This document shows, in pieces, positions 1 through 64,000 of a stretch of DNA of 64,000 bases. Position numbers and translations under genes: made by a program. Under the pieces are notes generated by a model. That model worked only from the letters and a program-made list of their open reading frames with translations, was not told where the DNA came from and made no database searches. The stretch lies in NCBI RefSeq assembly GCF_021249345.1, contig NZ_CP089588.1, forward strand, positions 310,001-374,000, written 5' to 3'. How positions within the stretch are numbered: the stretch's first letter is position 1; the number at the start of each line of letters is the position of its first letter. The DNA is from Halobacterium wangiae (GTDB lineage Archaea; Halobacteriota; Halobacteria; Halobacteriales; Halobacteriaceae).

Positions 1-701
1 ATGGCCGCGTACGCGATACCGTGGCTCCCGGAGACGAGTACCTGCTCCTCGTCGTGTTCCCCTTCGGGGACCCGCAGGTCGTGGGAGAACTCCATCTCGT
101 TGACCTGGTCGTAGGCGTCGTGGAGGACCTCGAGGTTCTGTTCGAGGACCTCGCCGCCCATCGCGTCGCTCATCAGGTCCTCGATGTGGTCGAGGTCCAT
201 GTCCGTGAGCGCGGCCGTCGCGCCGACGCCCGCGGTGTTCCGCATGACCTCGCGGCCGTGCTCCTTGGCGATGCCGCGGAGGTCGAGCGGGTAGACGTGC
301 CAGCCGTTCTCCTCGGCACGCTCGTCGAGACCCTCGACGTCGTCCTCGTCGAGCAGTCCCTCGTCGTAGACGATGATGCCGCCCTCGCGGAGGTCGTCGA
401 GATTCTCCGTCAGCGGTTTCACCTCCTCGTCGCCGTAGACGGCGTCGTCGGTCGGGTTCCGGGCGAACGAGTCGCCCAGCGCGAGGAGGAAGTTGTAGCC
501 GTCCCCGCGAGACGTGACGTTGCCATCCTTCGCTCGAATCTCCACGTACGTGTGGCCGCCGCGGATTCGGGAGGGATAGTGGCGGTGCGTGAAGACGTCG
601 AGGCCCGAACGCATCAACGCCTTCGCGAAGTTCTGACTCGTGGAGTCGATCCCGTCGCCGGAACCGCCCGCCACTCGCCAGATGAGTTCGTCATCAGTCA
701 T
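1..701 (-). CDS. korA: 2-oxoacid:ferredoxin oxidoreductase alpha subunit (5' part)
   Basis: Alpha subunit of a ferredoxin-linked 2-oxoacid oxidoreductase, which oxidatively decarboxylates 2-oxoglutarate or pyruvate to the CoA ester and reduces ferredoxin; cytoplasmic partner of a thiamine-diphosphate beta subunit. Only about 233 N-terminal residues are present, because the gene runs off the left edge. The ATG at 701 gives MTDDELIWRVAGGSGDGIDS, typical of alpha subunits that begin with the fused gamma-like domain; the GGSGDGI turn and a PSRIRGGHTYVEIR stretch follow. Whether the natural substrate is 2-oxoglutarate or pyruvate cannot be settled from this part. Confidence 0.8.
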   Translation of the reverse strand, partial: MTDDELIWRVAGGSGDGIDSTSQNFAKALMRSGLDVFTHRHYPSRIRGGHTYVEIRAKDGNVTSRGDGYNFLLALGDSFARNPTDDAVYGDEEVKPLTENLDDLREGGIIVYDEGLLDEDDVEGLDERAEENGWHVYPLDLRGIAKEHGREVMRNTAGVGATAALTDMDLDHIEDLMSDAMGGEVLEQNLEVLHDAYDQVNEMEFSHDLRVPEGEHDEEQVLVSGSHGIAYAA

Positions 702-847
702 AGTGGATCTGGCCCTCGTCTGGACCGTTACCGGAGGTAGGTACGTTGGCTACTAAATCGTTTGCCATCCATTATCATGGAAAGATGATGAAGGACACTG
801 GTAGACAGAGCGGTTGTCGGGCATTTAGCCAGAAAAAGCACACAGAA

Positions 848-1633
848 TTACTCCTCCGTCATCTCCTTGATAATCAATTCAGAAATTTCAGGAAGACGGT
901 TCTGCATCAGCTCTTGCCTCTCTGTTTCAGGGTCCATACTCTCTACCAGAGCCGAAAGTACCTTTGAGTAAACCTCCTCGCTAATTAAACCCGCAAGTGA
1001 CAGAAGGTAGTACGCATGGACGGGTTTTGTGGGGTTTTCAGCGACCTTCTTATTCCATACAACCTTTGTGAGCAATTCCGGCGGAGTACCGGTTGAAAGG
1101 TCCTTGTCGTCAAACATGAAGAAATCCACAACTGAATCACGAACGAGAATTACAGTGAGAAGAAGAAATCCGAATATCGTTGTTCCAACAGAAATCCAAC
1201 CAAAAGCATAAGCAGGCAAGTTGCTGGATTCCACCCAGTGTTGACTGATTGGTACGAGGTTGATGATTGAAGCACCAATACCGACGACAATTATGACGGA
1301 CGTGATTATGAACTCGCCCGTGCTTAGAGTACGCTCCGTTTTCCGGGCAGCCTTCAGCCCTAGATGACGGTACGTTTGACGGGCGACAGGAATTGACCCA
1401 ATATCGTTGTATTCGAGGATTCGAACTGCACCGTCAGACATTCCATCAGCCAAATCATTCCGTATCCGTTCCGCTCGACTTTCTGAAAACAAAATGGGTC
1501 TTCGAGCGGCTTTGTAGAGTTGACTTGTTCGGCCTATCCATTGAATGACGGTTACGGGAAAGAAGAGCACCGCAACAAATAGATAGGAAAGCGTTAGGTT
1601 TGTCCCAGCCAAAAGCAGCCTTTTCCCAGCCAT
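848..1633 (-). CDS. Hypothetical membrane protein in a low-GC segment
   Basis: Protein of 261 residues that I do not recognise. Three hydrophobic segments stand out, at about residues 5-31, 107-130 and 141-171. A basic, charged region (about 35-105) lies between the first two, and a charged C-terminal tail of about 85 residues follows. The likely location is the cytoplasmic membrane. Base composition is near balanced, with many AT-rich codons and lysines, unlike every neighbour, which suggests horizontal acquisition. The neighbours korA and the 71-aa gene are ordinary high-GC haloarchaeal genes. A TTAATT box sits about 25-29 nt before the ATG, so it can be transcribed alone. Confidence 0.7.
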   Translation of the reverse strand: MAGKRLLLAGTNLTLSYLFVAVLFFPVTVIQWIGRTSQLYKAARRPILFSESRAERIRNDLADGMSDGAVRILEYNDIGSIPVARQTYRHLGLKAARKTERTLSTGEFIITSVIIVVGIGASIINLVPISQHWVESSNLPAYAFGWISVGTTIFGFLLLTVILVRDSVVDFFMFDDKDLSTGTPPELLTKVVWNKKVAENPTKPVHAYYLLSLAGLISEEVYSKVLSALVESMDPETERQELMQNRLPEISELIIKEMTEE

Positions 1634-1655
1634 ACTACCCCCATAATTTACAGAA

Positions 1656-1663
1656 CAATTAAC
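1656..1663 (-). promoter_or_regulatory. TATA-like box of the low-GC membrane gene
   Basis: On the minus strand the element reads GTTAATTG and lies 23-30 nt before the ATG at 1633. That is the usual spacing for a leaderless haloarchaeal transcript. A GGGGG run just before the ATG could also act as a ribosome site. Confidence 0.45.
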
Positions 1664-1699
1664 GCAATGGTAGAAGTGATAGCGGAAAAGGGACCGCCG

Positions 1700-1915
1700 C
1701 TAACGTTCGATACCGCCCTGCTCCGAGATTTGCAGGATGTTCCGCATGTTGAGGTAGACGTGCTGGGGGTCGGTGTCCTCGCTGTCGTCGTAGATGTCGC
1801 TGACGCGGTGGACCAGCGCAGCGATACGCTCGGCTTCGTCGCTCTCCGCTTCGCGGAGTTCGTCGGCGACTTCGCGGAGCGCGTCGCGTTTCTCGGTGTC
1901 GTCGAAGTCAGTCAT
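1700..1915 (-). CDS. Small conserved-looking acidic protein
   Basis: Acidic 71-residue protein rich in Asp, Glu and Arg, mostly predicted helical, with no recognised motif, cysteine or membrane segment. Its ATG at 1915 overlaps the stop of the upstream mrp-type gene by four bases (ATGA), so the two are very likely co-transcribed and translationally coupled. A link with Fe-S carrier function is suggested only by this coupling. Codon use and composition match the core genome, unlike the gene to its left. Confidence 0.7.
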   Translation of the reverse strand: MTDFDDTEKRDALREVADELREAESDEAERIAALVHRVSDIYDDSEDTDPQHVYLNMRNILQISEQGGIER

Positions 1916-2943
1916 CTGCTGACACTCCGGCGGTTGACGAGGCCGAGCATGTCGGCGGTCTCTGCGGCGAACTCGCGGAACGACTCCCCGGTCTGGTTGT
2001 CGTCGTCGAGGACCACGGGTTGGCCCTCGTCACTACCGGTGCGGACGCTCGGGTCGAGGGGGATAGAGCCGAGGAACGGGAGTTCGTTGTCGTCGGCGAA
2101 CTGTTCGCCGCCGCCGCTGCCGAAGATGTCGTGGTTGCCGCCGCAGTCCGGGCAGACGAACGTCCCCATGTTCTCGACGATGCCGAGGACCGTGGTGTCG
2201 TGGCGACCGAACATCCGGAGCCCTTTCCGGGCGTCGTCGACCGCGACGTCCTGCGGGGTGGTGACGACGACGGCGCCGGTGAGCGGGACGGTCTGGAGAA
2301 GCGTGAGCTGAGTGTCGCCCGTTCCCGGCGGGAGGTCGACGACGAGGTAGTCGAGGTGGCCCCACTCGACGTCCTCGATGAGCTGGGTGAGCACCTTGTG
2401 GACCATCGGGCCGCGCCAGATGACGGGGTCGTCCTCGCCGATCATGAACGCCATGCTCATGAGCTTCATCCCGTACTTCTCGGGCGGGACGATGGTCTCG
2501 TTCTCGGTGGCCTGCGGGTGGTCGTCGGCGTCGACCATGCGGGGGACGTTGGGGCCGTAGATGTCGGCGTCGAAGAGGCCGACGCGGGCGCCGCGGTCGG
2601 CGAGGCCCGCGGCGAGGTTGACGGCGACCGTGGACTTGCCGACGCCGCCCTTCCCGGAGGCGACGGCGACGACGTTCTTGACGCCGGGGAGGACGTCCTT
2701 GCCGGCGCGGTCGGGGATGGCGGCGGTGAGGTCAGCCTCGAGGCCGGCGTCCGAGAGCACTTCGCGTACGCGGGCGGCGATGTCGGTCTCCGCGGGGGAG
2801 TACGGTGCGCCGAGTGCGAGCGAGATGGTGACCGTGTCGCCGTCCACGTCGAAGTCGTTGACGAGGCCCAGCGAGACGATGTTGTCGCCGAGCGCGGGGT
2901 CCTCGACGTCCCGGAGGAGCGCCCGTACGTCGTCTTCGTTCAT
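1912..2943 (-). CDS. Mrp/NBP35-family Fe-S cluster carrier ATPase
   Basis: P-loop ATPase of the Mrp/ApbC/NBP35 family, a cytoplasmic scaffold or carrier for iron-sulfur clusters. The ATG at 2943 gives 343 residues. An N-terminal MIP18/DUF59-like domain covers about residues 1-75, the deviant Walker A GKGGVGKST lies at about 97-105, and a CPDC pair (Cys264, Cys267) is the expected bridging cluster ligand. The reading frame stays open further upstream, but that extension has no family resemblance. A TATA-like CCTTATC lies about 30 nt before the ATG. The gene overlaps the 71-aa gene and is divergent from moaA, itself a 4Fe-4S enzyme. Confidence 0.93.
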   Translation of the reverse strand: MNEDDVRALLRDVEDPALGDNIVSLGLVNDFDVDGDTVTISLALGAPYSPAETDIAARVREVLSDAGLEADLTAAIPDRAGKDVLPGVKNVVAVASGKGGVGKSTVAVNLAAGLADRGARVGLFDADIYGPNVPRMVDADDHPQATENETIVPPEKYGMKLMSMAFMIGEDDPVIWRGPMVHKVLTQLIEDVEWGHLDYLVVDLPPGTGDTQLTLLQTVPLTGAVVVTTPQDVAVDDARKGLRMFGRHDTTVLGIVENMGTFVCPDCGGNHDIFGSGGGEQFADDNELPFLGSIPLDPSVRTGSDEGQPVVLDDDNQTGESFREFAAETADMLGLVNRRSVSR

Positions 2944-3047
2944 GGTTGCGAGTAGGACGTGGTGTGCCGATAAGGGTTGTGTCGAACGAGCGTCGCAGCC
3001 GCAGACGTAACCACAGATGGTTACGAAACGCCGGGTTCTACCCGCGG

Positions 3048-3055
3048 ATTTAAAC
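3048..3055 (+). promoter_or_regulatory. TATA box of moaA
   Basis: ATTTAAAC lies 24-31 nt upstream of the moaA ATG at 3079. This is the canonical haloarchaeal box position for a near-leaderless mRNA, and it supports the internal ATG over upstream in-frame starts. Confidence 0.65.
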
Positions 3056-3078
3056 GTCTCTGCGTGGGATACTATCTC

Positions 3079-4038
3079 ATGCTCTCGGACTCGTTTGGGC
3101 GCGAGGTCTCCGGCGTCCGCGTGTCCCTCACCGACCGGTGTAACTTCGACTGCGTCTACTGCCACAACGAGGGACTCGGGGACACGCGCGGCCCGATGGA
3201 CCCCCGGGACCACGAGATGAGCGCGGACGACGTGGTCCGGTTCCTGGAGGTCGCCGCCGAGTTCGGCGTGGAGGCGGTGAAGCTCACGGGAGGGGAACCG
3301 ATGCTCCGCGACGACCTCGAGGAGATCATCGAGCGGACGCCGGACTCGATGGAGGTGTCGATGACGACCAACGGCACATTCCTCCCGGGTCGAGCGGCGG
3401 ACCTGGTCGACGCCGGCCTCGAACGGGTGAACGTCTCTCAGGACGCTCTCGACGCCGAGGACTTCAAGGCGCTCACGAAGAGCGGAACGTACGAGCGCGT
3501 GCTGGAGGGCGTCCAGGCGGCCGTCGACGCTGGGCTGGACCCCGTGAAGCTGAACATGGTCGTCTTCCGGAAGACGGCGGGCTACGTCCCCGAGATGGTC
3601 GACCACGTCGCGGAGAACGACGCTCTCCAGTTGCAGTTAATCGAGTACATGCCGGAGCTCGCGGGCCACCCCGAGTGGGCGGTGGACATCGAGGACGTCC
3701 ACGACTGGCTCGCCGAGCGCGCGGACCGCGTGGAGACGCGGGAGATGCACGACCGGCGACGGTACTGGGTGAACGGGGGCATGGTCGAGATCGTCGACCC
3801 GGTGGGCAACGAGGAGTTCTGCGCGAACTGCCACCGCGTACGCGTGACACACGAGGGGTACCTGAAGGGCTGTCTGAACCGCAACGACGACCTGCGGTCG
3901 ATGGGGGAGATGACGAAACCGGAGATCCGCGAGGCGTTCCGGGAGACGGTGGACGAGCGGGTGCCGTACTACGGCGAGTACCTGGTCGAAGACGGGGAGG
4001 GTGGGTGGGAGGTCAACGACGACTACATCGAGGTGTAG
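3079..4038 (+). CDS. moaA: GTP 3',8-cyclase MoaA
   Basis: Radical SAM enzyme that rearranges GTP in the first step of molybdenum cofactor synthesis. Residues Cys21, Cys25 and Cys28 (CNFDCVYC) bind the SAM cluster. Cys248, Cys251 and Cys265 (CANC plus GCLNRND) are the second-cluster ligands that bind substrate. Length is 319 residues, as expected. The ATG at 3079 is chosen because the TATA box sits directly upstream and family similarity begins within a few residues. The C terminus ends in DDYIEV and lacks the Gly-Gly tail familiar from bacterial and human homologues. Confidence 0.93.
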
Positions 4039-4078
4039 GGCGGCGAGTTCGGCTAGTCGGCGGGCCGACCTTTCGTGA

Positions 4079-4086
4079 TGTTTAAG
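4079..4086 (+). promoter_or_regulatory. Promoter box of the tRNA-Ser/ribosomal protein operon
   Basis: TGTTTAAG, about 90 nt upstream of tRNA-Ser, is the only convincing TATA-like element before the operon. The transcribed leader holds GGGCCCC at 4090-4096 and GGGGCCC at 4123-4129, which can pair. Whether S13 has a further promoter of its own is not visible. Confidence 0.4.
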
Positions 4087-4173
4087 TACGGGCCCCGATT
4101 TCTCTCAGACGCAGTCACTGTAGGGGCCCAGGCCCCGAGTCCGGAAGGGCGAAGATACACCAACGAAAGTCGT

Positions 4174-4256
4174 GTCGTGGTAGCCTAGCCTGGTCAAGGC
4201 GCAGGGTTGCTAACTCTGTGGCGTAAGCCTCCGGGGTTCAAATCCCCGCCACGACG
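4174..4256 (+). tRNA. tRNA-Ser(GCT)
   Basis: Acceptor stem GTCGTGG pairs with CCACGAC. The anticodon stem CAGGG/CTCTG encloses TTGCTAA, giving anticodon GCT, which reads AGC/AGU serine codons. The long variable arm is GTGGCGTAAGCCTC-like and the T arm is CGGGGTTCAAATCCCCG. There is no encoded CCA and no intron. It is the first element of the S13 operon, 23 nt before the rpsM ATG. Confidence 0.96.
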
Positions 4257-4279
4257 CCTTTCCGTAACACACCCAAATC

Positions 4280-4795
4280 ATGAGTTCGGAAGAACAACAG
4301 GACGCGGACGAGGACATTCGATACTTCGTCCGCATCGGTCAGACAGACCTCGACGGGACGAAGACCGTCGAACGCGCCCTCGCGGAACTCGACGGCGTCG
4401 GCCGTCGCGTAGCGCGAGTTATCGCGGACGACTCCGGCGTCGACCGCTCGGCGACCATCGGCCGCCTCGACGACGACGACATCGAGAGCGTCAAGGAGGC
4501 AGTCGACGGCTTCACCGAGCACGCACCGGAGTGGCTCGCGAACCGCCGAAACGACTTCTACTCGGGCGAGACCCGACACATCACGGGGAACGACCTCGGT
4601 CTCACCCGCGACCAGGACATCAACCGCATGCGGATGATCCGTTCGTACAAGGGTATCCGTCACGAGCGCGGACAGAAGGTCCGCGGTCAGCGCACGAAGT
4701 CCACCGGTCGTACCGAGGGCACCATCGGCGTGAACGTCGAGGCTATCAAGGAAGAACAGGCAGCAGAAGAAGCGGCAGAGGGAGGTGAGGAGTAA
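4280..4795 (+). CDS. rpsM: 30S ribosomal protein S13 (uS13)
   Basis: Small-subunit head protein that contacts the P-site tRNA region and bridges to the large subunit. The 171 residues include an acidic N terminus, the helix-two-turn-helix region after [15 protein letters not shown], and the basic [11 protein letters not shown] tail typical of archaeal S13, followed by an acidic C-terminal extension suited to high salt. It follows tRNA-Ser closely and its stop overlaps the S4 start by one base (TAATG), so it heads the r-protein operon. Confidence 0.97.
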
Positions 4796-5307
4796 TGGCG
4801 CTCCCAGGCGAGAACACCAAGTTCTACGAGACGCCGAACCACCCCTACCAGGGCGAACGCATCGCCGAGGAGTCCGACCTCGTCTCGCGATACGGCCTGA
4901 AGAACAAGGAGGAGTTCTGGCGCGCGCAGTCCGAACTGCGCGACTACCGTCGCGAGGCGCGACGACTGCTCGGCGAGACCGGCGAGGTCTCCGGCGAGGA
5001 GTTCGTCACGCGCCTCCAGCGCATCGGCATCCTCTCCAGCGAGGAGAGCCTCGACGACGTCCTGTCGCTCGACGTGACGGACGTGCTCGAACGCCGCCTC
5101 CAGACCGTCGTCTACCGCGAAGGCCTGGCGAACACGGTGGGGCAGGCCCGCCAGTTCGTCAACCACGGCCACGTCACGGTCGACGGCGCTCGCGTCACCG
5201 CACCGTCGTACACGGTGCCGGTCGACGAGGAGGACGCCATCGAGTTCGACGAGCGCAGCGACCTCACCGACGAACTGCACCCGGCTCGCGCCGGTGCACA
5301 GGAGTGA
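4795..5307 (+). CDS. rpsD: 30S ribosomal protein S4 (uS4)
   Basis: Primary 16S rRNA-binding protein of the small-subunit body. The 170 residues open with [20 protein letters not shown], characteristic of archaeal/eukaryotic S4 (S9 type). The S4 RNA-binding domain follows at about residues 104-165, with the [20 protein letters not shown] core. It overlaps rpsM by one base and ends 7 nt before the chosen rpsK start, consistent with one transcript. Confidence 0.97.
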
Positions 5308-5314
5308 CATAAGT

Positions 5315-5698
5315 ATGGCTGACGACACCAAATGGGGCATCGCGCACATCCACGCCTCGTTCAACAACACCATCATGACGGTCACCGACGAGACGGGCGC
5401 CGAGACGCTCGCGAAGTCGAGTGGCGGTTCCGTGGTGAAGCAGAACCGGGACGAGGCGTCGCCGTACGCCGCGATGCAGATGGCAGAACAGCTCGCAGAG
5501 AACGTCCTGGACCAGGGCATCGAGAAGGTGCACGTTCGCGTGCGCGGTCCGGGTGGCAACCTCCAGCGTAGCCCGGGTCCGGGCGCGCAGGCGGCCATCC
5601 GGGCGATGGCGCGCGCCGGCCTCGAGATCGGCCGCATCGAGGACGTCACCCCGGTCCCCCACGACGGGACGCGACCACCGAAGAACAGCGGGTACTAA
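5315..5698 (+). CDS. rpsK: 30S ribosomal protein S11 (uS11)
   Basis: Platform protein of the small subunit. The 127 residues contain the conserved [18 protein letters not shown] stretch near the N terminus and the [11 protein letters not shown] terminus. An in-frame ATG lies 21 nt upstream, inside rpsD, but the start at 5315 ([14 protein letters not shown]) fits the family and leaves a short intergenic gap. It sits between S4 and RNA polymerase subunit Rpo3, the standard archaeal order. Confidence 0.97.
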
Positions 5699-5700
5699 CC

Positions 5701-6444
5701 ATGAGCACGGACTTCGACGTCGAATTCATCGAACGCGGCGACCGGGAAGCCCTGTTCGTCGTCCGCAACATCACACCGGCGTTCGCGAACGGCATCCGGC
5801 GAGCGATCCTCGCCGACGTGCCGACGCTCTCCATCGACGACGTGCGGTTCGTGGAGAACTCCAGCGTGATGTTCGACGAACAGATCGCGCTCCGTCTCGG
5901 GCTGGTCCCGCTGACCACGCCCGACGACTTCGCGGTGGGCGACACCGTGACGCTCGCGCTCGACGTCGAGGGCCCGGGCACGGCGTACTCCGGCGACCTG
6001 GTCAGTTCCGACCCGGACGTCGAGGCCGCCGACAAGAACGTCCCCATCATCGAGCTCAAAGACGACCAGCGTCTCGAGCTCGAGGCCGACGCAGTGCTGG
6101 CCCACGGCCGCGACCACGCCAAACACCAGGGCGGGGTCGCGGTCGGCTACCGACACCTCCAGCAGGTGAACGTGGTCGGGGACCGCGGCGAGTACGCGGA
6201 CGACGAGCCCCAAATGCTGCGGGGCGTCGTCGAGGACGACGGCGAACTCGTGCCGACTGACGACTTCGACAACGACCTCACCGAGCGGTATCCGGAGCAG
6301 GAGGTCGAGGTCGAGGACGTCCCCGGCGCGTTCGTCTTCCACGTCGAATCCGACGGCTCGATGCCCGTGAGCGAACTGGTGCTCCGGGCGGTCGACACCC
6401 TGGTCGACCGCGCGGACGAACTCGAACAGGCAGTCCAACTGTAA
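5701..6444 (+). CDS. rpo3: DNA-directed RNA polymerase subunit Rpo3 (D)
   Basis: Archaeal counterpart of bacterial alpha and eukaryotic Rpb3; with Rpo11 it nucleates polymerase assembly. The 247 residues show the [20 protein letters not shown] assembly motif near the N terminus and a C-terminal [20 protein letters not shown] dimerisation helix. There is not one cysteine in the chain, so the Fe-S cluster known in some archaeal D subunits cannot form here. Two nucleotides separate it from rpsK. It carries an acidic insert region typical of halophiles. Confidence 0.96.
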
Positions 6445-6573
6445 CACAAATGCCCAATCCGACCCCAACTACCGCGCCGGCGTCCGTCCCTGCCCCGGGA
6501 GCCACGGGTCCGGCAATCGAAATCGGTAAGAAGGGTCGGGGGCAACTGAGAAGCGTAGCGCCACCGCGGCCGT

Positions 6574-6658
6574 GCAGGGATAGCCAAGTTAGGCCAAAGG
6601 CGCAGCGTTCAGGGCGCTGTCCCGTAGGGGTTCGCAGGTTCAAATCCTGCTCCCTGCA
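6574..6658 (+). tRNA. tRNA-Leu(CAG)
   Basis: Acceptor GCAGGGA pairs with TCCCTGC. The anticodon stem CAGCG/CGCTG encloses TTCAGGG, giving anticodon CAG, which reads CUG. A long class II variable arm and the T arm GCAGGTTCAAATCCTGC are present. It lies between rpo3 and rpl18e inside the operon, so it is probably released from the polycistronic transcript by tRNA processing. Confidence 0.96.
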
Positions 6659-6691
6659 CTCGCTTTCTCACAATTTCCAGGAGTTAGGAGC

Positions 6692-7045
6692 ATGAGCAAG
6701 ACAAGTCCGAGACTCAGCAGTCTCATCGCCGAACTGAAGTCCGTCGCCCGAGATTCGGGCGCGGACGTCTGGCACGACGTCGCGGGTCGGCTGGAGAAGC
6801 CACGCCGCACGCACGCCGAGGTGAACCTGAGTCGCATCGAACGATACGCGAACGAGGACGAGACGGTCGTCGTCCCCGGCAAGGTGCTGGGGTCCGGCAC
6901 GCTTCGAAAGTCCGTCACCGTCGCTGCCGTGGATTTCTCCGGCAGCGCGGAGACGAAGATCGAGCACGCCGACGGCGACGTCGTCCATCTCGAACAGGCA
7001 GTCGAACAGAACCCAGACGGTAACGACGTACGGGTGATCCGATGA
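6692..7045 (+). CDS. rpl18e: 50S ribosomal protein L18e (eL18)
   Basis: Large-subunit protein of 117 residues, homologous to eukaryotic eL18 and related to bacterial L15 in fold. The N terminus [20 protein letters not shown] and the central [13 protein letters not shown] are typical. It starts 33 nt after tRNA-Leu and overlaps rplM by four bases (ATGA), which couples their translation. Confidence 0.96.
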
Positions 7046-7479
7046 GTCTCGCAGAATTCGACGCCGACGTGGTCGTCGACGCCCGGGACTGCATCATGGG
7101 TCGCGTGGCGAGCAACGTCGCCGAACGCGCACTCGCCGGCGAGACGGTCGCCGTCGTGAACGCCGAGCAGGCGATCATCACCGGCGCGCGAGACGACATC
7201 CTCGGGACGTACAACAAGCGCGCGGAGCTCGGCTCCGACAGCGGTCCGTACTACCCGAAGCGCCCCGACGGCATCTTCAAGCGCGCCGTCCGCGGCATGC
7301 TCCCGTACAAGGAGCAGGCCGGCCGCGAGGCGTTCGAGAACGTCCGCGTCTACGTCGGCAACCCGACGGACGAGGACGGCGAGGTGCTCGAGGGGACGTC
7401 GCTGGACCGACTCTCGAACATCCGCTTCGTCTCCCTCGGCGAAGTCTCCGAAGAACTGGGGGCAAACGTCACATGGTAA
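7042..7479 (+). CDS. rplM: 50S ribosomal protein L13 (uL13)
   Basis: Early-assembling large-subunit protein of 145 residues. Typical features are [20 protein letters not shown] at the N terminus and [18 protein letters not shown] in the middle. It overlaps rpl18e (ATGA) and also overlaps rpsI by 7 nt, so it is embedded in a tightly coupled operon. Confidence 0.97.
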
Positions 7480-7871
7480 CCAACACGTCAGGCAAGAAGA
7501 AGACGGCTGTCGCTCGCGCCACCGTGAGCGACGGGAAGGGTCGCGTGCGAATCAACTCCACGCCCGTCGAACTCGTCGAACCGGAGATGTCCCGCATGAA
7601 GATGCTGGAGCCGTTCCGCATCGCCGGCGAGGACCTCCGCGACGGGGTCGACGTGGACATCGACGTCTCCGGTGGCGGCTTCGCGGGTCAGGCAGACGCC
7701 GTCCGCACCGCCATCGCGCGCGGGCTGGTCGAACACCTCGGCGACGCGGAGCTCCGCGACGCCTACCGGGAGTTCGACCGCAGCCTGCTCGTCAACGACG
7801 TCCGCCAGAGTGAATCCAAGAAGTGGGGCGGCCCCGGTGCCCGCGCCCGCTACCAGAAGTCCTACCGCTGA
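7473..7871 (+). CDS. rpsI: 30S ribosomal protein S9 (uS9)
   Basis: Small-subunit head protein whose basic tail reaches the P site. The 132 residues begin with [17 protein letters not shown] and end in [14 protein letters not shown], the conserved C-terminal tail that contacts tRNA. It overlaps rplM by 7 nt and is followed after 12 nt by rpo10. Confidence 0.97.
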
Positions 7872-7883
7872 GGTGATCGAGCT

Positions 7884-8084
7884 ATGATGGTACCAGTCCG
7901 GTGTTTCACGTGCGGTAACGTCGTCGGCGAGTACTGGGAAGAGTTCAAGGCACGCGCCGACTCCCACGACGGCGACGAGGACCCAGCGGACGTGCTGGAC
8001 GACCTCGGCGTGGACCGGCACTGCTGTCGACGGATGTTGATCTCACACCAGGACCTGGTCGACGTGGTCTCCCCCTACCAATGA
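7884..8084 (+). CDS. rpo10: DNA-directed RNA polymerase subunit Rpo10 (N)
   Basis: Small zinc-binding polymerase subunit, counterpart of eukaryotic Rpb10, that stabilises the Rpo3-Rpo11 platform. The 66 residues contain PVRCFTCG at the N terminus and the atypical CC pair in [12 protein letters not shown], together forming the single zinc site. Two adjacent ATG codons are possible starts (7884 and 7887), and the protein begins MMVPVRC or MVPVRC. Its stop overlaps the rpo6 start (ATGA). Confidence 0.97.
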
Positions 8085-8260
8085 GCGAACTACAGCACTT
8101 CAATCGGTACGAGAAGGCTCGCATCATCGGTGCGAGAGCGCTGCAGGTGTCCTACGGGGCGCCCGTGCTGGTCGACACCGACCAGTCGGAGCCCATCCTC
8201 ATCGCGGCCGAGGAGTACGACGCCGAGGTGCTCCCGTTCACGGTCCGGAGGGAGAACTGA
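8081..8260 (+). CDS. rpo6: DNA-directed RNA polymerase subunit Rpo6 (K)
   Basis: Polymerase subunit of 59 residues, counterpart of bacterial omega and Rpb6, which clamps the largest subunit. The sequence begins [20 protein letters not shown], continues with [14 protein letters not shown], and ends in [10 protein letters not shown]. The [12 protein letters not shown] motif is the family signature. Its ATG overlaps the rpo10 stop, and the eno ATG follows its stop with no gap. Confidence 0.96.
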
Positions 8261-9457
8261 ATGACGCGCATCGAGGCCGTCCGACTCCGCCCGGTGCTCG
8301 ACTCCCGCGGTAACAGGACCGTGGAGGCCGAGGTCACCACCGAGAGCGGCGGGTTCGGCCGTGCTGCCGCGCCGTCGGGCGCGAGCACGGGCGAGTACGA
8401 GGCCGTCGAACGCCCCGTCGACGAGGCCATCGCGGCGGCCCGCGAACACGTCGCCCCGCGCCTCGAGGGCCGGGAGTTCGCCGGCGACCAGCGGGGCGTC
8501 GACTCGGCGCTCCGCGCCGCCGACGGGACGGAGGACTTCTCCGAGATCGGCGCCAACAGCGCCGTCGCCGTCAGCATGGCGACCGCGAAGGCCGCCGCGG
8601 ACGTCCTCGGTGTGCCGCTGTACCAGCACCTCGGTGGCGCGTTCCGCGGCCGGAACTTCCCGGTTCCGCTGGGGAACGTCGTCGGCGGCGGCGCGCACGC
8701 CGCCGACGCGACCGCCATCCAGGAGTTCCTCGCGGCCCCCGTCGGCGCGCCGAGCGTCCGGCAGGCCGTCTTCGCCAACGCCACTGTCCACCAGCGCGTC
8801 GGCGAACTCCTCGACGACCGCGGCGTCCCCGCGGCGAAGGGCGACGAGGGCGCGTGGGCGCCGTCCATCGACGACGCCACCGCCTTCGAGGTCGTCGCCG
8901 AGGCCGTCAGTGAGGTGGCCGACGAGTTCGGCTTCGACATCCGCATGGGCCTCGACATGGCCGCCGCGGAGTGTTTCGAAGACGGCGAGTACGTCTACGG
9001 CGACGAGACCCGCTCGACCGCCGAGCAGATAGACTACGTCGCGGACCTCGTCGACGAGTACGACCTCGCCTACGTCGAGGACCCGCTCGACGAGGACGCC
9101 TACGAGGCGTTCGCCGAGTTGACAGAGCGTGTGGGCGACCAGACGCTGATCTGCGGCGACGACCTGTTCGTGACGAACACGGACCGCCTCGGACGCGGCA
9201 TCGACGAAGGCGCGGCCAACAGCATCCTCGTCAAACCGAACCAGATCGGGACGCTGACCGAGGCGTTCGACGCCATCGAGCTCGCGACCCGGAACGGCTA
9301 CGACGCCGTGGTCTCCCACCGCAGCGGCGAGACCGAAGACACGACGATCGCACACCTCGCCGTCGCCACCGACGCCCCGTTCATCAAGACGGGCGCGGTC
9401 GGCGGCGAGCGCACCGCCAAGCTGAACGAACTCATCCGCATCGCGGACGAAGCATGA
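8261..9457 (+). CDS. eno: Enolase (phosphopyruvate hydratase)
   Basis: Glycolytic and gluconeogenic enzyme interconverting 2-phosphoglycerate and phosphoenolpyruvate. The 398 residues include the ASTGEYEA catalytic loop, metal ligands in the MGLDMAA and EDPLDEDAY regions, the DDLFVTN metal loop, the catalytic lysine in [10 protein letters not shown] and the [10 protein letters not shown] motif. It begins immediately after the rpo6 stop and overlaps rpsB (ATGA), so a central carbon enzyme is fused into the translation/transcription operon, as is common in archaea. Confidence 0.97.
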
Positions 9458-10203
9458 GCGAGAACGAATCCGACACAGAGGCCGAACTCGAGGACGCCCC
9501 CGAGGAGCAGGACGCGCCTGCCGCCGAGGAGGACACCGAGAGCGAGGCCCAGACAGACGAACAGCCCGCCGAAGAACCGGAGCCGGAGTCCACGGCCACC
9601 GAGGACGTGATGTCCGACGAGGAGGCCGACCTCCTCATCCCCGTCGAGGACTACCTCGGCGCCGGCGTCCACATCGGTACCCAGCAGAAGACCAGCGACA
9701 TGGACCGGTTCATCCACCGCGTCCGCACCGACGGTCTCTACGTGCTCGACGTCTCGAAGACGGACGAGCGCATCCGCACCGCCGCGGACTTCCTGGCGAA
9801 CTACGACCCCGAGCAGATCCTGGTCACGTCCAGCCGCCAGTACGGTCGCTTCCCCGCCGAGAAGTTCGCGGAAGCGGTCGGCGCGCGCGCCCGGACCGGC
9901 CGATTCATCCCGGGGACGCTGACGAACCCGCAGTACGACGGCTACATCGAGCCGGACGTGCTGGTCGTCACCGACCCGATCGGTGACGCCCAGGCCGTCA
10001 AGGAGGCCATCACGGTCGGCATCCCCGTGATCGCCATGTGCGACTCGAACAACCAGACGAGCAACGTCGACCTCGTCGTCCCGACGAACAACAAGGGGCG
10101 GCGCGCGCTCTCGGTCGTCTACTGGCTGCTCGCCAACGAGACCCTCGACCGGCGCGGCGCGGAGCCGACGTACGCCCTCGAGGACTTCGAGGACGGCCTC
10201 TAA
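9454..10203 (+). CDS. rpsB: 30S ribosomal protein S2 (uS2)
   Basis: Small-subunit protein bridging head and body. The 249 residues begin with a very acidic tail of about 55 residues (Glu, Asp, Ala, Thr rich) that is a haloarchaeal addition. The conserved core starts at [18 protein letters not shown] and continues with [16 protein letters not shown] and [10 protein letters not shown]. The ATG at 9454 overlaps the eno stop. It appears to end the operon. Confidence 0.96.
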
Positions 10204-10304
10204 CCCGGTTTCCGACTTCGACGAAGTACCTTTCTCCGGACGCATCGCCGACAGCGACGGCGCTCGGCGGGGCAGAGAGTCGACAGACCAGCCAGTAGCC
10301 GCGG

Positions 10305-11120
10305 CTACCGCTCGACGAGACCGAGGTAGCCGTCGAGACCCTCGACGAAGCGGACGCGGCGCCCGAACCACTCGCGGCCGTCGCCGAGGGGGTGCTGGTG
10401 GCGCGCGTCGTCGACGTCCGCGGTCAGCAGGACGGTTGCGGGACACGGCCCGAACTCGGCGACGCGGTCGGCGACGCGGCCGCCGTCCGGTTCGCAGAGG
10501 ACGACGTCCTGGCCGGGGAAGCACGCGAGGTCGCCGTACTCGTCGTCGTAGTCGTACTCCGGGGAGGGGAAGCGGTAGAGGCGCTCGAACCGCTCGACGG
10601 TGGCGTCGAGGTCGTCAGTCGCGAGGACGACCCACGCGATGCCCGACACCGGCGACCCGTACAGCTCGCTGTCGGGCACGCGGTACTCCCGTGGCGTGCG
10701 GTCGCTGACGACGAACGGGAGGAGGTGTTCCTCGGGCGGTCCGAGGAAGGCGTTGTCCCACTCCACGACCGTCCCGTCGGGGCGTTCGCGGCTCCCGCGG
10801 GAGGGACCGTGGACCTCCACGTCGTGGTCGATGAGGCGCTGGCACTCGGCGTGGACGCTGCCGGACTCGACACACCAGTCGCTGGGACCCGCCAGGGGGT
10901 CGCCGTACTCGAAGAACTCGCCCCACCACGCCGGGTCCGACCGGGTGGGGGCGACGAGTTCGAGGTAGGAGCCGTCCGGGAGGACGAGTGCGGCCATCTC
11001 GGTGCCCGCGTCGGGGTGTTCCCCGCCGTAGTCGGGGTCGAAGCCCGCCGACTCGAAGCGCTCGACGATGGCGTTCAGATCGCTGGCAGCGAACGGCACG
11101 TGGTCGATGACCGGGCGCAT
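10305..11120 (-). CDS. VOC/glyoxalase-like domain protein
   Basis: Protein of 271 residues with two halves of the vicinal-oxygen-chelate kind, the first beginning RPVIDHVPFAASDLNAIVER and the second near SGIAWVVLATDDLDATVERF. The first half resembles the glyoxalase-like group that includes DUF4394-type lactoylglutathione-lyase relatives. Substrate and metal dependence are unknown. The ATG at 11120 is preferred over upstream in-frame starts because the VOC fold begins at once. It is convergent with rpsB and divergent from mevalonate kinase, so not part of either operon. Confidence 0.75.
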   Translation of the reverse strand: MRPVIDHVPFAASDLNAIVERFESAGFDPDYGGEHPDAGTEMAALVLPDGSYLELVAPTRSDPAWWGEFFEYGDPLAGPSDWCVESGSVHAECQRLIDHDVEVHGPSRGSRERPDGTVVEWDNAFLGPPEEHLLPFVVSDRTPREYRVPDSELYGSPVSGIAWVVLATDDLDATVERFERLYRFPSPEYDYDDEYGDLACFPGQDVVLCEPDGGRVADRVAEFGPCPATVLLTADVDDARHQHPLGDGREWFGRRVRFVEGLDGYLGLVER

Positions 11121-11276
11121 GGCGAGGGTAGCGGCCGTAGGGACATAAACTCGGCCGCTCCGCGGGCCGACTCGGTAGCCGCCGTGGGTTCGCCGTGGAG
11201 TGAGCGGACGAGCGGCGTCGACCTCGTCGCGTCGCGTTCCGGAACTTCTGTTACCTCGGGGGTCCCAGCGGGAGGT

Positions 11277-12263
11277 ATGACCACGACTTCGAGTGCGCCG
11301 GGGAAGGTGTACCTCTTCGGTGAGCACGCCGTCGTCTACGGGGAGCCGGCGGTGCCCTGCGCCATCGAGCGGCGGGCGACCGTCACCGTCTCCGAGCGCG
11401 ACGACGACCACCTGCGGGTGTCCGCCGACGCCCTCTCGCTGGACGGGTTCACCGTCGAATACAGCGACGGGAGCGACCAGGAACCCGACGTGAACGTGCC
11501 GACGCCGCTCGTCGAGGCGGCGACGGGGTACGTCGACGAGGCCGTCGCGCAGGCGCGGGACGCCGCCGACAGCCCGCACACAGGCTTCGACGTGGAGATC
11601 GAGAGCGAGATCCCGCTCGGCGCGGGCCTCGGCTCCAGTGCGGCCGTCGCGGTGGCGGGCATCGACGCCGCGACCCGGGAACTCGGCGTCGAACTCGACG
11701 CCCGCGAGGTCGCCGACCGCGCCTATCAGGTGGAGTACGAGGTCCAGGACGGCCAGGCCTCCCGCGCCGACACGTTCTGCTCGGCCATGGGTGGCGCGGT
11801 CCGCGTGGAGGGCGACGACTGCACGACCCTGGACGCGCCCGACCTGCCGTTCGTCGTCGGCTACGACGGCACCAGCCACGACACCGGTGAACTCGTCGCC
11901 GGGGTGCGCTCGCTCCGCGAGGAGTTCGGCTTCGCGGCGGACACCGTCGCCGCCATCGGCGACCTGGTCCGGGAGGGCGAGCGCGCGCTGGCCGCGGGCG
12001 ACGTCGAGACGCTCGGTCGGCTGATGGACGTCAACCACGGCCTGCTCTCCGCGCTCGGCGTCTCCGCGCGCTCGCTGGAGACCATGGTGTGGGCAGCCCG
12101 GGAGAGCGGCGCACTCGGCGCGAAACTGACGGGCGCCGGCGGCGGCGGGAGCGTCGTCGCGCTCGACGCCGAGGACTGCGTGGAGACGGCGCTCGGCCTG
12201 ACACCGGACTGCGAGGAGTCGTTCCGCGCGGCGCTCGCCACGGAGGGCGTCCGGCAGGCATGA
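11277..12263 (+). CDS. mvk: Mevalonate kinase
   Basis: GHMP kinase that phosphorylates mevalonate for archaeal isoprenoid lipids. The 328 residues begin with APGKVYLFGEHAVVYGEPA; the GHMP glycine-rich ATP loop PLGAGLGSSAAVAVA lies at about residues 113-127; the C-terminal GAKLTGAGGGGSVVALD motif is intact. The ATG at 11277 follows a GGAGGT ribosome site. The stop overlaps the next kinase (ATGA), a coupling expected in the archaeal mevalonate pathway. Confidence 0.95.
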   Translation: MTTTSSAPGKVYLFGEHAVVYGEPAVPCAIERRATVTVSERDDDHLRVSADALSLDGFTVEYSDGSDQEPDVNVPTPLVEAATGYVDEAVAQARDAADSPHTGFDVEIESEIPLGAGLGSSAAVAVAGIDAATRELGVELDAREVADRAYQVEYEVQDGQASRADTFCSAMGGAVRVEGDDCTTLDAPDLPFVVGYDGTSHDTGELVAGVRSLREEFGFAADTVAAIGDLVREGERALAAGDVETLGRLMDVNHGLLSALGVSARSLETMVWAARESGALGAKLTGAGGGGSVVALDAEDCVETALGLTPDCEESFRAALATEGVRQA

Positions 12264-12997
12264 CGGTCGTCCTCAAACTCGGCGGCAGCGTCGTCACCGA
12301 GAAGGACAGCCCGGAGACGGTCGACGACGACCAGCTCGCGGATCTGGCGGCAGCGGTCGGGGAAGCCAACGTCTCGGACCTGGTCGTCGTCCACGGCGGC
12401 GGGAGTTTCGGGCACCCGCACGCCGCCGAACACGGCGTCTCCACCAGCGAGGGGACGACCGACTCGGCGGCAGTACGCGACATCGCGGCCGCGATGGAGC
12501 GCCTGAACGACGCCGTCGTCGGAGCGCTGGCAGGGGCCGGTGTCCCGGCCGTCCCCGTCCACCCGTTCTCGACCGGCCACCGTACTGCCGACGGCGACCT
12601 CGCCCTCCCGACCGACCACGTCGCCGCGATGCTCGAGGAGGGGTTCGTACCGGTACTCCACGGCGACGTCCTCACGCACACCGGAGAAGGTGCGACCATC
12701 GTGAGCGGCGACGAACTCGTCACTCACGTCGCGGTGGGACTGGGCGCCAAGCGCCTCGGCCTCTGCTCGACGGTGCCGGGCGTCCTCGACGAGGACGGCG
12801 AGGTCGTCGGCGAGATTGGGAGCTACGACGACGTCGCGGCGGCGCTCGGCGGGAGCGACGCCACCGACGTGACCGGCGGCATGGCGGCGAAGGTCCGCTC
12901 GCTCCTCGACGCCGAATCTCCGGCGTTCGTGTTCGGTCCAGCGGACCTCCGGGCGTTCCTCGCCGGCGAGGACGCTGGCACGCGCATCGAGGGGTAG
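12260..12997 (+). CDS. ipk: Isopentenyl phosphate kinase
   Basis: Amino-acid-kinase-fold enzyme that phosphorylates isopentenyl phosphate to isopentenyl diphosphate in the modified archaeal mevalonate pathway. The 245 residues start TVVLKLGGSVVTEK, with the phosphate-binding lysine at about 6. The VVHGGGSFGHPHA motif (about 44-56) contains the histidine diagnostic of IPK against other kinases of the fold. It overlaps mvk by four bases and ends 2 nt from the convergent 65-aa gene. Confidence 0.93.
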   Translation: MTVVLKLGGSVVTEKDSPETVDDDQLADLAAAVGEANVSDLVVVHGGGSFGHPHAAEHGVSTSEGTTDSAAVRDIAAAMERLNDAVVGALAGAGVPAVPVHPFSTGHRTADGDLALPTDHVAAMLEEGFVPVLHGDVLTHTGEGATIVSGDELVTHVAVGLGAKRLGLCSTVPGVLDEDGEVVGEIGSYDDVAAALGGSDATDVTGGMAAKVRSLLDAESPAFVFGPADLRAFLAGEDAGTRIEG

Positions 12998-12999
12998 CG

Positions 13000-13197
13000 C
13001 TACCGCTCGGGCGGCGGTTCGGCGACGACCTCGGCGTCGGGTGCGTTCTCCTTGACGCTCTGGAGTCCCTGCTCGGCCTTCTGCTTCGACGCGTACCCCT
13101 CGCCGGAGTCCGCGATGATGTTGCCGTTGCGGTGGACGAGGCGCCACCGGAACTGGCCCGCGGCGTCCTCGTAGACGTGGAACGTGGCGTCGGCCAT
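13000..13197 (-). CDS. HVO_2922/YegP-type (DUF1508) small protein
   Basis: The 65-residue protein contains one DUF1508 unit: FHVYEDAAGQFRWRLVHRNG, then IIADSGEGYASKQKAEQGLQ. Members are compact beta-beta-beta-alpha proteins of unknown role, sometimes in tandem repeats; the haloarchaeal version has a single unit. The C terminus is Pro/Glu rich. The ATG at 13197 gives the family start; a longer upstream frame has no similarity. It lies tail to tail with ipk. Confidence 0.85.
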   Translation of the reverse strand: MADATFHVYEDAAGQFRWRLVHRNGNIIADSGEGYASKQKAEQGLQSVKENAPDAEVVAEPPPER

Positions 13198-13424
13198 GGT
13201 CACCACTACGACCGCCGTCCGGATTAGCCTGTGGCCGCCTCGCGTCGTACCGCCGAACGGGCAATCCCTGCTGTTTTTAACACCGCGGGTACAACCATGC
13301 GCAAGAGCAGCGTCGCGGGCGTCCACGCGACGGCGGCTAACGGCCGCAAGACGCCGTAGTTCGCCGTCGCCAGTCCGCGGCTGTTTAGAGACGCGCACAA
13401 ACGCGGGTTTCAGTGATTCCAACC

Positions 13425-14771
13425 ATGGAAATCGAAATTGCAACCATCGGCGGTTACGAGGAAGTCGGGCGGCAGATGACTGCGGTTCGAGCAGGAGACG
13501 ACATCGTCATCTTCGACATGGGTCTGAACCTCTCGCAGGTCCTGATCCACGACAACGTCGAGACCGAGAAGATGCACAGCCTCGACCTGATCGACATGGG
13601 CGCCATCCCCGACGACCGGGTGATGAGCGACCTCGAGGGCGACGTGAAGGCAATCGTGCCGACCCACGGCCACCTCGACCACATCGGCGCGCTCTCGAAG
13701 CTCGCCCACCGCTACAACGCACCCATCGTCGCCTCGCCCTTCACCATCGAACTGGTGAAGGGCCAGATCGAGGGCGAACAGAAGTTCGGCGTCGACAACG
13801 AACTCGTGGAGATGAGCGCCGGAGAGACGATGGACATCGGCGAGCGCTGCGAACTCGAGTTCGTCCACGTCACGCACTCCATCATCGACGCCATCAACCC
13901 CGTCCTCCACACGCCGGAGGGCGCCGTCGTCTACGGCCTCGACAAGCGTATCGACAACGACCCCGTCCTCGAGGACCCGATCGACATGAAGCGGTTCCGC
14001 GAACTGGGCCGCGAGGGCGAGGGCGTCCTCTGTTACATCGAGGACTGTACGAACGCCGGCCGGAAGGGCCGTACACCCTCCGAGAGCGTGGCGCGGCGCC
14101 ACCTCAAAGACGTGCTCCAGAGCGTCGAGGACTACGACGGCGGCATCGTCGCCACGACGTTCTCCAGTCACGTCTCCCGGGTCTCCTCGCTCGTGGAGTT
14201 CGCGAAGGACATCGGCCGCGAACCCATCCTGCTCGGTCGCTCGATGGAACACTACTCGGGCACCGCAGAGCGCATGGGCCGCGTGAACTTCCCGGACGAC
14301 CTCGGGATGTTCGGTCACCGGAAGTCCGTCGACCGTGCGTTCAAGCGCGTGATGAACGAGGGCAAGGAGAACTTCCTCCCCATCGTCACTGGCCACCAGG
14401 GCGAGCCGCGCGCGATGCTCACCCGGATGGGTCGCGGCGAGACCCCCTACGACATCGAGGACGGTGACAAGGTCATCTTCTCGGCCCGCGTGATTCCGGA
14501 GCCGACCAACGAGGGGCAGCGCTACCAGTCCGAGCGCCTCCTCCAGATGCAGGGCGCGCGCATCTACGACGACATTCACGTCTCGGGCCACCTCCGCGAG
14601 GAAGGCCACTACCAGATGCTCGACGCGCTCCAGCCCCAGCACGTCATCCCTGCCCACCAGAACATGAAGGGCTTCGCACCGTACGCGGCCCTCTGCAAGA
14701 GCCAGGGGTACAAGCTCGGCCGCGACCTCCACGTGACGGAGAACGGCAACACCATCCAGCTCGTCGAGTAG
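13425..14771 (+). CDS. rnj: Ribonuclease J
   Basis: Metallo-beta-lactamase/beta-CASP ribonuclease, in archaea a 5'-3' exonuclease for RNA decay. The 448 residues carry HGHLDH at 81-86, later metal ligands in [16 protein letters not shown] and the beta-CASP region, and the C-terminal [13 protein letters not shown] and PAHQNMKGF motifs. The ATG at 13425 is chosen over the GTG at 13413. The next gene, GGPP synthase, starts on the base after its stop, so the two are an operon downstream of the lipid kinases. Confidence 0.94.
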
Positions 14772-15818
14772 ATGTCTCGAAACGCTCGCGAGGAGGCGGT
14801 GCTCTCGGCGGTCCGCGAGCGCCGCGAACTGGTGAACGCCGCCATCGACGAGGACCTCCCGTCCAAGCGCCCAGAGCGCCTCTACGAGGCCTCCCGGTAC
14901 CTCCTGAAGGCCGGCGGGAAGCGCCTCCGGCCCGCAATGTTGCTGTTGACCGCAGAGGCGCTCGCCGACGTGGCCCCGGGCAGCGTGGACTACCGCGAGT
15001 TCCCGGACCTCACCGGCGAGACCGTCGACGTCATGGCGGCCGCCGTCTCCATCGAGGTCATCCAGTCGTTCACACTCATCCACGACGACATCATGGACGA
15101 CGACGACCTCCGGCGTGGGGTCCCAGCCGTCCACCGCGAGTACGACACCGAGACCGCGATTCTCGCGGGCGACACGCTGTACTCGAAGGCGTTCGAGATC
15201 ATGCTGCGGACCGAGGCGCCACCCGAGCGCGGCCTCGCCGCGATGCGGACGCTCGCGGAGACCTGCACCCACATCTGCGAAGGCCAGGCCCTCGACGTCG
15301 ACTTCGAGACGCGCGACGACGTGGTGCCCGACGAGTACATGGAGATGGTGGAGCTGAAGACCGCGGTGCTGTACGCCGCGGCCGCCAGCCTCCCCGCCAT
15401 CGTACTCGGCGCCGACGACGACACCGTCGAGGCGCTCTACCAGTACGGCCTCCGGGTCGGGCAGGCGTTCCAGATCCACGACGACGTCCTCGACCTCACG
15501 GTCCCCTCCGAGAAGCTAGGCAAGCAGCGCGGCTCGGACCTCGTCGAGAACAAGAAGACGGTCATCACGCTCCACGCCCGCGACCAGGGCGTCGACGTCG
15601 AGGGCCTCCTCGACGCGACTGACCCCGAGAACGTCACGGACGCCGAGATCGAGGACGCGGTCGGCGAACTCGAGGCCGTGGGCAGCATCGAGTACGCCCG
15701 CGACCTCGCCGACGACCTCGTCGCCGAAGGGAAAGACCACCTCTCGGTCCTCCCGGACAACGAGGCCCACCGGCGTCTCGAACAGGTCGCGGACTACCTG
15801 ATCGAACGGGGCTACTAA
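14772..15818 (+). CDS. idsA: Geranylgeranyl diphosphate synthase
   Basis: Trans-prenyltransferase condensing IPP with allylic diphosphates to give the C20 chain of archaeal ether lipids. The 348 residues show the first Asp-rich motif DDIMDD at about 105-110 and the second, QIHDDVLDLT, near 235. Phe100, the fifth residue before the first motif, is the bulky chain-length stop described for archaeal C20 enzymes. It follows RNase J directly. A CCTTTTTA run six bases after the stop is a plausible terminator. Confidence 0.95.
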   Translation: MSRNAREEAVLSAVRERRELVNAAIDEDLPSKRPERLYEASRYLLKAGGKRLRPAMLLLTAEALADVAPGSVDYREFPDLTGETVDVMAAAVSIEVIQSFTLIHDDIMDDDDLRRGVPAVHREYDTETAILAGDTLYSKAFEIMLRTEAPPERGLAAMRTLAETCTHICEGQALDVDFETRDDVVPDEYMEMVELKTAVLYAAAASLPAIVLGADDDTVEALYQYGLRVGQAFQIHDDVLDLTVPSEKLGKQRGSDLVENKKTVITLHARDQGVDVEGLLDATDPENVTDAEIEDAVGELEAVGSIEYARDLADDLVAEGKDHLSVLPDNEAHRRLEQVADYLIERGY

Positions 15819-15834
15819 CGGACCTTTTTACTTC
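15819..15834 (+). terminator. Poly-T terminator after idsA
   Basis: CGGACCTTTTTA directly follows the idsA stop codon. Short T runs after coding regions are the usual archaeal termination signal. Confidence 0.5.
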
Positions 15835-16017
15835 GGCGGGTCCGCTCACTTCGCTCGCGCACCACGCCTCGCAAAAAGCTACGCTAAAAACGTCCTGCGC
15901 TCGCTCCGCTCGCGCAGTGAACAGCGCGCTCCGCGCGCTGATGCTTACTCCGTCAGCACCGAAACTGCCCACCGCAAATCCCAACGGATTTGCCTGACTC
16001 GGGCGAACCCAGAGCCA
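15835..16017. repeat. Noncoding stretch of short GC-rich self-complementary repeats
   Basis: No gene seen. The segment is built from short words such as CGCTCACTTCGCTCGCGC, GCGCTCGCTCCGCTCGCGC and GCGCGCTCCGCGCGC, many of them able to pair with each other, interrupted by AAAAAGCTACGCTAAAAACG. The same AAAGCTACGCTA word recurs in the noncoding stretch at 54.7 kb. Such patches look like haloarchaeal intergenic repeats of unknown function. The gltX start lies at the right end. Confidence 0.6.
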
Positions 16018-17778
16018 ATGGACGACGAGATTCGCGAGCGCGTGCGACGGGAGGCGGAGGTCGCCGCCCTCTTCAACGCGCTCAAGCACGACAGCGACGC
16101 GCAGGTCGGCGCCATCATGGGGCCGATGATGGGAGAGAACCCAGCGTTCCGAGAGCGCGGCGACGAGATTCCGGGCGTCGTCTCCCCCGTCATCGCGGAC
16201 GTCAACGGGATGAGCGTCGAGGAGAAGCGCGAGCGCCTCGGCGAACTCGCACCCGAGCGCCTGGAGGAACTGGAGGCAGAGGACGAGGGCGACGAGCAGG
16301 TGCTGCCGGACCTCCCGAACGCCGACGAGTATGACGAGATCCGGATGCGGTGTGCGCCGAATCCGAACGGCCCGTGGCACATCGGGCACGCGCGGATGCC
16401 GGCGGTCATCGGAACATACGCTGAGGAGTACGACGGCGAGTTCATCGTGCGCTTCGACGACACCGACCCGGAGACGAAACGCCCGCTCCTGTGGGCGTAC
16501 GACGAGATTCTCGACGAAATAGAGTACCTCGGGTTCGAACCGGCCGAGGTGTACCGCGCCAGCGACCGCCTCGAGACCTACTACGAGCACGCCCGACAGC
16601 TCATCGGGATGGGCGGCGCATACACCTGTAGCTGTCCCGCCGAGGAGTTCTCCGAGTTGAAGAACAGCGGCGAGGCGTGCCCGCACCGCGAGAAAGACGC
16701 CGACGTCGTCGCCGAGGAGTTCGCGGCGATGGTCGACGGCGAGTACGACTCCGGGGAGATGGTGCTGCGCGTGAAGACTGACATCGACCACAAGAACCCC
16801 GCGCTCCGCGACTGGGTGGCGTTCCGCCTCATCGACACGCCCCACCCACGCGAGGAGGCCGCGGCGTACCGCTGCTGGCCGATGCTCGACTTCCAGTCGG
16901 GCGTCGACGACCACCTCACCGGCGTCACGCACATCATCCGCGGCATCGACCTGCAGGACTCCGCGAAGCGCCAGCAGTTCGTCTACGACTACTTCGGCTG
17001 GGAGTATCCGGAGGTCATCCACTGGGGGCACGTGCAGGTCGACGCCTATGACGTGAAGATGTCGACGTCCACCATCGGCGAACTCATCGACGCGGGTGAA
17101 CTGGACGGCTGGGACGACCCGCGCGCGCCGACGCTGCCGAGCGTGCAGCGCCGCGGCATCCGCGGGCAGGCGCTCGTGGACGCGATGACGGAACTGGGGA
17201 CGTCGACGAGCAACGTCGACCTCGCGATGTCCTCGGTGTACTCGAACAACCGCGACCTGGTGGACGACGAGGCGCCCCGGCAGTTCTTCGTGCGCGACGG
17301 GTTCAACGCCCGCTCGCCGGACGCCGAGGAGTCCTTCGACGCTGTCGAGGTTCCGCTGTCGGGCGGTCCGGGGAGCGCACACCCGCTGGTCCACCCCGAC
17401 CACGAGGACCGCGGCGAGCGCGACATCCCGGTCGGCGACGCCGTGGTCGTCGAGGAGCGCGACCTGCCCGAGGCGGACGAGCGCGTCTGGCTGAAGGGGT
17501 ACGGCCCCGTGGAGTTCGACGGCGAGGACTTCCACTACCTCGACGAGGCGGACATCGACGTCGTGCGTGAGGAGGGCGTGGACGTGGTCCACTGGGTGCC
17601 CGCCGACGACAACGTCCCGGTGACGCTCCGCACACCCGACGGCGACGTCCACGGGTTCGCCGAGCCCGGGTTCGCCGACGTCGACCCCGACACGGTCGTC
17701 CAGTTCGTGCGCGTCGGGTTCGCGCGCTGTGACCGCCACGACGACGGCGAGTCGGTCGCGTACTACGCCCACCCCTGA
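16018..17778 (+). CDS. gltX: Glutamyl-tRNA synthetase (archaeal class I)
   Basis: Charges tRNA with glutamate; archaeal enzymes are usually non-discriminating and also make Glu-tRNA(Gln) for amidation. The 586 residues start with the archaeal N-terminal extension of about 100 residues. HIGH lies at 121-124 in PWHIGHAR, and the KMSKS equivalent is VKMSTSTI. A C-terminal anticodon-binding beta-barrel region follows. The N-terminal EEFSELKNSGEACPHRE stretch with CSC upstream resembles the cysteine pairs seen in archaeal GluRS. The upstream region is repeat-rich. Confidence 0.95.
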   Translation: MDDEIRERVRREAEVAALFNALKHDSDAQVGAIMGPMMGENPAFRERGDEIPGVVSPVIADVNGMSVEEKRERLGELAPERLEELEAEDEGDEQVLPDLPNADEYDEIRMRCAPNPNGPWHIGHARMPAVIGTYAEEYDGEFIVRFDDTDPETKRPLLWAYDEILDEIEYLGFEPAEVYRASDRLETYYEHARQLIGMGGAYTCSCPAEEFSELKNSGEACPHREKDADVVAEEFAAMVDGEYDSGEMVLRVKTDIDHKNPALRDWVAFRLIDTPHPREEAAAYRCWPMLDFQSGVDDHLTGVTHIIRGIDLQDSAKRQQFVYDYFGWEYPEVIHWGHVQVDAYDVKMSTSTIGELIDAGELDGWDDPRAPTLPSVQRRGIRGQALVDAMTELGTSTSNVDLAMSSVYSNNRDLVDDEAPRQFFVRDGFNARSPDAEESFDAVEVPLSGGPGSAHPLVHPDHEDRGERDIPVGDAVVVEERDLPEADERVWLKGYGPVEFDGEDFHYLDEADIDVVREEGVDVVHWVPADDNVPVTLRTPDGDVHGFAEPGFADVDPDTVVQFVRVGFARCDRHDDGESVAYYAHP

Positions 17779-17796
17779 GCAGCGCCCCTGTCGGAC

Positions 17797-18270
17797 TCAG
17801 GCGAACTGCACCCAGACCATCGCGGCGAGGATGGCGACCGTCAGAACGAGTTGCATGGCCGCCGAGGCGAGCACGCCGACGGTGGCGTACCCCGCGGTGC
17901 GCGCGCTCGCCTCGACGTCTTGGTTCTCCCGGAACTCGAGGACGAAGACGGTGCCGGCGACGCCAGCGAGGAGGCCGAGCGGACCCGTAGGAATCATCAG
18001 CGCGAACCCGACGATGCCCGCTGCGACTGCCGTTCTCGTGTCGGTACCGCCGGCCCGCGCGCCGACGAATCCGGCGAGCCAGTCGACGGCGACGGCGACC
18101 ACCGCGACGAGGACGAGTGCGGCGAGCAGCAACGTCCCCGGGCGTCCAGTGTGCCACCAGTAGACGAGGACGCCTGCCAGCGAGAGGGCGCCGCTCGGGA
18201 GCAGTGGGAGCAGGCTCCCCGCGACGCCGAGCGCCAGCATGACGAACGCGAGCGCGACGAGCACGTCCAT
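17797..18270 (-). CDS. DUF456-family membrane protein
   Basis: Protein of 157 residues, largely hydrophobic, with about four to five membrane segments and glycine-rich turns ([20 protein letters not shown] near the N terminus and [19 protein letters not shown] in the middle). This pattern is that of DUF456 proteins, small integral membrane proteins of unknown function. It is convergent with gltX and lies 24 nt downstream of tmcA on the same strand, so it may share the tmcA transcript. Confidence 0.75.
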
Positions 18271-18294
18271 ACCACCTCGTTGGGCCGTCCGCGC

Positions 18295-20529
18295 CTAATT
18301 CTCGTCGGTGAACCGGGCGAGTTCTGCACGTGCCGTGTCGTCGCCGTACGACGCGACGAGCGGCCGGAGCGCGTCGCCGAGCGCGCGCATCGCCTGCCCG
18401 GTGGAGTGGAAGTCCAGTTCGGCGACGACGTCGCTCCACGGCCGGGCCTGCAGGAGTTTCCGGACGAGCAGGCGCTCCTCACGTGCGGAGAGCAGGTCGG
18501 CGTCGCCGGCGACGAGGTGGTAGCGCGCGAGTCGCCGGAACGGTCCGGGGTCGACGCTGTACATCCCGGGGCCGTGGGCGGCGCCCGCGACGACTCGCCA
18601 CTCGTCGGTCGAGAGGTCGAGTCCGGGGTCCGCGTCGCACGCCCGGAGTGCGGCCCGCGCGACGTCCGCGTCGAGGTCATGCAGCGGGTCCGAGAGCACG
18701 CTCGCGCTCCGGCGCGCGAACCAGCCGGCGTGGCGGTCGTGGAGCCGCTCGCCCTCGTCGGTGAGCGGTGCGAGCATCACGGCGGAGTACTCGCCGCTGG
18801 TGTCGTTTCGCGTCGTCGAGAGGTGGACCGTCGAGTAGCCGTTCGCCGACCAGAACGACAGCAGCTCCGGTGTCGCGCCGTAGCCGACGCCGAGCCAGTC
18901 GGCCGTCCCCTCGAACTCGTCGCGAATCGCGCCCAGGAGCCGGGAGCCGAGGCCGCGCTCGCGGACGGCGTGGTGGGTCGCGATGCGCATCACGCGCCAG
19001 CCGACGGGCACGGCGGCGCCCTCGTCGCGCAACTGGCTGGTGAGCACGTCGGGGATCATGTTGCCCCTGACGCGAGCGCCCTCGTACATCGCCGCCCGCA
19101 ACTCCCCGTCGAGGCCGCCCTCGCGAGCGAGCAGCGCGACGGAGACGACGTGGCCGTCGTGTGTGAGCGCGCGGACGGCGAGGTTCGGGGCGTCCAGCAG
19201 GCGCGCGAGGTCGTTCGGTTCGGTCCGGTAGTGGGCGTAGACGAGCAGGCCGAACGCCTCCCGGAGCAGGTGGTCGTCCGCGAGCAGGTCCGCTGGCGGG
19301 AGCGCCTCGTAGCTCGCGTCGTCGACGGAGACGTCCGCGACGAGCGGGTCGACGGCGGGCCGCGCGTCGAGCAGGAGCGCGCGGAACGCCCACGTCTCGA
19401 CGGGGTCGCCGGCGGCGTACCGGATCGGGTCGACGAGCGACACCTCGGTGACCTCGTGGTCGGCGTCGTCGAGTCGGTCCCGGAACCGCACGTCGAAGCC
19501 GCGTCCCGCGCCCTCGTAGCCGTGGACGGTCGTGGTGAACGCCAGGCGCTCGCAGTCGAGCAGCGACTCGAGCAGGCGGACCGGGACGGCGGCCGCCTCG
19601 TCGGCGAACACCGCGTCCGGGTCGCCCAGGAGTTCGGCCGCCGTGGGTGGTTTCTCGAAGCGGATCCGGCCGCCCGACTCGGCGACGAGTGTGTCGCCGT
19701 CGGCCCGGAGGCAGTCGAGGTCGCCGAGCAGTTCCCGGGCGCGAGCGAACAGTTCGTCGGTGCTCCGGCGGCCCGGAGCCGTGACGAGGACGTCCAGTCC
19801 CTCGCGAGCCAGACAGGCGGCGGCGAGGCCCGCGACACTCGACTTCCCGCGCCCGCGGTCGGCCTCCGCGACGACGGCCGCGGGTGCGTCACGAAGCGCC
19901 TCGAACGACGCGAGCGCGCTCAGCTGGTCGTCCGTGAGACAGGCCTCGTACGCCTCGCAGGGGAACGCGGCAGAACTGGGCGGGTCGGGGAGCGGCCGAG
20001 CGAGTCGCGGCGCGGGGTCGGTGAGACCGTCGCGTTCGAGTCGCTGCTCGTCGACGTCGTAGATGGCGACTCCCGGGTGTTCGCGGAGCGTGGCGACGAG
20101 GCGTCGCCGGAAGTTCCCCGCGACGTCGTCGACGTTGAACGGCGGCACCGCCAGACCCTCGTCGAAGGCGTCGCGGCGCCGCGGCCAGTCGTCCAGCGGG
20201 GGCGTGAGGAGAACCAGAAGCCCCCCACCGTCGACGGCGCCGACGACGCGGCCGAGCGCGTTCGGCCGGCAGTCCGGGTGGGCGTCGAAGACGACGGCGC
20301 TCCTGGTGGTGCCGAGCAGGCGGTCGGCGTTCCGCGGCGCCACCTGCTCGCAGGCGAGGGCGTCCCGCGTCGAGACCAGCGTGGTGCCGCCCAGCGGGAG
20401 CGGGAGGTCCGCGAGGAGCGCGTCGGCTGCCTCGAATCCGGCCGCTCGGTCGCCGGCGAGCACGAGCAGGCGTCGCTCGTCGGCCGACCGGGCCTCCTCG
20501 AGCAGCACTCGGGCGGCGTCGACGTTCAT
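18295..20529 (-). CDS. tmcA: tRNA(Met) cytidine acetyltransferase TmcA
   Basis: RNA helicase-acetyltransferase that makes N4-acetylcytidine, in archaea in tRNA and often rRNA. Of 744 residues, the N-terminal domain covers about 1-190; the ATPase has its P-loop near 223-231 (EADRGRGKS) and DEAA at about 310-313; the GNAT domain follows with [20 protein letters not shown] and [17 protein letters not shown]; a tRNA-binding C-terminal tail closes the protein. The P-loop is a variant, as usual in this family. It is divergent from the L7Ae operon. Confidence 0.94.
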
Positions 20530-20610
20530 CGGCCAGTGCTTCGGGGAGGTGGGGCAAGGGCGTTTCGTCCGGCGTGTCTCGTCGTCGCACGGCGACGTGC
20601 TTTGAAAGCG

Positions 20611-20618
20611 CTTTTAAC
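20611..20618 (+). promoter_or_regulatory. TATA-like box of the L7Ae operon
   Basis: CTTTTAAC is the best promoter element between tmcA and rpl7ae. It predicts transcription from about 20640, giving a leader of roughly 94 nt, long for a haloarchaeon. Confidence 0.5.
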
Positions 20619-20639
20619 TGAGGGTCCCCGATGGATAGG

Positions 20640-20733
20640 ATACAGCCTGTGGAGGGTCGATGATGCTCCTAGCCGTCAGGGATTCCGAACCGGCAGGGGA
20701 GCGCAAGCCCGTCCGCGGGAAGGTGAACAACAT
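20640..20733 (+). promoter_or_regulatory. Long structured 5' leader of rpl7ae
   Basis: Predicted untranslated leader. GCTCC (20665-20669) can pair with GGAGC (20698-20702), and within it GCCG (20672-20675) with CGGC (20691-20694), leaving a 2x3 internal loop and a 15-nt apical loop. A second hairpin, CCCG-TCCG-CGGG, covers 20708-20719, just before the ATG at 20734. A GATGATG word precedes the first stem. L7Ae binds kink-turn RNA and is known to regulate its own mRNA in some archaea, so autoregulation is a reasonable hypothesis, but no clear kink-turn with tandem G-A pairs can be drawn by eye. Confidence 0.4.
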
Positions 20734-21096
20734 ATGCCAGTGTACGTTGACTACGACGTTCCAGCCGACCTCCAGGAGCGAGCCCTCGAAGCGCTCGAAG
20801 TGGCTCGTGACACGGGGACAGTAAAGAAGGGAACCAACGAGACGACCAAGGCCGTCGAGCGCGGCAACGCCTCGCTCGTCTTCGTCGCCGAGGACGTCTC
20901 CCCTGAAGAGATCGTGATGCACCTGCCCGAACTCGCCGACGAGAAGGGCATCGGCGTGACGTTCGTCGAGACGCAGGACGAACTCGGCAACGCCGCCGGC
21001 CTCGAAGTCGGCAGCGCCGCCGCGGCCATCGTGGACGCCGGCGACGCCGAGGACGACGTCGAGGACATCGCGCAGAAAATCGAGGACCTCCAGTAA
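20734..21096 (+). CDS. rpl7ae: Ribosomal protein L7Ae (eL8)
   Basis: Kink-turn RNA-binding protein found in the large ribosomal subunit, box C/D and H/ACA RNPs and archaeal RNase P. The 120 residues contain the RNA-contact segment [20 protein letters not shown] and the [20 protein letters not shown] core. The ATG at 20734 fits family length; the long upstream open frame is an artefact of GC bias. It heads an operon with S28e, L24e and Ndk. Its RNP partners Nop5 and fibrillarin are encoded at 31.7-33.2 kb. Confidence 0.97.
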
Positions 21097-21102
21097 CCAG
21101 CA

Positions 21103-21327
21103 ATGAGTGCAGAGGAATCTGAAGAGGGCTCCACGCCCGCCGAAGTCATCGAGGTCGTCGGGAAGACCGGGATGCACGGCGAGGCGATGCAGGTGAAGTG
21201 CCGCATCCAGGAGGGCTCGAACCAGGGCCGCATCATCACGCGGAACGTCCTGGGTCCAGTCCGAGTGGGGGACGTCCTCCAGCTCAAGGAAACCGCCCGC
21301 GAGGCGGACTCCATCGGTGGTCAGTGA
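21103..21327 (+). CDS. rps28e: 30S ribosomal protein S28e (eS28)
   Basis: Small OB-fold protein of the small-subunit head, 74 residues. The core reads [20 protein letters not shown], then [18 protein letters not shown]. An acidic N-terminal tail is added. It starts 6 nt after rpl7ae and overlaps rpl24e by one base. Confidence 0.96.
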
Positions 21328-21512
21328 TGGTTCAGACTCGAACGTGTGACTACTGTGGCGCGGATATCGAACCCGGCACGGGGACGATGTTCGTCCACAA
21401 CGACGGGAGCACAGTGCACTTCTGTTCGTCGAAGTGCGAGAAGAACGCCGACCTCGGCCGCGAGCCACGCGACGTGGAGTGGACCGAGGAAGAACAGGAA
21501 GTCGAAGAATGA
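21327..21512 (+). CDS. rpl24e: 50S ribosomal protein L24e (eL24)
   Basis: Zinc-ribbon large-subunit protein of 61 residues. Zinc ligands are Cys7 and Cys10 (CDYC) and the CSSKC pair further on, in [12 protein letters not shown]. The C terminus is acidic. The ATG at 21327 shares its A with the rps28e stop, and its own stop overlaps the ndk start (ATGA). Confidence 0.96.
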
Positions 21513-21991
21513 GCCACCACGACGAACGAACCTTCGTGATGGTCAAGCCCGACGGCGTCCAGCGCGGTCTCATCGGCGACGTCGTCTCCCGGCTCGAGGA
21601 CAAGGGCCTGAAGATGGTGGGCGGGAAGTTCATGCAGATCGACGAGGACCTCGCTCACGAGCACTACGCCGAACACGAGGACAAGCCGTTCTTCGACGGA
21701 CTCGTCGAGTTCATCACCTCCGGGCCCGTCTTCGCGATGGTCTGGGAGGGCGCGGACGCTACGCGGCAGGTCCGCCAGATGATGGGCGCGACGGACGCAC
21801 AGGAGGCGGCGCCCGGCACCATCCGCGGCGACTACGGCAACGACCTCGGCCACAACCTCATCCACGGCAGCGACCACGAGGACGAGGGCGCCAACGAGCG
21901 CGAGATCGGGCTCTTCTTCGACGACGAGGAACTCGTCGACTGGGAACTCGGTACCGCCTCGTGGGTGTACGAGGACGCCGACGACCACTAG
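21509..21991 (+). CDS. ndk: Nucleoside diphosphate kinase
   Basis: Balances nucleoside triphosphate pools through a phosphohistidine intermediate. The 160 residues include [19 protein letters not shown] and the active-site histidine in [18 protein letters not shown]. Haloarchaeal enzymes are acidic and form hexamers. It is the last gene of the L7Ae operon, overlapping rpl24e by four bases. A CCTTTTTCC run follows its stop. Confidence 0.96.
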
Positions 21992-22012
21992 CGACGACGA
22001 CCTTTTTCCACA
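21992..22012 (+). terminator. Poly-T terminator after ndk
   Basis: GACCTTTTTCC begins about ten bases after the ndk stop and is the likely end of the L7Ae-S28e-L24e-Ndk transcript. Confidence 0.5.
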
Positions 22013-22116
22013 CGGTCCGAACGTCGGGTAGCCGTGCAGTTCCGCGTCGTCAAGCGTGACGTCGACGACGACTCGCCGGCCGAGGGTTTCTTCCGGCGGC
22101 GGAGCGAGCGCTCCGT

Positions 22117-22392
22117 ATGGACTGTCTGGTCTGCAACAAGACGGGGCCGATATACCGGCTCGTCGACGGGGACGTGGTCGGCATCTGCGAGCAGTGCGTC
22201 GCCGAGCACGTCTCCCCCAACGTCGGAAGCGCGACGTGTCTCTACTGCGGGGAGGCTGGCGACTACGACCTCGTCGAGTTCGTCGGCGCGGTGACGGCGG
22301 CCGGTGAGGAGTCCCGGGAGGACTACGAGGTCGTCACGGAGAACGTCGTCTGTCGGGACCACCTCTCGGAGCTCCGCCGCGAGGACGCTTGA
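22117..22392 (+). CDS. Cysteine-rich zinc-finger-like protein
   Basis: Unrecognised 91-residue protein with three Cys-x2-Cys pairs: CLVC near residue 3, CEQC near 24 and CLYC near 41, plus CRDH near the C terminus. Together they could hold one or two zinc ions. The C-terminal part (RREDYEVVTENVV) is acidic. It is convergent with metE2, with only 4 nt between the stop codons. No function is assigned; a role in nucleic acid or protein contact is only a general possibility for such small zinc proteins. Confidence 0.8.
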   Translation: MDCLVCNKTGPIYRLVDGDVVGICEQCVAEHVSPNVGSATCLYCGEAGDYDLVEFVGAVTAAGEESREDYEVVTENVVCRDHLSELRREDA

Positions 22393-22396
22393 GGCG

Positions 22397-23458
22397 TCAG
22401 TCGTCGGCGGGCGCGGCGGCCGACGCGTCGATGTTCCCCGCGTCGAGGTCCGCTTCGACGTTCCGCGCGGCTTCGACGAGGTTCGCCATCTTCTCGTAGG
22501 CGACCTGCCGCGGGAGGAGTTTGACGCCGCAGTCGGGGCTGACGGTGAGCCGTTCCGGCGGCACGACCTCCAGGCCCTTCCGGATGTTCGCCTCGATCTG
22601 TTCGACGGACTCGACCTCCGCGACGTGGGCGTCGACGACGCCGAGCGCGAGGTCCTTCGTGAACGCGGGGTCCGTGAAGACGTCCAGCTGTTCGTAGTCG
22701 CCGTTCGCGAGTTCGAGGTCGAACTCGTCGACCGGGAACTCCAGGATCTCGGGGTAGATGCGGGAGTAGTCGCCGTAGCAGACGTGGAGTCCGATACGGA
22801 CGTCCTCGGGGATGCCGGCGGCGATGCGTTCGAGGCACTCGCCGACGATGGCGTGGTCGTCGGGCGTGGTCGCGAGCGCGGGTTCGTCGATCTGGATGTA
22901 GCGGGCGCCCGCCTCGACGAGTTTCTCGATCTCCTCGTTGACGAGGTCCGCGAGGTCGTAGGCGAGGGCCTCGTCGTCGTCGTAGGCCTCGTTGAAACTC
23001 CAGTTGGCGAGCGTGTACGGACCTGTAATCGGGACCTTCACCGGGCGCTCGGCGACGCTGGCGGTGAACTCGTACTCGTCGACGAGCCACGACTCGTCGT
23101 ACTCGACGTCGCTGACGACGCTGGGTTTGTCGAAGTAGTTGTGGCCCCACACCTTCACGGGGCCGTTGAACTCGTAGCCGTCGATGCGGTGGGCGAAGAA
23201 CTCGACCATCTCGTTGCGCCGCATCTCGCCGTCCACGACGACGTCGAGGCCGGCGCGCTCGTGTTCCTCGGTGATGAGGCGGGCGGCGTCGTCAGTGGCT
23301 TCGGCCCACTCGTCGTCGCCGAAGTCGGCGTCCGGGTCCTCCCAGAGGTCCTTCACGCGGTCGAGCCACTTCGGCTTCGGGTAGGAGCCGACGACGGTCG
23401 TCAGCAGGAAGTGGTCGTTCTCGTGGTCCTCGGGGCGGAACTGGTCGCGGTTGCTCAT
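22397..23458 (-). CDS. metE2: Methionine synthase-type protein (MetE catalytic half)
   Basis: Cobalamin-independent methionine synthase family, C-terminal catalytic type, 353 residues. Recognisable stretches are TTVVGSYPKP at the N terminus, VVDGEMRRNEMVEFF, the QIDEPAL motif, the zinc-ligand region GLHVCYGDYS and VSPDCGVKLLPR; the cysteines in the last two and the Glu and His nearby match the zinc site. The ATG overlaps the stop of the upstream partner by four bases. The methyl donor in archaea is uncertain. Confidence 0.88.
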   Translation of the reverse strand: MSNRDQFRPEDHENDHFLLTTVVGSYPKPKWLDRVKDLWEDPDADFGDDEWAEATDDAARLITEEHERAGLDVVVDGEMRRNEMVEFFAHRIDGYEFNGPVKVWGHNYFDKPSVVSDVEYDESWLVDEYEFTASVAERPVKVPITGPYTLANWSFNEAYDDDEALAYDLADLVNEEIEKLVEAGARYIQIDEPALATTPDDHAIVGECLERIAAGIPEDVRIGLHVCYGDYSRIYPEILEFPVDEFDLELANGDYEQLDVFTDPAFTKDLALGVVDAHVAEVESVEQIEANIRKGLEVVPPERLTVSPDCGVKLLPRQVAYEKMANLVEAARNVEADLDAGNIDASAAAPADD

Positions 23459-24444
23459 GCTTCCACCTCCGGAGCGACGGCCGCGCCGAGTGCCGCGAGT
23501 TTCTCCTCGAAGCGGTTGACGGGCAGGTAGAACAGTTCGGTGTTCGAGGTGACGTAGACGTCCTCGAAGTCGCTCGGGACGGCGTCCTCGAACCAGTCGA
23601 CGCGCTCCCGGACGGTCTCGGGAGACTCGACGAGCGTGTTCTGGCCGTCCACGACGCCGAGGGCGACCGAGTCCTTGGTGCCGTACTCGGCGACGTTGTA
23701 GACGTTGTCGTCGTGGTTCGAGACGAGGTCGTAGCCGACCGCGTCGACGTCGGCGTCGAGGAGGTGGGCGTGGACCTTCTCCTCGAGGGCGCCCCAGTAG
23801 GAGTGGGCGACGACGTCCGCGTCGGCGGCCCTGGCCACCTCGTCGATTGCCTCGCTCGCACGCTCGTCGGCGCCGTCGCCGGGCGGGTTCGTCACGAGCG
23901 ACGGTTCGAGGACGAACACCGTCTCGACGGCGTCGGGGAACGCCGCCACTTCGCCGGCGAGGAACTCGGCGACGGCGGCGAGGAACTCCTCGTCGTCGCC
24001 GTAGTGCTCGTCGGTCGCGAGGTCGGCCAGCGAGTACGGACCGGGGACGACCGCCTGCAGGTCGTCGGTCAGGTCGGCCGCGGCCTCGAGGTCGGCAGCG
24101 ACGTCCCCGGAGAAGTCGAGGTCGCCCTGCACGACTGGGTCGCGGTAGAAGTTGTTGTTGTCGTAGTAGCGGACGATGCCGCCGGTCTCCACGTTGTCGT
24201 GGACGGTGAGCGGGTGGGCGAGCATGTCGTCCCAGCGCGCCTGTCCCTCGACGACGCGGTCGAGGCCAGCGTCCTGCTGGACGTCGACGAGTTCTGCGCG
24301 GACGTCGTCGTACGTGGATTCGATCGCGGGGTCCTCGTCGCCGCTGACGAGGTCGTGTTTCTGGTGGCCCTTCAGGTCCGACAGCCGCTCCTTGGCGTCG
24401 TCGGGGAGGGGGTAGAGGCCGAGTGTCGTGGCGATTCGGGTCAT
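23455..24444 (-). CDS. metE1: Methionine synthase-related protein (upstream MetE partner)
   Basis: Protein of 329 residues in the MetE/UROD superfamily that forms a pair with the downstream metE2. It has TTLGLYPLPDDAKERLSDLK at the N terminus, VVPGPYSLADLA in the middle, and VTSNTELFYLPV near the end. It lacks the obvious cysteine-rich zinc site of metE2, so it may be the non-catalytic or substrate-binding half of a split enzyme. First gene of the two-gene operon, behind the palindromic promoter at 24475-24495. Confidence 0.8.
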   Translation of the reverse strand: MTRIATTLGLYPLPDDAKERLSDLKGHQKHDLVSGDEDPAIESTYDDVRAELVDVQQDAGLDRVVEGQARWDDMLAHPLTVHDNVETGGIVRYYDNNNFYRDPVVQGDLDFSGDVAADLEAAADLTDDLQAVVPGPYSLADLATDEHYGDDEEFLAAVAEFLAGEVAAFPDAVETVFVLEPSLVTNPPGDGADERASEAIDEVARAADADVVAHSYWGALEEKVHAHLLDADVDAVGYDLVSNHDDNVYNVAEYGTKDSVALGVVDGQNTLVESPETVRERVDWFEDAVPSDFEDVYVTSNTELFYLPVNRFEEKLAALGAAVAPEVEA

Positions 24445-24474
24445 CTACACGTCGCTACGCGATGCCCTCGTTTA

Positions 24475-24495
24475 ATATTTTCCTTCGTAAAATAT
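24475..24495 (-). promoter_or_regulatory. Palindrome overlapping the metE1-metE2 promoter
   Basis: A perfect inverted repeat ATATTTT-CCTTCGT-AAAATAT (7-bp arms, 7-bp spacer) sits in an AT-rich island 31-51 nt before the metE1 ATG. On the minus strand, ATATTAAAC at its promoter-proximal edge serves as TATA box about 34 nt before the start. The overlap of operator-like symmetry with the BRE/TATA region suggests repression by a dimeric regulator, perhaps responsive to methionine or SAM. Confidence 0.6.
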
Positions 24496-24504
24496 GCCCG
24501 GTAG

Positions 24505-25080
24505 TTATTTGTGCAGCTTGAGCACGGTCAGCGTCTCGAACGGGTAGGACTCCTCGCGTATCGCCGCCGCGGAGAACCCCACGTCGCCGGCGTACTCGAC
24601 GACCTCCTCGACACCGGTCAGCGTGCTCACGAGCAGCAGGACCACACCCCCAGGAGCGAGCACGCGGCCCACCGCGTCGAGGAACGGCTCGACGACCGCC
24701 CGTCCGCTCTCACCGCCCGACAGCGCGACCTCCATCCAGTCGTCGCGCTCGGCGTCCTCGTCGCGGGGGAGGTACGGCGGGTTGAACAGCACCACGTCGA
24801 AGGCGTCGTCGCGGAACGCCGAGAGCAGGTCCGCGCGGACCACGGGGACGCCCCGGTCGAACGCCTGCCGGCAGGCGAACGGGTTCAGGTCCGACCCGAC
24901 GACGCTGGCGCCCGCCTCGTCGGCGACCGTCGCCGCGACGTACCCCGAGCCCGTCCCGACCTCGAGCACGCGGGCCCGCGCGTCGACCTCGCCTACGGCC
25001 GCCTCCGCGAGCAGCAGCGAGTCCTCGGCGGGCTGGTACACCTCGGTCTCGGCGCCGCGGCGGTCGGCCAGGTCAGTCAT
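24505..25080 (-). CDS. HemK/Mtq2-type class I methyltransferase
   Basis: SAM-dependent methyltransferase of 191 residues. The SAM loop LEVGTGSGYVAATVADE and the NPPY catalytic motif in FNPPYLPRDEDA assign it to the N5-glutamine methyltransferase group; in archaea the expected substrate is release factor aRF1. The ATG at 25080 is preferred because the YQPAEDSLLL segment that opens this family lies just after it. It overlaps the mscS gene by 8 nt and closes the leftward L21e-Rpo4-KsgA gene string. Confidence 0.85.
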   Translation of the reverse strand: MTDLADRRGAETEVYQPAEDSLLLAEAAVGEVDARARVLEVGTGSGYVAATVADEAGASVVGSDLNPFACRQAFDRGVPVVRADLLSAFRDDAFDVVLFNPPYLPRDEDAERDDWMEVALSGGESGRAVVEPFLDAVGRVLAPGGVVLLLVSTLTGVEEVVEYAGDVGFSAAAIREESYPFETLTVLKLHK

Positions 25081-26215
25081 CCTCGGGTTCCGGCGCGTCG
25101 ACCGGCGACTGCGGGTTCGCGTCCGCCCGCGTGTCGCCCTCCGGTTGCTCCCGGACACGGAACCCGCCGGTCTCCTGACGGCCCGAGACCTCCCGCTGCG
25201 GGAACGGGATCTTCACGCCCTCCTCGTCGAAGGCGGACTTCACCGCGGTGATGACGGCGGTCTGGGCGCGCCAGCGGCGGCGCGCGCTCGGCTTGTCGAT
25301 CCAGAACCGGAGGTCGAGCAGCACCGAGGAGGACTCGAACTCCGTGACGACGACCTGCGGGCGGGGGACGGTGAGGATGTCGTCGAGGTCGCTCATCGCC
25401 TCCTTGGCCACCTCCATCGCGTACTCGATGTCCGTGCTGTAGTCCACGCCGACCTCGACGTGGATGCGGAGGCGGCCCTTCCGCGAGCGGTTGACCACCT
25501 CGTTGGACCCGACGTAGTCGTTCGGGAGCATCACGTACTCGCCGTCGAACGTCTGCAGCCGGGTGTTGACGATGGTGATGTCGGTGACGATGCCGTCGTT
25601 GTCCCCGATCTTCACCCAGTCGCCGATCTCGAACGGCCGGGAGAACATCAACACGAAGCCCGCGATGACCGCGCCCAGCGTCTGCCGGGCGGCCATCCCG
25701 AGCACGATACCGGCGAACCCGGCCCCGATGAGCAGGCCACCGAGCTGGATGCCCCAGAACCCGAGGATCACCAGCAGCGCCAGCAGGTACACCGAGATCT
25801 GGAGGATGCGGTACGTGATCTCGGCCTGGTGGTCCGTGATGCCGTTGGTCCGCTTCATGAACCGCTCGACGGTGCGGTGGACGACGCCGGTGCCGACGTA
25901 GACGGCGACCAGGAAGGCGACGGTGACGATCGCGCGGACGAGCGTCTGGGCGTGTCCCTCGAGGACGGTCAACTGTTCGGTAGCGGCGGCTTCGAGTCCC
26001 CAGACGACCACCACGACGCCGGTGGCGGCCCCGAGGGCGGCCAGCGACGCGAAGAGGGCGAGGACGCGCGTCACCCGCGACTGTCGCCGGTCGACCTCGC
26101 GGTGGGCCAGCAGGACCACGACGAGCGGGACGGCGACCGCCACCGCCGACGCCACCAGCCGCTCGACGGCCGAGAGGTCGGTGAGGAACGCGTTCATCGC
26201 CGTCAGCCAGTTCAC
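25073..26215 (-). CDS. MscS-family mechanosensitive ion channel
   Basis: Membrane channel of 380 residues that opens under turgor. Three or four N-terminal membrane segments precede the pore helix region GGLLIGAGFAGIVLGMAARQ. The beta domain follows (FEIGDWVKIGDNDGIVTDI, then YVMLPNDYVGSNEVVN), and then the C-terminal alpha/beta domain. An acidic, probably disordered tail of about 45 residues ends the protein. It is the complete MscS type, in contrast to the short channel beside dacZ. It overlaps ksgA by 4 nt and the methylase by 8 nt. Confidence 0.9.
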   Translation of the reverse strand: MNWLTAMNAFLTDLSAVERLVASAVAVAVPLVVVLLAHREVDRRQSRVTRVLALFASLAALGAATGVVVVVWGLEAAATEQLTVLEGHAQTLVRAIVTVAFLVAVYVGTGVVHRTVERFMKRTNGITDHQAEITYRILQISVYLLALLVILGFWGIQLGGLLIGAGFAGIVLGMAARQTLGAVIAGFVLMFSRPFEIGDWVKIGDNDGIVTDITIVNTRLQTFDGEYVMLPNDYVGSNEVVNRSRKGRLRIHVEVGVDYSTDIEYAMEVAKEAMSDLDDILTVPRPQVVVTEFESSSVLLDLRFWIDKPSARRRWRAQTAVITAVKSAFDEEGVKIPFPQREVSGRQETGGFRVREQPEGDTRADANPQSPVDAPEPEDD

Positions 26216-27051
26216 GTACTACCACCCCGTTCGACCCCGAGTGCGACGTTCGCGAGCGCCGCGAACGCCGACGGCGAGAGGTTCCCCGGTCGCTGGCGGA
26301 GGACGTCCTCGTCGACGGCTGCGACGACCGCATCCGGGTCCGAGAGCCCCGAGATGTGGCCCGTGTTCCGAATCGCGTTGCGCACCGTCTTCCGGCGCTG
26401 CGTGAACAGCGCCTTCACGAAGTCGAAGAAGAACGCCTCGTCTGTCACCTCGTACTCGGGGTCGCGGGGCGTCAGCCGCACCACCGCGCTCTGGACGCGG
26501 GGCTGGGGGTCGAACGCCTCCGGCGGCACCGTCTCGACGACCTCGACGTCCGCGTAGTGCTGGGCGGTCACCGAGAGACGGCCGTAGTCGCTCGTCCCGG
26601 ACGCCGCGGCCATCCGGTCGGCGAACTCCCGCTGGTACATCAGGACCATCGGCTCCCCGAGGGGGAGCAGTCGGAACGTCGTCTCGCTGGAGACGCCGTA
26701 CGGGAGATTCGAGATGCAGCAGGTGAACTCGGGGAGGTCGACGTCGAGGACGTCGCCCTCGACGACGGCGAGTCGGTCGGCGGCGATCTCGTCGGCGAAC
26801 TCCTCGCGGATGAACGCGGCGTAGTTCTCGTCGCGCTCGACTGCGGTCACGCGGTCGGCGACGGCGAGCAGACGGTCGGTGAGCGCACCGGTGCCCGCAC
26901 CGACCTCGAGGACGTGCGAGCGGTCGAAGGACTCCGCGTACGTCGGAATCCGGTCGAGGACCCGGTCGTCGACCAGGAAGTGCTGGTCGAACTCCGGGTC
27001 GGGACGACCGGCTCTGCGTATCAGCGCGTCCGGGTCCCGCGGGTCAGTCAT
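26212..27051 (-). CDS. ksgA: 16S rRNA dimethyladenosine transferase (KsgA/RsmA)
   Basis: Dimethylates two adjacent adenosines in the 3' helix of 16S rRNA. The 279 residues include QHFLVDDRVLDRI near the N terminus, the SAM loop LEVGAGTGALTDRLLAV, and the NLPYGVSSETTFRLL catalytic motif. The gene sits in the widespread archaeal order L21e, Rpo4, DUF655, KsgA, then the HemK methylase, here with mscS inserted. A TTTAGTAACC element lies about 32 nt before the ATG at 27051. Confidence 0.95.
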   Translation of the reverse strand: MTDPRDPDALIRRAGRPDPEFDQHFLVDDRVLDRIPTYAESFDRSHVLEVGAGTGALTDRLLAVADRVTAVERDENYAAFIREEFADEIAADRLAVVEGDVLDVDLPEFTCCISNLPYGVSSETTFRLLPLGEPMVLMYQREFADRMAAASGTSDYGRLSVTAQHYADVEVVETVPPEAFDPQPRVQSAVVRLTPRDPEYEVTDEAFFFDFVKALFTQRRKTVRNAIRNTGHISGLSDPDAVVAAVDEDVLRQRPGNLSPSAFAALANVALGVERGGST

Positions 27052-27088
27052 TGCCGGGTGTAACCCCCGGTGGTTACTAAAGGCTCCC

Positions 27089-27658
27089 CTACGAGCGCGC
27101 GAAGTTGTGGTACTTCAGGTCGTCCTCGCGCATCTCGTCGAGGATCCGCTCGACGACGATCTCGCGGGGCTTGTGGAGGCCGTCGACGCGCTCCTCGAGG
27201 TCCGCGAAGCTCTCGAAGGGACCGTGGCGCTTGCGCTCGTCGAGGATGTTGTCACGGAGTTTGTCTCCGATACCGGGCAGCAGGTTGAGCTGGTGGAGGC
27301 GCAGGGAGATGGGCTGGGCCTCGTTGTAGAAGTCGACGAACCGCTGTTCGTCCTCGTCGACGACGTCCTCGACGACGTAGTCCAGCTCCGAGCGTGCACC
27401 GTCCGAGAGGTCCTCGTAGTCGACCTCTCGGCCGCGCTTGATGCCCGCCTCGAAGTCCGGGCGGATCTTCACGCGGTCGAGGATAGAGATGTCCGCGTCA
27501 TCCGAGAGGTTCAACTCGTAGAGGGTGAACCGATCCACGGAGACCGCGTAGGCGAGGGCCCCGTCGCTGTAGTCGCGGCCGCCGTCGGACCGACCGTGCG
27601 CGAGGAAGTCGAGGACGACGGCGAGTTCCTCGTCGTCCGTCGAAGGCGTGTCACTCAT
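27089..27658 (-). CDS. DUF655 family protein
   Basis: Archaeal protein of 189 residues and unknown function. An N-terminal OB-like part (LYELNLSDDADISILDRVKI) is followed by a helix-hairpin-helix-like segment LLPGIGDKLRDNILDERKRH, which suggests nucleic acid binding. It lies between rpo4 and ksgA, its usual archaeal neighbourhood, hinting at a role in RNA or translation. It has its own TATA box at 27683-27689, 25 nt before the start. Confidence 0.88.
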   Translation of the reverse strand: MSDTPSTDDEELAVVLDFLAHGRSDGGRDYSDGALAYAVSVDRFTLYELNLSDDADISILDRVKIRPDFEAGIKRGREVDYEDLSDGARSELDYVVEDVVDEDEQRFVDFYNEAQPISLRLHQLNLLPGIGDKLRDNILDERKRHGPFESFADLEERVDGLHKPREIVVERILDEMREDDLKYHNFARS

Positions 27659-27682
27659 ACGAAGGGGTACGCCTAGCCGACA

Positions 27683-27689
27683 CTTAAAC
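27683..27689 (-). promoter_or_regulatory. TATA box of the DUF655 gene
   Basis: The minus strand reads GTTTAAG, 25-31 nt upstream of the ATG at 27658. This predicts a leaderless mRNA for DUF655 independent of the rpl21e promoter. Confidence 0.6.
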
Positions 27690-27699
27690 GGTCGGCACC

Positions 27700-28059
27700 T
27701 CAGGCGTACTTCGCGACGACGTCGAGAATCTCGTCGAGTTCGTCGCCGTCGAGCGCGTAGCGCTCCTGGGCGAACACCGCGCGGAGTTCCGTGCGCGTCC
27801 GGGGGAGGAGGTCGACGATCTTGTACGCGACGGCCTCGTCGCCGATGCTCTCCAGTTCCAGCAGCTCGTCGACGAACTCCCGGGCCTCCTCGGGTTCGAG
27901 CACCGCGAACCGGTTGACGTGCTCGACGGCCCGCGCGAGTTCGAAGCGGAGCTCGCGATCCTCGTCGAGCGCGCGCTCGGCCTCGACCTCTGAGAGTAGC
28001 TCCTTCGCCTCGGAGATGGTGAGGAACTCCTCGTCGAGGGTCTCCTTGAAGATCGTCAT
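27700..28059 (-). CDS. rpo4: DNA-directed RNA polymerase subunit Rpo4 (F)
   Basis: Stalk subunit, counterpart of Rpb4, that dimerises with Rpo7. The 119 residues are almost wholly helical: EFLTISEAKELLSEVEAERA, then ALVEHVNRFAVLEPEEA-like segments, ending in the HRDC-like DELDEILDVVAKYA. It starts 1 nt after the rpl21e stop, so the two are co-transcribed. Confidence 0.94.
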   Translation of the reverse strand: MTIFKETLDEEFLTISEAKELLSEVEAERALDEDRELRFELARAVEHVNRFAVLEPEEAREFVDELLELESIGDEAVAYKIVDLLPRTRTELRAVFAQERYALDGDELDEILDVVAKYA

Positions 28060-28060
28060 G

Positions 28061-28354
28061 TCAGTCGTCCTGCGCGCGGAGGTGTGCCGCCTTGGCGATG
28101 ACGGTCTTGTCCTTGCCGTTGTCGTTGATGTCGATCTCGAACGCGCGGCCCTGCTTGCCGACGACGGTGCCGGTGAGGCCGTCGAAGCGCGGGTGGAAGC
28201 GACCCTCGGAGACGCTGGGGTCGGTCTTCAGGTGGACCTTCTGGCCCTCGTCGAACTCGGCGATGGCGCGCTGGGGCGGGGAGGTCCCCCGGTCGCGGGG
28301 GCTGTTCGAGAGCTTCTCTCGGGTGCCGTTGAGGGGTCCGTTGGAACTCGGCAT
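28061..28354 (-). CDS. rpl21e: 50S ribosomal protein L21e (eL21)
   Basis: Large-subunit protein of 97 residues with an SH3-like barrel. The N terminus [20 protein letters not shown] is characteristic, followed by [14 protein letters not shown] and [13 protein letters not shown]. The ATG at 28354 is used rather than an in-frame ATG 12 nt upstream, since the family begins MPSS. It heads the rpl21e-rpo4 operon. Confidence 0.96.
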
Positions 28355-28385
28355 GGTCGTATGCACTGGTGTACTGGCGTCGCGG

Positions 28386-28393
28386 TTATAAAA
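28386..28393 (-). promoter_or_regulatory. TATA box of rpl21e-rpo4
   Basis: The minus strand reads TTTTATAA, 32-39 nt before the rpl21e ATG at 28354, predicting a leader of roughly ten nucleotides. Confidence 0.6.
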
Positions 28394-28463
28394 CGCACGT
28401 TACGAAGCGGGCGCGTGTCCCGCAACGAACAGACCTAACTCGCGGGCCCACCCACCTCAACCC

Positions 28464-29624
28464 ATGAGCGACGACGAGTCCCACTTCGACACGCGAGCCA
28501 TCCACGCCGGCCAGGAGCCAGACGAGGAGACGGGCGCGCTGATGACGCCCATCTTCGCGAACTCCACGTACGTCCAGGACGGGCCCGGCGACCACCGCGG
28601 CTACGAGTACAGTCGAACGGGCAACCCGACGCGCACCGACCTCGAGGAGAACCTGGCGAGCCTCGAGGGCGGCGAGTACGGGCGCTGTTTCTCCTCGGGG
28701 ATGGGCGCCATCAACACCGTCCTGAACCTCCTCGAAGCGGGCGACCACGTGGTCGCGGGCGACGACGTCTACGGCGGCACCCACCGCATCTTCACGCAGG
28801 TGTACGAGGAGTACGACGTCTCCTTCGACTTCGTCGACACCACCGACCTCGACGCCGTCCGCGCGGCGATGGGCGACTCGACGGAGCTCGTCTGGGTGGA
28901 GACGCCGACGAACCCCCTGATGAACGTCAACGACATCAGCGCGCTGGCGGACATCGCCCACGAACACGACGCACTCTGCGCGGTCGACAACACGTTCGCG
29001 ACGCCGTACCTCCAGCGCCCCCTCGAGTTCGGCGCCGACGTCGTCTGCCACAGCCTCACGAAGTACCTCGGCGGCCACTCGGACCTCGTCGCGGGCGCGC
29101 TCGTCACCGACGACGCCGACCTCGACGAGCGTCTCGGCTTCTACCAGAACTCCGTCGGCGCCACGCCGTCCCCGTTCGACTGCTTCCTCGTGCTCCGCGG
29201 GACGAAGAGCCTCGGCGTCCGGATGGACCGCCACTGCGAGAACGCAAGCGTTCTCGCCCACTGGCTCGACGCCCACGACCGCGTCGACGAGGTGTACTAC
29301 CCGGGCCTGGAGAGCCACCCGCACCACGACCTCGCGGCCGAACAGATGGACGACTTCGGTGGGATGGTCTCGTTCGAACTCGACGCCACCCTCGAGGAGG
29401 CCAGCGAGTTCGTCGCCGCGACGGACGTGTTCACGCTCGCCGAGAGCCTCGGTGGTGTCGAGTCCCTCATCGAACAGCCCGCGGCGATGACCCACGCGGC
29501 CATCCCGAGGGAGGAACGTGAGGCCGCCGGCCTGACCGACCCGCTCATCCGCGCGAGCGTCGGCATCGAGCACGTCGACGACCTCAAGGCGGACCTGCAG
29601 CAGGCGATGGACGCGACGCTGTAA
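28464..29624 (+). CDS. Cystathionine gamma-synthase/lyase-type transsulfuration enzyme
   Basis: PLP enzyme of the Cys/Met metabolism family, 386 residues. Typical segments are [14 protein letters not shown] at the N terminus, [25 protein letters not shown], and the PLP lysine at about 200 in [17 protein letters not shown]. Sequence alone does not separate gamma-synthase from gamma-lyase or homocysteine synthase; the methionine synthase operon at 22.4-24.4 kb makes a methionine/cysteine role natural. It is divergent from rpl21e. Confidence 0.88.
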
Positions 29625-29659
29625 GGCAGTCAAACCGCCGTTTCACCCCGGAGAAAGAG

Positions 29660-29665
29660 TTTATC
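29660..29665 (+). promoter_or_regulatory. TATA-like box of the lipoprotein gene
   Basis: TTTATC lies 23-28 nt before the ATG at 29688, consistent with a leaderless transcript. Confidence 0.45.
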
Positions 29666-29687
29666 TCGCCGGCCCGTTCCCACGTCC

Positions 29688-30341
29688 ATGAAACGCCGCG
29701 CCCTCCTCGGCACGCTCGCCGCGACGGCGTTCGCCGGCTGCACCGGCTACGCCACTGCGCCGGTCGGCGACGACAGCACGACGACAGAAGACCGAACCAC
29801 GACCGGAGACCGAACTACGACAGAAGACCGAACGACCACCGACGGTGGCGAGACGTTCGCCTACCAGATAGACGGCGTGGAGACCGACGACCCGCCAGTC
29901 GAGGACGTCACCATCGACGTCACCGTCGAACGCAACTTCACGACTGCCCACCCGGCGGTTCTCCGCGTCGCGTTCACGAACGACGCCGGCGAGGAACGCG
30001 AGTTCGCGTTCGGGTCGCTCGTGCCGTGGGACGGCCTCTGGGGCCAGCACGAGGACGGGACGAGTTCGCTCCTCCTCGCGCCGGGGGACAGCGTGGTCCC
30101 GGACGAACCCGAAGAGAACTGCTGGCAGGCGACCGACGGCATCGCCCTCCCGGCGGTGATGCGCACGGAGACCCTCGAGCCCGGCGAGACAGTCGCCGCC
30201 GAGTTCAACGTGCTCGCCGCTCACGACAGCGACGCCTGCATCCAGATAGGGAACTACCGCTTCGAGGACGCGAGCTACCTGAACGAGGGGTGGGGGTTCG
30301 ACGTACAAATCGGCGCCATCGTCGAGAAGGACGAGGGGTAA
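29688..30341 (+). CDS. Secreted lipoprotein of unknown function
   Basis: Unrecognised 217-residue protein. The N terminus MKRRALLGTLAATAFAGCTG has a twin-arginine-like RR, a hydrophobic core and a lipobox ending at Cys18, so export and lipid anchoring outside the membrane are likely. A low-complexity Thr/Asp linker with three TTEDR/TTGDR-like repeats spans about residues 29-53. The remaining domain of about 160 residues is probably an immunoglobulin-like beta fold (VTIDVTVERNFTTAHPAVLR). Two cysteines (in ENCWQAT and DACIQIG) could form a disulfide. Confidence 0.8.
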   Translation: MKRRALLGTLAATAFAGCTGYATAPVGDDSTTTEDRTTTGDRTTTEDRTTTDGGETFAYQIDGVETDDPPVEDVTIDVTVERNFTTAHPAVLRVAFTNDAGEEREFAFGSLVPWDGLWGQHEDGTSSLLLAPGDSVVPDEPEENCWQATDGIALPAVMRTETLEPGETVAAEFNVLAAHDSDACIQIGNYRFEDASYLNEGWGFDVQIGAIVEKDEG

Positions 30342-30533
30342 CGCCACAACCGGGAGCCGCTAGCATCCGCGAGCGAGCGGTCCAACGGACCCGAGCGAAG
30401 CGGTTCACCGAGCGTGAACGGAGTGAACGCTCGGGCCGACGACTGAGGGACGCGAAGCAGACCGAAGGAGGAGTGCTTTTAGTGCAGGTTTTGCCGAGGG
30501 CGCGCTACGCGCGCCCGCAGAGCAAAACGTGCC
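30342..30533. repeat. Noncoding short-repeat segment
   Basis: No gene seen. It contains GAGCGAGCG, GAGCGAAGCGG, GAGCGTGAACGGAGTGAACGCTC (an inverted repeat) and GGGCGCGCTACGCGCGCCC (a strong hairpin near 30500), with a CTTTTAGTGCAGGTTTTGC stretch between. It resembles the patches at 15.8 kb and 54.7 kb. The hairpin lies just downstream of the EF-1beta gene and may serve as its 3' end. Confidence 0.55.
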
Positions 30534-30800
30534 TTAGATGCGACCGACTTCCTCGACCGCGACGGACTCGACGGTGTCAACGTTCGAGAACGCCTCTTCG
30601 ACGGCTTCCGTCCCGCCCGCGTCGTCGGGGACGATGACGGTGGTGAGGAGTGCGGTGAGGCCGAAGGCGACCTCTTCCTCCTCGGTGCCGTTGATCTTCG
30701 CGCCCTCCGGGAGGGACTCCGAGAGGCTCTCCTGAAGCTCGTCGAGGTCGATCTCGGGGCTCTCCGGCATGACCTTGAGGATGGCGGCGACCTTCCCCAT
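30534..30800 (-). CDS. ef1b: Translation elongation factor 1-beta
   Basis: Guanine nucleotide exchange factor for aEF1A. The 88 residues begin [20 protein letters not shown] and carry the [19 protein letters not shown] strand region and a [12 protein letters not shown] end. Only 2 nt separate it from the upstream zinc micro-protein gene, so it is the second gene of that two-gene operon. Confidence 0.95.
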
Positions 30801-30802
30801 GG

Positions 30803-30982
30803 TTACGGCCCCCGGAACCCGCAGTCGGGGCACTCGTAGAGGTTGCTCTGCTTGCGGCACTTCGAGCAGCGGTAGATCTGGAACCCACAGTCCGGGCACT
30901 TGAACGCGGCGGCGGTGGTGCCGGAGATGTTGATGCCACAGGAGACGCACTTTCGCGCCCGCTTGGCTTCGCTTTCGCTCAT
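30803..30982 (-). CDS. Zinc-finger micro-protein (HVO_2753 type)
   Basis: The 59-residue protein has four Cys-x2-Cys knuckles: CVSC, CPDC, CSKC and CPDC, ending [11 protein letters not shown]. It matches the haloarchaeal HVO_2753-type micro-protein, a two-zinc fold reported in Haloferax volcanii to influence swarming and biofilm formation. The ATG at 30982 gives the family length; it lies 2 nt upstream of ef1b, so co-expression with an elongation factor is built in. The molecular role is unknown. Confidence 0.9.
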
Positions 30983-31005
30983 ACTCCGACTATGCGCCCG
31001 GACGC

Positions 31006-31013
31006 ATTTTAAC
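31006..31013 (-). promoter_or_regulatory. TATA box of the zinc micro-protein/EF-1beta operon
   Basis: GTTAAAAT on the minus strand, 24-31 nt before the ATG at 30982, predicts a leaderless bicistronic mRNA. Confidence 0.6.
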
Positions 31014-31077
31014 CATTGTCTTTCGGCGTCGTCGGAACGGACCGTGCGCGTCCGCCGTCGAAGGCCCGAGTGAGGGC

Positions 31078-31647
31078 TCAGCTCCCCGGAAGGATGTCGC
31101 CGAGGGCGGCACCGATGGCCATCGGGACGAACGCGACGGCCACCGTGCAGACCGCGACCCAGGGGTCGGCCCAGTCGACGCGACCCCACGCCGTGAGGAG
31201 GAGGGTCGCGGTGATCGAGGAGACGCCGAGGACGCCCACGAGGCGACGCGGGATGACGCCGAAGAACGGGTGAGAGATGCGGACGTCCTGGAAGCGAGCG
31301 ACGTACAGCACGCCGTAGACGATGAAGACGGTGGCGGCGAGGCTCCCGACGAGGTTGAGGACGTGTTCGGCGACGAACTCGCCGGCCTCGTTGGTGCCGC
31401 CCTCGACGGCCATCGGGATGCCGAACAGCAGGCTGCCGAGGGCGGCCTCGGCGGTGTCGTGGCGGTCGAAGCCGTAGATGACCTGGCCGAACGTGCCGCC
31501 ATCCCCCTGCATCTCGCCGGCGAGTTGCTTGACGGCGTCCAGGCGGGCCTGCGCGTCCGGTTCGTCGACGACGTCGTCGAGGTCCTCGAGTTCGTCGAAG
31601 AGGTCCGAGAGGTCGGGTGGTTCGTCGTCGGTGCGCGAGCGACTCAT
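31078..31647 (-). CDS. DUF2391-like integral membrane protein
   Basis: Protein of 189 residues with an acidic soluble N-terminal part of about 55 residues ([20 protein letters not shown]) followed by four or five membrane segments. [20 protein letters not shown] precedes the first. It resembles the DUF2391 group of small membrane proteins, function unknown. It has its own promoter and is divergent from nop5. Confidence 0.6.
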
Positions 31648-31671
31648 GGGCGGGCCGACGCCCCGGAGTGT

Positions 31672-31678
31672 CTTAAAC
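31672..31678 (-). promoter_or_regulatory. TATA box of the DUF2391-like gene
   Basis: GTTTAAG on the minus strand, 25-31 nt before the ATG at 31647. It forms a divergent pair with the nop5 box at 31714. Confidence 0.6.
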
Positions 31679-31713
31679 GGTCAGCCCACACCGCGAGCGC
31701 TCCAGCGAGGTAG

Positions 31714-31721
31714 GTTTAAAC
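31714..31721 (+). promoter_or_regulatory. TATA box of nop5-flpA
   Basis: GTTTAAAC lies 24-31 nt before the nop5 ATG at 31745, a textbook haloarchaeal leaderless promoter. Confidence 0.65.
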
Positions 31722-31744
31722 GCGCGCGGCCGGAATCCCCGGGC

Positions 31745-32578
31745 ATGACCGCACAGGGATGGTTCGCCGGCGTCGACCCCGACGACGCGGCGGCCGCCGG
31801 CGACGCCGTCCGGACGGGCCGCGCAAACGCCCCGGAGGACTGGCCGGCGCTGGCCGTCGAGGCCGGCGCGGCCGACGACGAGGACGAGTACTACGCGTTG
31901 CTCCACGAGGCGACGCTCGCGGGGACGCGGGCGGCCGTCCGGGAGCGCGAGAGCGCCGACGACCAGCAGTTGATTCACGCCGTGCGCGCGATGGGCGACC
32001 TCGCGGAGGCGGCCAACGAGCTCGCCGAACGCGGCACCGAGTGGGCCGGCAGCGTCCTCGACGACGTCGGCAGCGGCGTCGACGGCGCCCGCGAGGTGGC
32101 CAGCCGCGACCCCGCGACGCCGAGCGAGCGGCAGGCGATATCGCTCTGTCGGCGTGCCGCCGACCTCGGAGACGAGCGGGACGCCGTGCGCTCGTACGTC
32201 GAACAGCAGGCGCCCGCGGTGGCGCCGAACCTCTCGATGCTGGCGGGCCCCGTTCTGGCCGCGCGCCTGATCGCGCTCGCTGGCGGCCTCGGTGAACTCG
32301 CGAAGCAACCGAGTGGGACCCTCCAGGTGCTCGGGGCCGAGGACGCGCTGTTCGCGCACCTCCGCGGGCACGCGCCCTCCCCGAAGCACGGCGCCATCTA
32401 CACCCACGAGTACGTCCGTGGCACCCACCCGAGCGAACGCGGGTCCGCCGCGCGCGCACTCGCGGGGAAGCTCACCATCGCGGCCCGGATCGACCACTAC
32501 GCGGGGGACCGACGGCCCGACCTGCAGGCGGACCTCGACGAGCGGATCGAGCGCATCCGGGCGCGTGATTCCTCGTGA
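31745..32578 (+). CDS. nop5: NOP5/NOP56-family C/D RNP core protein
   Basis: Scaffold of the box C/D small RNP that bridges L7Ae-bound guide RNA and fibrillarin. Of 277 residues, the N-terminal fibrillarin-binding part and coiled coil run to about 150. The Nop domain follows, with APNLSMLAGPVLAARLIALA, then GGLGELAKQPSGTLQVLGAE and APSPKHGAIYTHEYV. The N-terminal domain is short compared with thermophile homologues. It is directly coupled to the fibrillarin gene by a GTGA overlap. Confidence 0.95.
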   Translation: MTAQGWFAGVDPDDAAAAGDAVRTGRANAPEDWPALAVEAGAADDEDEYYALLHEATLAGTRAAVRERESADDQQLIHAVRAMGDLAEAANELAERGTEWAGSVLDDVGSGVDGAREVASRDPATPSERQAISLCRRAADLGDERDAVRSYVEQQAPAVAPNLSMLAGPVLAARLIALAGGLGELAKQPSGTLQVLGAEDALFAHLRGHAPSPKHGAIYTHEYVRGTHPSERGSAARALAGKLTIAARIDHYAGDRRPDLQADLDERIERIRARDSS

Positions 32579-33210
32579 CGCTGCCCGGGGGCGTGGAACG
32601 GCGGGAGTTCGAGGGGGAGGCAGAGGCTGCGCTGGCCACGCGAGGTGACCCGGTGTACGGCGAACCAGTCTCCGGGGGGTGGCGGCGCTGGGACCCGCAC
32701 CGCTCGAAGCTCGGTGCGACCCTCGAGAAGGGCGTCGACACCGGCCTCTCGGCTGGCGACGCCATGCTCTACCTCGGCGCGGCGAACGGGACGACGGTGA
32801 GCCACGTCGCCGACTTCGCGGGGCCGACGTACGCCGTGGAGTTCGCGCCGCGACCGACCCGGGACCTCCTCGGCGTCGCCGAGGACCGGTCGAACCTCTT
32901 CGCGCTGCTGAAGGACGCGCGGAAGCCCGAGACGTACGCCCACGTCGTCGAGTCCGGCCTCGACGCCATCGTGCAGGACGTGGCGACCCGCGGCCAGGCC
33001 GACGTGGCGCTGTCGAACCGCCAGTTCCTCCGCGACGGCGGGCGGTTCGTCGGCGCGGTAAAGGCTCGCAGCGAGGACGTGACCCGGGAACCCGAGGCCG
33101 TCTTCGAGGACGTCCTCGACCGGCTCCGGGACGGCTACGAGGTGCTGGCGACCGAGCGGCTCGAACCGTACCACGACGACCACCTCGCAGTGGTGGCGAC
33201 GCCGAAGTAG
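32575..33210 (+). CDS. flpA: Fibrillarin-like rRNA/tRNA 2'-O-methyltransferase
   Basis: SAM-dependent methylase of the C/D RNP. The start is a GTG at 32575 that overlaps the nop5 TGA by one reading step (GTGA); no ATG is suitably placed. Length is 211 residues. Typical motifs are KLGATLEKGVDTGL, the SAM loop YLGAANGTTVSHVADF, VYAVEFAPRPTRDLL-like, and QDVATRGQADVALSN. Translation from GTG within the nop5 stop implies strict coupling, keeping the two partners in balance. Confidence 0.95.
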   Translation: MTLPGGVERREFEGEAEAALATRGDPVYGEPVSGGWRRWDPHRSKLGATLEKGVDTGLSAGDAMLYLGAANGTTVSHVADFAGPTYAVEFAPRPTRDLLGVAEDRSNLFALLKDARKPETYAHVVESGLDAIVQDVATRGQADVALSNRQFLRDGGRFVGAVKARSEDVTREPEAVFEDVLDRLRDGYEVLATERLEPYHDDHLAVVATPK

Positions 33211-33249
33211 GGAGACAGAACTACCCTGAGCGCCCGCCGGTTCCAGAAC

Positions 33250-33256
33250 TATTTAC
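33250..33256 (+). promoter_or_regulatory. TATA-like box of gshA
   Basis: TATTTAC lies 27-33 nt before the ATG at 33283. Confidence 0.5.
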
Positions 33257-33282
33257 GCGCTCCGGGGAAAAGGACCGGCAGG

Positions 33283-34392
33283 ATGGACGTGGGTTCGGCC
33301 GAGGAGTTCACCGAGATGGGGACGCTCGGCGTCGAGGAGGAGTTCTTCGTCGTCGACAGCGACGGCGTTCCGACGTCGGGAACCGACACGCTGGTGTACG
33401 AGTCCGACCCACCGGAACTGCTGGAGGGGCGCCTGGACCACGAACTGTTCAAGTTCGTCGTCGAGACGCAGACACCGAAGCTCGACGGAGTGGGTGGAGC
33501 GGCGGACGCGATCCGGGACGTGCGGGCGGCGCTGGTCGCCCACGCGGAGGACAACGACCTCCGCATCGCGGCCGCGGGCCTCCACCCGGCCGCACGGTGG
33601 CGGGAACAGGAACACGCCGAGAAACCCCGATATCGCTCCCAGCTCGACCGCATCCAGTACCCGCAACACCGGAACACGACCGCGGGCCTCCACGTCCACG
33701 TCGGCGTGGACGACGCGGACAAGGCGGTATGGGTGGCCAACCAGCTGCGCTGGCACATGCCCGTGATGCTCGCGCTGGGCGCGAACTCGCCGTTCTGGAA
33801 CGGCTTCGACACGGGGCTGGCGTCGGCGCGCGCGAAGGTCTTCGAGGCGCTGCCGAACACCGGGATGCCGACGGCGTTCGACTCCTACGAGGAGTTCGAC
33901 CGGTTCGAGCGGCTGATGGTCGAGAACGGCGCCATCGACGACCGGGGCGAACTCTGGTACGACGTCCGGCCCCACTCGGGACACGGCACCGTCGAGGTGC
34001 GCGCACCGGACGGGCAGGCCGACCCCGGGACGGTGCAGGCGTTCGTCGAGTACACGCACGCGCTGGTGGTTGACTACGCGGAGTGCTTCGAGGACAGCGC
34101 CGACCCGGGGCCACCGGACGCGTTCGGGGCCCGGGAGGGACCAGAGGCACTCCGTCGCGAGGTGCTCGACGAGAACAAGTGGCGTGCGACCCGCCACGGC
34201 CACGACGCGTCGTTCGTCCGCCGGGACGCCAGCGGCAACGTCGACCTCGGCGAGGTCGTCGAACGGGAGTGCGAACGCCTCGACGTGTCCGGCATCCGGA
34301 CCGTCTACGAGCGGGAGTCCGGCGCGAGTCGTCAGCGACGCCTACTCGCAGAATTCGGGGAAGCGGCGCTCTACGAGTCGCTCGTCCTGTAA
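33283..34392 (+). CDS. gshA: Glutamate-cysteine ligase
   Basis: ATP-dependent ligase making gamma-glutamylcysteine, the main low-molecular-weight thiol of halobacteria. The 369 residues belong to the carboxylate-amine ligase GCS2 type: [17 protein letters not shown] at the N terminus, [18 protein letters not shown] in the core, then [20 protein letters not shown] and [15 protein letters not shown]. All glutamate and histidine ligands of the ATP/metal site seem present. It stands alone, with its own promoter. Confidence 0.9.
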
Positions 34393-34459
34393 CCGGACGA
34401 TAGTTGTCCGACGGTGGATTTTTACCTACCCGTTGCTTGTGTCCCGACTGAGACAACGC

Positions 34460-34945
34460 ATGTCCGAGGACGCAACCGAGAACACAGACGCGGAGGGCCG
34501 GTCCGCACGGGACCGGCTGGGAGCGGAGAAAGAGCGCGCAGTAGCGGGGTTCGACAAGGGAATCGTGGACATCCTGTCGTGGGTTCTGGACACCGAGACA
34601 CGCGCCCGCATCTTCGTCTACCTCCGGCAACACCCCTGGAGCACCAGCGAGGAGGTCGCCGACGGCACGGGGCTCTACCCGTCGACCGTCCGCGAGGCGC
34701 TGGCGGAACTCGCGGGCGAGGACGTCGTGGACAGGCGCAAGCGCCAGAGCGAGGGCGCCGGCAACAACCCCTACGAGTACACCGCCATCCCGCCGAGCGA
34801 CCTCGTCGGCGGCGTCGTCGGACGCGTCCAGGACGAACTGAACACCGTGTTCAACCTCGACGCCCACCTCGGGAACGGCGACGGCACGGAGACGGACGCC
34901 GAACCCGTCAACATCGAGGTCGAGGACGGCGAGGACAGCGCGTAA
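34460..34945 (+). CDS. Winged helix-turn-helix transcriptional regulator
   Basis: Protein of 161 residues. An acidic N-terminal tail precedes the winged-helix domain, with the recognition part STSEEVADGTGLYPSTVREA, then LAELAGEDVVDRRKRQ and a wing ending NPYEYTAI. A C-terminal helix (VGRVQDELNTVF) may dimerise, and an acidic tail ends the chain. The ATG at 34460 is chosen because the upstream frame overlaps gshA. A GGATTTTTACC element lies about 40 nt before it. The target genes are unknown. Confidence 0.8.
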   Translation: MSEDATENTDAEGRSARDRLGAEKERAVAGFDKGIVDILSWVLDTETRARIFVYLRQHPWSTSEEVADGTGLYPSTVREALAELAGEDVVDRRKRQSEGAGNNPYEYTAIPPSDLVGGVVGRVQDELNTVFNLDAHLGNGDGTETDAEPVNIEVEDGEDSA

Positions 34946-34984
34946 ACCCAAACTGCTAAACGACGCCGGGACCTCCGCGAGCGT

Positions 34985-35461
34985 ATGGACGTCGCTCTCG
35001 GCGGGACGTTCGACCCGGTCCACGACGGCCACCGGAAACTGTTCGAGCGGGCGTTCGAACTCGGTGACGTCACCGTCGGGTTGACAAGCGACGAGTTGTC
35101 GACACAGACGCGACACGTCCAGCGGCCGGTTCGCTCCTTCGAAGCGCGCAAGGCCGACCTGGAGGACGAACTCGCCGCCATCGCCGAGAAGTACGACCGC
35201 GAGTTCGAGGTCCGGAAACTCGAGGAACCGACGGGCATCGCTACGGAGGAGAAGTTCGACGTGCTCGTCGTCTCCCCGGAGACGAAGAACGTCGGCGAGA
35301 AGATCAACGAGATACGCCAGGAGCGTGGCTTCGACCCGCTCGAGATAGAGATCGTCGACCACGTCCGCGCCGAGGACGGCGACATCATCTCCTCGACCCG
35401 CATCGTCAACGGCGAGATCGACGAGCACGGCACCCTCACGCCCGAGCGCGAGGGCCGGTAG
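34985..35461 (+). CDS. coaD: Phosphopantetheine adenylyltransferase (archaeal CoaD)
   Basis: Nucleotidyltransferase catalysing the penultimate step of coenzyme A synthesis. The 158 residues begin VALGGTFDPVHDGHRKLFER with the HxGH-type site HDGH, and later carry the ISSTRI motif in EDGDIISSTRIVNGE. It starts 39 nt after the winged-helix gene and ends one base from the convergent TFB-like gene. Confidence 0.93.
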   Translation: MDVALGGTFDPVHDGHRKLFERAFELGDVTVGLTSDELSTQTRHVQRPVRSFEARKADLEDELAAIAEKYDREFEVRKLEEPTGIATEEKFDVLVVSPETKNVGEKINEIRQERGFDPLEIEIVDHVRAEDGDIISSTRIVNGEIDEHGTLTPEREGR

Positions 35462-35770
35462 CTACCACGACGGCGGTTCGAAGCCCGCGTCTTCGAGGAT
35501 ATCCTTCCAGCGCTGCTGGATCACGAGCCGAGAGACGTCTGCAGCCTCGGCGACCGCGGTCTGGGAGCGCTGGTCCCCCGCGATGAGCGCGCCCGCGTAC
35601 ACGCTGGCTGCGACCGCCGCGGGTTTCGAGCGCTCCTCGGTGGGGACCGCCGAGAGGAACAGGTCCTTGGCGGTAGAGCGCGCCTCCGCGTCGATGTCGA
35701 GGGCGTCCGCGACTGCCTCGAGTTCGTCCAGCCACGCTTGCTGGTCCACCTCGTCTCCCGCGCGGTACAT
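35462..35770 (-). CDS. Short TFB/TFIIB-like (single cyclin repeat) protein
   Basis: A 102-residue protein resembling one cyclin repeat of transcription factor B: STAKDLFLSAVPTEERSKPA, then AASVYAGALIAGDQRSQTAV and DVSRLVIQQRWKDILED. It has no zinc ribbon and no second repeat, so it cannot be a full TFB. The ATG at 35770 is preferred; a TTG at 35821 would add 17 residues. It may be a regulator competing with TFB or a DNA-binding protein of its own. Neighbours give no hint. Confidence 0.75.
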   Translation of the reverse strand: MYRAGDEVDQQAWLDELEAVADALDIDAEARSTAKDLFLSAVPTEERSKPAAVAASVYAGALIAGDQRSQTAVAEAADVSRLVIQQRWKDILEDAGFEPPSW

Positions 35771-35855
35771 ACCCGTCTCTTCGGCGTCACGAACGTAAAC
35801 CTTCGCCGGCGCGGAGCGCAATTCTCATTTACGTGCCTCCGAAAGTCGGGAGTGC

Positions 35856-35939
35856 GCGCGGGTAGCCAAGCCAGGAAACGGCGCAGCGCTTAGGACGCTG
35901 TCTCGTAGGAGTCCGCCGGTTCAAATCCGGTCCCGCGCA
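35856..35939 (+). tRNA. tRNA-Leu(TAG)
   Basis: Acceptor GCGCGGG pairs with CCCGCGC. The anticodon stem CAGCG/CGCTG encloses CTTAGGA, giving anticodon TAG, which reads CUA and by wobble other CUN codons. A class II variable arm and the T arm GCCGGTTCAAATCCGGT are present, with no encoded CCA. A 25-base copy of its 3' end lies 70 nt downstream. Confidence 0.96.
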
Positions 35940-35966
35940 CTGAGCGAACGAAGTGAGGAAGGAGCA

Positions 35967-36034
35967 GGACCGATTTGAACCCTGGAAACCGAGCGGAGGG
36001 AGGTTTCCTCCGGTTCAAATCCGGTCCCGCGCAC
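35967..36034 (+). repeat. tRNA-Leu 3'-end duplication with inverted arm
   Basis: Bases 36010-36034 repeat exactly the last 25 bases at the tRNA end (35916-35940, CCGGTTCAAATCCGGTCCCG and onward). Between the two, 35967-35990 is an imperfect inverted copy of 36002-36027, including GGACCGATTTGAACC, so the region can form a large hairpin with GGAAACC/GGTTTCC at its tip. No integrase gene is nearby. It may be the scar of a lost integrated element, or a small tRNA-derived repeat. Confidence 0.75.
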
Positions 36035-36093
36035 GTTCTGTCCGAACAAAGCGAACTGACGAGTAGAGAGAGAAACTACCGCGTCCGGTGTGC

Positions 36094-36387
36094 TCAGTCC
36101 GCGTTCTGGACGGTCCGGGCCTCGAGCGAGACGTCGCCGCCGGCCGTGACGTGCACCTCGAATCCCTGGTACGTGAACCGGACGGCGCCGGTACCGAGGC
36201 TGTTGACGCGCGGTCGCGAGTGGAACAACGAGTTGAGCGCGTCCGGGTCGACGACGTCGTAGAGGGGGTCGAGGTCTACCGGGTCGACTCGCAGTTCGTC
36301 GGCGACTGCGTGGACAATTTTCTGCGTGATCAGGTCGGGTTCCGCTGCGGGGAGGGGAGAGTCGGTGTGGGTCGTGGACTGTTCCAT
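36094..36387 (-). CDS. HalOD1 output domain protein
   Basis: A 97-residue protein matching the haloarchaeal HalOD1 output domain, found alone or fused to receiver domains: LITQKIVHAVADELRVDPVD, then LDPLYDVVDPDALNSLF and VRFTYQGFEVHVTAGGDVSL. The function is unknown, but it is presumed to be the effector of response regulators. It lies next to a two-gene receiver cluster on the same strand. An inverted repeat lies just before its start. Confidence 0.85.
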   Translation of the reverse strand: MEQSTTHTDSPLPAAEPDLITQKIVHAVADELRVDPVDLDPLYDVVDPDALNSLFHSRPRVNSLGTGAVRFTYQGFEVHVTAGGDVSLEARTVQNAD

Positions 36388-36394
36388 CGTACTA

Positions 36395-36409
36395 CACTGA
36401 AAGTCAGTG
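36395..36409 (-). promoter_or_regulatory. Inverted repeat before the HalOD1 gene
   Basis: CACTGA-AAG-TCAGTG, a perfect 6-bp inverted repeat, sits 8-22 nt before the ATG at 36387, between a CCATACC promoter-like element and the start codon. It could be an operator or a small leader hairpin. Confidence 0.4.
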
Positions 36410-36540
36410 CCGTAGGTATGGGTTTGGCCTCTGTACGAAGCCCCGCTGGGACGCGAGCACTATCAGTATAGCGTCGGCGTTCTGGGGTGTCGATAGAGCG
36501 CGCGAGCGGAGTCCCCGACGTCGCGGGCGACGCGGCCCGA

Positions 36541-38697
36541 CTACACCGACTCGTCGTCGAGGAGTTGCTGGAAGATCTTCTGCTGGGCGGCCCGAAGGTG
36601 GGAGTTGAACGTCGGCTGGGAGATGCCCATCGTCTCCGCGATCTCGCTGGCCGTCCGGGTGCGGGGCTCCTCGAAGTAGCCGCTGAAGTAGGCGATCTGG
36701 AGGGCCTCGAGCTGGCGGTCGGTCAGCGTCTCGATCATGCGGCCGCGGAGCTCTAGTGGCGAGCGCTGGGGCTGCTCGTGGGTCCGCTGGGCGACCAGTT
36801 CCGAGCCCGGGTACTGCGTCTTGAGCATCTCGACGAACTCCCGGACGGCCCCGTCGGCTGCCATCTCGACGACGACGGTGCCCTTGCCGTCGACCATCTG
36901 GTACGTTTGCAGCCGACCGCCGTGGTCCAGTGCCGTCGCCGCGAGGCTCTCACTGGTCAGGTCGGCCTCGAAGAGACAGACCTGCTCGTCGTCCGCGACG
37001 TGATCGGAGACGAGCGTGACCTTCGACGCCGGAATCGTGGGTGTGAACTCGGTTGCTTGCTCCGGGGACACTCCACGGGTGGAGAAGAACGAGCGGACGC
37101 CGCCGTCGGGCCGGGAGACGACGTTCTCCAGGACGAACTCGGCGTCGAGCTTCTTGGCCAGTTGGACGAGGGTCATGTTCGAGTTGGTGACGTCGAAGGT
37201 GAGCCGGCGAACGCGGCTGCTGAGCAGCGCCTTCTTGCGCTCGACAGAGTTGATGGCGTACGCGATGGTGTCGGCCAGCTCCGCCAGGACGGCCTGCTCC
37301 AGTTCGTCGAAGACGTCGGGTTGGCCGGCGTACACGTTGAGGATGCCGTACAGCGTGTCCTCGTAGATCAGCGGGAGCGAGATCGACGCGTGGTAGCCGT
37401 AGTTGAGCGCGTCCTGCCGCCAGGACTCGTACGAGCGGTGCTCTAGGATGCTGTTGACGACCTGTGGTTCCCGGCTCAACACTGCCCGCCTGGCGGGCCC
37501 CGCTGCCTCCGCGTCCTCGCTGGTGCTGATACTGATGTCGTCGACGTAGCTCTGGCCGGACCCCGCGGAGGTGCGGGGGACGAGTTCCTCGGCCACCGTG
37601 TCGTGCTCGCCGATCCAGGCGAGTTCGTACGGCCCGGCGTCGGTCAGCTGTTCGCAGACGACCGTCTCGATCTCCGCGCGCGTCGACGCCTGGACGAGCG
37701 CCTGTGCGATGTTCCGGATGATGTCGTTGACGCGGTTCAGTCGTTCGAGCGTCTGGGTCTGCTCCTGGAGGGTCTGCTCGCGTTCCTGGAGCTGTCGTTC
37801 GCGGTCGACCCGGTCGAAGGCCGCCTCCAGGTTCCCCGCGACGGTCTCCGCGAACTCGAAGTTCGTCGTGCTGAACCCGGTCGGTTCGGTCGCGCCGACG
37901 ACGAACACGCCGTGCCGCGTGAGTGGGAGAATCGCCAGTTCGGAGACGGCGGTGTCGGTTGGCTCGGCGTCCGGTGGGGTGAGGCGACGGGACTCGTTCC
38001 TGACGAACGACTGCCAGCCGGCGCCCTCGCCACGGGAGAGGATTCCGCTTTCCTCGAGCAGTTCCGCGGCAGCCTCTGTGGCTCGCGTCGGCTCGAGAAC
38101 GCCGGACTCGCCTTCGTAGAGCGCGATGGCGGCGACGTGCAGCCCGAGGAACTCTTCGGCTGCGTCGATGACGTACTCGCTCACCTCGGTCGCGGTCTGG
38201 GCGTCCATCAGGTCCCGGGTCAGCGTGTTGAGCGCCTCCAGTTGCTCGCGACGACGGACCTGTTCGCGTTCCTGGTGGTTGCGCTCGATGGCGTGGTGGA
38301 TGGTGCGGACCAGCAGGTCGCTCGCCACCTCGTCTTTCACGAGGTAGTCCTGTGCGCCGTGCTGGATCGCCTCGATTCCGACCTGGCCCGTGTTGAGGCC
38401 AGTGAGGACGACGACCGGGACGAACGTCGTCTCGTCGATGACGGCGGCGAGCGTGTCCAGGCCCGTGCTGTCCGGGAGGTCGAGGTCGAGGAGGACTACG
38501 TCGACGTCGAGGTCGGCGAGGCGGTCGAGGCCGGACGAGAGGCGTCGTTCGTGGTGGACTGTCGCGCCGCTGGCTACGGACTGGCCGGCGTCGACGCGCT
38601 GGAGCAGTTCCCCCGCGTCCCCGAGCATCTCCTCGATGAGTCGAGCGTCCCCCGGGTTGTCCTCGATGAGGAGGACGTCGAGTTCGTCCGTGCTCAT
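36541..38697 (-). CDS. REC-GAF-GAF-HTH (bacterioopsin-activator-like) response regulator
   Basis: Multi-domain regulator of 718 residues. An N-terminal receiver has acidic E12/D13, phosphoacceptor D71 in VVLLDLDLPDSTG, T98 and K120. The first GAF domain covers about 150-290, a coiled coil about 295-325, and the second GAF domain about 330-480. The Bat-type GAF/HTH associated region (SSRVRRLTFDVTNSNMTLVQ) follows, with a HTH_10 DNA-binding domain at about 665-712 (LTDRQLEALQIAYFSGYFEE). It thus links phosphorylation and small-molecule or redox sensing to transcription. Its start overlaps the upstream receiver gene. Confidence 0.92.
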   Translation of the reverse strand: MSTDELDVLLIEDNPGDARLIEEMLGDAGELLQRVDAGQSVASGATVHHERRLSSGLDRLADLDVDVVLLDLDLPDSTGLDTLAAVIDETTFVPVVVLTGLNTGQVGIEAIQHGAQDYLVKDEVASDLLVRTIHHAIERNHQEREQVRRREQLEALNTLTRDLMDAQTATEVSEYVIDAAEEFLGLHVAAIALYEGESGVLEPTRATEAAAELLEESGILSRGEGAGWQSFVRNESRRLTPPDAEPTDTAVSELAILPLTRHGVFVVGATEPTGFSTTNFEFAETVAGNLEAAFDRVDRERQLQEREQTLQEQTQTLERLNRVNDIIRNIAQALVQASTRAEIETVVCEQLTDAGPYELAWIGEHDTVAEELVPRTSAGSGQSYVDDISISTSEDAEAAGPARRAVLSREPQVVNSILEHRSYESWRQDALNYGYHASISLPLIYEDTLYGILNVYAGQPDVFDELEQAVLAELADTIAYAINSVERKKALLSSRVRRLTFDVTNSNMTLVQLAKKLDAEFVLENVVSRPDGGVRSFFSTRGVSPEQATEFTPTIPASKVTLVSDHVADDEQVCLFEADLTSESLAATALDHGGRLQTYQMVDGKGTVVVEMAADGAVREFVEMLKTQYPGSELVAQRTHEQPQRSPLELRGRMIETLTDRQLEALQIAYFSGYFEEPRTRTASEIAETMGISQPTFNSHLRAAQQKIFQQLLDDESV

Positions 38698-39152
38698 CGT
38701 TGTTCGTCACCTGGCGGGAGTCGGACCACCGACAGCCAGAACGTCTTGAACGACTGCACCACCTCGATGAACTCCACTGGGTCGACCGGCTTCGTCAGGT
38801 ACGCGTTCGCCTGCAGGTCGTAGGACTGCACTACGTCCTCCTCTGCCCCGGAACTCGTGAGCACGATGACGGGGATGCGCGCGAGTTCGGGGTCGGCGTT
38901 GATCTCTTCGAGCACCTCGTCGCCGTTCATCCGGGGGAGGTTGAGGTCGAGGAGGACGAGGTCGGGGCTCGGCGCGTCCTCGTAGTCGCCGCGCTGGTAG
39001 AGGTAGTCGAGCGCCTCGACGCCGTCGTTGACGACGTGGAGGCTGTTGTAAATCTGGCCGTTCTTGAACGCCTCCTGTGTGAGTCGCACGTCGCCGGGGT
39101 TGTCCTCGACGAGCAGGATGTCCACTTCACTCTTCGACGACTCGTCACTCAT
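38694..39152 (-). CDS. Single-domain response regulator (receiver)
   Basis: Stand-alone receiver of 152 residues with E16/D17, phosphoacceptor D69 (LVLLDLNLPRMNGDEV), T99 and K121 in YLTKPVDP. It is of the Rcp1-like type common in haloarchaea, with an extended C-terminal helix. A GGTGG ribosome site lies about 7 nt before the ATG at 39152. The stop overlaps the REC-GAF-HTH gene by four bases, so phosphate could pass between the two. No histidine kinase is encoded in the window. Confidence 0.9.
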   Translation of the reverse strand: MSDESSKSEVDILLVEDNPGDVRLTQEAFKNGQIYNSLHVVNDGVEALDYLYQRGDYEDAPSPDLVLLDLNLPRMNGDEVLEEINADPELARIPVIVLTSSGAEEDVVQSYDLQANAYLTKPVDPVEFIEVVQSFKTFWLSVVRLPPGDEQR

Positions 39153-39543
39153 CGCGACCACCTGCGTGGGGTGGCGTCGCGGCTGCCGTCGTAGCGCCGG
39201 GACGTGAGGCGCCACCCTCCCTCACTCGCCACGGTCTGGGGTGTGCTCGCGACACGCGAGTCCGGTTCTCGCCGACGTCCGGTGACGCGGACGGGCAGTA
39301 GAACCCCCCGTTCCGCTCACCTGGTGGACTGTCGCCCGTGATTCGCGACGACCACCGGACGACGCACGGGTTCGCCTGGCTGAGCACACTCATCGCGACT
39401 CTCTACCCCGGCCAAGCCTGTAAACTCTTCACTCCGAACGGTCCCCGGGCAGCGTTCGCGCCCGGGGAGCGTCGGAACCGCGACCGGGACCGGGCGTCCG
39501 ACAGGCCGTCGCACGTTCCGCCTCCCCAACTGGGGCAGTGGGA
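39153..39543. other. Noncoding region between receiver gene and YciE-type gene
   Basis: A 391-base stretch without a convincing gene on either strand; short open frames here lack ribosome sites and family resemblance. It includes the upstream region of the receiver operon and a GC hairpin at 39443-39467. I see no tRNA-like or CRISPR-like structure. Confidence 0.6.
39443..39467 (-). terminator. GC-rich hairpin downstream of the YciE-type gene
   Basis: CCCCGGGC (39443-39450) pairs perfectly with GCCCGGGG (39460-39467) around a 9-nt loop. It lies about 75 nt past the stop of the leftward YciE-type gene and has no T run, so it may mark a 3' end rather than an intrinsic terminator. Confidence 0.35.
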
Positions 39544-40059
39544 CTAGCTGGTGAGCCTGGTCCACAGCGCCTTCAGTCCCGACCCAGTCGACAACCCCTC
39601 GAGTTTCCGGAGGGCATTCTCCTCGTCGTCGAGGTTCTCCTCGAGCGGGTCCGTCACCTCGTCGCCGAGTCCCGCCTTCTTCGCGGTCGTGAGCAGCCCC
39701 TCGTAGTTCGAGATCTCGATGCGTTCGGTCTTCATCCCGGCGGTGAGGTAGTGGACGTTCCGCAGGTCGTCGTCCACGACGCTCTCGTCGTACTGCGCCT
39801 TCTCCTCGAGGAGCGCGTCCACGACCAGGTTGTCCCGCCGGGACGGCTCTCTGCCGAGCGCCTGGAACGCCGACTCGACGCGTTCGACGTGCGCCTTCGT
39901 CTCGTCGCGGTGCGTGGCGAACCCCTCGCTGAGTTTGTCGTTCGTGGCCATGTAGGACAGTTCGCCGAGGGCCTCGACCAGCTTCACCTCCATGTCGTAG
40001 ACGGCCTCGAGTTCGTAGACGAACTGGTCTCCCAGATTCGTGAGTCGTGGTGCGCTCAT
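39544..40059 (-). CDS. YciE/DUF892 ferritin-like protein
   Basis: A 171-residue helical protein of the DUF892 (YciE) ferritin-like group: FVYELEAVYDMEVKLVEALG, then FATHRDETKAHVERVESAFQ, with Glu and His residues spaced as in a four-helix di-metal bundle. These proteins are linked to osmotic or oxidative stress in bacteria; no enzyme activity is established. The ATG at 40059 starts at the family beginning. It is divergent from dacZ. Confidence 0.85.
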   Translation of the reverse strand: MSAPRLTNLGDQFVYELEAVYDMEVKLVEALGELSYMATNDKLSEGFATHRDETKAHVERVESAFQALGREPSRRDNLVVDALLEEKAQYDESVVDDDLRNVHYLTAGMKTERIEISNYEGLLTTAKKAGLGDEVTDPLEENLDDEENALRKLEGLSTGSGLKALWTRLTS

Positions 40060-40297
40060 GGTCTCGGGTGAGACGTTCGCGAGCGCTGCCAAAACGCGTG
40101 TGGGCCAGGAACTGACGCGATGCAGTCCCCGACGCCCACCGGTTGGCCACGACTCACCCCAGTTGTGGAACGGACGACGAACGGCCCGCGACGCCGACCG
40201 AGCGGGGCCGGTCCCGCACACCGACGGCAGCCAGGCGTCGGACAACCGGGTCTGGTGCCGCTAACCTTTTTGCGGGCGCGGTGAGAGGCATACGCAA

Positions 40298-41110
40298 ATG
40301 GCTCGGCCACCGGATCTCCTAGACGACATACTCGACGGTATCGACGCGCTGTTGGTGTTCTCGCCGAGCAGCTCGTTCTACGAGCGCGCGGTCGGCGTCG
40401 ACGACACGAAGGTCGTCGTCGTGGACACCGAGAACGCGGTGGGTGCACCCCGGTTCGTCGAGCTGCCGGTGGAATTCGACGACATCCGCGAGCGCATCCG
40501 GTTCGGCGTCGAGGGCGCGCTCAGCGAGGGCGTGGTGGCCGACGGCGACGCGATCGGCTGTGCGGCGCCGCTGTTCGGCGACGCCATCGACATGGTGACG
40601 CGAACGACCGCCGACGAGGACGACCACTCCGGCATCTACAACCTGTTCGCGAACTCCCGGGGCGAGCCGAGCGTCATCCGCGACGTCTTCGAGGTGGCCA
40701 TCGAGCTCGGGAAGAAGGGCCAGAAGGGCAAGCCGGTCGGCGCGCTGTTCGTCGTCGGGGACGCCGGGAAGGTGATGAACAAGTCCCGGCCGCTCTCGTA
40801 CAACCCCTTCGAGAAGAGCCACGTCCACGTCGGCGACCCCATCGTCAACGTGATGCTCAAGGAGTTCTCCCGCCTCGACGGCGCGTTCGTCATCAGCGAC
40901 TCCGGGAAGATCGTGAGCGCGTACCGCTACCTCGAACCGGGAGCCGAGGGGACTGACATCCCGAAGGGACTGGGTGCGCGGCACATGGCGGCGGGCGCCA
41001 TCACGCGGGACACGAGCGCGGTCGCCATCGTGCTCTCGGAGTCCGACGGCCTGGTGCGGGCGTTCAAGAACGGGGAGCTCGTCCTCGAACTCGACCCAGA
41101 GGAGTACTGA
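40298..41110 (+). CDS. dacZ: Diadenylate cyclase DacZ
   Basis: Makes the second messenger c-di-AMP from two ATP. Of 270 residues, an N-terminal pyruvate-kinase-like domain covers about 1-130 and the C-terminal DAC domain about 140-265. The catalytic DGA is at 194-196 (RLDGAFVISDSGKIVSAYRY) and RHMAA at 228-232 replaces the commoner RHRAA. Haloarchaeal DacZ is known from Haloferax volcanii, where c-di-AMP dose affects osmotic behaviour. It is followed by a short MscS channel one base after its stop. Confidence 0.93.
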   Translation: MARPPDLLDDILDGIDALLVFSPSSSFYERAVGVDDTKVVVVDTENAVGAPRFVELPVEFDDIRERIRFGVEGALSEGVVADGDAIGCAAPLFGDAIDMVTRTTADEDDHSGIYNLFANSRGEPSVIRDVFEVAIELGKKGQKGKPVGALFVVGDAGKVMNKSRPLSYNPFEKSHVHVGDPIVNVMLKEFSRLDGAFVISDSGKIVSAYRYLEPGAEGTDIPKGLGARHMAAGAITRDTSAVAIVLSESDGLVRAFKNGELVLELDPEEY

Positions 41111-41111
41111 G

Positions 41112-41888
41112 ATGCCCGTAGAACTCAGCCGACTGCTCGAGGCGGACTTCCGCTACCTGCTGGCCGTCGTGGTGTTCTTCACGGGCATCGTGCTCGGCTA
41201 CCTCGTCGGCCGCGTGAACGAGCGCATCCTCCGCGCGATGGACGTCGACGAGACCGTCGAGGCGACGAGCGTCGAGCGGATGGCCCGCGAACTGGGGACG
41301 ACGACGGTGTCCCTGGTGGCTCGGTTGACCTCGTGGATTATCTACGGGGTCTCCGCGCTCATCGCACTGGAGGTCGCGCAGTTGACCGTTCGCGGGGCGG
41401 TGTGGTACCCCATCGTCACGTTCGTCCCGTCGCTGGTGCTCGCCGTCGTCGTCCTCCTGTTCGGCGTGCTGCTCAGCGACAAGGCGGAACTCCTCGTCAG
41501 CGAGCGCCTGCGGAGCGTGAAGGTCCCCGAGATCACGGTGCTCCCGAGGGCGGTCAAGTACAGCATCATGTACGTCGCGGTGCTGGTGGCGCTCTCCCAG
41601 GTCGGCGTCGAGGTGACGGCGCTCGTCGTCCTGCTGCTGGCGTACGTGGCGGCGCTCGTCCTCTACACGGCCGTGGCGACGCGCCACCTGCTCACGTCGG
41701 CGGCGGCTGGCCTCTACCTCCTGTTGAACCAGCCGTACGGCATCGGTGACCGGGTGGCCATCGGCGAACACGAGGGCATCGTCCAGGAGGTGGACGTCTT
41801 CGTCACCCGCGTCGAGGGCGAGGGCCGGGAGTACGTGATCCCGAACCACCTCGTCTTCCGGAACGGCGTCGTGCTGGTGCGGGGATGA
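41112..41888 (+). CDS. Short MscS-type channel linked to dacZ
   Basis: Membrane protein of 258 residues with about five membrane segments, ending in the MscS pore/beta-domain region LNQPYGIGDRVAIGEHEGIV, then YVIPNHLVFRNGVVL. The chain stops there, so the C-terminal alpha/beta domain of standard MscS is missing, unlike the 380-aa channel at 25 kb. It starts 1 nt after the dacZ stop and overlaps the next gene by 4 nt. An osmotic output for c-di-AMP is the natural inference. Confidence 0.85.
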   Translation: MPVELSRLLEADFRYLLAVVVFFTGIVLGYLVGRVNERILRAMDVDETVEATSVERMARELGTTTVSLVARLTSWIIYGVSALIALEVAQLTVRGAVWYPIVTFVPSLVLAVVVLLFGVLLSDKAELLVSERLRSVKVPEITVLPRAVKYSIMYVAVLVALSQVGVEVTALVVLLLAYVAALVLYTAVATRHLLTSAAAGLYLLLNQPYGIGDRVAIGEHEGIVQEVDVFVTRVEGEGREYVIPNHLVFRNGVVLVRG

Positions 41889-42451
41889 GCGCGACCGAGT
41901 GGGCGTTCACGGTCGGGGGGTGGGTCGCGCTCGCCGGTGCGGGGTACGCGGCCGTCGCGACCCGCGGCGTGCGTTCGTGGGCGTCGTCGTCCACGGGCCG
42001 GTGGTCCACGCGACTGCTCGGCGTGCTCGCCGCGCTCCTCCTCACGGTCGGCGCGGGCGCGTTCTCCGTGTCGCCGCCGCTGGGCGTCTACATCTTCGCT
42101 CTCGTCGGAACGCTCGCGTTCGCGGCCGCAGTGGTCGCGGCTGCCGGTGCGGCGGACGTCGCGCTCGCGGCCGTCGCCGACCGTCCGTCGTTCGGGCGGC
42201 GAGTGCGCGCGTTCTGGTACGCGTCGGCGGTCCGGTTCCGCGCGACCCGGTACGCGCTCGTGCTCGCGTTCGTCGGGTTCGTCGTCTCCGCGGTGGCGGC
42301 CGGCGTGGCTGTCGACCCGCTGGTGAGCGCAGTCGGTGCGCTGGCGGTGGGCGGCGTGCTGGCCTGCGCCACCGGGTTCGCGGCGGTGGGCGTGTTCGTT
42401 CCGGGCCGCAGAAACAAGACGGTCGCCGACGACGTCGAGCGCGCGAGCTAG
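41885..42451 (+). CDS. Hypothetical membrane protein of the dacZ operon
   Basis: Unrecognised 188-residue protein, Ala/Val/Gly rich, with about five membrane segments and short charged loops (PSFGRRVRAFWYASAVRFRA is the longest basic stretch). The ATG overlaps the stop of the short MscS gene by four bases, so it is the third gene of the c-di-AMP cassette. It is convergent with the acyltransferase gene (4-nt overlap of stops). Confidence 0.7.
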   Translation: MSATEWAFTVGGWVALAGAGYAAVATRGVRSWASSSTGRWSTRLLGVLAALLLTVGAGAFSVSPPLGVYIFALVGTLAFAAAVVAAAGAADVALAAVADRPSFGRRVRAFWYASAVRFRATRYALVLAFVGFVVSAVAAGVAVDPLVSAVGALAVGGVLACATGFAAVGVFVPGRRNKTVADDVERAS

Positions 42452-42969
42452 TCTCGAGTGAGTGGTTCGGCGGGGACGCCGGCGACGGTGGTCCCTTCCG
42501 GCACGTCGTCGGCGACTAGGGAGTTCGCGGCGACCTGCGCGTCGTCACCGATCTCGACGCCCGGCAGCACGACGACGCCCGCGCCGATCATCGCGCGGTC
42601 GCCGACGACGACCTCGCCGGTCCGGTACTCGTCCTGGAGAAACTCGTGGCACAGCAGCGTCGCGTCGTAGCCGACGACGGCGTCCTCGCCGACGGTGACG
42701 AGCTCCGGCCAGAACACGTCGGGGGTGGATTCGAGACCCCACGACGCGCCCGCGCCGACGGTGACGCCGAGTCGGCGGAGCAGCCAGTTCTTCGCGCGGA
42801 GACTCGGGGAGATTCTGGCGAGCACGATGACGACGTAGTTGAACGCGACGCGCAGCGGGTGCTTGGCGTCGGTCCAGTGGCGCAGGGAGTTCCCGGCGCC
42901 GGGTGTCGGGTGGCGGTCGAGACGGTCGTGGCGCGACGGCACACGCCGCAGTAGAACTGCCCGCGGCAT
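42448..42969 (-). CDS. Hexapeptide-repeat acyltransferase
   Basis: Left-handed beta-helix acetyltransferase of the maltose/galactoside type, 173 residues. After an N-terminal helical part (LRAKNWLLRRLGVTVG), the hexapeptide repeats run VTVGEDAVVGYDATLLCHEF, then VVVGDRAMIGAGVVVLPGVE and IGDDAQVAANSLVADDVPEG, with the catalytic histidine at CHEF. The substrate is unknown, perhaps a sugar. ATG at 42969 is used; a TTG one codon upstream is possible. It is divergent from the small winged-helix gene and shares its operator-like region. Confidence 0.85.
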   Translation of the reverse strand: MPRAVLLRRVPSRHDRLDRHPTPGAGNSLRHWTDAKHPLRVAFNYVVIVLARISPSLRAKNWLLRRLGVTVGAGASWGLESTPDVFWPELVTVGEDAVVGYDATLLCHEFLQDEYRTGEVVVGDRAMIGAGVVVLPGVEIGDDAQVAANSLVADDVPEGTTVAGVPAEPLTRD

Positions 42970-42980
42970 CAACCCACCTG

Positions 42981-43038
42981 TTTCGACTATCGTCGAGACG
43001 AGATTTTATTATCGTCGAAATCCTCGCGTCGATCGACG
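42981..43038 (+). promoter_or_regulatory. Divergent promoter with clustered CGTCGA sites
   Basis: TATCGTCGA occurs at 42988-42996 and again at 43010-43018 (22-bp spacing), flanking the TATA-like TTTTATTA (43004-43011). TTTCGAC (42981-42987) and GTCGAAA (43014-43020) form an inverted pair. CGTCGATCGACG at 43027-43038 is a perfect 12-bp palindrome ending one base before the ATG. The arrangement suggests operator sites for the adjacent small winged-helix protein. Confidence 0.5.
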
Positions 43039-43039
43039 A

Positions 43040-43249
43040 ATGAGCTATCGACAGCTGCCGACCGAGGTGGAGTCGCCGCGCGGAAAACTCGTCTACCTGT
43101 CCCTCGCCGGGGAGGGCGCCACCGTCGAGGAGCTACACGCACGGCTCGACGTCCCGCGTATCACGCTGTACAGCATCCTGAGAACGCTCCAGAGCCGTGG
43201 GCTGGTCCACCGCGACGGCGACGGTTACGTCACTGCTCGACCGGTGTGA
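43040..43249 (+). CDS. Small winged helix-turn-helix protein
   Basis: A 69-residue protein that is almost only a winged helix: PRGKLVYLSLAGEGATVEEL, HARLDVPRITLYSILRTLQS, RGLVHRDGDGYVTARPV. It resembles MarR/TrmB-type domains and is a likely transcription factor, perhaps autoregulatory. The TATA element lies about 30 nt before the ATG at 43040. Its 3' end overlaps the convergent HEWD-type gene by 20 nt. Confidence 0.8.
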   Translation: MSYRQLPTEVESPRGKLVYLSLAGEGATVEELHARLDVPRITLYSILRTLQSRGLVHRDGDGYVTARPV

Positions 43250-43394
43250 ACGTCCCCGTCACGTCCCACGCGTGGACGCAGAACACGTCCCCTGCCTCGT
43301 CGTCTACCCGCCACTGGGCGTCGGCGTCGTCCCACCGCTCCGAGCGACCACAGCGCGTACAGGAGCGCTCGGTCGGCGCGCGAATCCGTGTCAT
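43230..43394 (-). CDS. HEWD-type small zinc-ribbon-like protein
   Basis: The 54-residue protein begins MTRIRAPTERSCTRCGRSER, with a CTRC pair near the N terminus, and ends with FCVHAWDVTGTF, so it has a third cysteine and the HAWD sequence matching the haloarchaeal HEWD family. The function is unknown; zinc binding is likely. It was found by translating the strand directly, because it is short. It overlaps the winged-helix gene tail to tail by 20 nt and is divergent from the oxidoreductase gene. Confidence 0.75.
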   Translation of the reverse strand: MTRIRAPTERSCTRCGRSERWDDADAQWRVDDEAGDVFCVHAWDVTGTFTPVEQ

Positions 43395-43471
43395 TGCCTC
43401 CCACGAGAGGGGCCACCACGATAAGGGCTGCGGTCCGAACAGTTAGGGCACTGGCACGCGCGCGTCGACAT

Positions 43472-44443
43472 GTGCAGTTCGGCATCATCTCGACGGCGAA
43501 CATCGGCGACGTCGCTGTCGTCCCGGCCATCCGAGACTCCGACCACGAGGTGCGGGCGGTGGCCTCCAGGGACGCCGACCGCGCCGCCGCGTTCGCCGAC
43601 CGCCACGACATCCCCGAGACGTACGACAGCTACGAGGCGCTCCTCGACGCGGACGTCGACGCAGTGTACAACCCTCTCCCGAACGCGCTGCACGCGGAGT
43701 GGACCTGCCGGGCGGCCGACGCCGGTCTCCACGTCCTCTGCGAGAAACCACTCGCGAGGGACGCCGACGAGGCCGTCGAGGTGGTCCAGCACTGCCGAAA
43801 CGCCGACGTCACGCTGATGGAGGCGTTCATGTACCGGTACCACCCGCGCACCGAGCGCGCCCTCGACGTAGCGGCCGACCACCTCGGGGACCCGCGACAC
43901 GTCCACGCCGCCTTCGACTTCCCGATGCCGGCCAGCAAGGCGGACGTGCGTCTGGCACCCGAACTCGCTGGCGGGTCGCTGATGGACGTCGGCTGTTACG
44001 CCGTCAGCGCCGCGCGCCAGTTCCTCGGCGAACCTGTCGCTGCGACCGCGAGCTCCCACGACGCCCGCGACTGCGGCGTCGACACGGAGTTCGCCGGGAC
44101 GCTCCGGTTCGCGGACGGCGCCACGGCTACCGTCGAGGCGAGTTTCGAGACCCGGAACTACCAGTCCTACCGCGTGGAGGGGACCGACGGCTGGCTGGAG
44201 GCGACAGACGCGTTCAACCCGACCAGCGACGACGGGACCGTGCTCCGCTGGGGGACAGCCGACAGAACCGCCGAGGAGACGTTCGAGCCGACCGACCAGT
44301 ACCGTCTGGAGGTCGAACACTTCGCCGACTGCGTCGCGTCCGGGGCGACGCCGCGGACGGACGGCGAGGAGGCCATCGCCAACATGCGCGCCGTCGACGC
44401 GCTGTACGAGGCCGCGGCGACCGGCGAGTCAGTCTCGCTCTGA
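43472..44443 (+). CDS. Gfo/Idh/MocA-family oxidoreductase
   Basis: NAD(P)-dependent sugar or polyol dehydrogenase type, 323 residues. The start is most likely GTG at 43472 (VQFGIISTANIGDVAVVPAI), which places the Rossmann glycine loop at its usual distance; no ATG suits. Next come YNPLPNALHAEWTCRAADAG and the catalytic-type motif CEKPLARDADEAVE, then SLMDVGCYAVSAARQF. The substrate is unknown; xylose or glucose dehydrogenase relatives exist in haloarchaea. It is convergent with the helicase gene, overlapping by 15 nt. Confidence 0.85.
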   Translation: MQFGIISTANIGDVAVVPAIRDSDHEVRAVASRDADRAAAFADRHDIPETYDSYEALLDADVDAVYNPLPNALHAEWTCRAADAGLHVLCEKPLARDADEAVEVVQHCRNADVTLMEAFMYRYHPRTERALDVAADHLGDPRHVHAAFDFPMPASKADVRLAPELAGGSLMDVGCYAVSAARQFLGEPVAATASSHDARDCGVDTEFAGTLRFADGATATVEASFETRNYQSYRVEGTDGWLEATDAFNPTSDDGTVLRWGTADRTAEETFEPTDQYRLEVEHFADCVASGATPRTDGEEAIANMRAVDALYEAAATGESVSL

Positions 44444-46819
44444 CCAGAAGGCGTCGAGCTGGTCGCCGAGGAACTCCGGAGTCATGCGCGTGAACTCCTC
44501 CCGCTCGCCGGGGCCGAGGTAGCCGTGGACGGAGTGGCGCGCACCCTCGACGTACCGCTGACCGACGAGCGCTCGTACGCCCACCTCATCGGGTCCGCGG
44601 ATGACTCGTCCGATCGCCTGCCGTGCGCGCCGCACCGCGGGGACCGTGAGCGCGTACTCGAAGGCCTTGTCCTCGCCGAAGGCGTCGGCGTACGCCCGCC
44701 GGACTGCTCGCACGCGTGGCGACCCGACGTTCACGAGCGGTACGCCGACGACGGCGCACGCCGCGAGTTTCTCGCCGTCGTAGTCGACGCCCTCCGTGAG
44801 CGTCCCTCGCGTGCTGGTGACCAGCACCTTCCCGTCGCCGCGGAAGAACTTGGCTTTGAGGTCGTCTGTCGCCTCGTTCGAGGATGACTCGTCGACGAGC
44901 ACGTCCTTCTCGACGGCGTCCGCGAGGTAGTCGCCCGCCCACGCCGCCTCCCGGTAGTTCGGCATGCAGACGAGGACGTTCCCCGGCGAGCGCGCGATGG
45001 TGCGGAGGACGTAGCGGTACTCCTCGCGGGTCCGGTTGTCGTTCTCGCTGGTCGGCTCGCCGCGGTTGCGGGCCGTGAACGGGGTCGCGTCCACGAGGAA
45101 ACTCGCGCGGTTCTCGCGGGGGAACCGGAGGTCGTACCGGCGCTTGACGACGGGCCTCGCTTCCGCGGTGCCGGCGCCCGCTTCGAGGCGGTCGAGTCCA
45201 GTCACCTCCCGGAAGACGTCCAGCGGTTCGAGAGTCGCGCTCATCAGCACGCCGCCGCCGAGTTCCGCGAACGTCTCGCGGAGCGCGCGCGCCGGCATGC
45301 AGTTGAAGGTGACGAGCGCGGGCGTGTACGCCTCTGCCCACGCGGCACCCGCCCGCCCCGACTCCTTGGGGACGTGTTCCAGTTCGATCTCCCGGAAGTA
45401 GGTGGCGTGGTCGCGCTCCCACCACCGCTGGAGAGTGATGCCGACGGCGCCACAGACCGCCGAGCGGTCGCCGTCGTCCTCCAGGATCGCCTGGACCGCG
45501 GTCCCGACGTTCGCCAGCGACCGCCAGAGGTCGCCGGTGTACCCCTGCTTCTCCGCCCACCGCGTGAGGTCGTCGGGTTCGTCCGTCTCGGGGTCCCGGA
45601 GCGGGATCTCGTGGTCGTACTCCGGGAGGCCGCGAGCGCTGTGGGGGTCGTGGCCCTCCTCGGCGAGGTACTCGGCGACTCGGTCGTCGAGCCACTCCAG
45701 GACGTCCCCGAGGAACTCGACGGTCGCCTCCACGGCGTCCATCGAGAGGTCGTAGCTGCTGAGGTGGTCGGCGACCTGCTGGCGGTTACTCTCGCTCTGT
45801 CTGGCCTCCGTCAGCAGCGTCCGCACGTCGTTGCGGGCGCGAGCGAGCGTGTGCCGGCCCACTCTGTCGGAGAGCAGGTCGCGGACGCGTTCCTCCAGGC
45901 GGTGGGCCTCGTCGACCACGACGAACGTCTGCTCGTCGAGCAGGTGCTCGGTGAGCCCGCGCGTCTTCGGGTCGAAGAGGTGGTTGTAGTTCCCGACGAC
46001 GACCTCCGCGTGGTCGAGGAGCACCTGCTGGACGCGGTGCGGGCAGGTGCCGTACTCAACGCTCTCGGGCAGGAGTTCGTCGACGGTGACGACGTTGTGC
46101 CGGCCCGCGTCGAAGCCCAGCGGCGACCCCTTGTTACGGCCGAACCAGTCGGCCTCGAACGGACAGAACAGCGGCGGGTCGCCCTCGGCGAGGTCCTCGG
46201 GGGCGGTCGGCTGGTGGGGGACGTACGGCGAGTCGACGCCCGCCGTCGCGAGCGGCGCCTGCGAGAGGTTGTGGTCGACGTCCGCGCGGGCCGAGCGCGC
46301 CAGTTCGCGACCCGTCGCGGGGTCCCACCACGGTTCGTCGAGCGCGTCCGCCGCCCGGAGTTCTACGAGTTCGCGGGCGTCCTGTCCGTCGAAGCTGTTG
46401 CCGTCGCCCTCTACGAGGCCGGCGGTCGACTCTCGGAGGTCCTCACAGCGGTCGTGGACGCTCGCGTCGCGCGGGAACGCGTCCTCGCGACCGTACGGAC
46501 AGAGGTCGCGTTTCCCGACGAGTGCGACACCGTCCAGTGGGTCCTCCATCCCCGCGTTCATCGTGCGGAGGTCGGCGACGAACTGCTCCAGTTGCTGTTT
46601 GACCGGCGTGACGACCAGCACGCGGCTGTACTGGTCGCCGTTGCGGACGAGGTGGGCGGCCGCGGTGAGCGCGGCCATCGTCTTGCCGGTGCCACAGGGA
46701 CCCTCCATCGCGAGGTAGCCGCCGCGCTCCCCCGCGTCGACGGCGGACTCGATGGCGTCGGCTTGCTGGTCGTACGGCGCGTCGAACCCGAAGAACTCGC
46801 GCCACGGCTCGTCGGCCAT
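44429..46819 (-). CDS. XPD/Rad3-like Fe-S DNA helicase
   Basis: ATP-dependent 5'-3' DNA helicase of the XPD/DinG type, 796 residues. Walker A GPCGTGKT lies at 40-47 and DEAH at 303-306. Four cysteines, 107 (CPYG), 125 (CEDL), 219 (CPFE) and 259 (CPHR), fit the 4Fe-4S domain of the family. Helicase motifs towards the end include STRGTLTEGVDYDGE and QAIGRVIRGPDEVG. Roles in repair or replication are likely. It stands alone, with an ATG at 46819. Confidence 0.92.
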   Translation of the reverse strand: MADEPWREFFGFDAPYDQQADAIESAVDAGERGGYLAMEGPCGTGKTMAALTAAAHLVRNGDQYSRVLVVTPVKQQLEQFVADLRTMNAGMEDPLDGVALVGKRDLCPYGREDAFPRDASVHDRCEDLRESTAGLVEGDGNSFDGQDARELVELRAADALDEPWWDPATGRELARSARADVDHNLSQAPLATAGVDSPYVPHQPTAPEDLAEGDPPLFCPFEADWFGRNKGSPLGFDAGRHNVVTVDELLPESVEYGTCPHRVQQVLLDHAEVVVGNYNHLFDPKTRGLTEHLLDEQTFVVVDEAHRLEERVRDLLSDRVGRHTLARARNDVRTLLTEARQSESNRQQVADHLSSYDLSMDAVEATVEFLGDVLEWLDDRVAEYLAEEGHDPHSARGLPEYDHEIPLRDPETDEPDDLTRWAEKQGYTGDLWRSLANVGTAVQAILEDDGDRSAVCGAVGITLQRWWERDHATYFREIELEHVPKESGRAGAAWAEAYTPALVTFNCMPARALRETFAELGGGVLMSATLEPLDVFREVTGLDRLEAGAGTAEARPVVKRRYDLRFPRENRASFLVDATPFTARNRGEPTSENDNRTREEYRYVLRTIARSPGNVLVCMPNYREAAWAGDYLADAVEKDVLVDESSSNEATDDLKAKFFRGDGKVLVTSTRGTLTEGVDYDGEKLAACAVVGVPLVNVGSPRVRAVRRAYADAFGEDKAFEYALTVPAVRRARQAIGRVIRGPDEVGVRALVGQRYVEGARHSVHGYLGPGEREEFTRMTPEFLGDQLDAFWSERD

Positions 46820-46928
46820 TCGCTAGTCGGTGAGGCGTCCCCCCGTAAGAACCTGCGGAATCGGGGTGGCCGAACAGTAGCCCGTTCGGCCGCGGAGTGG
46901 CGCTGGTAGCCCTGGCGGAGGTCGCCAC

Positions 46929-47528
46929 TCACCTGTCTGCCGGCGGCCGCTGGACGTCGTCGGCGATGGGTTCCGCCAGGGAGAGCTCCATGACGATGGT
47001 CGCCATCCGCTCCTCGGCCACTTCGAAGCAGACGTTCTCGTATACGGAGATGGCGCGCTCGTTGCTCCGCTCGACGGAGAGCCGGAGGGCGTCGTGTCCG
47101 CGTGCCGCCGCGTACGCGATGAGCTGTTCGACCAGTTCGGTGCCGATGCCACGCCCCTGGTGGTCGTCGGCGACGAACACCACGAACTCCAGTTCGCCGT
47201 CCGCGACCGGCGTCACTCCGACGTGGCCCACCACTCGAGCACCGTCGCGGGCGACCAGGTTCCACCCCCTGTCGGTGAGCGTCTCCAGCCACTCGACCGT
47301 CTCCTCGCGCGTCTTCGGCGGGAGACTGCTCGTCCGGTTCTCGGGGGCGAGGCCCTCGTACATCGACACCAGGGCCTCGAAGTCGTCGTCCTCGAACGGC
47401 GTCACCAGGAGCGGGTCGCCCTCCCCGTCGAAGAATCGCGGACAGCGCGGCTGGCAATACGGCGTACCGGTGCAGCCGCTGTTGTCCCAGGCGGAACAGG
47501 CGGCGCTCGTCTCCGACGGCCGACCCAT
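46929..47528 (-). CDS. GNAT acetyltransferase with cysteine-rich N terminus
   Basis: Protein of 199 residues. The GNAT domain covers about 38-190, with the acetyl-CoA loop VFVADDHQGRGIGTELVEQL and NERAISVYENVCFEVAEERM. The first 31 residues are unusual: CSAWDNSGCTGTPYCQPRCP has four cysteines (11, 19, 25, 29) that could bind a metal or form disulfides. The substrate is unknown. Two hairpin-forming sequences lie just before its start. Confidence 0.85.
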   Translation of the reverse strand: MGRPSETSAACSAWDNSGCTGTPYCQPRCPRFFDGEGDPLLVTPFEDDDFEALVSMYEGLAPENRTSSLPPKTREETVEWLETLTDRGWNLVARDGARVVGHVGVTPVADGELEFVVFVADDHQGRGIGTELVEQLIAYAAARGHDALRLSVERSNERAISVYENVCFEVAEERMATIVMELSLAEPIADDVQRPPADR

Positions 47529-47548
47529 AACGTACTAGATATCAACAC

Positions 47549-47593
47549 AGTGGTTCTTGGTACCACTGCTCATTCCCAGATACTGGGAATGAG
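47549..47593 (-). promoter_or_regulatory. Tandem inverted repeats between the DUF5784 and GNAT genes
   Basis: AGTGGT (47549-47554) pairs with ACCACT (47562-47567). Next to it CTCATTCCCAG (47569-47579) and CTGGGAATGAG (47583-47593) form a perfect 11-bp stem with a 3-nt loop. They sit 20-65 nt before the GNAT start and 12 nt after the DUF5784 stop, so they may be a terminator, an operator pair, or both. Confidence 0.55.
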
Positions 47594-47605
47594 CTCCACA
47601 CCGGG

Positions 47606-48601
47606 CTACAGTTGCGGCAGGTCGAGCGGTACCGCGCCCTTCGTGTACCCCTCGACGGTGCCGTTCGGGCGGACGCGGAAGACGACCGCCGGCCGGTGGT
47701 GGACCTCCGGTTGCTCGCCGAGGATGCGGCGCCACTCGTCGTCCGGGAACGACGAGCAGTCCACGAAGAGGACGGCCCCGCCGCCGTGGGCGTCGAGCTG
47801 GCCGCTGGTCTTCGTCTTCGCCGTGTCCTTGACCGCCGCGACCGGCGTGTGTGCGGCCCGCTTGTTCGTCGGGACGGGTCGCGTCACCTCGACGAGGATG
47901 CCGTGCTCGCCCGGGCGGTCCGCGCGGTAGTCCAGGGAGTGCCCCGTCGTCACCTCGATCTCGGGGGTCACCTCGTAGCCCGCCTCGTGGAGCAGCCACG
48001 CGGCGTTGAACTCGCCCATCGCGCCGTTCGCGCGCGCCACGTCGAGGTACTCGGAGGTGCCGAGTTTCCCCGCCATCACGTGACGGTAGTCGTCGAAGAT
48101 GCCCGTCGAGAGGAACGACTCGTAGAATGCCAGCGCCTCGTCGGCGGTTGCGTCCGGGAAGCCGGCGGCGTGGTCCCGGAAGAACGCTCGCGTCGTCTCC
48201 CGGCCGTCCTTCGAGGAGAACACCGGCAGGAAGAACCACGAGACGTAGGGGTACTCCGCGAGCCACGGCGCCTCCTCGTGGAGTTCCGCGATGAGTTCGC
48301 GCTCGGCCCACCGGGTCACCTCGTAGGGCGCCTCGCCGAACGACTGCTTGTCCGTGCGCCACAGCACCTGTGGCGTCTCGGTGTTGCCGACCCACCACGC
48401 GCCCTCGTCGTCCCAGGCGAACAGCGCGGTGTCGCCGTTGTCCATGTCGAATCTGCGTGCCTCGTACCCTGGCGGCGGCTGGAACCACGGCGACGACATC
48501 GTCGCGCCGAGGTTCTCGTCCAGATCCCGGTAGATCCGGGCGGTGACGCGGTCGCTGTTCCACGTCTCATGTGACCGCCGGAAGCGCAGGGGTTTGGCCA
48601 C
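47606..48601 (-). CDS. DUF5784 family protein
   Basis: A haloarchaeal family of unknown function, 331 residues from a GTG at 48601 (VAKPLRFRRSHETWNSDRV), where family-like sequence begins; the frame is open further up but lacks resemblance. The N-terminal half is mixed (MSSPWFQPPPGYEARRFDMD, then ALFAWDDEGAWWVGN). A C-terminal stretch GHSLDYRADRPGEHGILVEV, followed by TRP and later Lys residues, resembles a PD-(D/E)XK nuclease core (Asp, then Glu-x-Thr). This is an inference from pattern only. Confidence 0.75.
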   Translation of the reverse strand: MAKPLRFRRSHETWNSDRVTARIYRDLDENLGATMSSPWFQPPPGYEARRFDMDNGDTALFAWDDEGAWWVGNTETPQVLWRTDKQSFGEAPYEVTRWAERELIAELHEEAPWLAEYPYVSWFFLPVFSSKDGRETTRAFFRDHAAGFPDATADEALAFYESFLSTGIFDDYRHVMAGKLGTSEYLDVARANGAMGEFNAAWLLHEAGYEVTPEIEVTTGHSLDYRADRPGEHGILVEVTRPVPTNKRAAHTPVAAVKDTAKTKTSGQLDAHGGGAVLFVDCSSFPDDEWRRILGEQPEVHHRPAVVFRVRPNGTVEGYTKGAVPLDLPQL

Positions 48602-48645
48602 GAGCGGTCTACTCAGGGGGAACTGATACGTCTGTCGTCGCGCGC

Positions 48646-48876
48646 TTAGACCGGTTCGAGTTCGTCTGGCCGGTAGGGCAGCGCGTCCCAGCCGTACTCG
48701 TCGAACCGGACGACGTACCACGTGCCGGCGTCGGTCTCCCGGACGTCCGTCACGACGCCCGCGTCGCCGTAGTGCTCGTGGTAGTCGTAGCCGTACACCG
48801 CTAGCTTCGCCTTCTGTGGGTCCTGGCGCGCGACTCGGACTGGCGCCCCCCGCCGGAGTTGTTCGCTTCGTGGCAT
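48646..48876 (-). CDS. Small hypothetical protein, SH3-like
   Basis: The 76-residue protein has alternating hydrophobic strands (GAPVRVARQDPQKAKLAVYG, then GVVTDVRETDAGTWYVVRFD), suggesting a small beta barrel such as an SH3-like or CSD-like fold. Not recognised further. ATG at 48876. It lies on the same strand upstream of the DUF5784 gene, with 44 nt between, and downstream of the tRNA-Leu(CAA) region, which is on the other strand. Confidence 0.7.
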   Translation of the reverse strand: MPRSEQLRRGAPVRVARQDPQKAKLAVYGYDYHEHYGDAGVVTDVRETDAGTWYVVRFDEYGWDALPYRPDELEPV

Positions 48877-48960
48877 GTGTGAACGTACCACGTACACCGA
48901 CTTCGTTCTTTCGCCGATTCGCAACGCCTAAACGCGCCTCTATCCGACCTACGAACGCGT

Positions 48961-49045
48961 GCGAGGGTAGCCAAGCTCGGCCAACGGCGACGGACTCAAG
49001 ATCCGTTCTCGTAGGAGTTCGAGGGTTCGAATCCCTTCCCTCGCA
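48961..49045 (+). tRNA. tRNA-Leu(CAA)
   Basis: Acceptor GCGAGGG pairs with CCCTCGC. The anticodon stem ACGGA/TCCGT encloses CTCAAGA, giving anticodon CAA, which reads UUG. A class II variable arm and the T arm GAGGGTTCGAATCCCTT are present, with no encoded CCA and no intron. The last 11 bases of the gene recur at 49097-49107. Confidence 0.96.
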
Positions 49046-49077
49046 TCGCCGGCGCACTCACGTGTGCCGCGGGATGC

Positions 49078-49102
49078 GGGAAGTCCGCGAGGCGGACTTC
49101 CC
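49078..49102. terminator. Perfect 11-bp hairpin between tRNA-Leu and the SLC13 gene
   Basis: GGGAAGTCCGC (49078-49088) pairs with GCGGACTTCCC (49092-49102) around a GAG loop. CAAAAAC follows on the plus strand, that is GTTTTTG reading off the end of the leftward transporter gene. It can separate the converging tRNA and transporter transcripts. Confidence 0.55.
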
Positions 49103-49134
49103 TCGCAAAAACGCCTCCGTGCGAGCGTACTGTC

Positions 49135-50994
49135 CTACAGTCCCCACATCACTGCGACACCGACCGTCGTGACGACCGCGAGCAACAGCTGCAGCGGCGC
49201 GCCGACCTTCAGGAAGTCGCCGAACCGGTAGCCACCCGGCCCGTACACCATCAGGTTCGTCTGGTAGCCGATGGGCGTCATGAACGACGTCGCCGAGGCG
49301 AACATCACGACCAGCAGGAACGCGAACTGGTTGGCGCCGAGCTGGGCGGCCGCGTCGACGGCCACCGGGATCATCAGGACGATCGTCGCCACCGGCGTGA
49401 TGACGTTCGCGAGGAACCCGGTCAGCACGGAGGTGAGCAACAGGACGCCGAGCAGCGGTAGCACCGCGTCGGCGGCGACGAGCCCCTCCGCGATGACCGC
49501 GGCGCCACCGGTCGCCTCCATCGCCAGCCCGAGCGGGATCACGCCCGCGAGCAGGAAGATGACGTTCCAGGACACCGCGTCGTACGCGTCGGCCGACCTG
49601 AGACAGCCCGTGACGACCATCGCGAACACGCCACCGAAGGCCGCGATGACGATCGGAGCGACGTCCAGGGCCGCGACGGCGACGACGCCGGCCATGATGG
49701 CGACGGCGACCGGCGTCTTCGGGGAGAGCGGCGCGACCTCCTCGACGTCCGCCTCGAGGAGTCGGTCGTAGGCGCGCTCGTCGGCGACGTAGAGGTCGCC
49801 GTTCTCGTTGAAGTACTCGATGGACTCCTGGGGCATCCGGGTCAACAGCAGGTCTCCCGCCTGCAGCGTCACGTCTCCGAGGTCCGTTCGCAGGAGGTCG
49901 CCGCCGCTGCGGATGGCGAGCACGGCCGCCCGCTGGAACTCCTCGATCCGTGTCTCTGCGACCGTCTCGCCGACGTACTTCGAGCTCTCACCGACGATAG
50001 CCTTCGTCAGCTCGAAGTCGGTCGGCGCGTCGTCGAAGGTCGCCTCCGTCACCTCCTCCCGGGTGAGCTGTCGGAGGTCGTTGGCCTCCTGGAACCGGTT
50101 GACCGCCTGCAGCGTCCCGTTGACGACGAGCACGTCGCCGACCTCGATCGGGATGTCCGAGTACGGCGCCGGGTACACCTCGCCGTTGCGGTGTAACTGG
50201 AGCACCACCACGTCCGCAGCGTCGCCGTTCTCGAACTCGTCGACGGTGCTCCCGACGACCGGGGAGTCTGCCCGTACCTCGACCTGTGCGAGGTGGTCCT
50301 CCAGGTCGAACTCCTCGACGAGGTCGGCGTCGACCGGGATCCGTCCGGGCGTGAGTCGCCGCCCGACGGTCATCAGGTACGCGAGCCCGATCACGAGGAC
50401 GACCACGCCGAGCGGCGTGAACTCGAACATCCCGATGCCGGACCGCCCGTCGACGAGCACCCGGGCGAAGTCGCTCGCGAGGAGGTTCGTCGACGTGCCG
50501 ATGAGCGTCAGCGTCCCGCCGAGGATCGCCGCGTAGGACAGCGGTAGCAGGAGTTTCGACGGCGAGAGCTTGCTCTGCTCGGCCAGGTCCGAGATCATCG
50601 GGATGAAGACGGCGACGACCGGCGTGTTGTTGATGAACCCGGCGATCGGGCCAGTCGTCCCGATGGTGGCAGCGAGCGCGCGCGTCTCGCTGCCGTTCGT
50701 CAGGTCCGCGAGGTAGACGCCGAGTCGCTGGACGAGACCGGTCTTCTGGATGCCGGCGCTCAGCATGTACATCCCGACAATCGTCACCGTCGCGGGGTTG
50801 GCGAACCCGGAGATCGCGTCCCGCGGCGAGATCCCGACGTCGATGCCGAACACCGGTTCCATCGACGCCAGCGCCACGATGACGCCCATCGCGGTGATGT
50901 CGTTGGGGATGAGTTCGGAGACGAAGAGGACGAGAGCGACACCGATGAGTGCGAAGACGACGAGCGCAGGCGTCGACAGACCGGCAACAGCCAT
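49135..50994 (-). CDS. SLC13-family permease with two TrkA-C (RCK_C) domains
   Basis: Integral membrane transporter of 619 residues, DASS/ArsB-like: N-terminal segments with FANPATVTIVGMYMLSAGIQ and GFINNTPVVAVFIPMISDLA, a cytoplasmic insert from about 225 to 415 holding two RCK_C ligand-binding domains (VVGSTVDEFENGDAADVVVL; KYVGETVAETRIEEFQRAAV), then a second membrane half with GFLANVITPVATIVLMIPVA. The solute is probably an anion such as sulfate or a dicarboxylate, unproven. ATG at 50994. Confidence 0.88.
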   Translation of the reverse strand: MAVAGLSTPALVVFALIGVALVLFVSELIPNDITAMGVIVALASMEPVFGIDVGISPRDAISGFANPATVTIVGMYMLSAGIQKTGLVQRLGVYLADLTNGSETRALAATIGTTGPIAGFINNTPVVAVFIPMISDLAEQSKLSPSKLLLPLSYAAILGGTLTLIGTSTNLLASDFARVLVDGRSGIGMFEFTPLGVVVLVIGLAYLMTVGRRLTPGRIPVDADLVEEFDLEDHLAQVEVRADSPVVGSTVDEFENGDAADVVVLQLHRNGEVYPAPYSDIPIEVGDVLVVNGTLQAVNRFQEANDLRQLTREEVTEATFDDAPTDFELTKAIVGESSKYVGETVAETRIEEFQRAAVLAIRSGGDLLRTDLGDVTLQAGDLLLTRMPQESIEYFNENGDLYVADERAYDRLLEADVEEVAPLSPKTPVAVAIMAGVVAVAALDVAPIVIAAFGGVFAMVVTGCLRSADAYDAVSWNVIFLLAGVIPLGLAMEATGGAAVIAEGLVAADAVLPLLGVLLLTSVLTGFLANVITPVATIVLMIPVAVDAAAQLGANQFAFLLVVMFASATSFMTPIGYQTNLMVYGPGGYRFGDFLKVGAPLQLLLAVVTTVGVAVMWGL

Positions 50995-51252
50995 ACGACC
51001 GGGTCACGACTGGCACACATAACGGGTGCGGTTCCACGAAGTGTCGCCGTGGGGACGTTCCACCGGCGAACGAGTCGACATCCCACCGTCGGCGCTCCCG
51101 CTCCGCTCCCGCTCACTACTCGATACCGAACATTGAGATAGCTCGCGCCACTCCAGTGGGACGTGACTATTCGGGAGCACGCGTCCCAGCACGGCCACGC
51201 GCAGTCGCTGCCGCTGATATCGGAGTCCGCCACCGTCACGGAGGTGGAAGCG

Positions 51253-52194
51253 ATGGACCAGCCCCGACAGACCGAAATCCGGGCGAAGCTCCGCGAACTC
51301 GCCGCCGAGTACGGGTTCGAGGACGCCGTCGCCGACCGCGGCCCACCCGACTGGGAAGCGGTGTTCGACGCGGCGACGTCGGCCGACAGACGACTCGCGC
51401 CGCAAATCGGTGCGCTGCGTGACCGGTTCGAGCGCGCACACCCGGCGCTGGTCCGCATCGCCTTCGAGACGGACGAACCGTTCGAGTTCGCCGCGGGCCA
51501 GTACCTCTCGATCCGGTACGGGAACCGGACGCGGGCGTACTCCATCGCGAGTTCGCCGAACCGCGAGGACACCGAACTCTGCGTCCGTCGCGTCCCCGAC
51601 GGCCGCCTCTCGACGCGGCTCTGCGAGGAGCTGTCGGTCGGTGACGAGATAGCCGTCCGCGGCCCCCACGGCCACCTCCTCCTGGAGGACGTCTCCGAGC
51701 GCGACCTGGTGTTCCTGGCGACCGGCACCGGCGTCGCGCCGATGAAGAGCATGATCGACTACGTCTTCGAGGCGGGTCGCGACGAGCACCGGGGCGAACC
51801 CCGCAACGTCTGGCTGTTCCTCGGTGCGGCCTGGGCGGACGACCTCCCGTACCACGAGGCGTTCTCGGACCTCGCCGCCGACCACGAGAACTTCCACTAC
51901 GTCCCCTGTCTCTCCCGGGAACCCTGGCTCACCGACTGGGACGGCGAGACGGAGTACATCCAGGACGCCCTGCTGAAGTACGTCGACGAGCGCGCGCTCG
52001 AGGACGCCGCGTTCGGCAGACACATGGCCAGGATGCTCGCCGAGCGCCCCACGACCACCGTCGACGCGCGCATCGACCCCGAGGCGGTCGAGGTGTACGC
52101 CTGCGGCATCAACGCGATGGTGTACAGCCTCGAGACCGCCGTGCGTCGCCTCGGTGTCCCCCAGCGCTACGTCCACTGCGAGGGGTACGGGTAG
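51253..52194 (+). CDS. Ferredoxin-NADP reductase-type flavoprotein
   Basis: FAD/NAD(P)-binding oxidoreductase of 313 residues. A helical N-terminal part of about 70 residues comes first. FAD binding follows with RAYSIASSPNREDTELCVRR and the NAD(P) loop LATGTGVAPMKSMIDYVFEA; the C-terminal VYACGINAMVYSLETAVRRL is typical, with EGYG at the end in place of a terminal aromatic. The ATG at 51253 has a GGAGGT site 7 nt upstream; a GTG at 51163 would add 30 residues. The electron partner is unknown, probably ferredoxin. Confidence 0.85.
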   Translation: MDQPRQTEIRAKLRELAAEYGFEDAVADRGPPDWEAVFDAATSADRRLAPQIGALRDRFERAHPALVRIAFETDEPFEFAAGQYLSIRYGNRTRAYSIASSPNREDTELCVRRVPDGRLSTRLCEELSVGDEIAVRGPHGHLLLEDVSERDLVFLATGTGVAPMKSMIDYVFEAGRDEHRGEPRNVWLFLGAAWADDLPYHEAFSDLAADHENFHYVPCLSREPWLTDWDGETEYIQDALLKYVDERALEDAAFGRHMARMLAERPTTTVDARIDPEAVEVYACGINAMVYSLETAVRRLGVPQRYVHCEGYG

Positions 52195-52245
52195 TGACAG
52201 CGCGCCAACCGACGGCTCTTTGAGCGCCAGGACCGACCTCCCGGT

Positions 52246-53040
52246 ATGAGCGACGAGTACGCGAGCGTCGCAGAGCGTGCCGCCCGCGAGGGGAGCGAGG
52301 TGGCGCTGGCGGCGTTCCGCACCGACATCGACGTGGAGACGAAGTCGGGGAAGACGGACGTCGTGACCCAGGCCGACCGGAGCGCCCAGCGCCGCGTCAT
52401 CGAGGTCATCCGCGAGACGCACCTCGAGGACGCCATCGTCGGCGAGGAGGACGACGAACTGAAGACCGTCCCCGAGTCGGGCGCTGCGTGGGTCATCGAC
52501 CCCATCGACGGGACGAACAACTTCGTGCGGGACACCCAGGTGTGGGCGACGTCCGTCGCCGCCGTCGAGGACGGCGAGTGTCTCGCCGCGGCGAACGTCA
52601 TGCCCGCGCTCGGCGACGTCTACGTCTCGGACGACGAGGCCGTCACGCTGAACGGCGAGTCCGTCACGGTCAGCGAGAAGACGGACCCGGAGACGTTCGT
52701 CGTCGCGCCGACCATCTGGTGGGACTTCGACCGGCGCGACGAGTACGCCAACGCCTGCCGCGCCATCGTCGAGCGCTTCGGCGACATGCGACGCTACGGG
52801 TGTGCGCAGGCCGTGCTCTCGATGGTCGCCAGCGGCCAGCTCGAGGCCACCGTCACGAACGTCGAGGTGAACGCCTGGGACAGCGTCGCGGGCGTCCACA
52901 TGGTCCGGCAGGCCGGCGGCGTCGTCACGGACGTGCACGGCGACCGCTGGGTGCCCGGCTGCACCGGCCTCGTCGCGTCGAACGGCGAGGCCCACGACGC
53001 CGTGCTCGCCGCCGCTCGGGAGATACGGCCGGAAGGGTAA
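52246..53040 (+). CDS. Inositol monophosphatase-family phosphatase
   Basis: Mg-dependent phosphatase of the IMPase/FBPase type, 264 residues. Metal-site motifs are GEEDDEL, the signature DPIDGTNNFVRDTQVWATSV and, near the end, NVEVNAWDSVAGVHMVRQAG. In archaea such enzymes act on inositol phosphate or fructose 1,6-bisphosphate; the substrate is not fixed here. It starts 51 nt after the flavoprotein gene and precedes an Lrp-type regulator by 32 nt. Confidence 0.9.
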   Translation: MSDEYASVAERAAREGSEVALAAFRTDIDVETKSGKTDVVTQADRSAQRRVIEVIRETHLEDAIVGEEDDELKTVPESGAAWVIDPIDGTNNFVRDTQVWATSVAAVEDGECLAAANVMPALGDVYVSDDEAVTLNGESVTVSEKTDPETFVVAPTIWWDFDRRDEYANACRAIVERFGDMRRYGCAQAVLSMVASGQLEATVTNVEVNAWDSVAGVHMVRQAGGVVTDVHGDRWVPGCTGLVASNGEAHDAVLAAAREIRPEG

Positions 53041-53072
53041 CCGTATTGGGGGTTCGCCCCACGACTACGGGT

Positions 53073-53522
53073 ATGGAACTCGACGACACGGACCGCGCGA
53101 TCCTCCGCGCACTCCAGACGAACGCGCGGAAGCCGTTCAGCGAGATCGCCCGCGAGATAGAGATGTCCAGCGCGACCGTCCACGACCGCGTCAACCGCAT
53201 GGAGGAGGCGGGCGTCATCCGCGGCTACCACGCCGACGTCGACCCGAAGGCCGCCGGCTTCGGTACCTCCGCCATCGTCGGCCTGCGCGTCGAACAGGGC
53301 CGCGAGGACGAAACGCTCGACCGACTCGCCGAGATCGACGGCGTCCAGGAGGTGAACCTCACCACCGGCGAGTGGGACATCATCCTCCGCGTCGTCGCCG
53401 AGAACACCGACAAACTCCGCGAACTCATGTTCGAGCGCATCGCCAACATGGACGGGTTCGCGCGCTCCCAGACGATGGTCGTCCTCGGCACCGAGTACGA
53501 GTCCAAGGAACTCCCCCTCTGA
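53073..53522 (+). CDS. Lrp/AsnC-family transcriptional regulator
   Basis: Protein of 149 residues. The N-terminal helix-turn-helix (LDDTDRAILRALQTNARKPF, then EIEMSSATVHDRVNRMEEAG) is joined to a C-terminal RAM/AsnC ligand-binding domain (IVGLRVEQGREDETLDRLAE). These form octamers that sense amino acids. An intact example with its own start at 53073. Possible targets include the adjacent phosphatase, but nothing in the sequence proves it. Confidence 0.93.
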   Translation: MELDDTDRAILRALQTNARKPFSEIAREIEMSSATVHDRVNRMEEAGVIRGYHADVDPKAAGFGTSAIVGLRVEQGREDETLDRLAEIDGVQEVNLTTGEWDIILRVVAENTDKLRELMFERIANMDGFARSQTMVVLGTEYESKELPL

Positions 53523-53580
53523 GCGCCCGTGGACGACCGGAACCGCAACCATAAAACCCTCACCGACCCGGACTGGGAAC

Positions 53581-54720
53581 ATGAGCTTCCCCGAAACCGG
53601 CCGCGAACGGACGTGGACTGCGGCCGTCGTCGCGGTTCTGGTCGCCCTCGTCGGCGGTTCGCTGCTGTTCCGTGACACCGTCTACGGCGGCTTCGTCTGG
53701 CAGTACTTCTGGGGCCCGGTGTACGCCGACGCGCAGGGCGCGCGGTGCGCCGTCTGGAACGGCGGCAACGTCGAGTTGCTGTTCAACAACGCCGCGTGTG
53801 CGTCCGCCGCCGAGCCGGTCGCCTACCCGGGCTACACCCTCGTCTCCGAGGCCGGCTACGCAATCACGCTACTGGCGTCGCTCATCGGCGTCTCCTTCCT
53901 CCTTGACCGACTGCGCGTCGCCGAGAGGACGACGTTCCTCTACGCGCTGTTCCCGTTCGTCCTGCTCGGCGGTGCGCTCCGCGTCGTCGAGGACGCGAAC
54001 AACGCGGCCGAACTGTTCGGGAACACCGAGCCGTTCCTCGGCTACCCGCTGAACGCGCTCATCATCAGCCCGGTCATCTACTTCGTGATGTTCGCGATCA
54101 CCCTCACGGTACTCGTCGCTGCCGTCTTCCTCGCACGCCGCACCGACATCACCGACGACTACCACCGACCGCTGGCTGCTACCGGGACCGTCCTCCTCGC
54201 GGCGACTATCCTCGGGCTGGGCTACCTCGCGGCGACCCGGGACTACGTCTCGTTCATCCCCGTGTTCACCGTGCTCACGCTGGGGCTGGCTACGGTCATC
54301 ACGGGCGCCGTCTGGTGGTTCGTCCCCCGTTCGCTCCCGACCGTCTACAGCGGCACCGAGCGCGTCGGAGCCCTCATCCTCTGGGGGCACGCCGTCGACG
54401 GCGTCGCGAACGTCCTCGGCCTCGACTGGGGAGCCGAACTCGGCTACCCGAGAGGCGACCTCGGCTCCAAACACCCGCTCAACCAGTACATCGTCGACTT
54501 CACGCACGGCGTCCTCCCCGAGTCGGTCATCCACTACACCGGCGACACGTGGCCGTTCATCGTCGTGAAGGTCCTCGCCGTCCTCCTCGTGCTCTCGCTG
54601 TTCGACGAGGAACTCCGGGAGGAGGCACCGCGGTACTTCACGCTCATGCTCGTCGCCGTCCTCGCAGTCGGCCTCGGTCCCGGCACCCGCGACATGCTGC
54701 GTGCAACCTTCGGCATCTAG
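53581..54720 (+). CDS. DUF63 family membrane protein
   Basis: Archaeal integral membrane protein of 379 residues with about nine to ten hydrophobic segments. Features include LLFRDTVYGGFVWQYFWGPV near the N terminus, FVLLGGALRVVEDANNAAEL and LILWGHAVDGVANVLGLDWG, motifs seen in DUF63. The function is unknown. A CCATAAAAC box lies about 30 nt before the ATG at 53581. Confidence 0.85.
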   Translation: MSFPETGRERTWTAAVVAVLVALVGGSLLFRDTVYGGFVWQYFWGPVYADAQGARCAVWNGGNVELLFNNAACASAAEPVAYPGYTLVSEAGYAITLLASLIGVSFLLDRLRVAERTTFLYALFPFVLLGGALRVVEDANNAAELFGNTEPFLGYPLNALIISPVIYFVMFAITLTVLVAAVFLARRTDITDDYHRPLAATGTVLLAATILGLGYLAATRDYVSFIPVFTVLTLGLATVITGAVWWFVPRSLPTVYSGTERVGALILWGHAVDGVANVLGLDWGAELGYPRGDLGSKHPLNQYIVDFTHGVLPESVIHYTGDTWPFIVVKVLAVLLVLSLFDEELREEAPRYFTLMLVAVLAVGLGPGTRDMLRATFGI

Positions 54721-55008
54721 AGACGTCTCTTTTGCTGCACTCGCTCGGGCACTGAAGCGCCCTCGCTCGCCGGCGAAAGCTACGCTAGAAGCCGTCGGCA
54801 CCCCCTACCGGAGGTTCGTTCGGCCGCTGCTCACTCACTTCGTTCGCAGCGCGAACCGCTCGCTCGTGGATGCTAGCCACTACCGGCTGCGTAGATTCAA
54901 ATAGCAGGCCGGAACCAACCCCGCGCGTGACCACCTGACAGCCGGCCGGTGCGTACGGACCCGGAACGGCGGCACTACGCACCGGTGCAGCTACGCCGCC
55001 TGCTCGCC
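54721..55008. repeat. Noncoding short-repeat segment
   Basis: No gene seen. It holds GCACTCGCTCGGGCACTGAAGCGCCC, GCTCACTCACTTCGTTCGCAGCGCGAACCGCTCGC and similar short complementary words, and GAAAGCTACGCTAGAAG, which shares AAAGCTACGCTA with the 15.8-kb patch. The elp3 stop is at the right end. Resembles the other two repeat patches in the window. Confidence 0.55.
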
Positions 55009-56658
55009 CTACCGGAGCCGCTTGCTGACGTACGGCCCGTCCTGGTAGTAGCCGAGCTTCTCCTTGTAGTACTGGCGTGCGCCGATGCCCGAGATGACCG
55101 AGAGCTTCTCGAAGCCGGCGTCGGCGGCCATTTCCTCGGCACGCTCCATCAGGCGGCGGCCGAAGCCCTGGTGCTGGTGCTGGCCGTCCGCGGTGTCGTC
55201 CCCCACGCCGACTTCGCCGCCGTAGACGTGGAGTTCACGGAGGAGCGCCGCGTTCTCCAGTTCACGGCGCACCGGATCGTTCGGGTAGCGGAGGCGCGCG
55301 AACCCGACGAGGAGGTCGCGGTCGAAGTCCTCGAAGCTGATGAAGTGCTCCGTGCCGCCCGCGGCGTCGTAGGTCAGTACGTCGAGTTCGACGTCCTGTG
55401 GCTCCTCGTCGTTCATCCCGGCTTCCCGGCAGCGGATGCACTCGCAGGTGTAGCCGTGTTCGTCCATCCGCTGGCGGGCGAGCTGTCGGAGGTTCGACTT
55501 CCAGACGCCGGCGTCGATGTGGTCCGCGGGGATGTCCCGCTGGACGCGCTGGAGGCGCGTGTAGCGCGGGATCATCTCCTTGATCTCGGCGACCAGCTCG
55601 GCGGCTTCCTCGTTCTGGAGCGGCTGGAACTCCTCGTTGCGCCACATGTCGTACGTGACGGTGTCGCGGACGACCAGCGTCGGGTAGATCTTGAGGTAGT
55701 CCGGCTTCCACTGCTCGTCCTCGAAGATCCGCCGGAAGTCCTCCAGACACATCTCCTCGGTCATCCCGGGCTGGCCGGGCATCATGTGGAAGCCGACCTT
55801 GAACGCCGCGTCGCGGAGCCGACGGTTGGCGTCGATGGAGGCCTGCACGCCGTGCCCGCGGTGCATCTCGCGGTTGATGCGCTCGTAGGTCGTCTGCACC
55901 CCGACCTCGACCTTCGTACCGCCGAGGTCCAGCATCCGGTCCACCTGTTCGGGGTCACACCAGTCGGGCTTCGTCTCGAACGTCGTCCCGATGTTCCGGA
56001 TGTCGCCGTACTCGTTCTCCGCGATGACGTCCTCCAGGTAGCTGAACTCGTACTCTCCGGGGTCCTGGGCGAACGACTCGCCCTCGGCGGGCCGGGGGTC
56101 GGCGTCGAGGTCGTAGTCGTTCATCGCCTCGAGCGCGCGCTTCACGAACCACTCCTGGTAGTCGTGGCTGCGCGCGGTCATCGTCCCGCCCATCAGGATG
56201 AGTTCGACCTTGTCCACGGGGTGGCCGATCTCCCGGAGCTGGTGGAGGCGCAGCGTCACCTGTCCGTACGGGTCGTAGTCGTTCTGCACGCCGCGGGCCG
56301 CTGCGGGCTCGTGGCCGGTGTAGGACTGACTGGACGAGAACTCCGAAGCGGGGCCGCCCGGACAGTAGAGGCACTTCCCGTGCGGGCACATGTGCGGACT
56401 CGTCATGATGGCGACGGGGGTCACACCCGACGCCGTCCGCACCGGCTTGCGCTGGAGGACCTCCTCCAGTTCCTCGCGGCGGCCGTCGGGCGCGAAGTCC
56501 AGCAGCTCGGAGTGCTTGGGCACCTTCGCCGCGGAGTGCTCCGAGCAGACGTCCAGTTTCGCGCTCTCGACGTCGTCGCGGCCGACGTCGCCCTCGAGGA
56601 TCCGCTGGACGAGCGCCTCGCAGGCTGCCGCGAACGCGCCGTCGGCGTCGCTACTCAT
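55009..56658 (-). CDS. elp3: Elp3-type tRNA uridine(34) carboxymethyl-modifying enzyme
   Basis: Radical SAM plus GNAT enzyme that modifies wobble uridine. Of 549 residues, the radical SAM cluster Cys91, Cys96 and Cys99 lies in MCPHGKCLYCPGGPASEF; HGVQASIDANRRLRDAAFK and GFHMMPGQPGM follow, then CECIRC (zinc) near 405-410. The C-terminal GNAT domain has QHQGFGRRLMERAEEMAADA. Archaeal Elp3 acts alone without the other Elongator subunits. ATG at 56658. Confidence 0.94.
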   Translation of the reverse strand: MSSDADGAFAAACEALVQRILEGDVGRDDVESAKLDVCSEHSAAKVPKHSELLDFAPDGRREELEEVLQRKPVRTASGVTPVAIMTSPHMCPHGKCLYCPGGPASEFSSSQSYTGHEPAAARGVQNDYDPYGQVTLRLHQLREIGHPVDKVELILMGGTMTARSHDYQEWFVKRALEAMNDYDLDADPRPAEGESFAQDPGEYEFSYLEDVIAENEYGDIRNIGTTFETKPDWCDPEQVDRMLDLGGTKVEVGVQTTYERINREMHRGHGVQASIDANRRLRDAAFKVGFHMMPGQPGMTEEMCLEDFRRIFEDEQWKPDYLKIYPTLVVRDTVTYDMWRNEEFQPLQNEEAAELVAEIKEMIPRYTRLQRVQRDIPADHIDAGVWKSNLRQLARQRMDEHGYTCECIRCREAGMNDEEPQDVELDVLTYDAAGGTEHFISFEDFDRDLLVGFARLRYPNDPVRRELENAALLRELHVYGGEVGVGDDTADGQHQHQGFGRRLMERAEEMAADAGFEKLSVISGIGARQYYKEKLGYYQDGPYVSKRLR

Positions 56659-56709
56659 TGCGCGAAGGAAGCAGTCGAGAGCGAAAAAGCGTGTCGTTGC
56701 GACCGCAGC

Positions 56710-58845
56710 TTACGCGAGCTGGTCCGCGATCCCGGAGACGACGGCGTCGACGACGGCCGCCTGTTCGCCCGAGAGGAACTCGATGCGGCCGTCGCGGGCG
56801 CCGCGGGTCAGGACGCCGGCTTCCGGGAGTTCCTCGGCGATGCGCCCGCCGACCGCGCGCACGTCCACCGAGTCGTCGCTGCGGACGCGGAGTTCGTCGC
56901 CGCTGACGCCGACGAGCACGTCCGCGCGGTCGTTCCGGCGGTGGAGCGCGTCGAGCAGCAGGTCGACCGGCGGGAAGTCGTACTGGTGGGTGTAGTCGTC
57001 GACGTCGAGCACTTCGAAGGTGACGCCGTTCTCGCCGCGCACCCGGAGGTGGGGCTCGGCGGTCGCGAGTTCGGTGTCGAGGCGCTCGCGGAACTGCGCG
57101 GAGACGTGCGTGATGAGCGAGTCGTCGGCCTCGCCCCACAGCAGGTCGCTGATGAGTTCGCGCTTGTCCTCGTAGGACTGGTAGAACGCCTCCAGTGCGA
57201 TGGCGTCCCGGAGGTTCTCCAGGGTCTCGCGGCTGTAGTCAGTCGTGTCGGCGAGGTCGGCGTACGCGGCCGGCAGCTCCTCCCAGTAGGCGACCGCGGG
57301 GAGGTGGTAGAGGTCCTCGCGCACGTCGTCGTTGACGAACGCGGCGAGCTGCGCGCCGAGTGCGCCCGTGTTGACGGGGTCCTCGCCGGCGTCGGTGGGA
57401 CTGACAAGGACGTCTGCGCCCGCGGCCTCGTCGGTGTAGCCGCCGTCGACGGCGACCGTGTCCACGTCGTACATGTCGAGCAGGTCGATGGCGTCCGTGG
57501 ACTCGCTGGTGGAGCCGGCGCCGACGAGCACGAACAGTGGGTGCTTCTCGTCGTGGCGTTCGGCGGCTTCGAGCATGTCCGTCACGTCGCCCGTCGCGTC
57601 GTCGATGGTGTAGAACGCGTCGTCGAGCGGGCGGCGGTCGACGTAGTGGTACTCGGCGTCAGATCGTGCGTGCTTCTCGCGGATGAGCGGGAGGAGCGCG
57701 CGCTCGATGGCGGTGCCGGCGACGTACCCCTCGACGGTTGTGGTGTGGCGGACGATGACCGGGCGGGAGTCGACGACCGCGCGGCGGATGGCCGTCGCGG
57801 CGTCCACGAGGTCGTCGTGGATCGCCTCGACCGCCGGGTCGTCGGCGAGCAGTTCGGTGACGTTGGGGCTGGCCTCCTCGGTGAGTGCGTCCTCCATGCG
57901 GGTGGAGACGTCGTCGGCTGCCTGTCCGTCGAGGACGGTCAGGTCCTCGGTCTCGACCTGCAGTTCGCCGCGGCGGCGTTCGACGTCGCCGACGATGCGG
58001 ACGACGTCGCCCGCGTCGGTCTCGGGGTACGCGCGAACGCCTGCCTCGACGAACGCCGCGCAGTCGACGGTGCCGGTCTCGTCGGCGAGTTCGAACACGG
58101 TCGGGCCGCTGGTCTGGCGCGCGCTCGTGATCTCGCCCTCGACGGCGACGCGCTCGTCGACGTGGTCGGCGAGGTCGGCGATGGAGACCCGCTGTGGGGC
58201 CTCTTCGGCGGACGTCTCGTCTGTGTCGTCGGCCTCCGCGTCGGCGGCCGGCGCTTCCTCGTCGGGTTCGCTCTCGGCAGGTTCGCTCTCGGCGGACTCC
58301 GCGTCGTCGTCCTCGCCGAACTCGAACTCGTTGGCGTCGTCGGCGACCGGCGTGCCGCCGTCGGCCGTCTCCGTCTCCGAGTCGGCGTCCGCCTGGGTCG
58401 CGTCGGCCGACTCGTCGGTCTCGGCCGGGTCGGCTGCTGCGTCGTCGCTGTCGTCTTCGTCAGGGAGTTCGGCGTTCGACTCGGCGCTCGGGTCGTCGAC
58501 GAGGTGGCCCCGGAAGTCGCGCTCGGTCTGTCGGATGGACCAGCCGAGGTCGACGTTGCCGTTGTCGTGGACGCCCGTCACCTGGACGTAGACCTCGTCG
58601 CCGGCGTCCCAGTCGAGGGACTCGACGCGGCCGGGAACTTCGCTACGGTGGAGCAGCCCGGTGACGTTGTCGCCGATGTCGACGAAGACGCCGAACTCGG
58701 CGAACCCGTCGACACTCCCGCGGTAGAAGCGGCCGGACGTCAACTGGTTGGGGGACCGTCCTCGGAACTCGAACGCGACGTCTTCTTCGTGCGTGTCACA
58801 GATGCGGCCGTCGGTGGAGGCGCCGCAGACAATACATGAACCCAT
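56710..58845 (-). CDS. Zinc-finger/S1/OB/DHH (RecJ-like) protein with degenerate active site
   Basis: Protein of 711 residues. A short zinc finger (CIVCGASTDGRICDTH) begins it, then an S1 domain (FYRGSVDGFAEFGVFVDIGD), an acidic linker of about 90 residues, an OB-fold (VAVEGEITSARQTSGPTVFE) and a RecJ-like DHH region from about 330. In the last, the motif expected to read H-x-D-x-D-G is RHTTTVEGYVAG, the DAGS position is VGAGSTSESTDA, and the DHH position is VAVDGGYTDE. The metal-binding Asp and His are therefore missing. It probably binds single-stranded nucleic acid without cutting it. ATG at 58845 preferred over 58851. A GTTTACG element lies about 25-31 nt upstream. Confidence 0.82.
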   Translation of the reverse strand: MGSCIVCGASTDGRICDTHEEDVAFEFRGRSPNQLTSGRFYRGSVDGFAEFGVFVDIGDNVTGLLHRSEVPGRVESLDWDAGDEVYVQVTGVHDNGNVDLGWSIRQTERDFRGHLVDDPSAESNAELPDEDDSDDAAADPAETDESADATQADADSETETADGGTPVADDANEFEFGEDDDAESAESEPAESEPDEEAPAADAEADDTDETSAEEAPQRVSIADLADHVDERVAVEGEITSARQTSGPTVFELADETGTVDCAAFVEAGVRAYPETDAGDVVRIVGDVERRRGELQVETEDLTVLDGQAADDVSTRMEDALTEEASPNVTELLADDPAVEAIHDDLVDAATAIRRAVVDSRPVIVRHTTTVEGYVAGTAIERALLPLIREKHARSDAEYHYVDRRPLDDAFYTIDDATGDVTDMLEAAERHDEKHPLFVLVGAGSTSESTDAIDLLDMYDVDTVAVDGGYTDEAAGADVLVSPTDAGEDPVNTGALGAQLAAFVNDDVREDLYHLPAVAYWEELPAAYADLADTTDYSRETLENLRDAIALEAFYQSYEDKRELISDLLWGEADDSLITHVSAQFRERLDTELATAEPHLRVRGENGVTFEVLDVDDYTHQYDFPPVDLLLDALHRRNDRADVLVGVSGDELRVRSDDSVDVRAVGGRIAEELPEAGVLTRGARDGRIEFLSGEQAAVVDAVVSGIADQLA

Positions 58846-58901
58846 TTGCATGGAGAAAGCGCACGCTCCCGTAAACGATTATCGAAAGTCGGGCGCGCGC
58901 G

Positions 58902-59186
58902 TCACTCGAAGACTGGGCTGTCGTCTTCCAGCGATTCGACGTCCGCCACGACGTCGCGGACGTCCTCGGGGAACAGCGCGACCTGCACCTCGTTGCCGGA
59001 CTTGTCCTCGAAGACGAGTTTGACGCGTTTGTCACCGAACTCGCGGGCCCGCGCGTCGTTGACGTCGAACAGTTTCACGTCCGCGCGCTTGTTCGACGGA
59101 CCGACGTTCTTGATGGCGCCGTCCTTCAGTTCGATCATGAACTCCGAGAGGTTGACGTTGAGCACGCTCGGCAGTTCGTGGCCCAC
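58902..59186 (-). CDS. Hypothetical 94-residue protein
   Basis: Unrecognised protein read from a GTG at 59186 (VGHELPSVLNVNLSEFMIEL). It is acidic, with alternating strands (KRVKLVFEDKSGNEVQVALF), and no cysteine or membrane segment. It begins 3 nt after the stop of the YIP1-like membrane gene, so it is the second gene of that pair. It lies 57 nt upstream of the RecJ-like gene on the same strand. Confidence 0.7.
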   Translation of the reverse strand: MGHELPSVLNVNLSEFMIELKDGAIKNVGPSNKRADVKLFDVNDARAREFGDKRVKLVFEDKSGNEVQVALFPEDVRDVVADVESLEDDSPVFE

Positions 59187-59189
59187 CGA

Positions 59190-59798
59190 CTAAAGTGCGA
59201 GTGCGGGAGCGACGACCCCGACGAGTTCGGCGGTCGCGGCGAACCAGCCGAACCCGGACCCGAACGCGAGCACGCCGGGGACGACGGCGGCGGCGAAGGC
59301 CCGCGGGAGCGAGAGGTCGTGGACGACGCTCGTCCCGAGGACGAGCAGGCCGAACGCCCAGAGGCCACAGACGACCGTCACGAGGGGGACGGAGACGCCG
59401 ACGAACGCGCAGGGGGCGGCGGCGTAGGCGAGCACCTGTACCGTCTCGCTGACGCCGCCGCGCTCGGGCGCGAACACGACGAGTGCGAGCGTCTCCAGTG
59501 CGGACAGCGCGTGGATTGCCGCGGGGGTGACGAGCAGTACCGCCAGCGACACCGTGAGCGCGGCCGCGAGCCACGGCGCCGTCGGGAACTCGAGGGCGGC
59601 CCCGGGCACGACCGCCATCCGAGTCGACTCCTCGACGAGGACGACGGCCATCCCGAAGACGAGCCCGGGCGCCTGGTCGCCCGGCGAGACCGCCTCCTCG
59701 AAGAACGTCCGCGGGTTCACGAGCACCTGCGTGAACGACTTGGCGAGCCCCACCGGCCCGCGCTCGCGGCCGCCCTCCGGTTCGACCCAGGTCGTCAT
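59190..59798 (-). CDS. YIP1-family membrane protein
   Basis: Protein of 202 residues. A soluble N terminus containing FTQVLVNPRTFFEEAVSPGD, typical of YIP1-type proteins, precedes five membrane segments (VLLVTPAAIHALSALETLAL, VQVLAYAAAPCAFVGVSVPL and others). The function in archaea is unknown. ATG at 59798, one base from the thymidine kinase stop, so it lies in the same leftward string. Confidence 0.8.
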   Translation of the reverse strand: MTTWVEPEGGRERGPVGLAKSFTQVLVNPRTFFEEAVSPGDQAPGLVFGMAVVLVEESTRMAVVPGAALEFPTAPWLAAALTVSLAVLLVTPAAIHALSALETLALVVFAPERGGVSETVQVLAYAAAPCAFVGVSVPLVTVVCGLWAFGLLVLGTSVVHDLSLPRAFAAAVVPGVLAFGSGFGWFAATAELVGVVAPALAL

Positions 59799-59799
59799 C

Positions 59800-60387
59800 T
59801 CAGGCGCGTTCGACGACGTGGCAGTTCCGGCAGCGCGCCTCGTAGGACTCCTCTGCGCCCACCATGATCGTCGGGTCGTCGTAGTGGGCGGGTTCGCCCT
59901 CGATGAGCCGCTGGTTCCGGGTCGCCGGCTCCCCGCACTGGGTGCAGATGGCCTGGAACTTCTCGACGTACTCGGCGACCGCCATCAGCTGTGGGATGGG
60001 GTCGAAGGGTTCCCCGCGGAACGTCTGGTCGGTGCCCGAGACGACGACGCGGCGGCCGTCCGCGGCGAGTTCCTGGCAGACCGCGACGATGTCCCCGGGG
60101 AAGAAGTTCGCCTCGTCGACGGCTACGACCTGCTCGCCGTTCAGCTGGGCCGGAATCCCCTCGACGCCGTCGGCGGTCGTATCTACGACCGTCGCCTCCC
60201 ACGTCCGGCCGGCGTGGGAGCCGAGCGTCGCCTCGCCGTACCGGTCGTCGATGGCGGGCGTGAACGCCGCGACCTCCTGGCCCGCGATCTCGGCGCGCCG
60301 GAGTCGCCGCAGTAACTCCTCGGTCTTCCCGGAGAACATCGACCCCGTGATGACCTCGACCCACCCGGAGTTCGTGATGGCGTGCAT
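59800..60387 (-). CDS. tdk: Thymidine kinase
   Basis: Salvage kinase of the type II (tetrameric) family, 195 residues. The P-loop GSMFSGKT is at 15-22, the catalytic DEANFF at 90-95, and the zinc lasso cysteines are 147, 150, 185 and 188 (CTQC and CRNC). It makes dTMP from thymidine with ATP. The YIP1-like gene starts 1 nt after its stop. Confidence 0.95.
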   Translation of the reverse strand: MHAITNSGWVEVITGSMFSGKTEELLRRLRRAEIAGQEVAAFTPAIDDRYGEATLGSHAGRTWEATVVDTTADGVEGIPAQLNGEQVVAVDEANFFPGDIVAVCQELAADGRRVVVSGTDQTFRGEPFDPIPQLMAVAEYVEKFQAICTQCGEPATRNQRLIEGEPAHYDDPTIMVGAEESYEARCRNCHVVERA

Positions 60388-60427
60388 GCCCGAAGCCGGT
60401 GCGGGCCGACGGCAAAACGCTTGCTCT

Positions 60428-61003
60428 TCAGTCGCCGCCGACGTTCTGTTCGCTCTCGAAGGAGTGGGGGTCCGGCTCGATGTTGGCGTACTGTACGACG
60501 CGGTCGCCGAGCTGTGCCACGCGGTCTTCGAGTTTCTCGTCGGTGAACTCGCCGTTCGAGACGCGGGAGGAGGCGTTCGGCACCGCAGCCTGATAGGGGA
60601 GCACCCAGGCGTCGAGTGCGCGGAGCACGGACCGCAGGTGTTCGAGCGCAGTGATGGGGAAACTCCCGCCGGCCACCGCGAGCAGACCGACGGTCTTCCC
60701 CTCGAACTCGTCGAACCCGCAGTAGTCGAGGGCGGTCTTCAGCGGCGAGGAGTAGCTCCCGTGGTACATCGGCGTGGCGAGCACGACGGCGTCGGCAGCC
60801 CGCACCCGCCGCGTGAGTTCCGCGGCGTCGCCGGGTTCGTCGTGGTCGGGGTCGTACAGAGGGAGGTCGAGGTTCCTGAGGTCGACGAGGTCGGTCTCGG
60901 CGCCGCGGTCGGCGGCGGCGTCGAGCGCCCGCCGGAGCGCGATACGGGAGACGCTGGCGTCGCGGAGACTGCCACAGACGCCGACGACGGTGGTGTCTAC
61001 CAT
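60428..61003 (-). CDS. NADPH-dependent FMN reductase
   Basis: Flavodoxin-fold reductase of 191 residues. TTVVGVCGSLRDASVSRIAL is the FMN-phosphate loop, and LATPMYHGSYSSPLKTALDY the conserved P-M-Y-H-x-x-x-S-x-x-L-K segment. The natural acceptor could be FMN, quinone or chromate. ATG at 61003; an in-frame extension upstream is unlikely. It is divergent from the universal stress gene. Confidence 0.88.
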   Translation of the reverse strand: MVDTTVVGVCGSLRDASVSRIALRRALDAAADRGAETDLVDLRNLDLPLYDPDHDEPGDAAELTRRVRAADAVVLATPMYHGSYSSPLKTALDYCGFDEFEGKTVGLLAVAGGSFPITALEHLRSVLRALDAWVLPYQAAVPNASSRVSNGEFTDEKLEDRVAQLGDRVVQYANIEPDPHSFESEQNVGGD

Positions 61004-61072
61004 ACGCCGGGAATCGGGTGCCGCCCTCAAAAGGCTACCCGCATTTATGAGGACTCAGACGAACACACGGCT

Positions 61073-61504
61073 ATGTACGACAACGTCCTCCTGACGACGG
61101 ACGGGAGCGACGCGGCGACCGCCGCGGTTCCCAACGCGATCGACCTCGCCGAGAAGTACGACGCACTGCTCCACGTGCTGTACGTCGCGGACACGACGGA
61201 GTACAGCACGGTGACTTTCGAGGACGACGTGGTCGACCCGCTCGAACAGGAGGGCAAACGCATCGTCGACGGCATCGTCGAGCAGGCCGACGAACGCGAC
61301 GTCGAGGCCGTCGGCGTCGTGATGCAGGGCGGCGTCTACGAGACGGTCCTGCAGTACGTCGACGAACAGGCCGTCGACGTCGTCGTGATGGGGACCCACG
61401 GTCGCCGCGGTCTCGGGCGGGCGCTCCTCGGCAGCGTCACCGAGCGCGTCGTCCGGACCGCAGACGTCCCCGTGCTGACGGTACGAGCAGTGGACGAGGA
61501 GTGA
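61073..61504 (+). CDS. Universal stress protein, single domain
   Basis: UspA-type protein of 143 residues. MYDNVLLTTDGSDAATAAVP begins it, and the ATP-binding signature GTHGRRGLGRALLGSVTERV is near the C terminus. CATTTATG lies about 25-31 nt before the ATG at 61073. It is probably induced by stress; no partner is fixed. Another Usp with two domains lies at 62.8 kb. Confidence 0.93.
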   Translation: MYDNVLLTTDGSDAATAAVPNAIDLAEKYDALLHVLYVADTTEYSTVTFEDDVVDPLEQEGKRIVDGIVEQADERDVEAVGVVMQGGVYETVLQYVDEQAVDVVVMGTHGRRGLGRALLGSVTERVVRTADVPVLTVRAVDEE

Positions 61505-61538
61505 CCGGACACTGCCAGAGACGCCACGCTTCGGCGTC

Positions 61539-62546
61539 CTAGATGCCCTGGACGGTCTCGATGACGCCGACCGACTCGAGGGTCATCCAGAGGAGGAACA
61601 CCGCGTAGAGGACGAGCAGACCGTACGCCTCCGGGTCGCTGAGTTCGAGGCTGGTGCGTGTGAACACGATGAACACGAGCGTCGCGAACGCGAGGAACCC
61701 CATCGTGGGGATCGCCGCGAGGAAGTTGATGGTCGCGGTCCCCGCGAGGAGGACACCGACGGGGATGGCGACCAGGAGGTTGAACGTGTTGCTCCCGAGG
61801 ACGTTCGTGAGGCTGGTGACGCTGTCGCCCTCCCGGGCGGCGCGGACGCTGACGAACGCGTCGGGGAGACTCGTCGCGGCGGCGAGGACGGTCAACCCCC
61901 AGAGGAAACTCGGCGTGTCGAAGATGCGCCCGAAGTCCAGCGCGGCCCTGACGAGTCCCTCGACGCCGAGCGCGATGACGAGGAGCGCGACCGCGAGCAC
62001 CGCCCACTCCCTGGCGGGGCGGACGTCGACGACGTCGGGGGCGTCGTGTTCGCTGGCGTCCTGCTGGTGGAGGAAGACGTAGATGCCGTAGGTGGCCAGC
62101 GGGAGGACGGCCAGCGTCGGCGTCAGGATCGCGGCCTCGTTGGTCCCGCCCGGGACGTACGTCGCGCCGAGCGCGAACACGATGAACAACACGAGGACGC
62201 TGATGACGTAGAACTGGGCGTCCTTGTGCACGATGTCCCGGGTCGACTCGAGTTCCTCGCTGTAGATGGCCGACAGCGCCGGGATGACGAGCAGGTTGAA
62301 GATGGCGCTCCCGACAATGGCGCCGACGCCCAGCGAGAACTCGCCGTGGATCACGGTGCTGATCGCCACCGAGCTGAGCTCAGGGAAACTCGACCCGACC
62401 GCGACGACGATGGCGCCGTGGGCGGCGACCGGAAGGCCGTAGTGCCTGCTGAGTCGCTGGGCGGCCTGCTCGAAGTGACCGCTCCCCCGCCAGACGACGG
62501 CCGTCGCGACAACCGCCAGGAGGAGCGGGACGAGAAGTTCGGTCAT
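61539..62546 (-). CDS. Calcium/sodium antiporter-family (CaCA) protein
   Basis: Cation exchanger of 335 residues with about ten membrane segments in two halves. Alpha repeats are AVGSSFPELSSVAISTVIHG (first) and LAAATSLPDAFVSVRAAREG with LGSNTFNLLVAIP (second). A cytoplasmic loop of about 25 residues (HQQDASEHDAPDVVDVRPAR) separates the halves. The likely role is Ca2+ or Na+ export; ion specificity is not fixed. ATG at 62546. Confidence 0.9.
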   Translation of the reverse strand: MTELLVPLLLAVVATAVVWRGSGHFEQAAQRLSRHYGLPVAAHGAIVVAVGSSFPELSSVAISTVIHGEFSLGVGAIVGSAIFNLLVIPALSAIYSEELESTRDIVHKDAQFYVISVLVLFIVFALGATYVPGGTNEAAILTPTLAVLPLATYGIYVFLHQQDASEHDAPDVVDVRPAREWAVLAVALLVIALGVEGLVRAALDFGRIFDTPSFLWGLTVLAAATSLPDAFVSVRAAREGDSVTSLTNVLGSNTFNLLVAIPVGVLLAGTATINFLAAIPTMGFLAFATLVFIVFTRTSLELSDPEAYGLLVLYAVFLLWMTLESVGVIETVQGI

Positions 62547-62671
62547 TCACCGTGCGTTGTCGGTACACCGTGATATGCGTGTTCACCTCGAACGCGACCG
62601 GCCAGCCCAACACCCAACGTCGTGGCTGCGTCCACTCGGACCGTCTGCTGGGTCGCTCCCAGGGACGCCGG

Positions 62672-62913
62672 GGTCACGGAGACCGTTTCACGACCAGGAC
62701 CGGAACGGAGACGGTCCGGAGGACGGCCGAGGCGACGCTCCCGAGGAGCTGGCGCCCCAGATTCGACCGTCCGTGCGACCCCATCACGACGAGGTCACGG
62801 AGACCGTTTCACGACCAGGACCGGAACGGAGACGGTCCGGAGGACGGCCGAGGCGACGCTCCCGAGGAGCTGGCGCCCCAGATTCGACCGTCCGTGCGAC
62901 CCCATCACGACGA
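62672..62913. repeat. Perfect 121-bp tandem duplication at the end of a usp gene
   Basis: Bases 62672-62792 are repeated base for base at 62793-62913. The unit begins GGTCACGGAGACCGTTTCAC and ends CCCATCACGACGA. GGTC also follows the second copy, so a 4-bp microhomology flanks the junction. The right copy is the real 3' end of the two-domain usp gene; the left copy is a spare piece encoding about 40 C-terminal residues, out of frame by one because 121 is not a multiple of 3. Its perfect identity implies recent origin. Confidence 0.95.
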
Positions 62914-63685
62914 GGTCGACGTCGTTCGTCTCGACGTACTCGCGGACGCCGGCCGCGGCGCCCCGGTGGGACGTCGTCCGTTCGACGGCTTTCGTCACCG
63001 GCACGTCCGGGGCCGACTGCTCGATCTCGGCCGCGACCCCGTCGACGGCCTCCCGACCTCTCGCTTGCAGTCGCTCGACGAATTCCGGTTCGAGCCCCCC
63101 AGCGTTGAACAGGCCGCCCGCAGCCTGGAGGTCCACGACGTTCAGCACGTGGAGCTCCGAGCCGTACTGCCGTGCGATCGCGACGCCGTGTGGCGTCTCC
63201 CTGGCGGCGTTCTCGCTCCCGTCGGTCGGCAGAAGGACTCGCGAGTACGTCTCGTCGGTACCGGCGTCCGCCCCGGGCACGACGAACACGGGGATCTCGC
63301 TCCGGTGGAGGACCTGCTCGGTCACGCCGCCCAGGATCCGCCGACCTACCCCCGTCATCCCCTGCCGCCCGACGACGACGAGGTCGGCGTCCTGTTCTGC
63401 GGCGTACGTACCGATGCGGACTGCGGGCTTCCCCTCGGCCAGTTCCGTGGTGACCGGGTGGCCGACGTCCGCTGCCAGTTCCTCGACGTCAGCGAGGACT
63501 GCCTCCCCGCGCTCTCGCAGCCTCGTCTTCTCGCTGGCCGACCGCGTGAGGGCGAGCGCGTTCTGTTCGACGACGTGGAGCGCGTGGACGGTCGCGTCGA
63601 AGCGTCGGGCGAGTTCGAGGCCGCGCCTCGCCGCGTGCCTGGCTTCGTCGCTTCCGTCGACGGAGAGGAGGATGCGGTCGTACAT
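62795..63685 (-). CDS. Universal stress protein, two tandem Usp domains
   Basis: Protein of 296 residues with domain one at about 1-145 (MYDRILLSVDGSDEARHAAR; VVGRQGMTGVGRRILGGVTE) and domain two from about 150 (YSRVLLPTDGSENAARETPH; VMGSHGRSNLGRQLLGSVAS). Both carry the glycine-rich ATP-binding pattern. The ATG at 63685 starts at the first domain. Its last 40 codons lie in the right copy of the 121-bp duplication, and its stop TCA is at 62795-62797, just inside it. Confidence 0.92.
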   Translation of the reverse strand: MYDRILLSVDGSDEARHAARRGLELARRFDATVHALHVVEQNALALTRSASEKTRLRERGEAVLADVEELAADVGHPVTTELAEGKPAVRIGTYAAEQDADLVVVGRQGMTGVGRRILGGVTEQVLHRSEIPVFVVPGADAGTDETYSRVLLPTDGSENAARETPHGVAIARQYGSELHVLNVVDLQAAGGLFNAGGLEPEFVERLQARGREAVDGVAAEIEQSAPDVPVTKAVERTTSHRGAAAGVREYVETNDVDLVVMGSHGRSNLGRQLLGSVASAVLRTVSVPVLVVKRSP

Positions 63686-63834
63686 CGGGTCACCGGGGAG
63701 TTCGTGCCCGACCCCCTTCACCGTTTGCCGCTGGAGGCCACAGGCGACCCGGTGTGAGCGCCCGACAGCGTCCTCACAGGCCGGTTACCACCTCACGCAG
63801 GCCGTCGGACCGTCATCACGGGCACGTGAGACGG

Positions 63835-64000
63835 TCAGTCGGCGGACTGCCCGGTCGACCGCGACTGCGTCACGCCCAGGGGGTCCCCCGACTCCGTCGC
63901 CGTCATCAATCGCAGGAACTGGCCTGCGTTCGTGAGGAGTTTGTTCTCCGCCTTCCGCAGGTGCTCCTCGTACGTCGAGCGAGCGACGGCGGTCTGTTCG
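63835..64000 (-). CDS. C-terminal end of an unidentified protein (partial)
   Basis: The last 54 or so residues of a leftward gene whose start lies beyond the right edge. The tail is helical, with STYEEHLRKAENKLLTNAGQ, then FLRLMTATESGDPLGVTQ and the end STGQSAD. Codon use is typical of the genome. No family is recognised from this piece. Confidence 0.6.
   Translation of the reverse strand, partial: EQTAVARSTYEEHLRKAENKLLTNAGQFLRLMTATESGDPLGVTQSRSTGQSAD

Follow-up and report, generated by a model that had tools for sequence, protein, structure and literature searches.

A conserved kink-turn arm in the mRNA leader of the haloarchaeal L7Ae operon and its proposed role in L7Ae autoregulation

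The window analyzed here is a 64,000-nucleotide stretch of the Halobacterium wangiae genome (3.11 Mb, one contig), in which four genes follow one another on the forward strand: those for ribosomal protein L7Ae (20734–21096, ATG at 20734; PF01248, E 1.5e-24), ribosomal protein S28e (21103–21327; PF01200, E 2e-30), ribosomal protein L24e (21327–21512; PF01246, E 1e-23) and nucleoside diphosphate kinase, Ndk (21509–21991; PF00334, E 3.1e-55). The ATG of the L24e gene overlaps the S28e stop codon, and that of the Ndk gene overlaps the L24e stop codon. The assignment of rps28e, rpl7ae and rpl24e of H. salinarum to one co-regulated class (PMC7394353) is compatible with an operon and says nothing for feedback. 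The tmcA gene (tRNA-Met cytidine acetyltransferase, 18295–20529) is divergent from the L7Ae promoter region, and the Ndk gene is followed at 22117–22392 by a gene for a protein of 91 residues that contains paired Cys-x-x-Cys motifs and gave no Pfam match at E 0.001.

Archaeal transcription starts about 25 nt past the TATA box. From the TATA-like box CTTTTA at 20611–20616 (forward strand, as are all features of the leader), a start at 20640–20644 and a leader of 90–94 nt (about 92) are predicted, in agreement with the leader of about 94 nt proposed in the first-pass annotation. As a yardstick for this distance, the TTTAAA box before the nop5 gene of the same window (PF01798 match) ends 25 nt before the ATG placed for that gene (box and ATG within 31715–31747). 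For comparison, 110 haloarchaeal L7Ae upstream loci were collected, 30 from a genome search and 80 from contigs of relatives; some genomes occur twice among them, and the unique core sequences number 90. A [TC]TTT[TA]A box was found at a fixed distance in all 110 loci: from its end to the end of the GATGA/CATGA motif downstream is always 45–47 nt. Taking the start at 24 nt after this box, the leaders would measure 86–162 nt. The Shine-Dalgarno (SD)-like sequence AGGTGA of the window (20721–20726) precedes the L7Ae ATG by 7 nt, and an SD-like match of at least 5 nt was present in 88 of the 90 unique leaders.

Folding, pair types and alignment indicated that the leader of the window forms one long hairpin arm of 74 nt (20646–20719) placed directly before the SD-like sequence. 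The lower helix (C-helix), assigned by folding and, for its 5′ strand, also by covariation, is made of 20646–20657, ending in U20657 paired with G20707, and of 20708–20719 with one bulged base (20711); this base, which comes after four lower-helix pairs, was unpaired in 86/90 unique leaders. The upper helix (NC-helix), assigned by folding and by pair types over the 90 leaders, is formed by 20665–20675 and 20691–20702 and carries an apical loop (20676–20690) with AGGGA at 20678–20682. Between the helices the alignment placed a bulged strand at 20658–20663, consisting of C, a GAU bulge and GA (1b 20662, 2b 20663), opposite a non-bulged strand CAAG at 20704–20707 (2n A20705, 1n A20706, −1n G20707). 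The two hairpins described earlier for this leader are real as structure but belong to a single arm of lower helix, asymmetric loop, upper helix and apical loop, and the asymmetric internal loop noted at the same time corresponds to the kink-turn of the haloarchaeal family, with the GAU bulge and GA on one strand and GA on the other.

Both helices, with at least six pairs each, were recovered by unconstrained folding in all 90 unique leaders. The stability of the window leader in single-sequence folding was unremarkable to mildly special (z −1.72; 8 of 200 shuffles as stable), and the predicted pair probability of the distal C-helix without protein was 0.97 on average with a minimum of 0.50. 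Among the leaders 10–17 nt separate the end of the arm from the AUG, so that the SD core comes after the arm, and the 1n base lies 23–30 nt before the AUG. For the SD bases themselves, partial pairing in weak local structure is predicted, the mean unpaired probability falling to 0.19 at about −10.

In every one of the 110 aligned haloarchaeal loci, which comprise 90 unique sequences, the arm stands before L7Ae. R1, a covariance model derived from 36 of these leaders, gave a single match in the genome of the window (E 5.2e-29) and matches in 191 of 194 haloarchaeal genomes, a figure that describes breadth and not independence, as the model was trained on the same clade. In the 18 genomes compared by eye the match always ended on the L7Ae ATG, and two matches each were obtained in genomes G196, G261 and G266. 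Two of the three genomes missed (G190, leader L178; G258, leader L180) have an arm that is visible by eye with large apical insertions, and the third (G011, leader L182) has a compact hairpin instead. In a search of 120 genomes of the phylum, all 19 haloarchaea matched, and 4 of the 101 other genomes gave weak matches (E 5e-4 to 0.09). None of these four coincided with the best-scoring L7Ae-family locus in the respective genome, each genome having a second L7Ae-family member whose place was not always among those listed, and no L7Ae-like start was seen in the frames after them; they were therefore taken as chance, and a homologue of the large form outside the haloarchaea was rejected. A second weak match in genome G003 (E 0.019) lay far from the L7Ae gene of that genome. 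No Rfam 15 covariance model matched positions 20400–21000 of the window up to E 5.

Covariation, which had been named beforehand as a check on this leader, was strong. RNAalifold applied to the plain MAFFT alignment of the 36 leaders returned one arm of 17 pairs, 11 of them with double changes. Standard pairs made up 92.3% of the total versus 80.7% in shuffles, the covariation score was 0.436 versus 0.224, and on none of five measures was the observed value reached by any of 500 shuffles. When the partner was shifted by 1–3 columns, 30–56% remained paired.

The kink-turn strands of the family read Y-GAU-GA upstream and [G/A]A-G-CC downstream, and the elements of a kink-turn (C-helix, 3-nt bulge, G.A and A.G pairs, NC-helix) are found in the haloarchaeal family taken as a whole. 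In the MAFFT alignment of 36, on which this statement is based, the upstream A, U, G and A and the downstream A, G and C (20706–20708) were invariant in 36/36; the strand patterns applied to the 110 loci (90 unique) demanded AUGA and [GA]AG[CU] and lost no locus, so that counts on those letters over the larger set are not independent. The second GA of GAUGA is the one read by the kink-turn, since relatives alter the first GA and keep U-GA: CAU-GA occurs in leaders L014, L018, L022, L189 and L191, AAU-GA in L179 and in four of the compact forms described below, and GGU-GA in L195. The −1 pair was U.G in 89 of the 90 unique leaders and, by eye, U-A in L189 and L191. Position 2n was G in 74/90 unique leaders and A (20705 in the window) in all 16 unique leaders of the family to which the window belongs and in none of the 74 others. 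The window copy has G.A at 1b.1n, A.A at 2b.2n and a bulge of 4 nt, the last two non-standard; in the majority of large forms the bulge gains a fourth base or there is one more mismatch, and the NC-helix is imperfect.

The strands of the kink-turn are 44 nt apart in the window and 39–114 nt apart over the 90 unique leaders. With this separation and with A for G at 2n, it is understandable that the first-pass annotation saw no classical kink-turn by eye. At the level of the family, sequence comparison gives good support to an L7Ae-type kink-turn within a long, structured and conserved leader. In the Archaeoglobus fulgidus complex an Asn residue of L7Ae contacts G2n (PMC6298567); given the A at this position in the family of the window, the affinity of L7Ae may differ here.

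Divergent genomes provided further forms of the same element. Leader L195 contains a textbook kink-turn (GGGU-GGU-GA, 11 bp, GA-GCCC), and the AU-rich leader L179 keeps the arm in different letters. Five divergent genomes, with L7Ae proteins 61–70% identical, have a compact kink-turn hairpin directly before the SD (leaders L181, L182, L184, L196 and L197), which replaces the large arm in two divergent haloarchaeal families. It reads CGU-AAU-GA-CGCGC, a 4-nt loop and GCGCG-GA-ACG in L184 and L196; L181 and L197 show the compensated version AGCGC...GCGCU, and in L182 the C-helix has two pairs. Among 20 extra leaders inspected by eye, 13 showed the large form and five the compact form, L194 was ambiguous and L193 was cut by the contig end. 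A generic kink-turn scan of 20 leaders had little power, with no match in six and misplaced matches in several others. The compact forms scored 7–8, the 95th percentile of 600 shuffles being 8.05, and only L195 (score 15) exceeded the 99th percentile (11.0). As the scan does not separate the compact forms from shuffles, the case for them rests on their recurrence, their position and the two compensated versions of the helix. Comparison of the compact with the large forms illustrates how a kink-turn regulator can become larger.

Self-regulation of L7Ae in some archaea, mentioned in the first-pass annotation, is published for leader kink-turns (PMC5539422, PMC6298567). According to Daume et al. 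(2017), almost every archaeal l7ae gene has an SD and therefore a leader, but high conservation of the leader was reported only for the Sulfolobales (PMC5539422). Their l7ae 5′ UTRs (Sulfolobus acidocaldarius and others) resemble the haloarchaeal leader in gene, place and kink-turn strands near the SD. They differ in form: the kink-turn there is short and contained in about 50 nt, whereas the haloarchaeal arm measures 74 nt in the window and more in other leaders, has its strands 39–114 nt apart and carries an apical motif. The A. fulgidus l7ae leader, for which a crystal structure is available (Huang 2019, PMC6298567), shares the upstream core GAUGA with the haloarchaeal arm. In that system, as described there, the RNA stays unfolded until L7Ae is present and the C-helix takes in the SD, a trait that was not treated as defining for such regulators; for the haloarchaeal leader a stable helix is predicted, with the SD outside it. 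The A at 2n in the window copy is a further difference.

A haloarchaeal sequence does figure in the earlier work: a 50-bp Haloferax volcanii fragment, combined with Sulfolobus L7Ae in E. coli, lowered reporter output, and the alignment legend of the same paper places the Kt-b strand further upstream for the H. volcanii leader (PMC5539422). In eight Haloferax species the upstream kink-turn strand was found 101–103 nt before the AUG, and GAUGA was absent from the last 50 nt of their leaders. Judged from these eight species, H. volcanii not being among them, the 50-bp fragment was probably without the upstream strand. If so, the signal observed would have come from the alternative strand marked in that work or from something else. 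The word Haloferax is absent from the main text of Huang 2019 (PMC6298567). The feedback principle and a hint of the upstream strand are therefore already in print. In a literature comparison covering main texts and abstracts, mainly of open-access papers, nothing beyond Daume 2017 was found that describes the arm and its covariation, how widely it occurs, the compact forms related to it or the loop motif, and the large form of the L7Ae leader kink-turn appears to be undescribed so far. It offers a structured leader kept across the haloarchaea, in organisms with genetics, together with the exact residues to mutate; as the seed of a new RNA family, alignment A1 or model R1 could be used.

The conserved structure, the kink-turn geometry within the family and the spacing to the start codon form the basis for the reading considered probable, namely that L7Ae limits its own translation via the kink-turn arm in the leader of the L7Ae-S28e-L24e-Ndk mRNA. 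By analogy with the published leaders, the arm would be bound by L7Ae and would mediate repression. The 5′ end of the transcript would lie close to the hairpin, for which folding is predicted even without protein, and L7Ae in excess of what rRNA and guide RNAs absorb would bind the kink-turn. Bound L7Ae would kink the arm and lock its base beside the SD, and the locked base would hinder loading of the small ribosomal subunit, the protein sitting where this subunit must load; the downstream genes, closely spaced or overlapping, would follow by coupling. Since pairing of the C-helix is predicted even in the absence of L7Ae, with the SD core outside this helix, the mechanism favored is a clamp or steric block. 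In H. volcanii the SD was dispensable in the sod leader tested (PMC3986360), a result that agrees better with a blocked landing site than with burial of the SD.

Several observations were counted against feedback: the dispensable SD of the sod leader, the A.A pair at 2b.2n and 4-nt bulge of the window copy, the weak pairing of the SD, and a helix predicted to be paired anyway with the SD outside it, unlike the published model. The apparent lack of a leader on nop5, a target of L7Ae elsewhere, was weighed in the same way. The nop5 gene of Sulfolobus or Thermococcus is regulated by L7Ae; in the window this gene looks leaderless, as its TTTAAA box is so close to the likely ATG, and a wider L7Ae regulon was set aside.

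The apical loop bears on a different possibility, that L7Ae is one of two inputs and the loop is recognized by a further ligand, such as another ribosomal protein, the anti-SD of the ribosome or a small molecule. Close to the 5′ end of the loop, 84/90 unique leaders contain AGG(G)A despite a loop length of 12–87 nt, with extra hairpins in the loop of some groups, and the AU-rich leader L179 has AAGGA. No partner for the motif was found, however, and the compact forms are without this loop. A second ligand is regarded as rather unlikely, as is a pre-folded two-input arm, in which L7Ae would clamp the kink-turn and a second factor, possibly the anti-SD, would read AGG(G)A. Were such an arm real, L7Ae, S28e, L24e and Ndk would answer two signals by steric block without burial of the SD, and the haloarchaea would have remade a small protein-dependent kink-turn switch into a pre-folded arm. 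A switch by pairing of CAGG in the loop with CCUG of the 5′ strand was rejected: on inspection by eye, CCU/AGG fits in many leaders, but the flanking bases do not covary.

Somewhat less likely still is a constitutive 5′-terminal arm that would serve mRNA stability or ribosome loading with no feedback, whether or not L7Ae is bound. Such an arm would agree with a structure that starts no more than a few nucleotides from the predicted 5′ end and for which folding is predicted even in the absence of protein. Stability alone, however, needs neither an invariant GAUGA/AG core nor the compact kink-turn hairpins that divergent genomes have at this site. A guide RNA (box C/D or H/ACA) contained in the leader and released by processing is, judged by architecture, very improbable, the covarying helix and apical loop between the strands occupying the place of guide regions, of which none was seen, nor any second box pair, even though the arm resembles a box C/D kink-turn in its upstream UGAUGA, its downstream GA strand (CUGA in some groups, 15/90 unique leaders) and its outer closing helix. 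As for H/ACA, ACA follows the arm in 81/90 unique leaders, mostly 20–23 nt past the loop and not within the 13–16 nt from the pocket given as the rule for the ANA box (PMC2584109); some ANA at 13–16 nt in 48/90 unique leaders is uninformative, the motif being so loose.

As a separate observation on the protein family, the L30e paralogue seems, from sequence searches, to be absent from the haloarchaea. In the 119 genomes of the phylum with PF01248 matches, one such protein each was found in the 19 haloarchaea and at least two in 97 of the 101 other phylum genomes.

Follow-up and report, generated by a model that had tools for sequence, protein, structure and literature searches.

The stretch of Halobacterium wangiae DNA that was analysed (the window; 64,000 nucleotides) carries on its minus strand a gene for a RecJ-like protein with a degenerate active site. 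Counted from an upstream methionine at 58851, the open frame spans 56710..58851 and has 713 amino acids; since the methionine at 58845 (MGSC..., M3 in the ortholog alignment) is invariant among the relatives of the window protein, 58845 is the better start. The outer coordinate of the original prediction, which did not state the strand, coincides with this conserved methionine and is thus right. A plus-strand reading of 56710-58845 contains a stop and was rejected. The features of the locus are as follows:

56710..58845, minus strand: probable recJ4 orthologue, 711 amino acids from the conserved methionine
58785..58845, minus strand: N-terminal zinc finger, C6-C9-C18-H21 (713-aa numbering), CxxC-x8-CxxH
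58546..58734, minus strand: S1 domain, residues 40-102 (Pfam PF00575, E 2.5e-8)
58207..58485, minus strand: acidic, Lys/Arg-poor linker, predicted to be disordered, residues 123-215 (pLDDT < 50)
57931..58149, minus strand: OB-fold domain, residues 235-307 (Pfam PF01336, E 7.4e-13)
56713..57915, minus strand: degenerate DHH and DHHA1 part, residues 313-713 (5YH1 alignment, AlphaFold model, Foldseek)
57727..57750, minus strand: degenerate motif I, RHTTTVEG, residues 368-375 (active HAN: RHHAD[AT]DG)
57505..57525, minus strand: degenerate motif II, around VGAGST (active HAN: [VL]DNGST)
57433..57450, minus strand: degenerate motif III, VDGGY (active HAN: [VI]DHHH)
55009..56658, minus strand: elp3 (TIGR01211, 785 bits)
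13413..14771, plus strand: aRNase J gene (TIGR00649, 423 bits, cut-off 400)

The domain order zinc finger, S1, OB and DHH-like had been read from the sequence before, and it is confirmed here: the zinc ligands C6, C9, C18 and H21 are all invariant in 27 aligned orthologues, S1 and OB are recognised by Pfam, and the C-terminal part is covered by the alignment with the HAN structure 5YH1 and by the fold. The Pfam search did not recognise the C-terminal DHH part of the window protein because its motifs are degenerate; Pfam DHH is therefore unusable as a detector, and the homology was established via the HAN profile, 5YH1 and the fold. An AlphaFold model for which the window protein was combined with 26 orthologues has a mean pLDDT of 76.5; the folded domains are modelled with confidence, and residues 123-215 come out as disordered. 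Residues 114-225 consist of D/E to 39% and of K/R to 2%, and among 81 orthologues the linker between S1 and OB has a median length of 110 amino acids and 33% D/E.

Downstream of the gene, 51 bases apart, lies elp3, which adjoins recJ4 in 35 of 45 loci. Both belong to a same-strand run (55009-59798, minus strand) that continues beyond recJ4 with an ORF of 94 amino acids, for which no NCBIfam model matched, and with a membrane protein gene; across the 45 loci, the small ORF is found beside recJ4 in 18 cases, the membrane protein gene in 24. The aRNase J gene of the window, at a distance of some 42 kb from recJ4, immediately precedes a polyprenyl-synthase-like gene.

Family placement and relation to RecJ4

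The best NCBIfam-type profile for the window protein is that of HAN, the Hef-associated nuclease (NF053577, E 1.5e-109), on which its 367 bits lie far below the equivalog cut-off of 840 bits. The genome holds one paralogue, with 35% identity to the window protein, that reaches 1087 bits on the same profile. By sequence, the best solved relative is P. furiosus HAN (5YH1), which aligns end to end over the DHH part (phmmer E 4e-41), and the same structure is the top Foldseek match of the model (E 3.5e-32, TM 0.81 on the target). The GAN/RecJ-Cdc45 structures gave weaker fold matches (TM on the target 0.31-0.59), bacterial RecJ was also far below 5YH1, and no GAN/RecJ-Cdc45 structure was among the phmmer matches up to E 1. 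Sequence and modelled fold both indicate that the window protein is a paralogue of HAN and lies outside the GAN/Cdc45 branch. Moreover, the genome encodes a further protein, of the archaeal RecJ/GAN type, whose motifs are intact (L158; NF053576, 637 bits). With HAN, with RecJ3 of H. volcanii (HVO_1018) and with 5YH1 the window protein shares full-length homology of the OB and DHH-DHHA1 parts and the same fold; HAN and RecJ3 retain all motifs, whereas the window protein does not, and haloarchaeal RecJ3 is devoid of the zinc finger that the window protein possesses.

Degenerate paralogues in haloarchaea, which the original prediction had suspected to be known already, have indeed been described. 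In H. volcanii, RecJ4 (HVO_2889) was predicted to be inactive (PMC7776575); it lacks the catalytic residues, and an acidic disordered region extends between S1 and OB at about residues 100-235 (PMC10470531), which is matched by the predicted disorder at 123-215 of the window protein. An earlier phylogenomic study from 2012 had reported inactivation in Halobacteria for arCOG00428 (RecJ2) and had called arCOG00429 active (PMC3307487); the inactivity of RecJ4 was recognised after that study and before the present analysis. H. volcanii RecJ4 and the window protein have in common the relation to HAN, the absence of the catalytic residues, the order S1-OB-DHH, the long stretch of acidic disorder that separates S1 from OB, and a genome in which RecJ3 and aRNase J occur and Rrp41 was not found; no essential difference was seen. 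From the clade, the architecture and the presence of one such gene per genome we infer that the window gene is the orthologue of HVO_2889. The scaffold pseudonuclease has already been published for H. volcanii, and the protein as such is known; the present analysis adds when the inactivation took place and that it arose once, that RecJ4 is nearly universal in the order, and that zinc finger and active site are distributed over different paralogues.

Loss of the active site and duplication history

In a residue-by-residue alignment of the window protein with 5YH1, RHTTTVEG stands opposite RHHADTDG, VGAGST opposite VDNGGT and VDGGY opposite IDHHD, and the motif-IV GDRS and the GGGH motif of DHHA1 are likewise gone. 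The motifs were compared in an alignment of 134 sequences that included 82 RecJ4, 19 RecJ3 and 31 other HANs. The second His of motif I is retained in none of the 82 RecJ4 sequences, the middle Asp of motif I in five (lost in 77), and the motif-II Asp in 12 (lost in 70). Both His residues of motif III are absent from all 82 and present in 19/19 RecJ3 and 31/31 other HANs. Because this pair is missing in every one of the orthologues, chance or sequencing error does not account for the loss. All 19 RecJ3 proteins, the 31 HANs from elsewhere in the phylum and the single HAN of the Halobacteriales genome G020 have all residues of motifs I to III intact, and these active copies also keep the Asp and Arg of motif IV and GGGH. 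The original prediction had quoted RHTTTVEG, VGAGSTSES and VDGGY exactly right, but its statement that all ligands are replaced went too far: the first His of motif I and the Asp of motif III are kept in 82/82 RecJ4, and the last acidic residue of motif I is always present (65 Asp, 17 Glu), with a conservative change to Glu in the window protein; the loss holds for the other positions. To judge from these residues, a two-metal site in RecJ4 is not plausible, and the surviving motif-I His and Asp/Glu together with the motif-III Asp may bind a single metal.

RecJ4 was detected in 388 of the 391 Halobacteriales genomes. Among the three scored as RecJ4-free, G353 has a copy that is interrupted by a contig end; the only two truly without RecJ4 are the near-complete genomes G020 and G219, each with a single HAN whose DHH and DHHA1 motifs are intact. 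In a tree of RecJ4, RecJ3 and HAN that was computed with the motif columns removed, RecJ4 forms one clade (support 100/100) separate from RecJ3/HAN, its stem measuring 1.46 substitutions per site; RecJ3 is a clade of its own (support 100/99), and the HANs of G020 and G219 are a third branch, for which the AU test rejects neither of the alternative branching orders relative to RecJ3 and RecJ4 (p-AU 0.41 and 0.40). In the RpoB tree, G020 and G219 branch together as the sister group of the ten further Halobacteriales included (support 97/96). The trees point to a duplication of HAN at or near the base of Halobacteriales. The simplest account would be a duplication after the split of G020/G219 followed by fast change of RecJ4, what favours it being the species tree and parsimony; the duplication may also have been earlier, with later loss of RecJ4 in the G020/G219 lineage.

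The two paralogues differ in the zinc finger, which is found in 81/82 RecJ4 and in 0/19 RecJ3. The single HAN of G020 has a finger of similar layout, CDVC-x10-CNEH, which was read directly from the sequence and agrees with a match that covers query residues 3-102; the automatic count excluded it, as the S1 pattern of the count is unmatched in that sequence. This distribution suggests that RecJ3 and RecJ4 divided the ancestral features between them, the active site going to RecJ3 and the zinc finger to RecJ4. It is tempting to speculate, with slightly less than even confidence, that the two are subfunctionalised halves of an ancestral zinc-finger HAN, and that RecJ4 became a scaffold presenting RNA or DNA, loosely resembling the pairing of catalytic and non-catalytic subunits in the exosome core of organisms with an exosome.

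Over three Halobacterium pairs, dN/dS is 0.12-0.35 for the DHH part of RecJ4, 0.07-0.19 for zinc finger and S1, and 0.35-0.91 for the linker: the folded parts are under purifying selection, and the sequence of the linker drifts while its acidity is retained. RecJ4 evolves faster than RecJ3.

Proposed role and alternative explanations

The complex, the scaffold role, the activity and the phenotype of RecJ4 have been shown by others in H. volcanii. There, RecJ4 is a scaffold that bridges its active paralogue RecJ3 to aRNase J in a RecJ3:RecJ4:aRNase J complex of 2:2:1 stoichiometry, and deletion of recJ4 abolishes the association of RecJ3 with aRNase J (PMC10470531). RecJ3/4 acts as a 3'-5' exonuclease within a complex that degrades RNA and DNA and is required for DNA repair, and a sensitivity to phleomycin shows that RecJ4 matters for survival (PMC10470531). 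The Halobacterium gene adds to this the family, the domain order, the degenerate site, its single origin and the selection acting on it; moreover, both partners, RecJ3 and aRNase J, are present in the same genome. Judged by its catalytic subunit Rrp41 only, the exosome is absent: Rrp41 was not found in this genome, nor in G020, G219 or G045, and it was found in both genomes tried outside Halobacteriales.

We consider it very probable that the window gene encodes the Halobacterium RecJ4, a non-catalytic subunit that forms a pair with RecJ3 and links this nuclease to aRNase J. By analogy, the protein presumably acts as RecJ4 of H. volcanii does. RecJ4 would have arisen by duplication of a HAN-type 3'-5' nuclease near the base of Halobacteriales: the RecJ3 copy kept the two-metal active site and is without a zinc finger, and the RecJ4 copy has zinc finger, S1, OB, the fold and the long acidic linker but no longer a metal site or the substrate motif of DHHA1. 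RecJ4 would pair with RecJ3 and recruit aRNase J as a bridge; it would offer nucleic-acid-binding domains, RecJ3 would cut in 3'-5' direction, and aRNase J would be restrained. The zinc finger, S1 and OB domains probably deliver the substrate, and the distribution of zinc finger and active site over the two copies hints at where labour may be divided within the RecJ3/4-aRNase J complex, which may serve RNA turnover and the recovery from DNA breaks in archaea without exosome. That a RecJ-like protein with a dead active site is retained, well structured and has a structural role in repair, as the original prediction had suggested, agrees with the H. volcanii literature (PMC10470531) and with the purifying selection.

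The analogy with Cdc45 served the same prediction less well as a guide to function. A structural role in the replisome, with binding to GINS and MCM, is conceivable since GAN and archaeal RecJ-Cdc45, eukaryotic Cdc45 and RecJ2 (arCOG00428) share the DHH superfamily with the window protein, some of them have lost catalysis as Cdc45 has, and inactivated RecJ relatives have been proposed as parts of the archaeal replisome (PMC3307487). The GAN/Cdc45 group, for which GINS and MCM are the reported partners, is however another branch of the superfamily: profile, sequence and fold place the window protein with HAN (TM 0.81 versus 0.31-0.59), the intact GAN-type protein L158 exists separately, and the inactive GAN-related group published for Halobacteria is a different one, arCOG00428/RecJ2. 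In addition, H. volcanii can do without recJ4 (PMC7776575, PMC10470531), and the partners reported for RecJ4 comprise RecJ3, aRNase J and Cdc48a/SAMP, with GINS or MCM not among them (PMC10470531). We therefore regard a Cdc45-like role as improbable. RecJ4 offers a clean case of a nuclease turned scaffold outside the Cdc45 lineage.

The conservation of the remaining motif-I His and Glu/Asp and of the motif-III Asp in 82/82 sequences could also mean that RecJ4 is a weakly active or single-metal nuclease. Yet these residues may serve the fold only, the middle Asp of motif I, the motif-II Asp, both motif-III His, GDRS and GGGH are lost to the extent given above, and RecJ3 suffices to explain the activity of RecJ3/4, so that such a residual activity has a small chance of being real, if not quite as small as that of a place in the replisome. 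A decaying, pseudogene-like paralogue without selected function might be expected from the long stem branch and the fast evolution relative to RecJ3; but this reading is contradicted already by the retention of RecJ4 in nearly every Halobacteriales genome, by dN/dS values well below 1 in the folded domains, by the invariant zinc ligands and by the repair phenotype in H. volcanii, and we give it almost no weight.

For RecJ4 as the non-catalytic partner of RecJ3, the deep-branching lineages of G020 (L105/L144) and G219 (L145), with a single active HAN, an aRNase J homologue and no RecJ4, provide a natural test of the need for the scaffold. Finally, a conserved block specific for RecJ4, R..A.ALEAFYQSYEDKREL..DLL at residues 548-571, with QSYEDKREL at 558-566, lies between DHH and DHHA1 and is a candidate interface with RecJ3 or aRNase J; across the OB-DHH part, 25 positions are invariant in RecJ4 and carry other residues in the active HANs.
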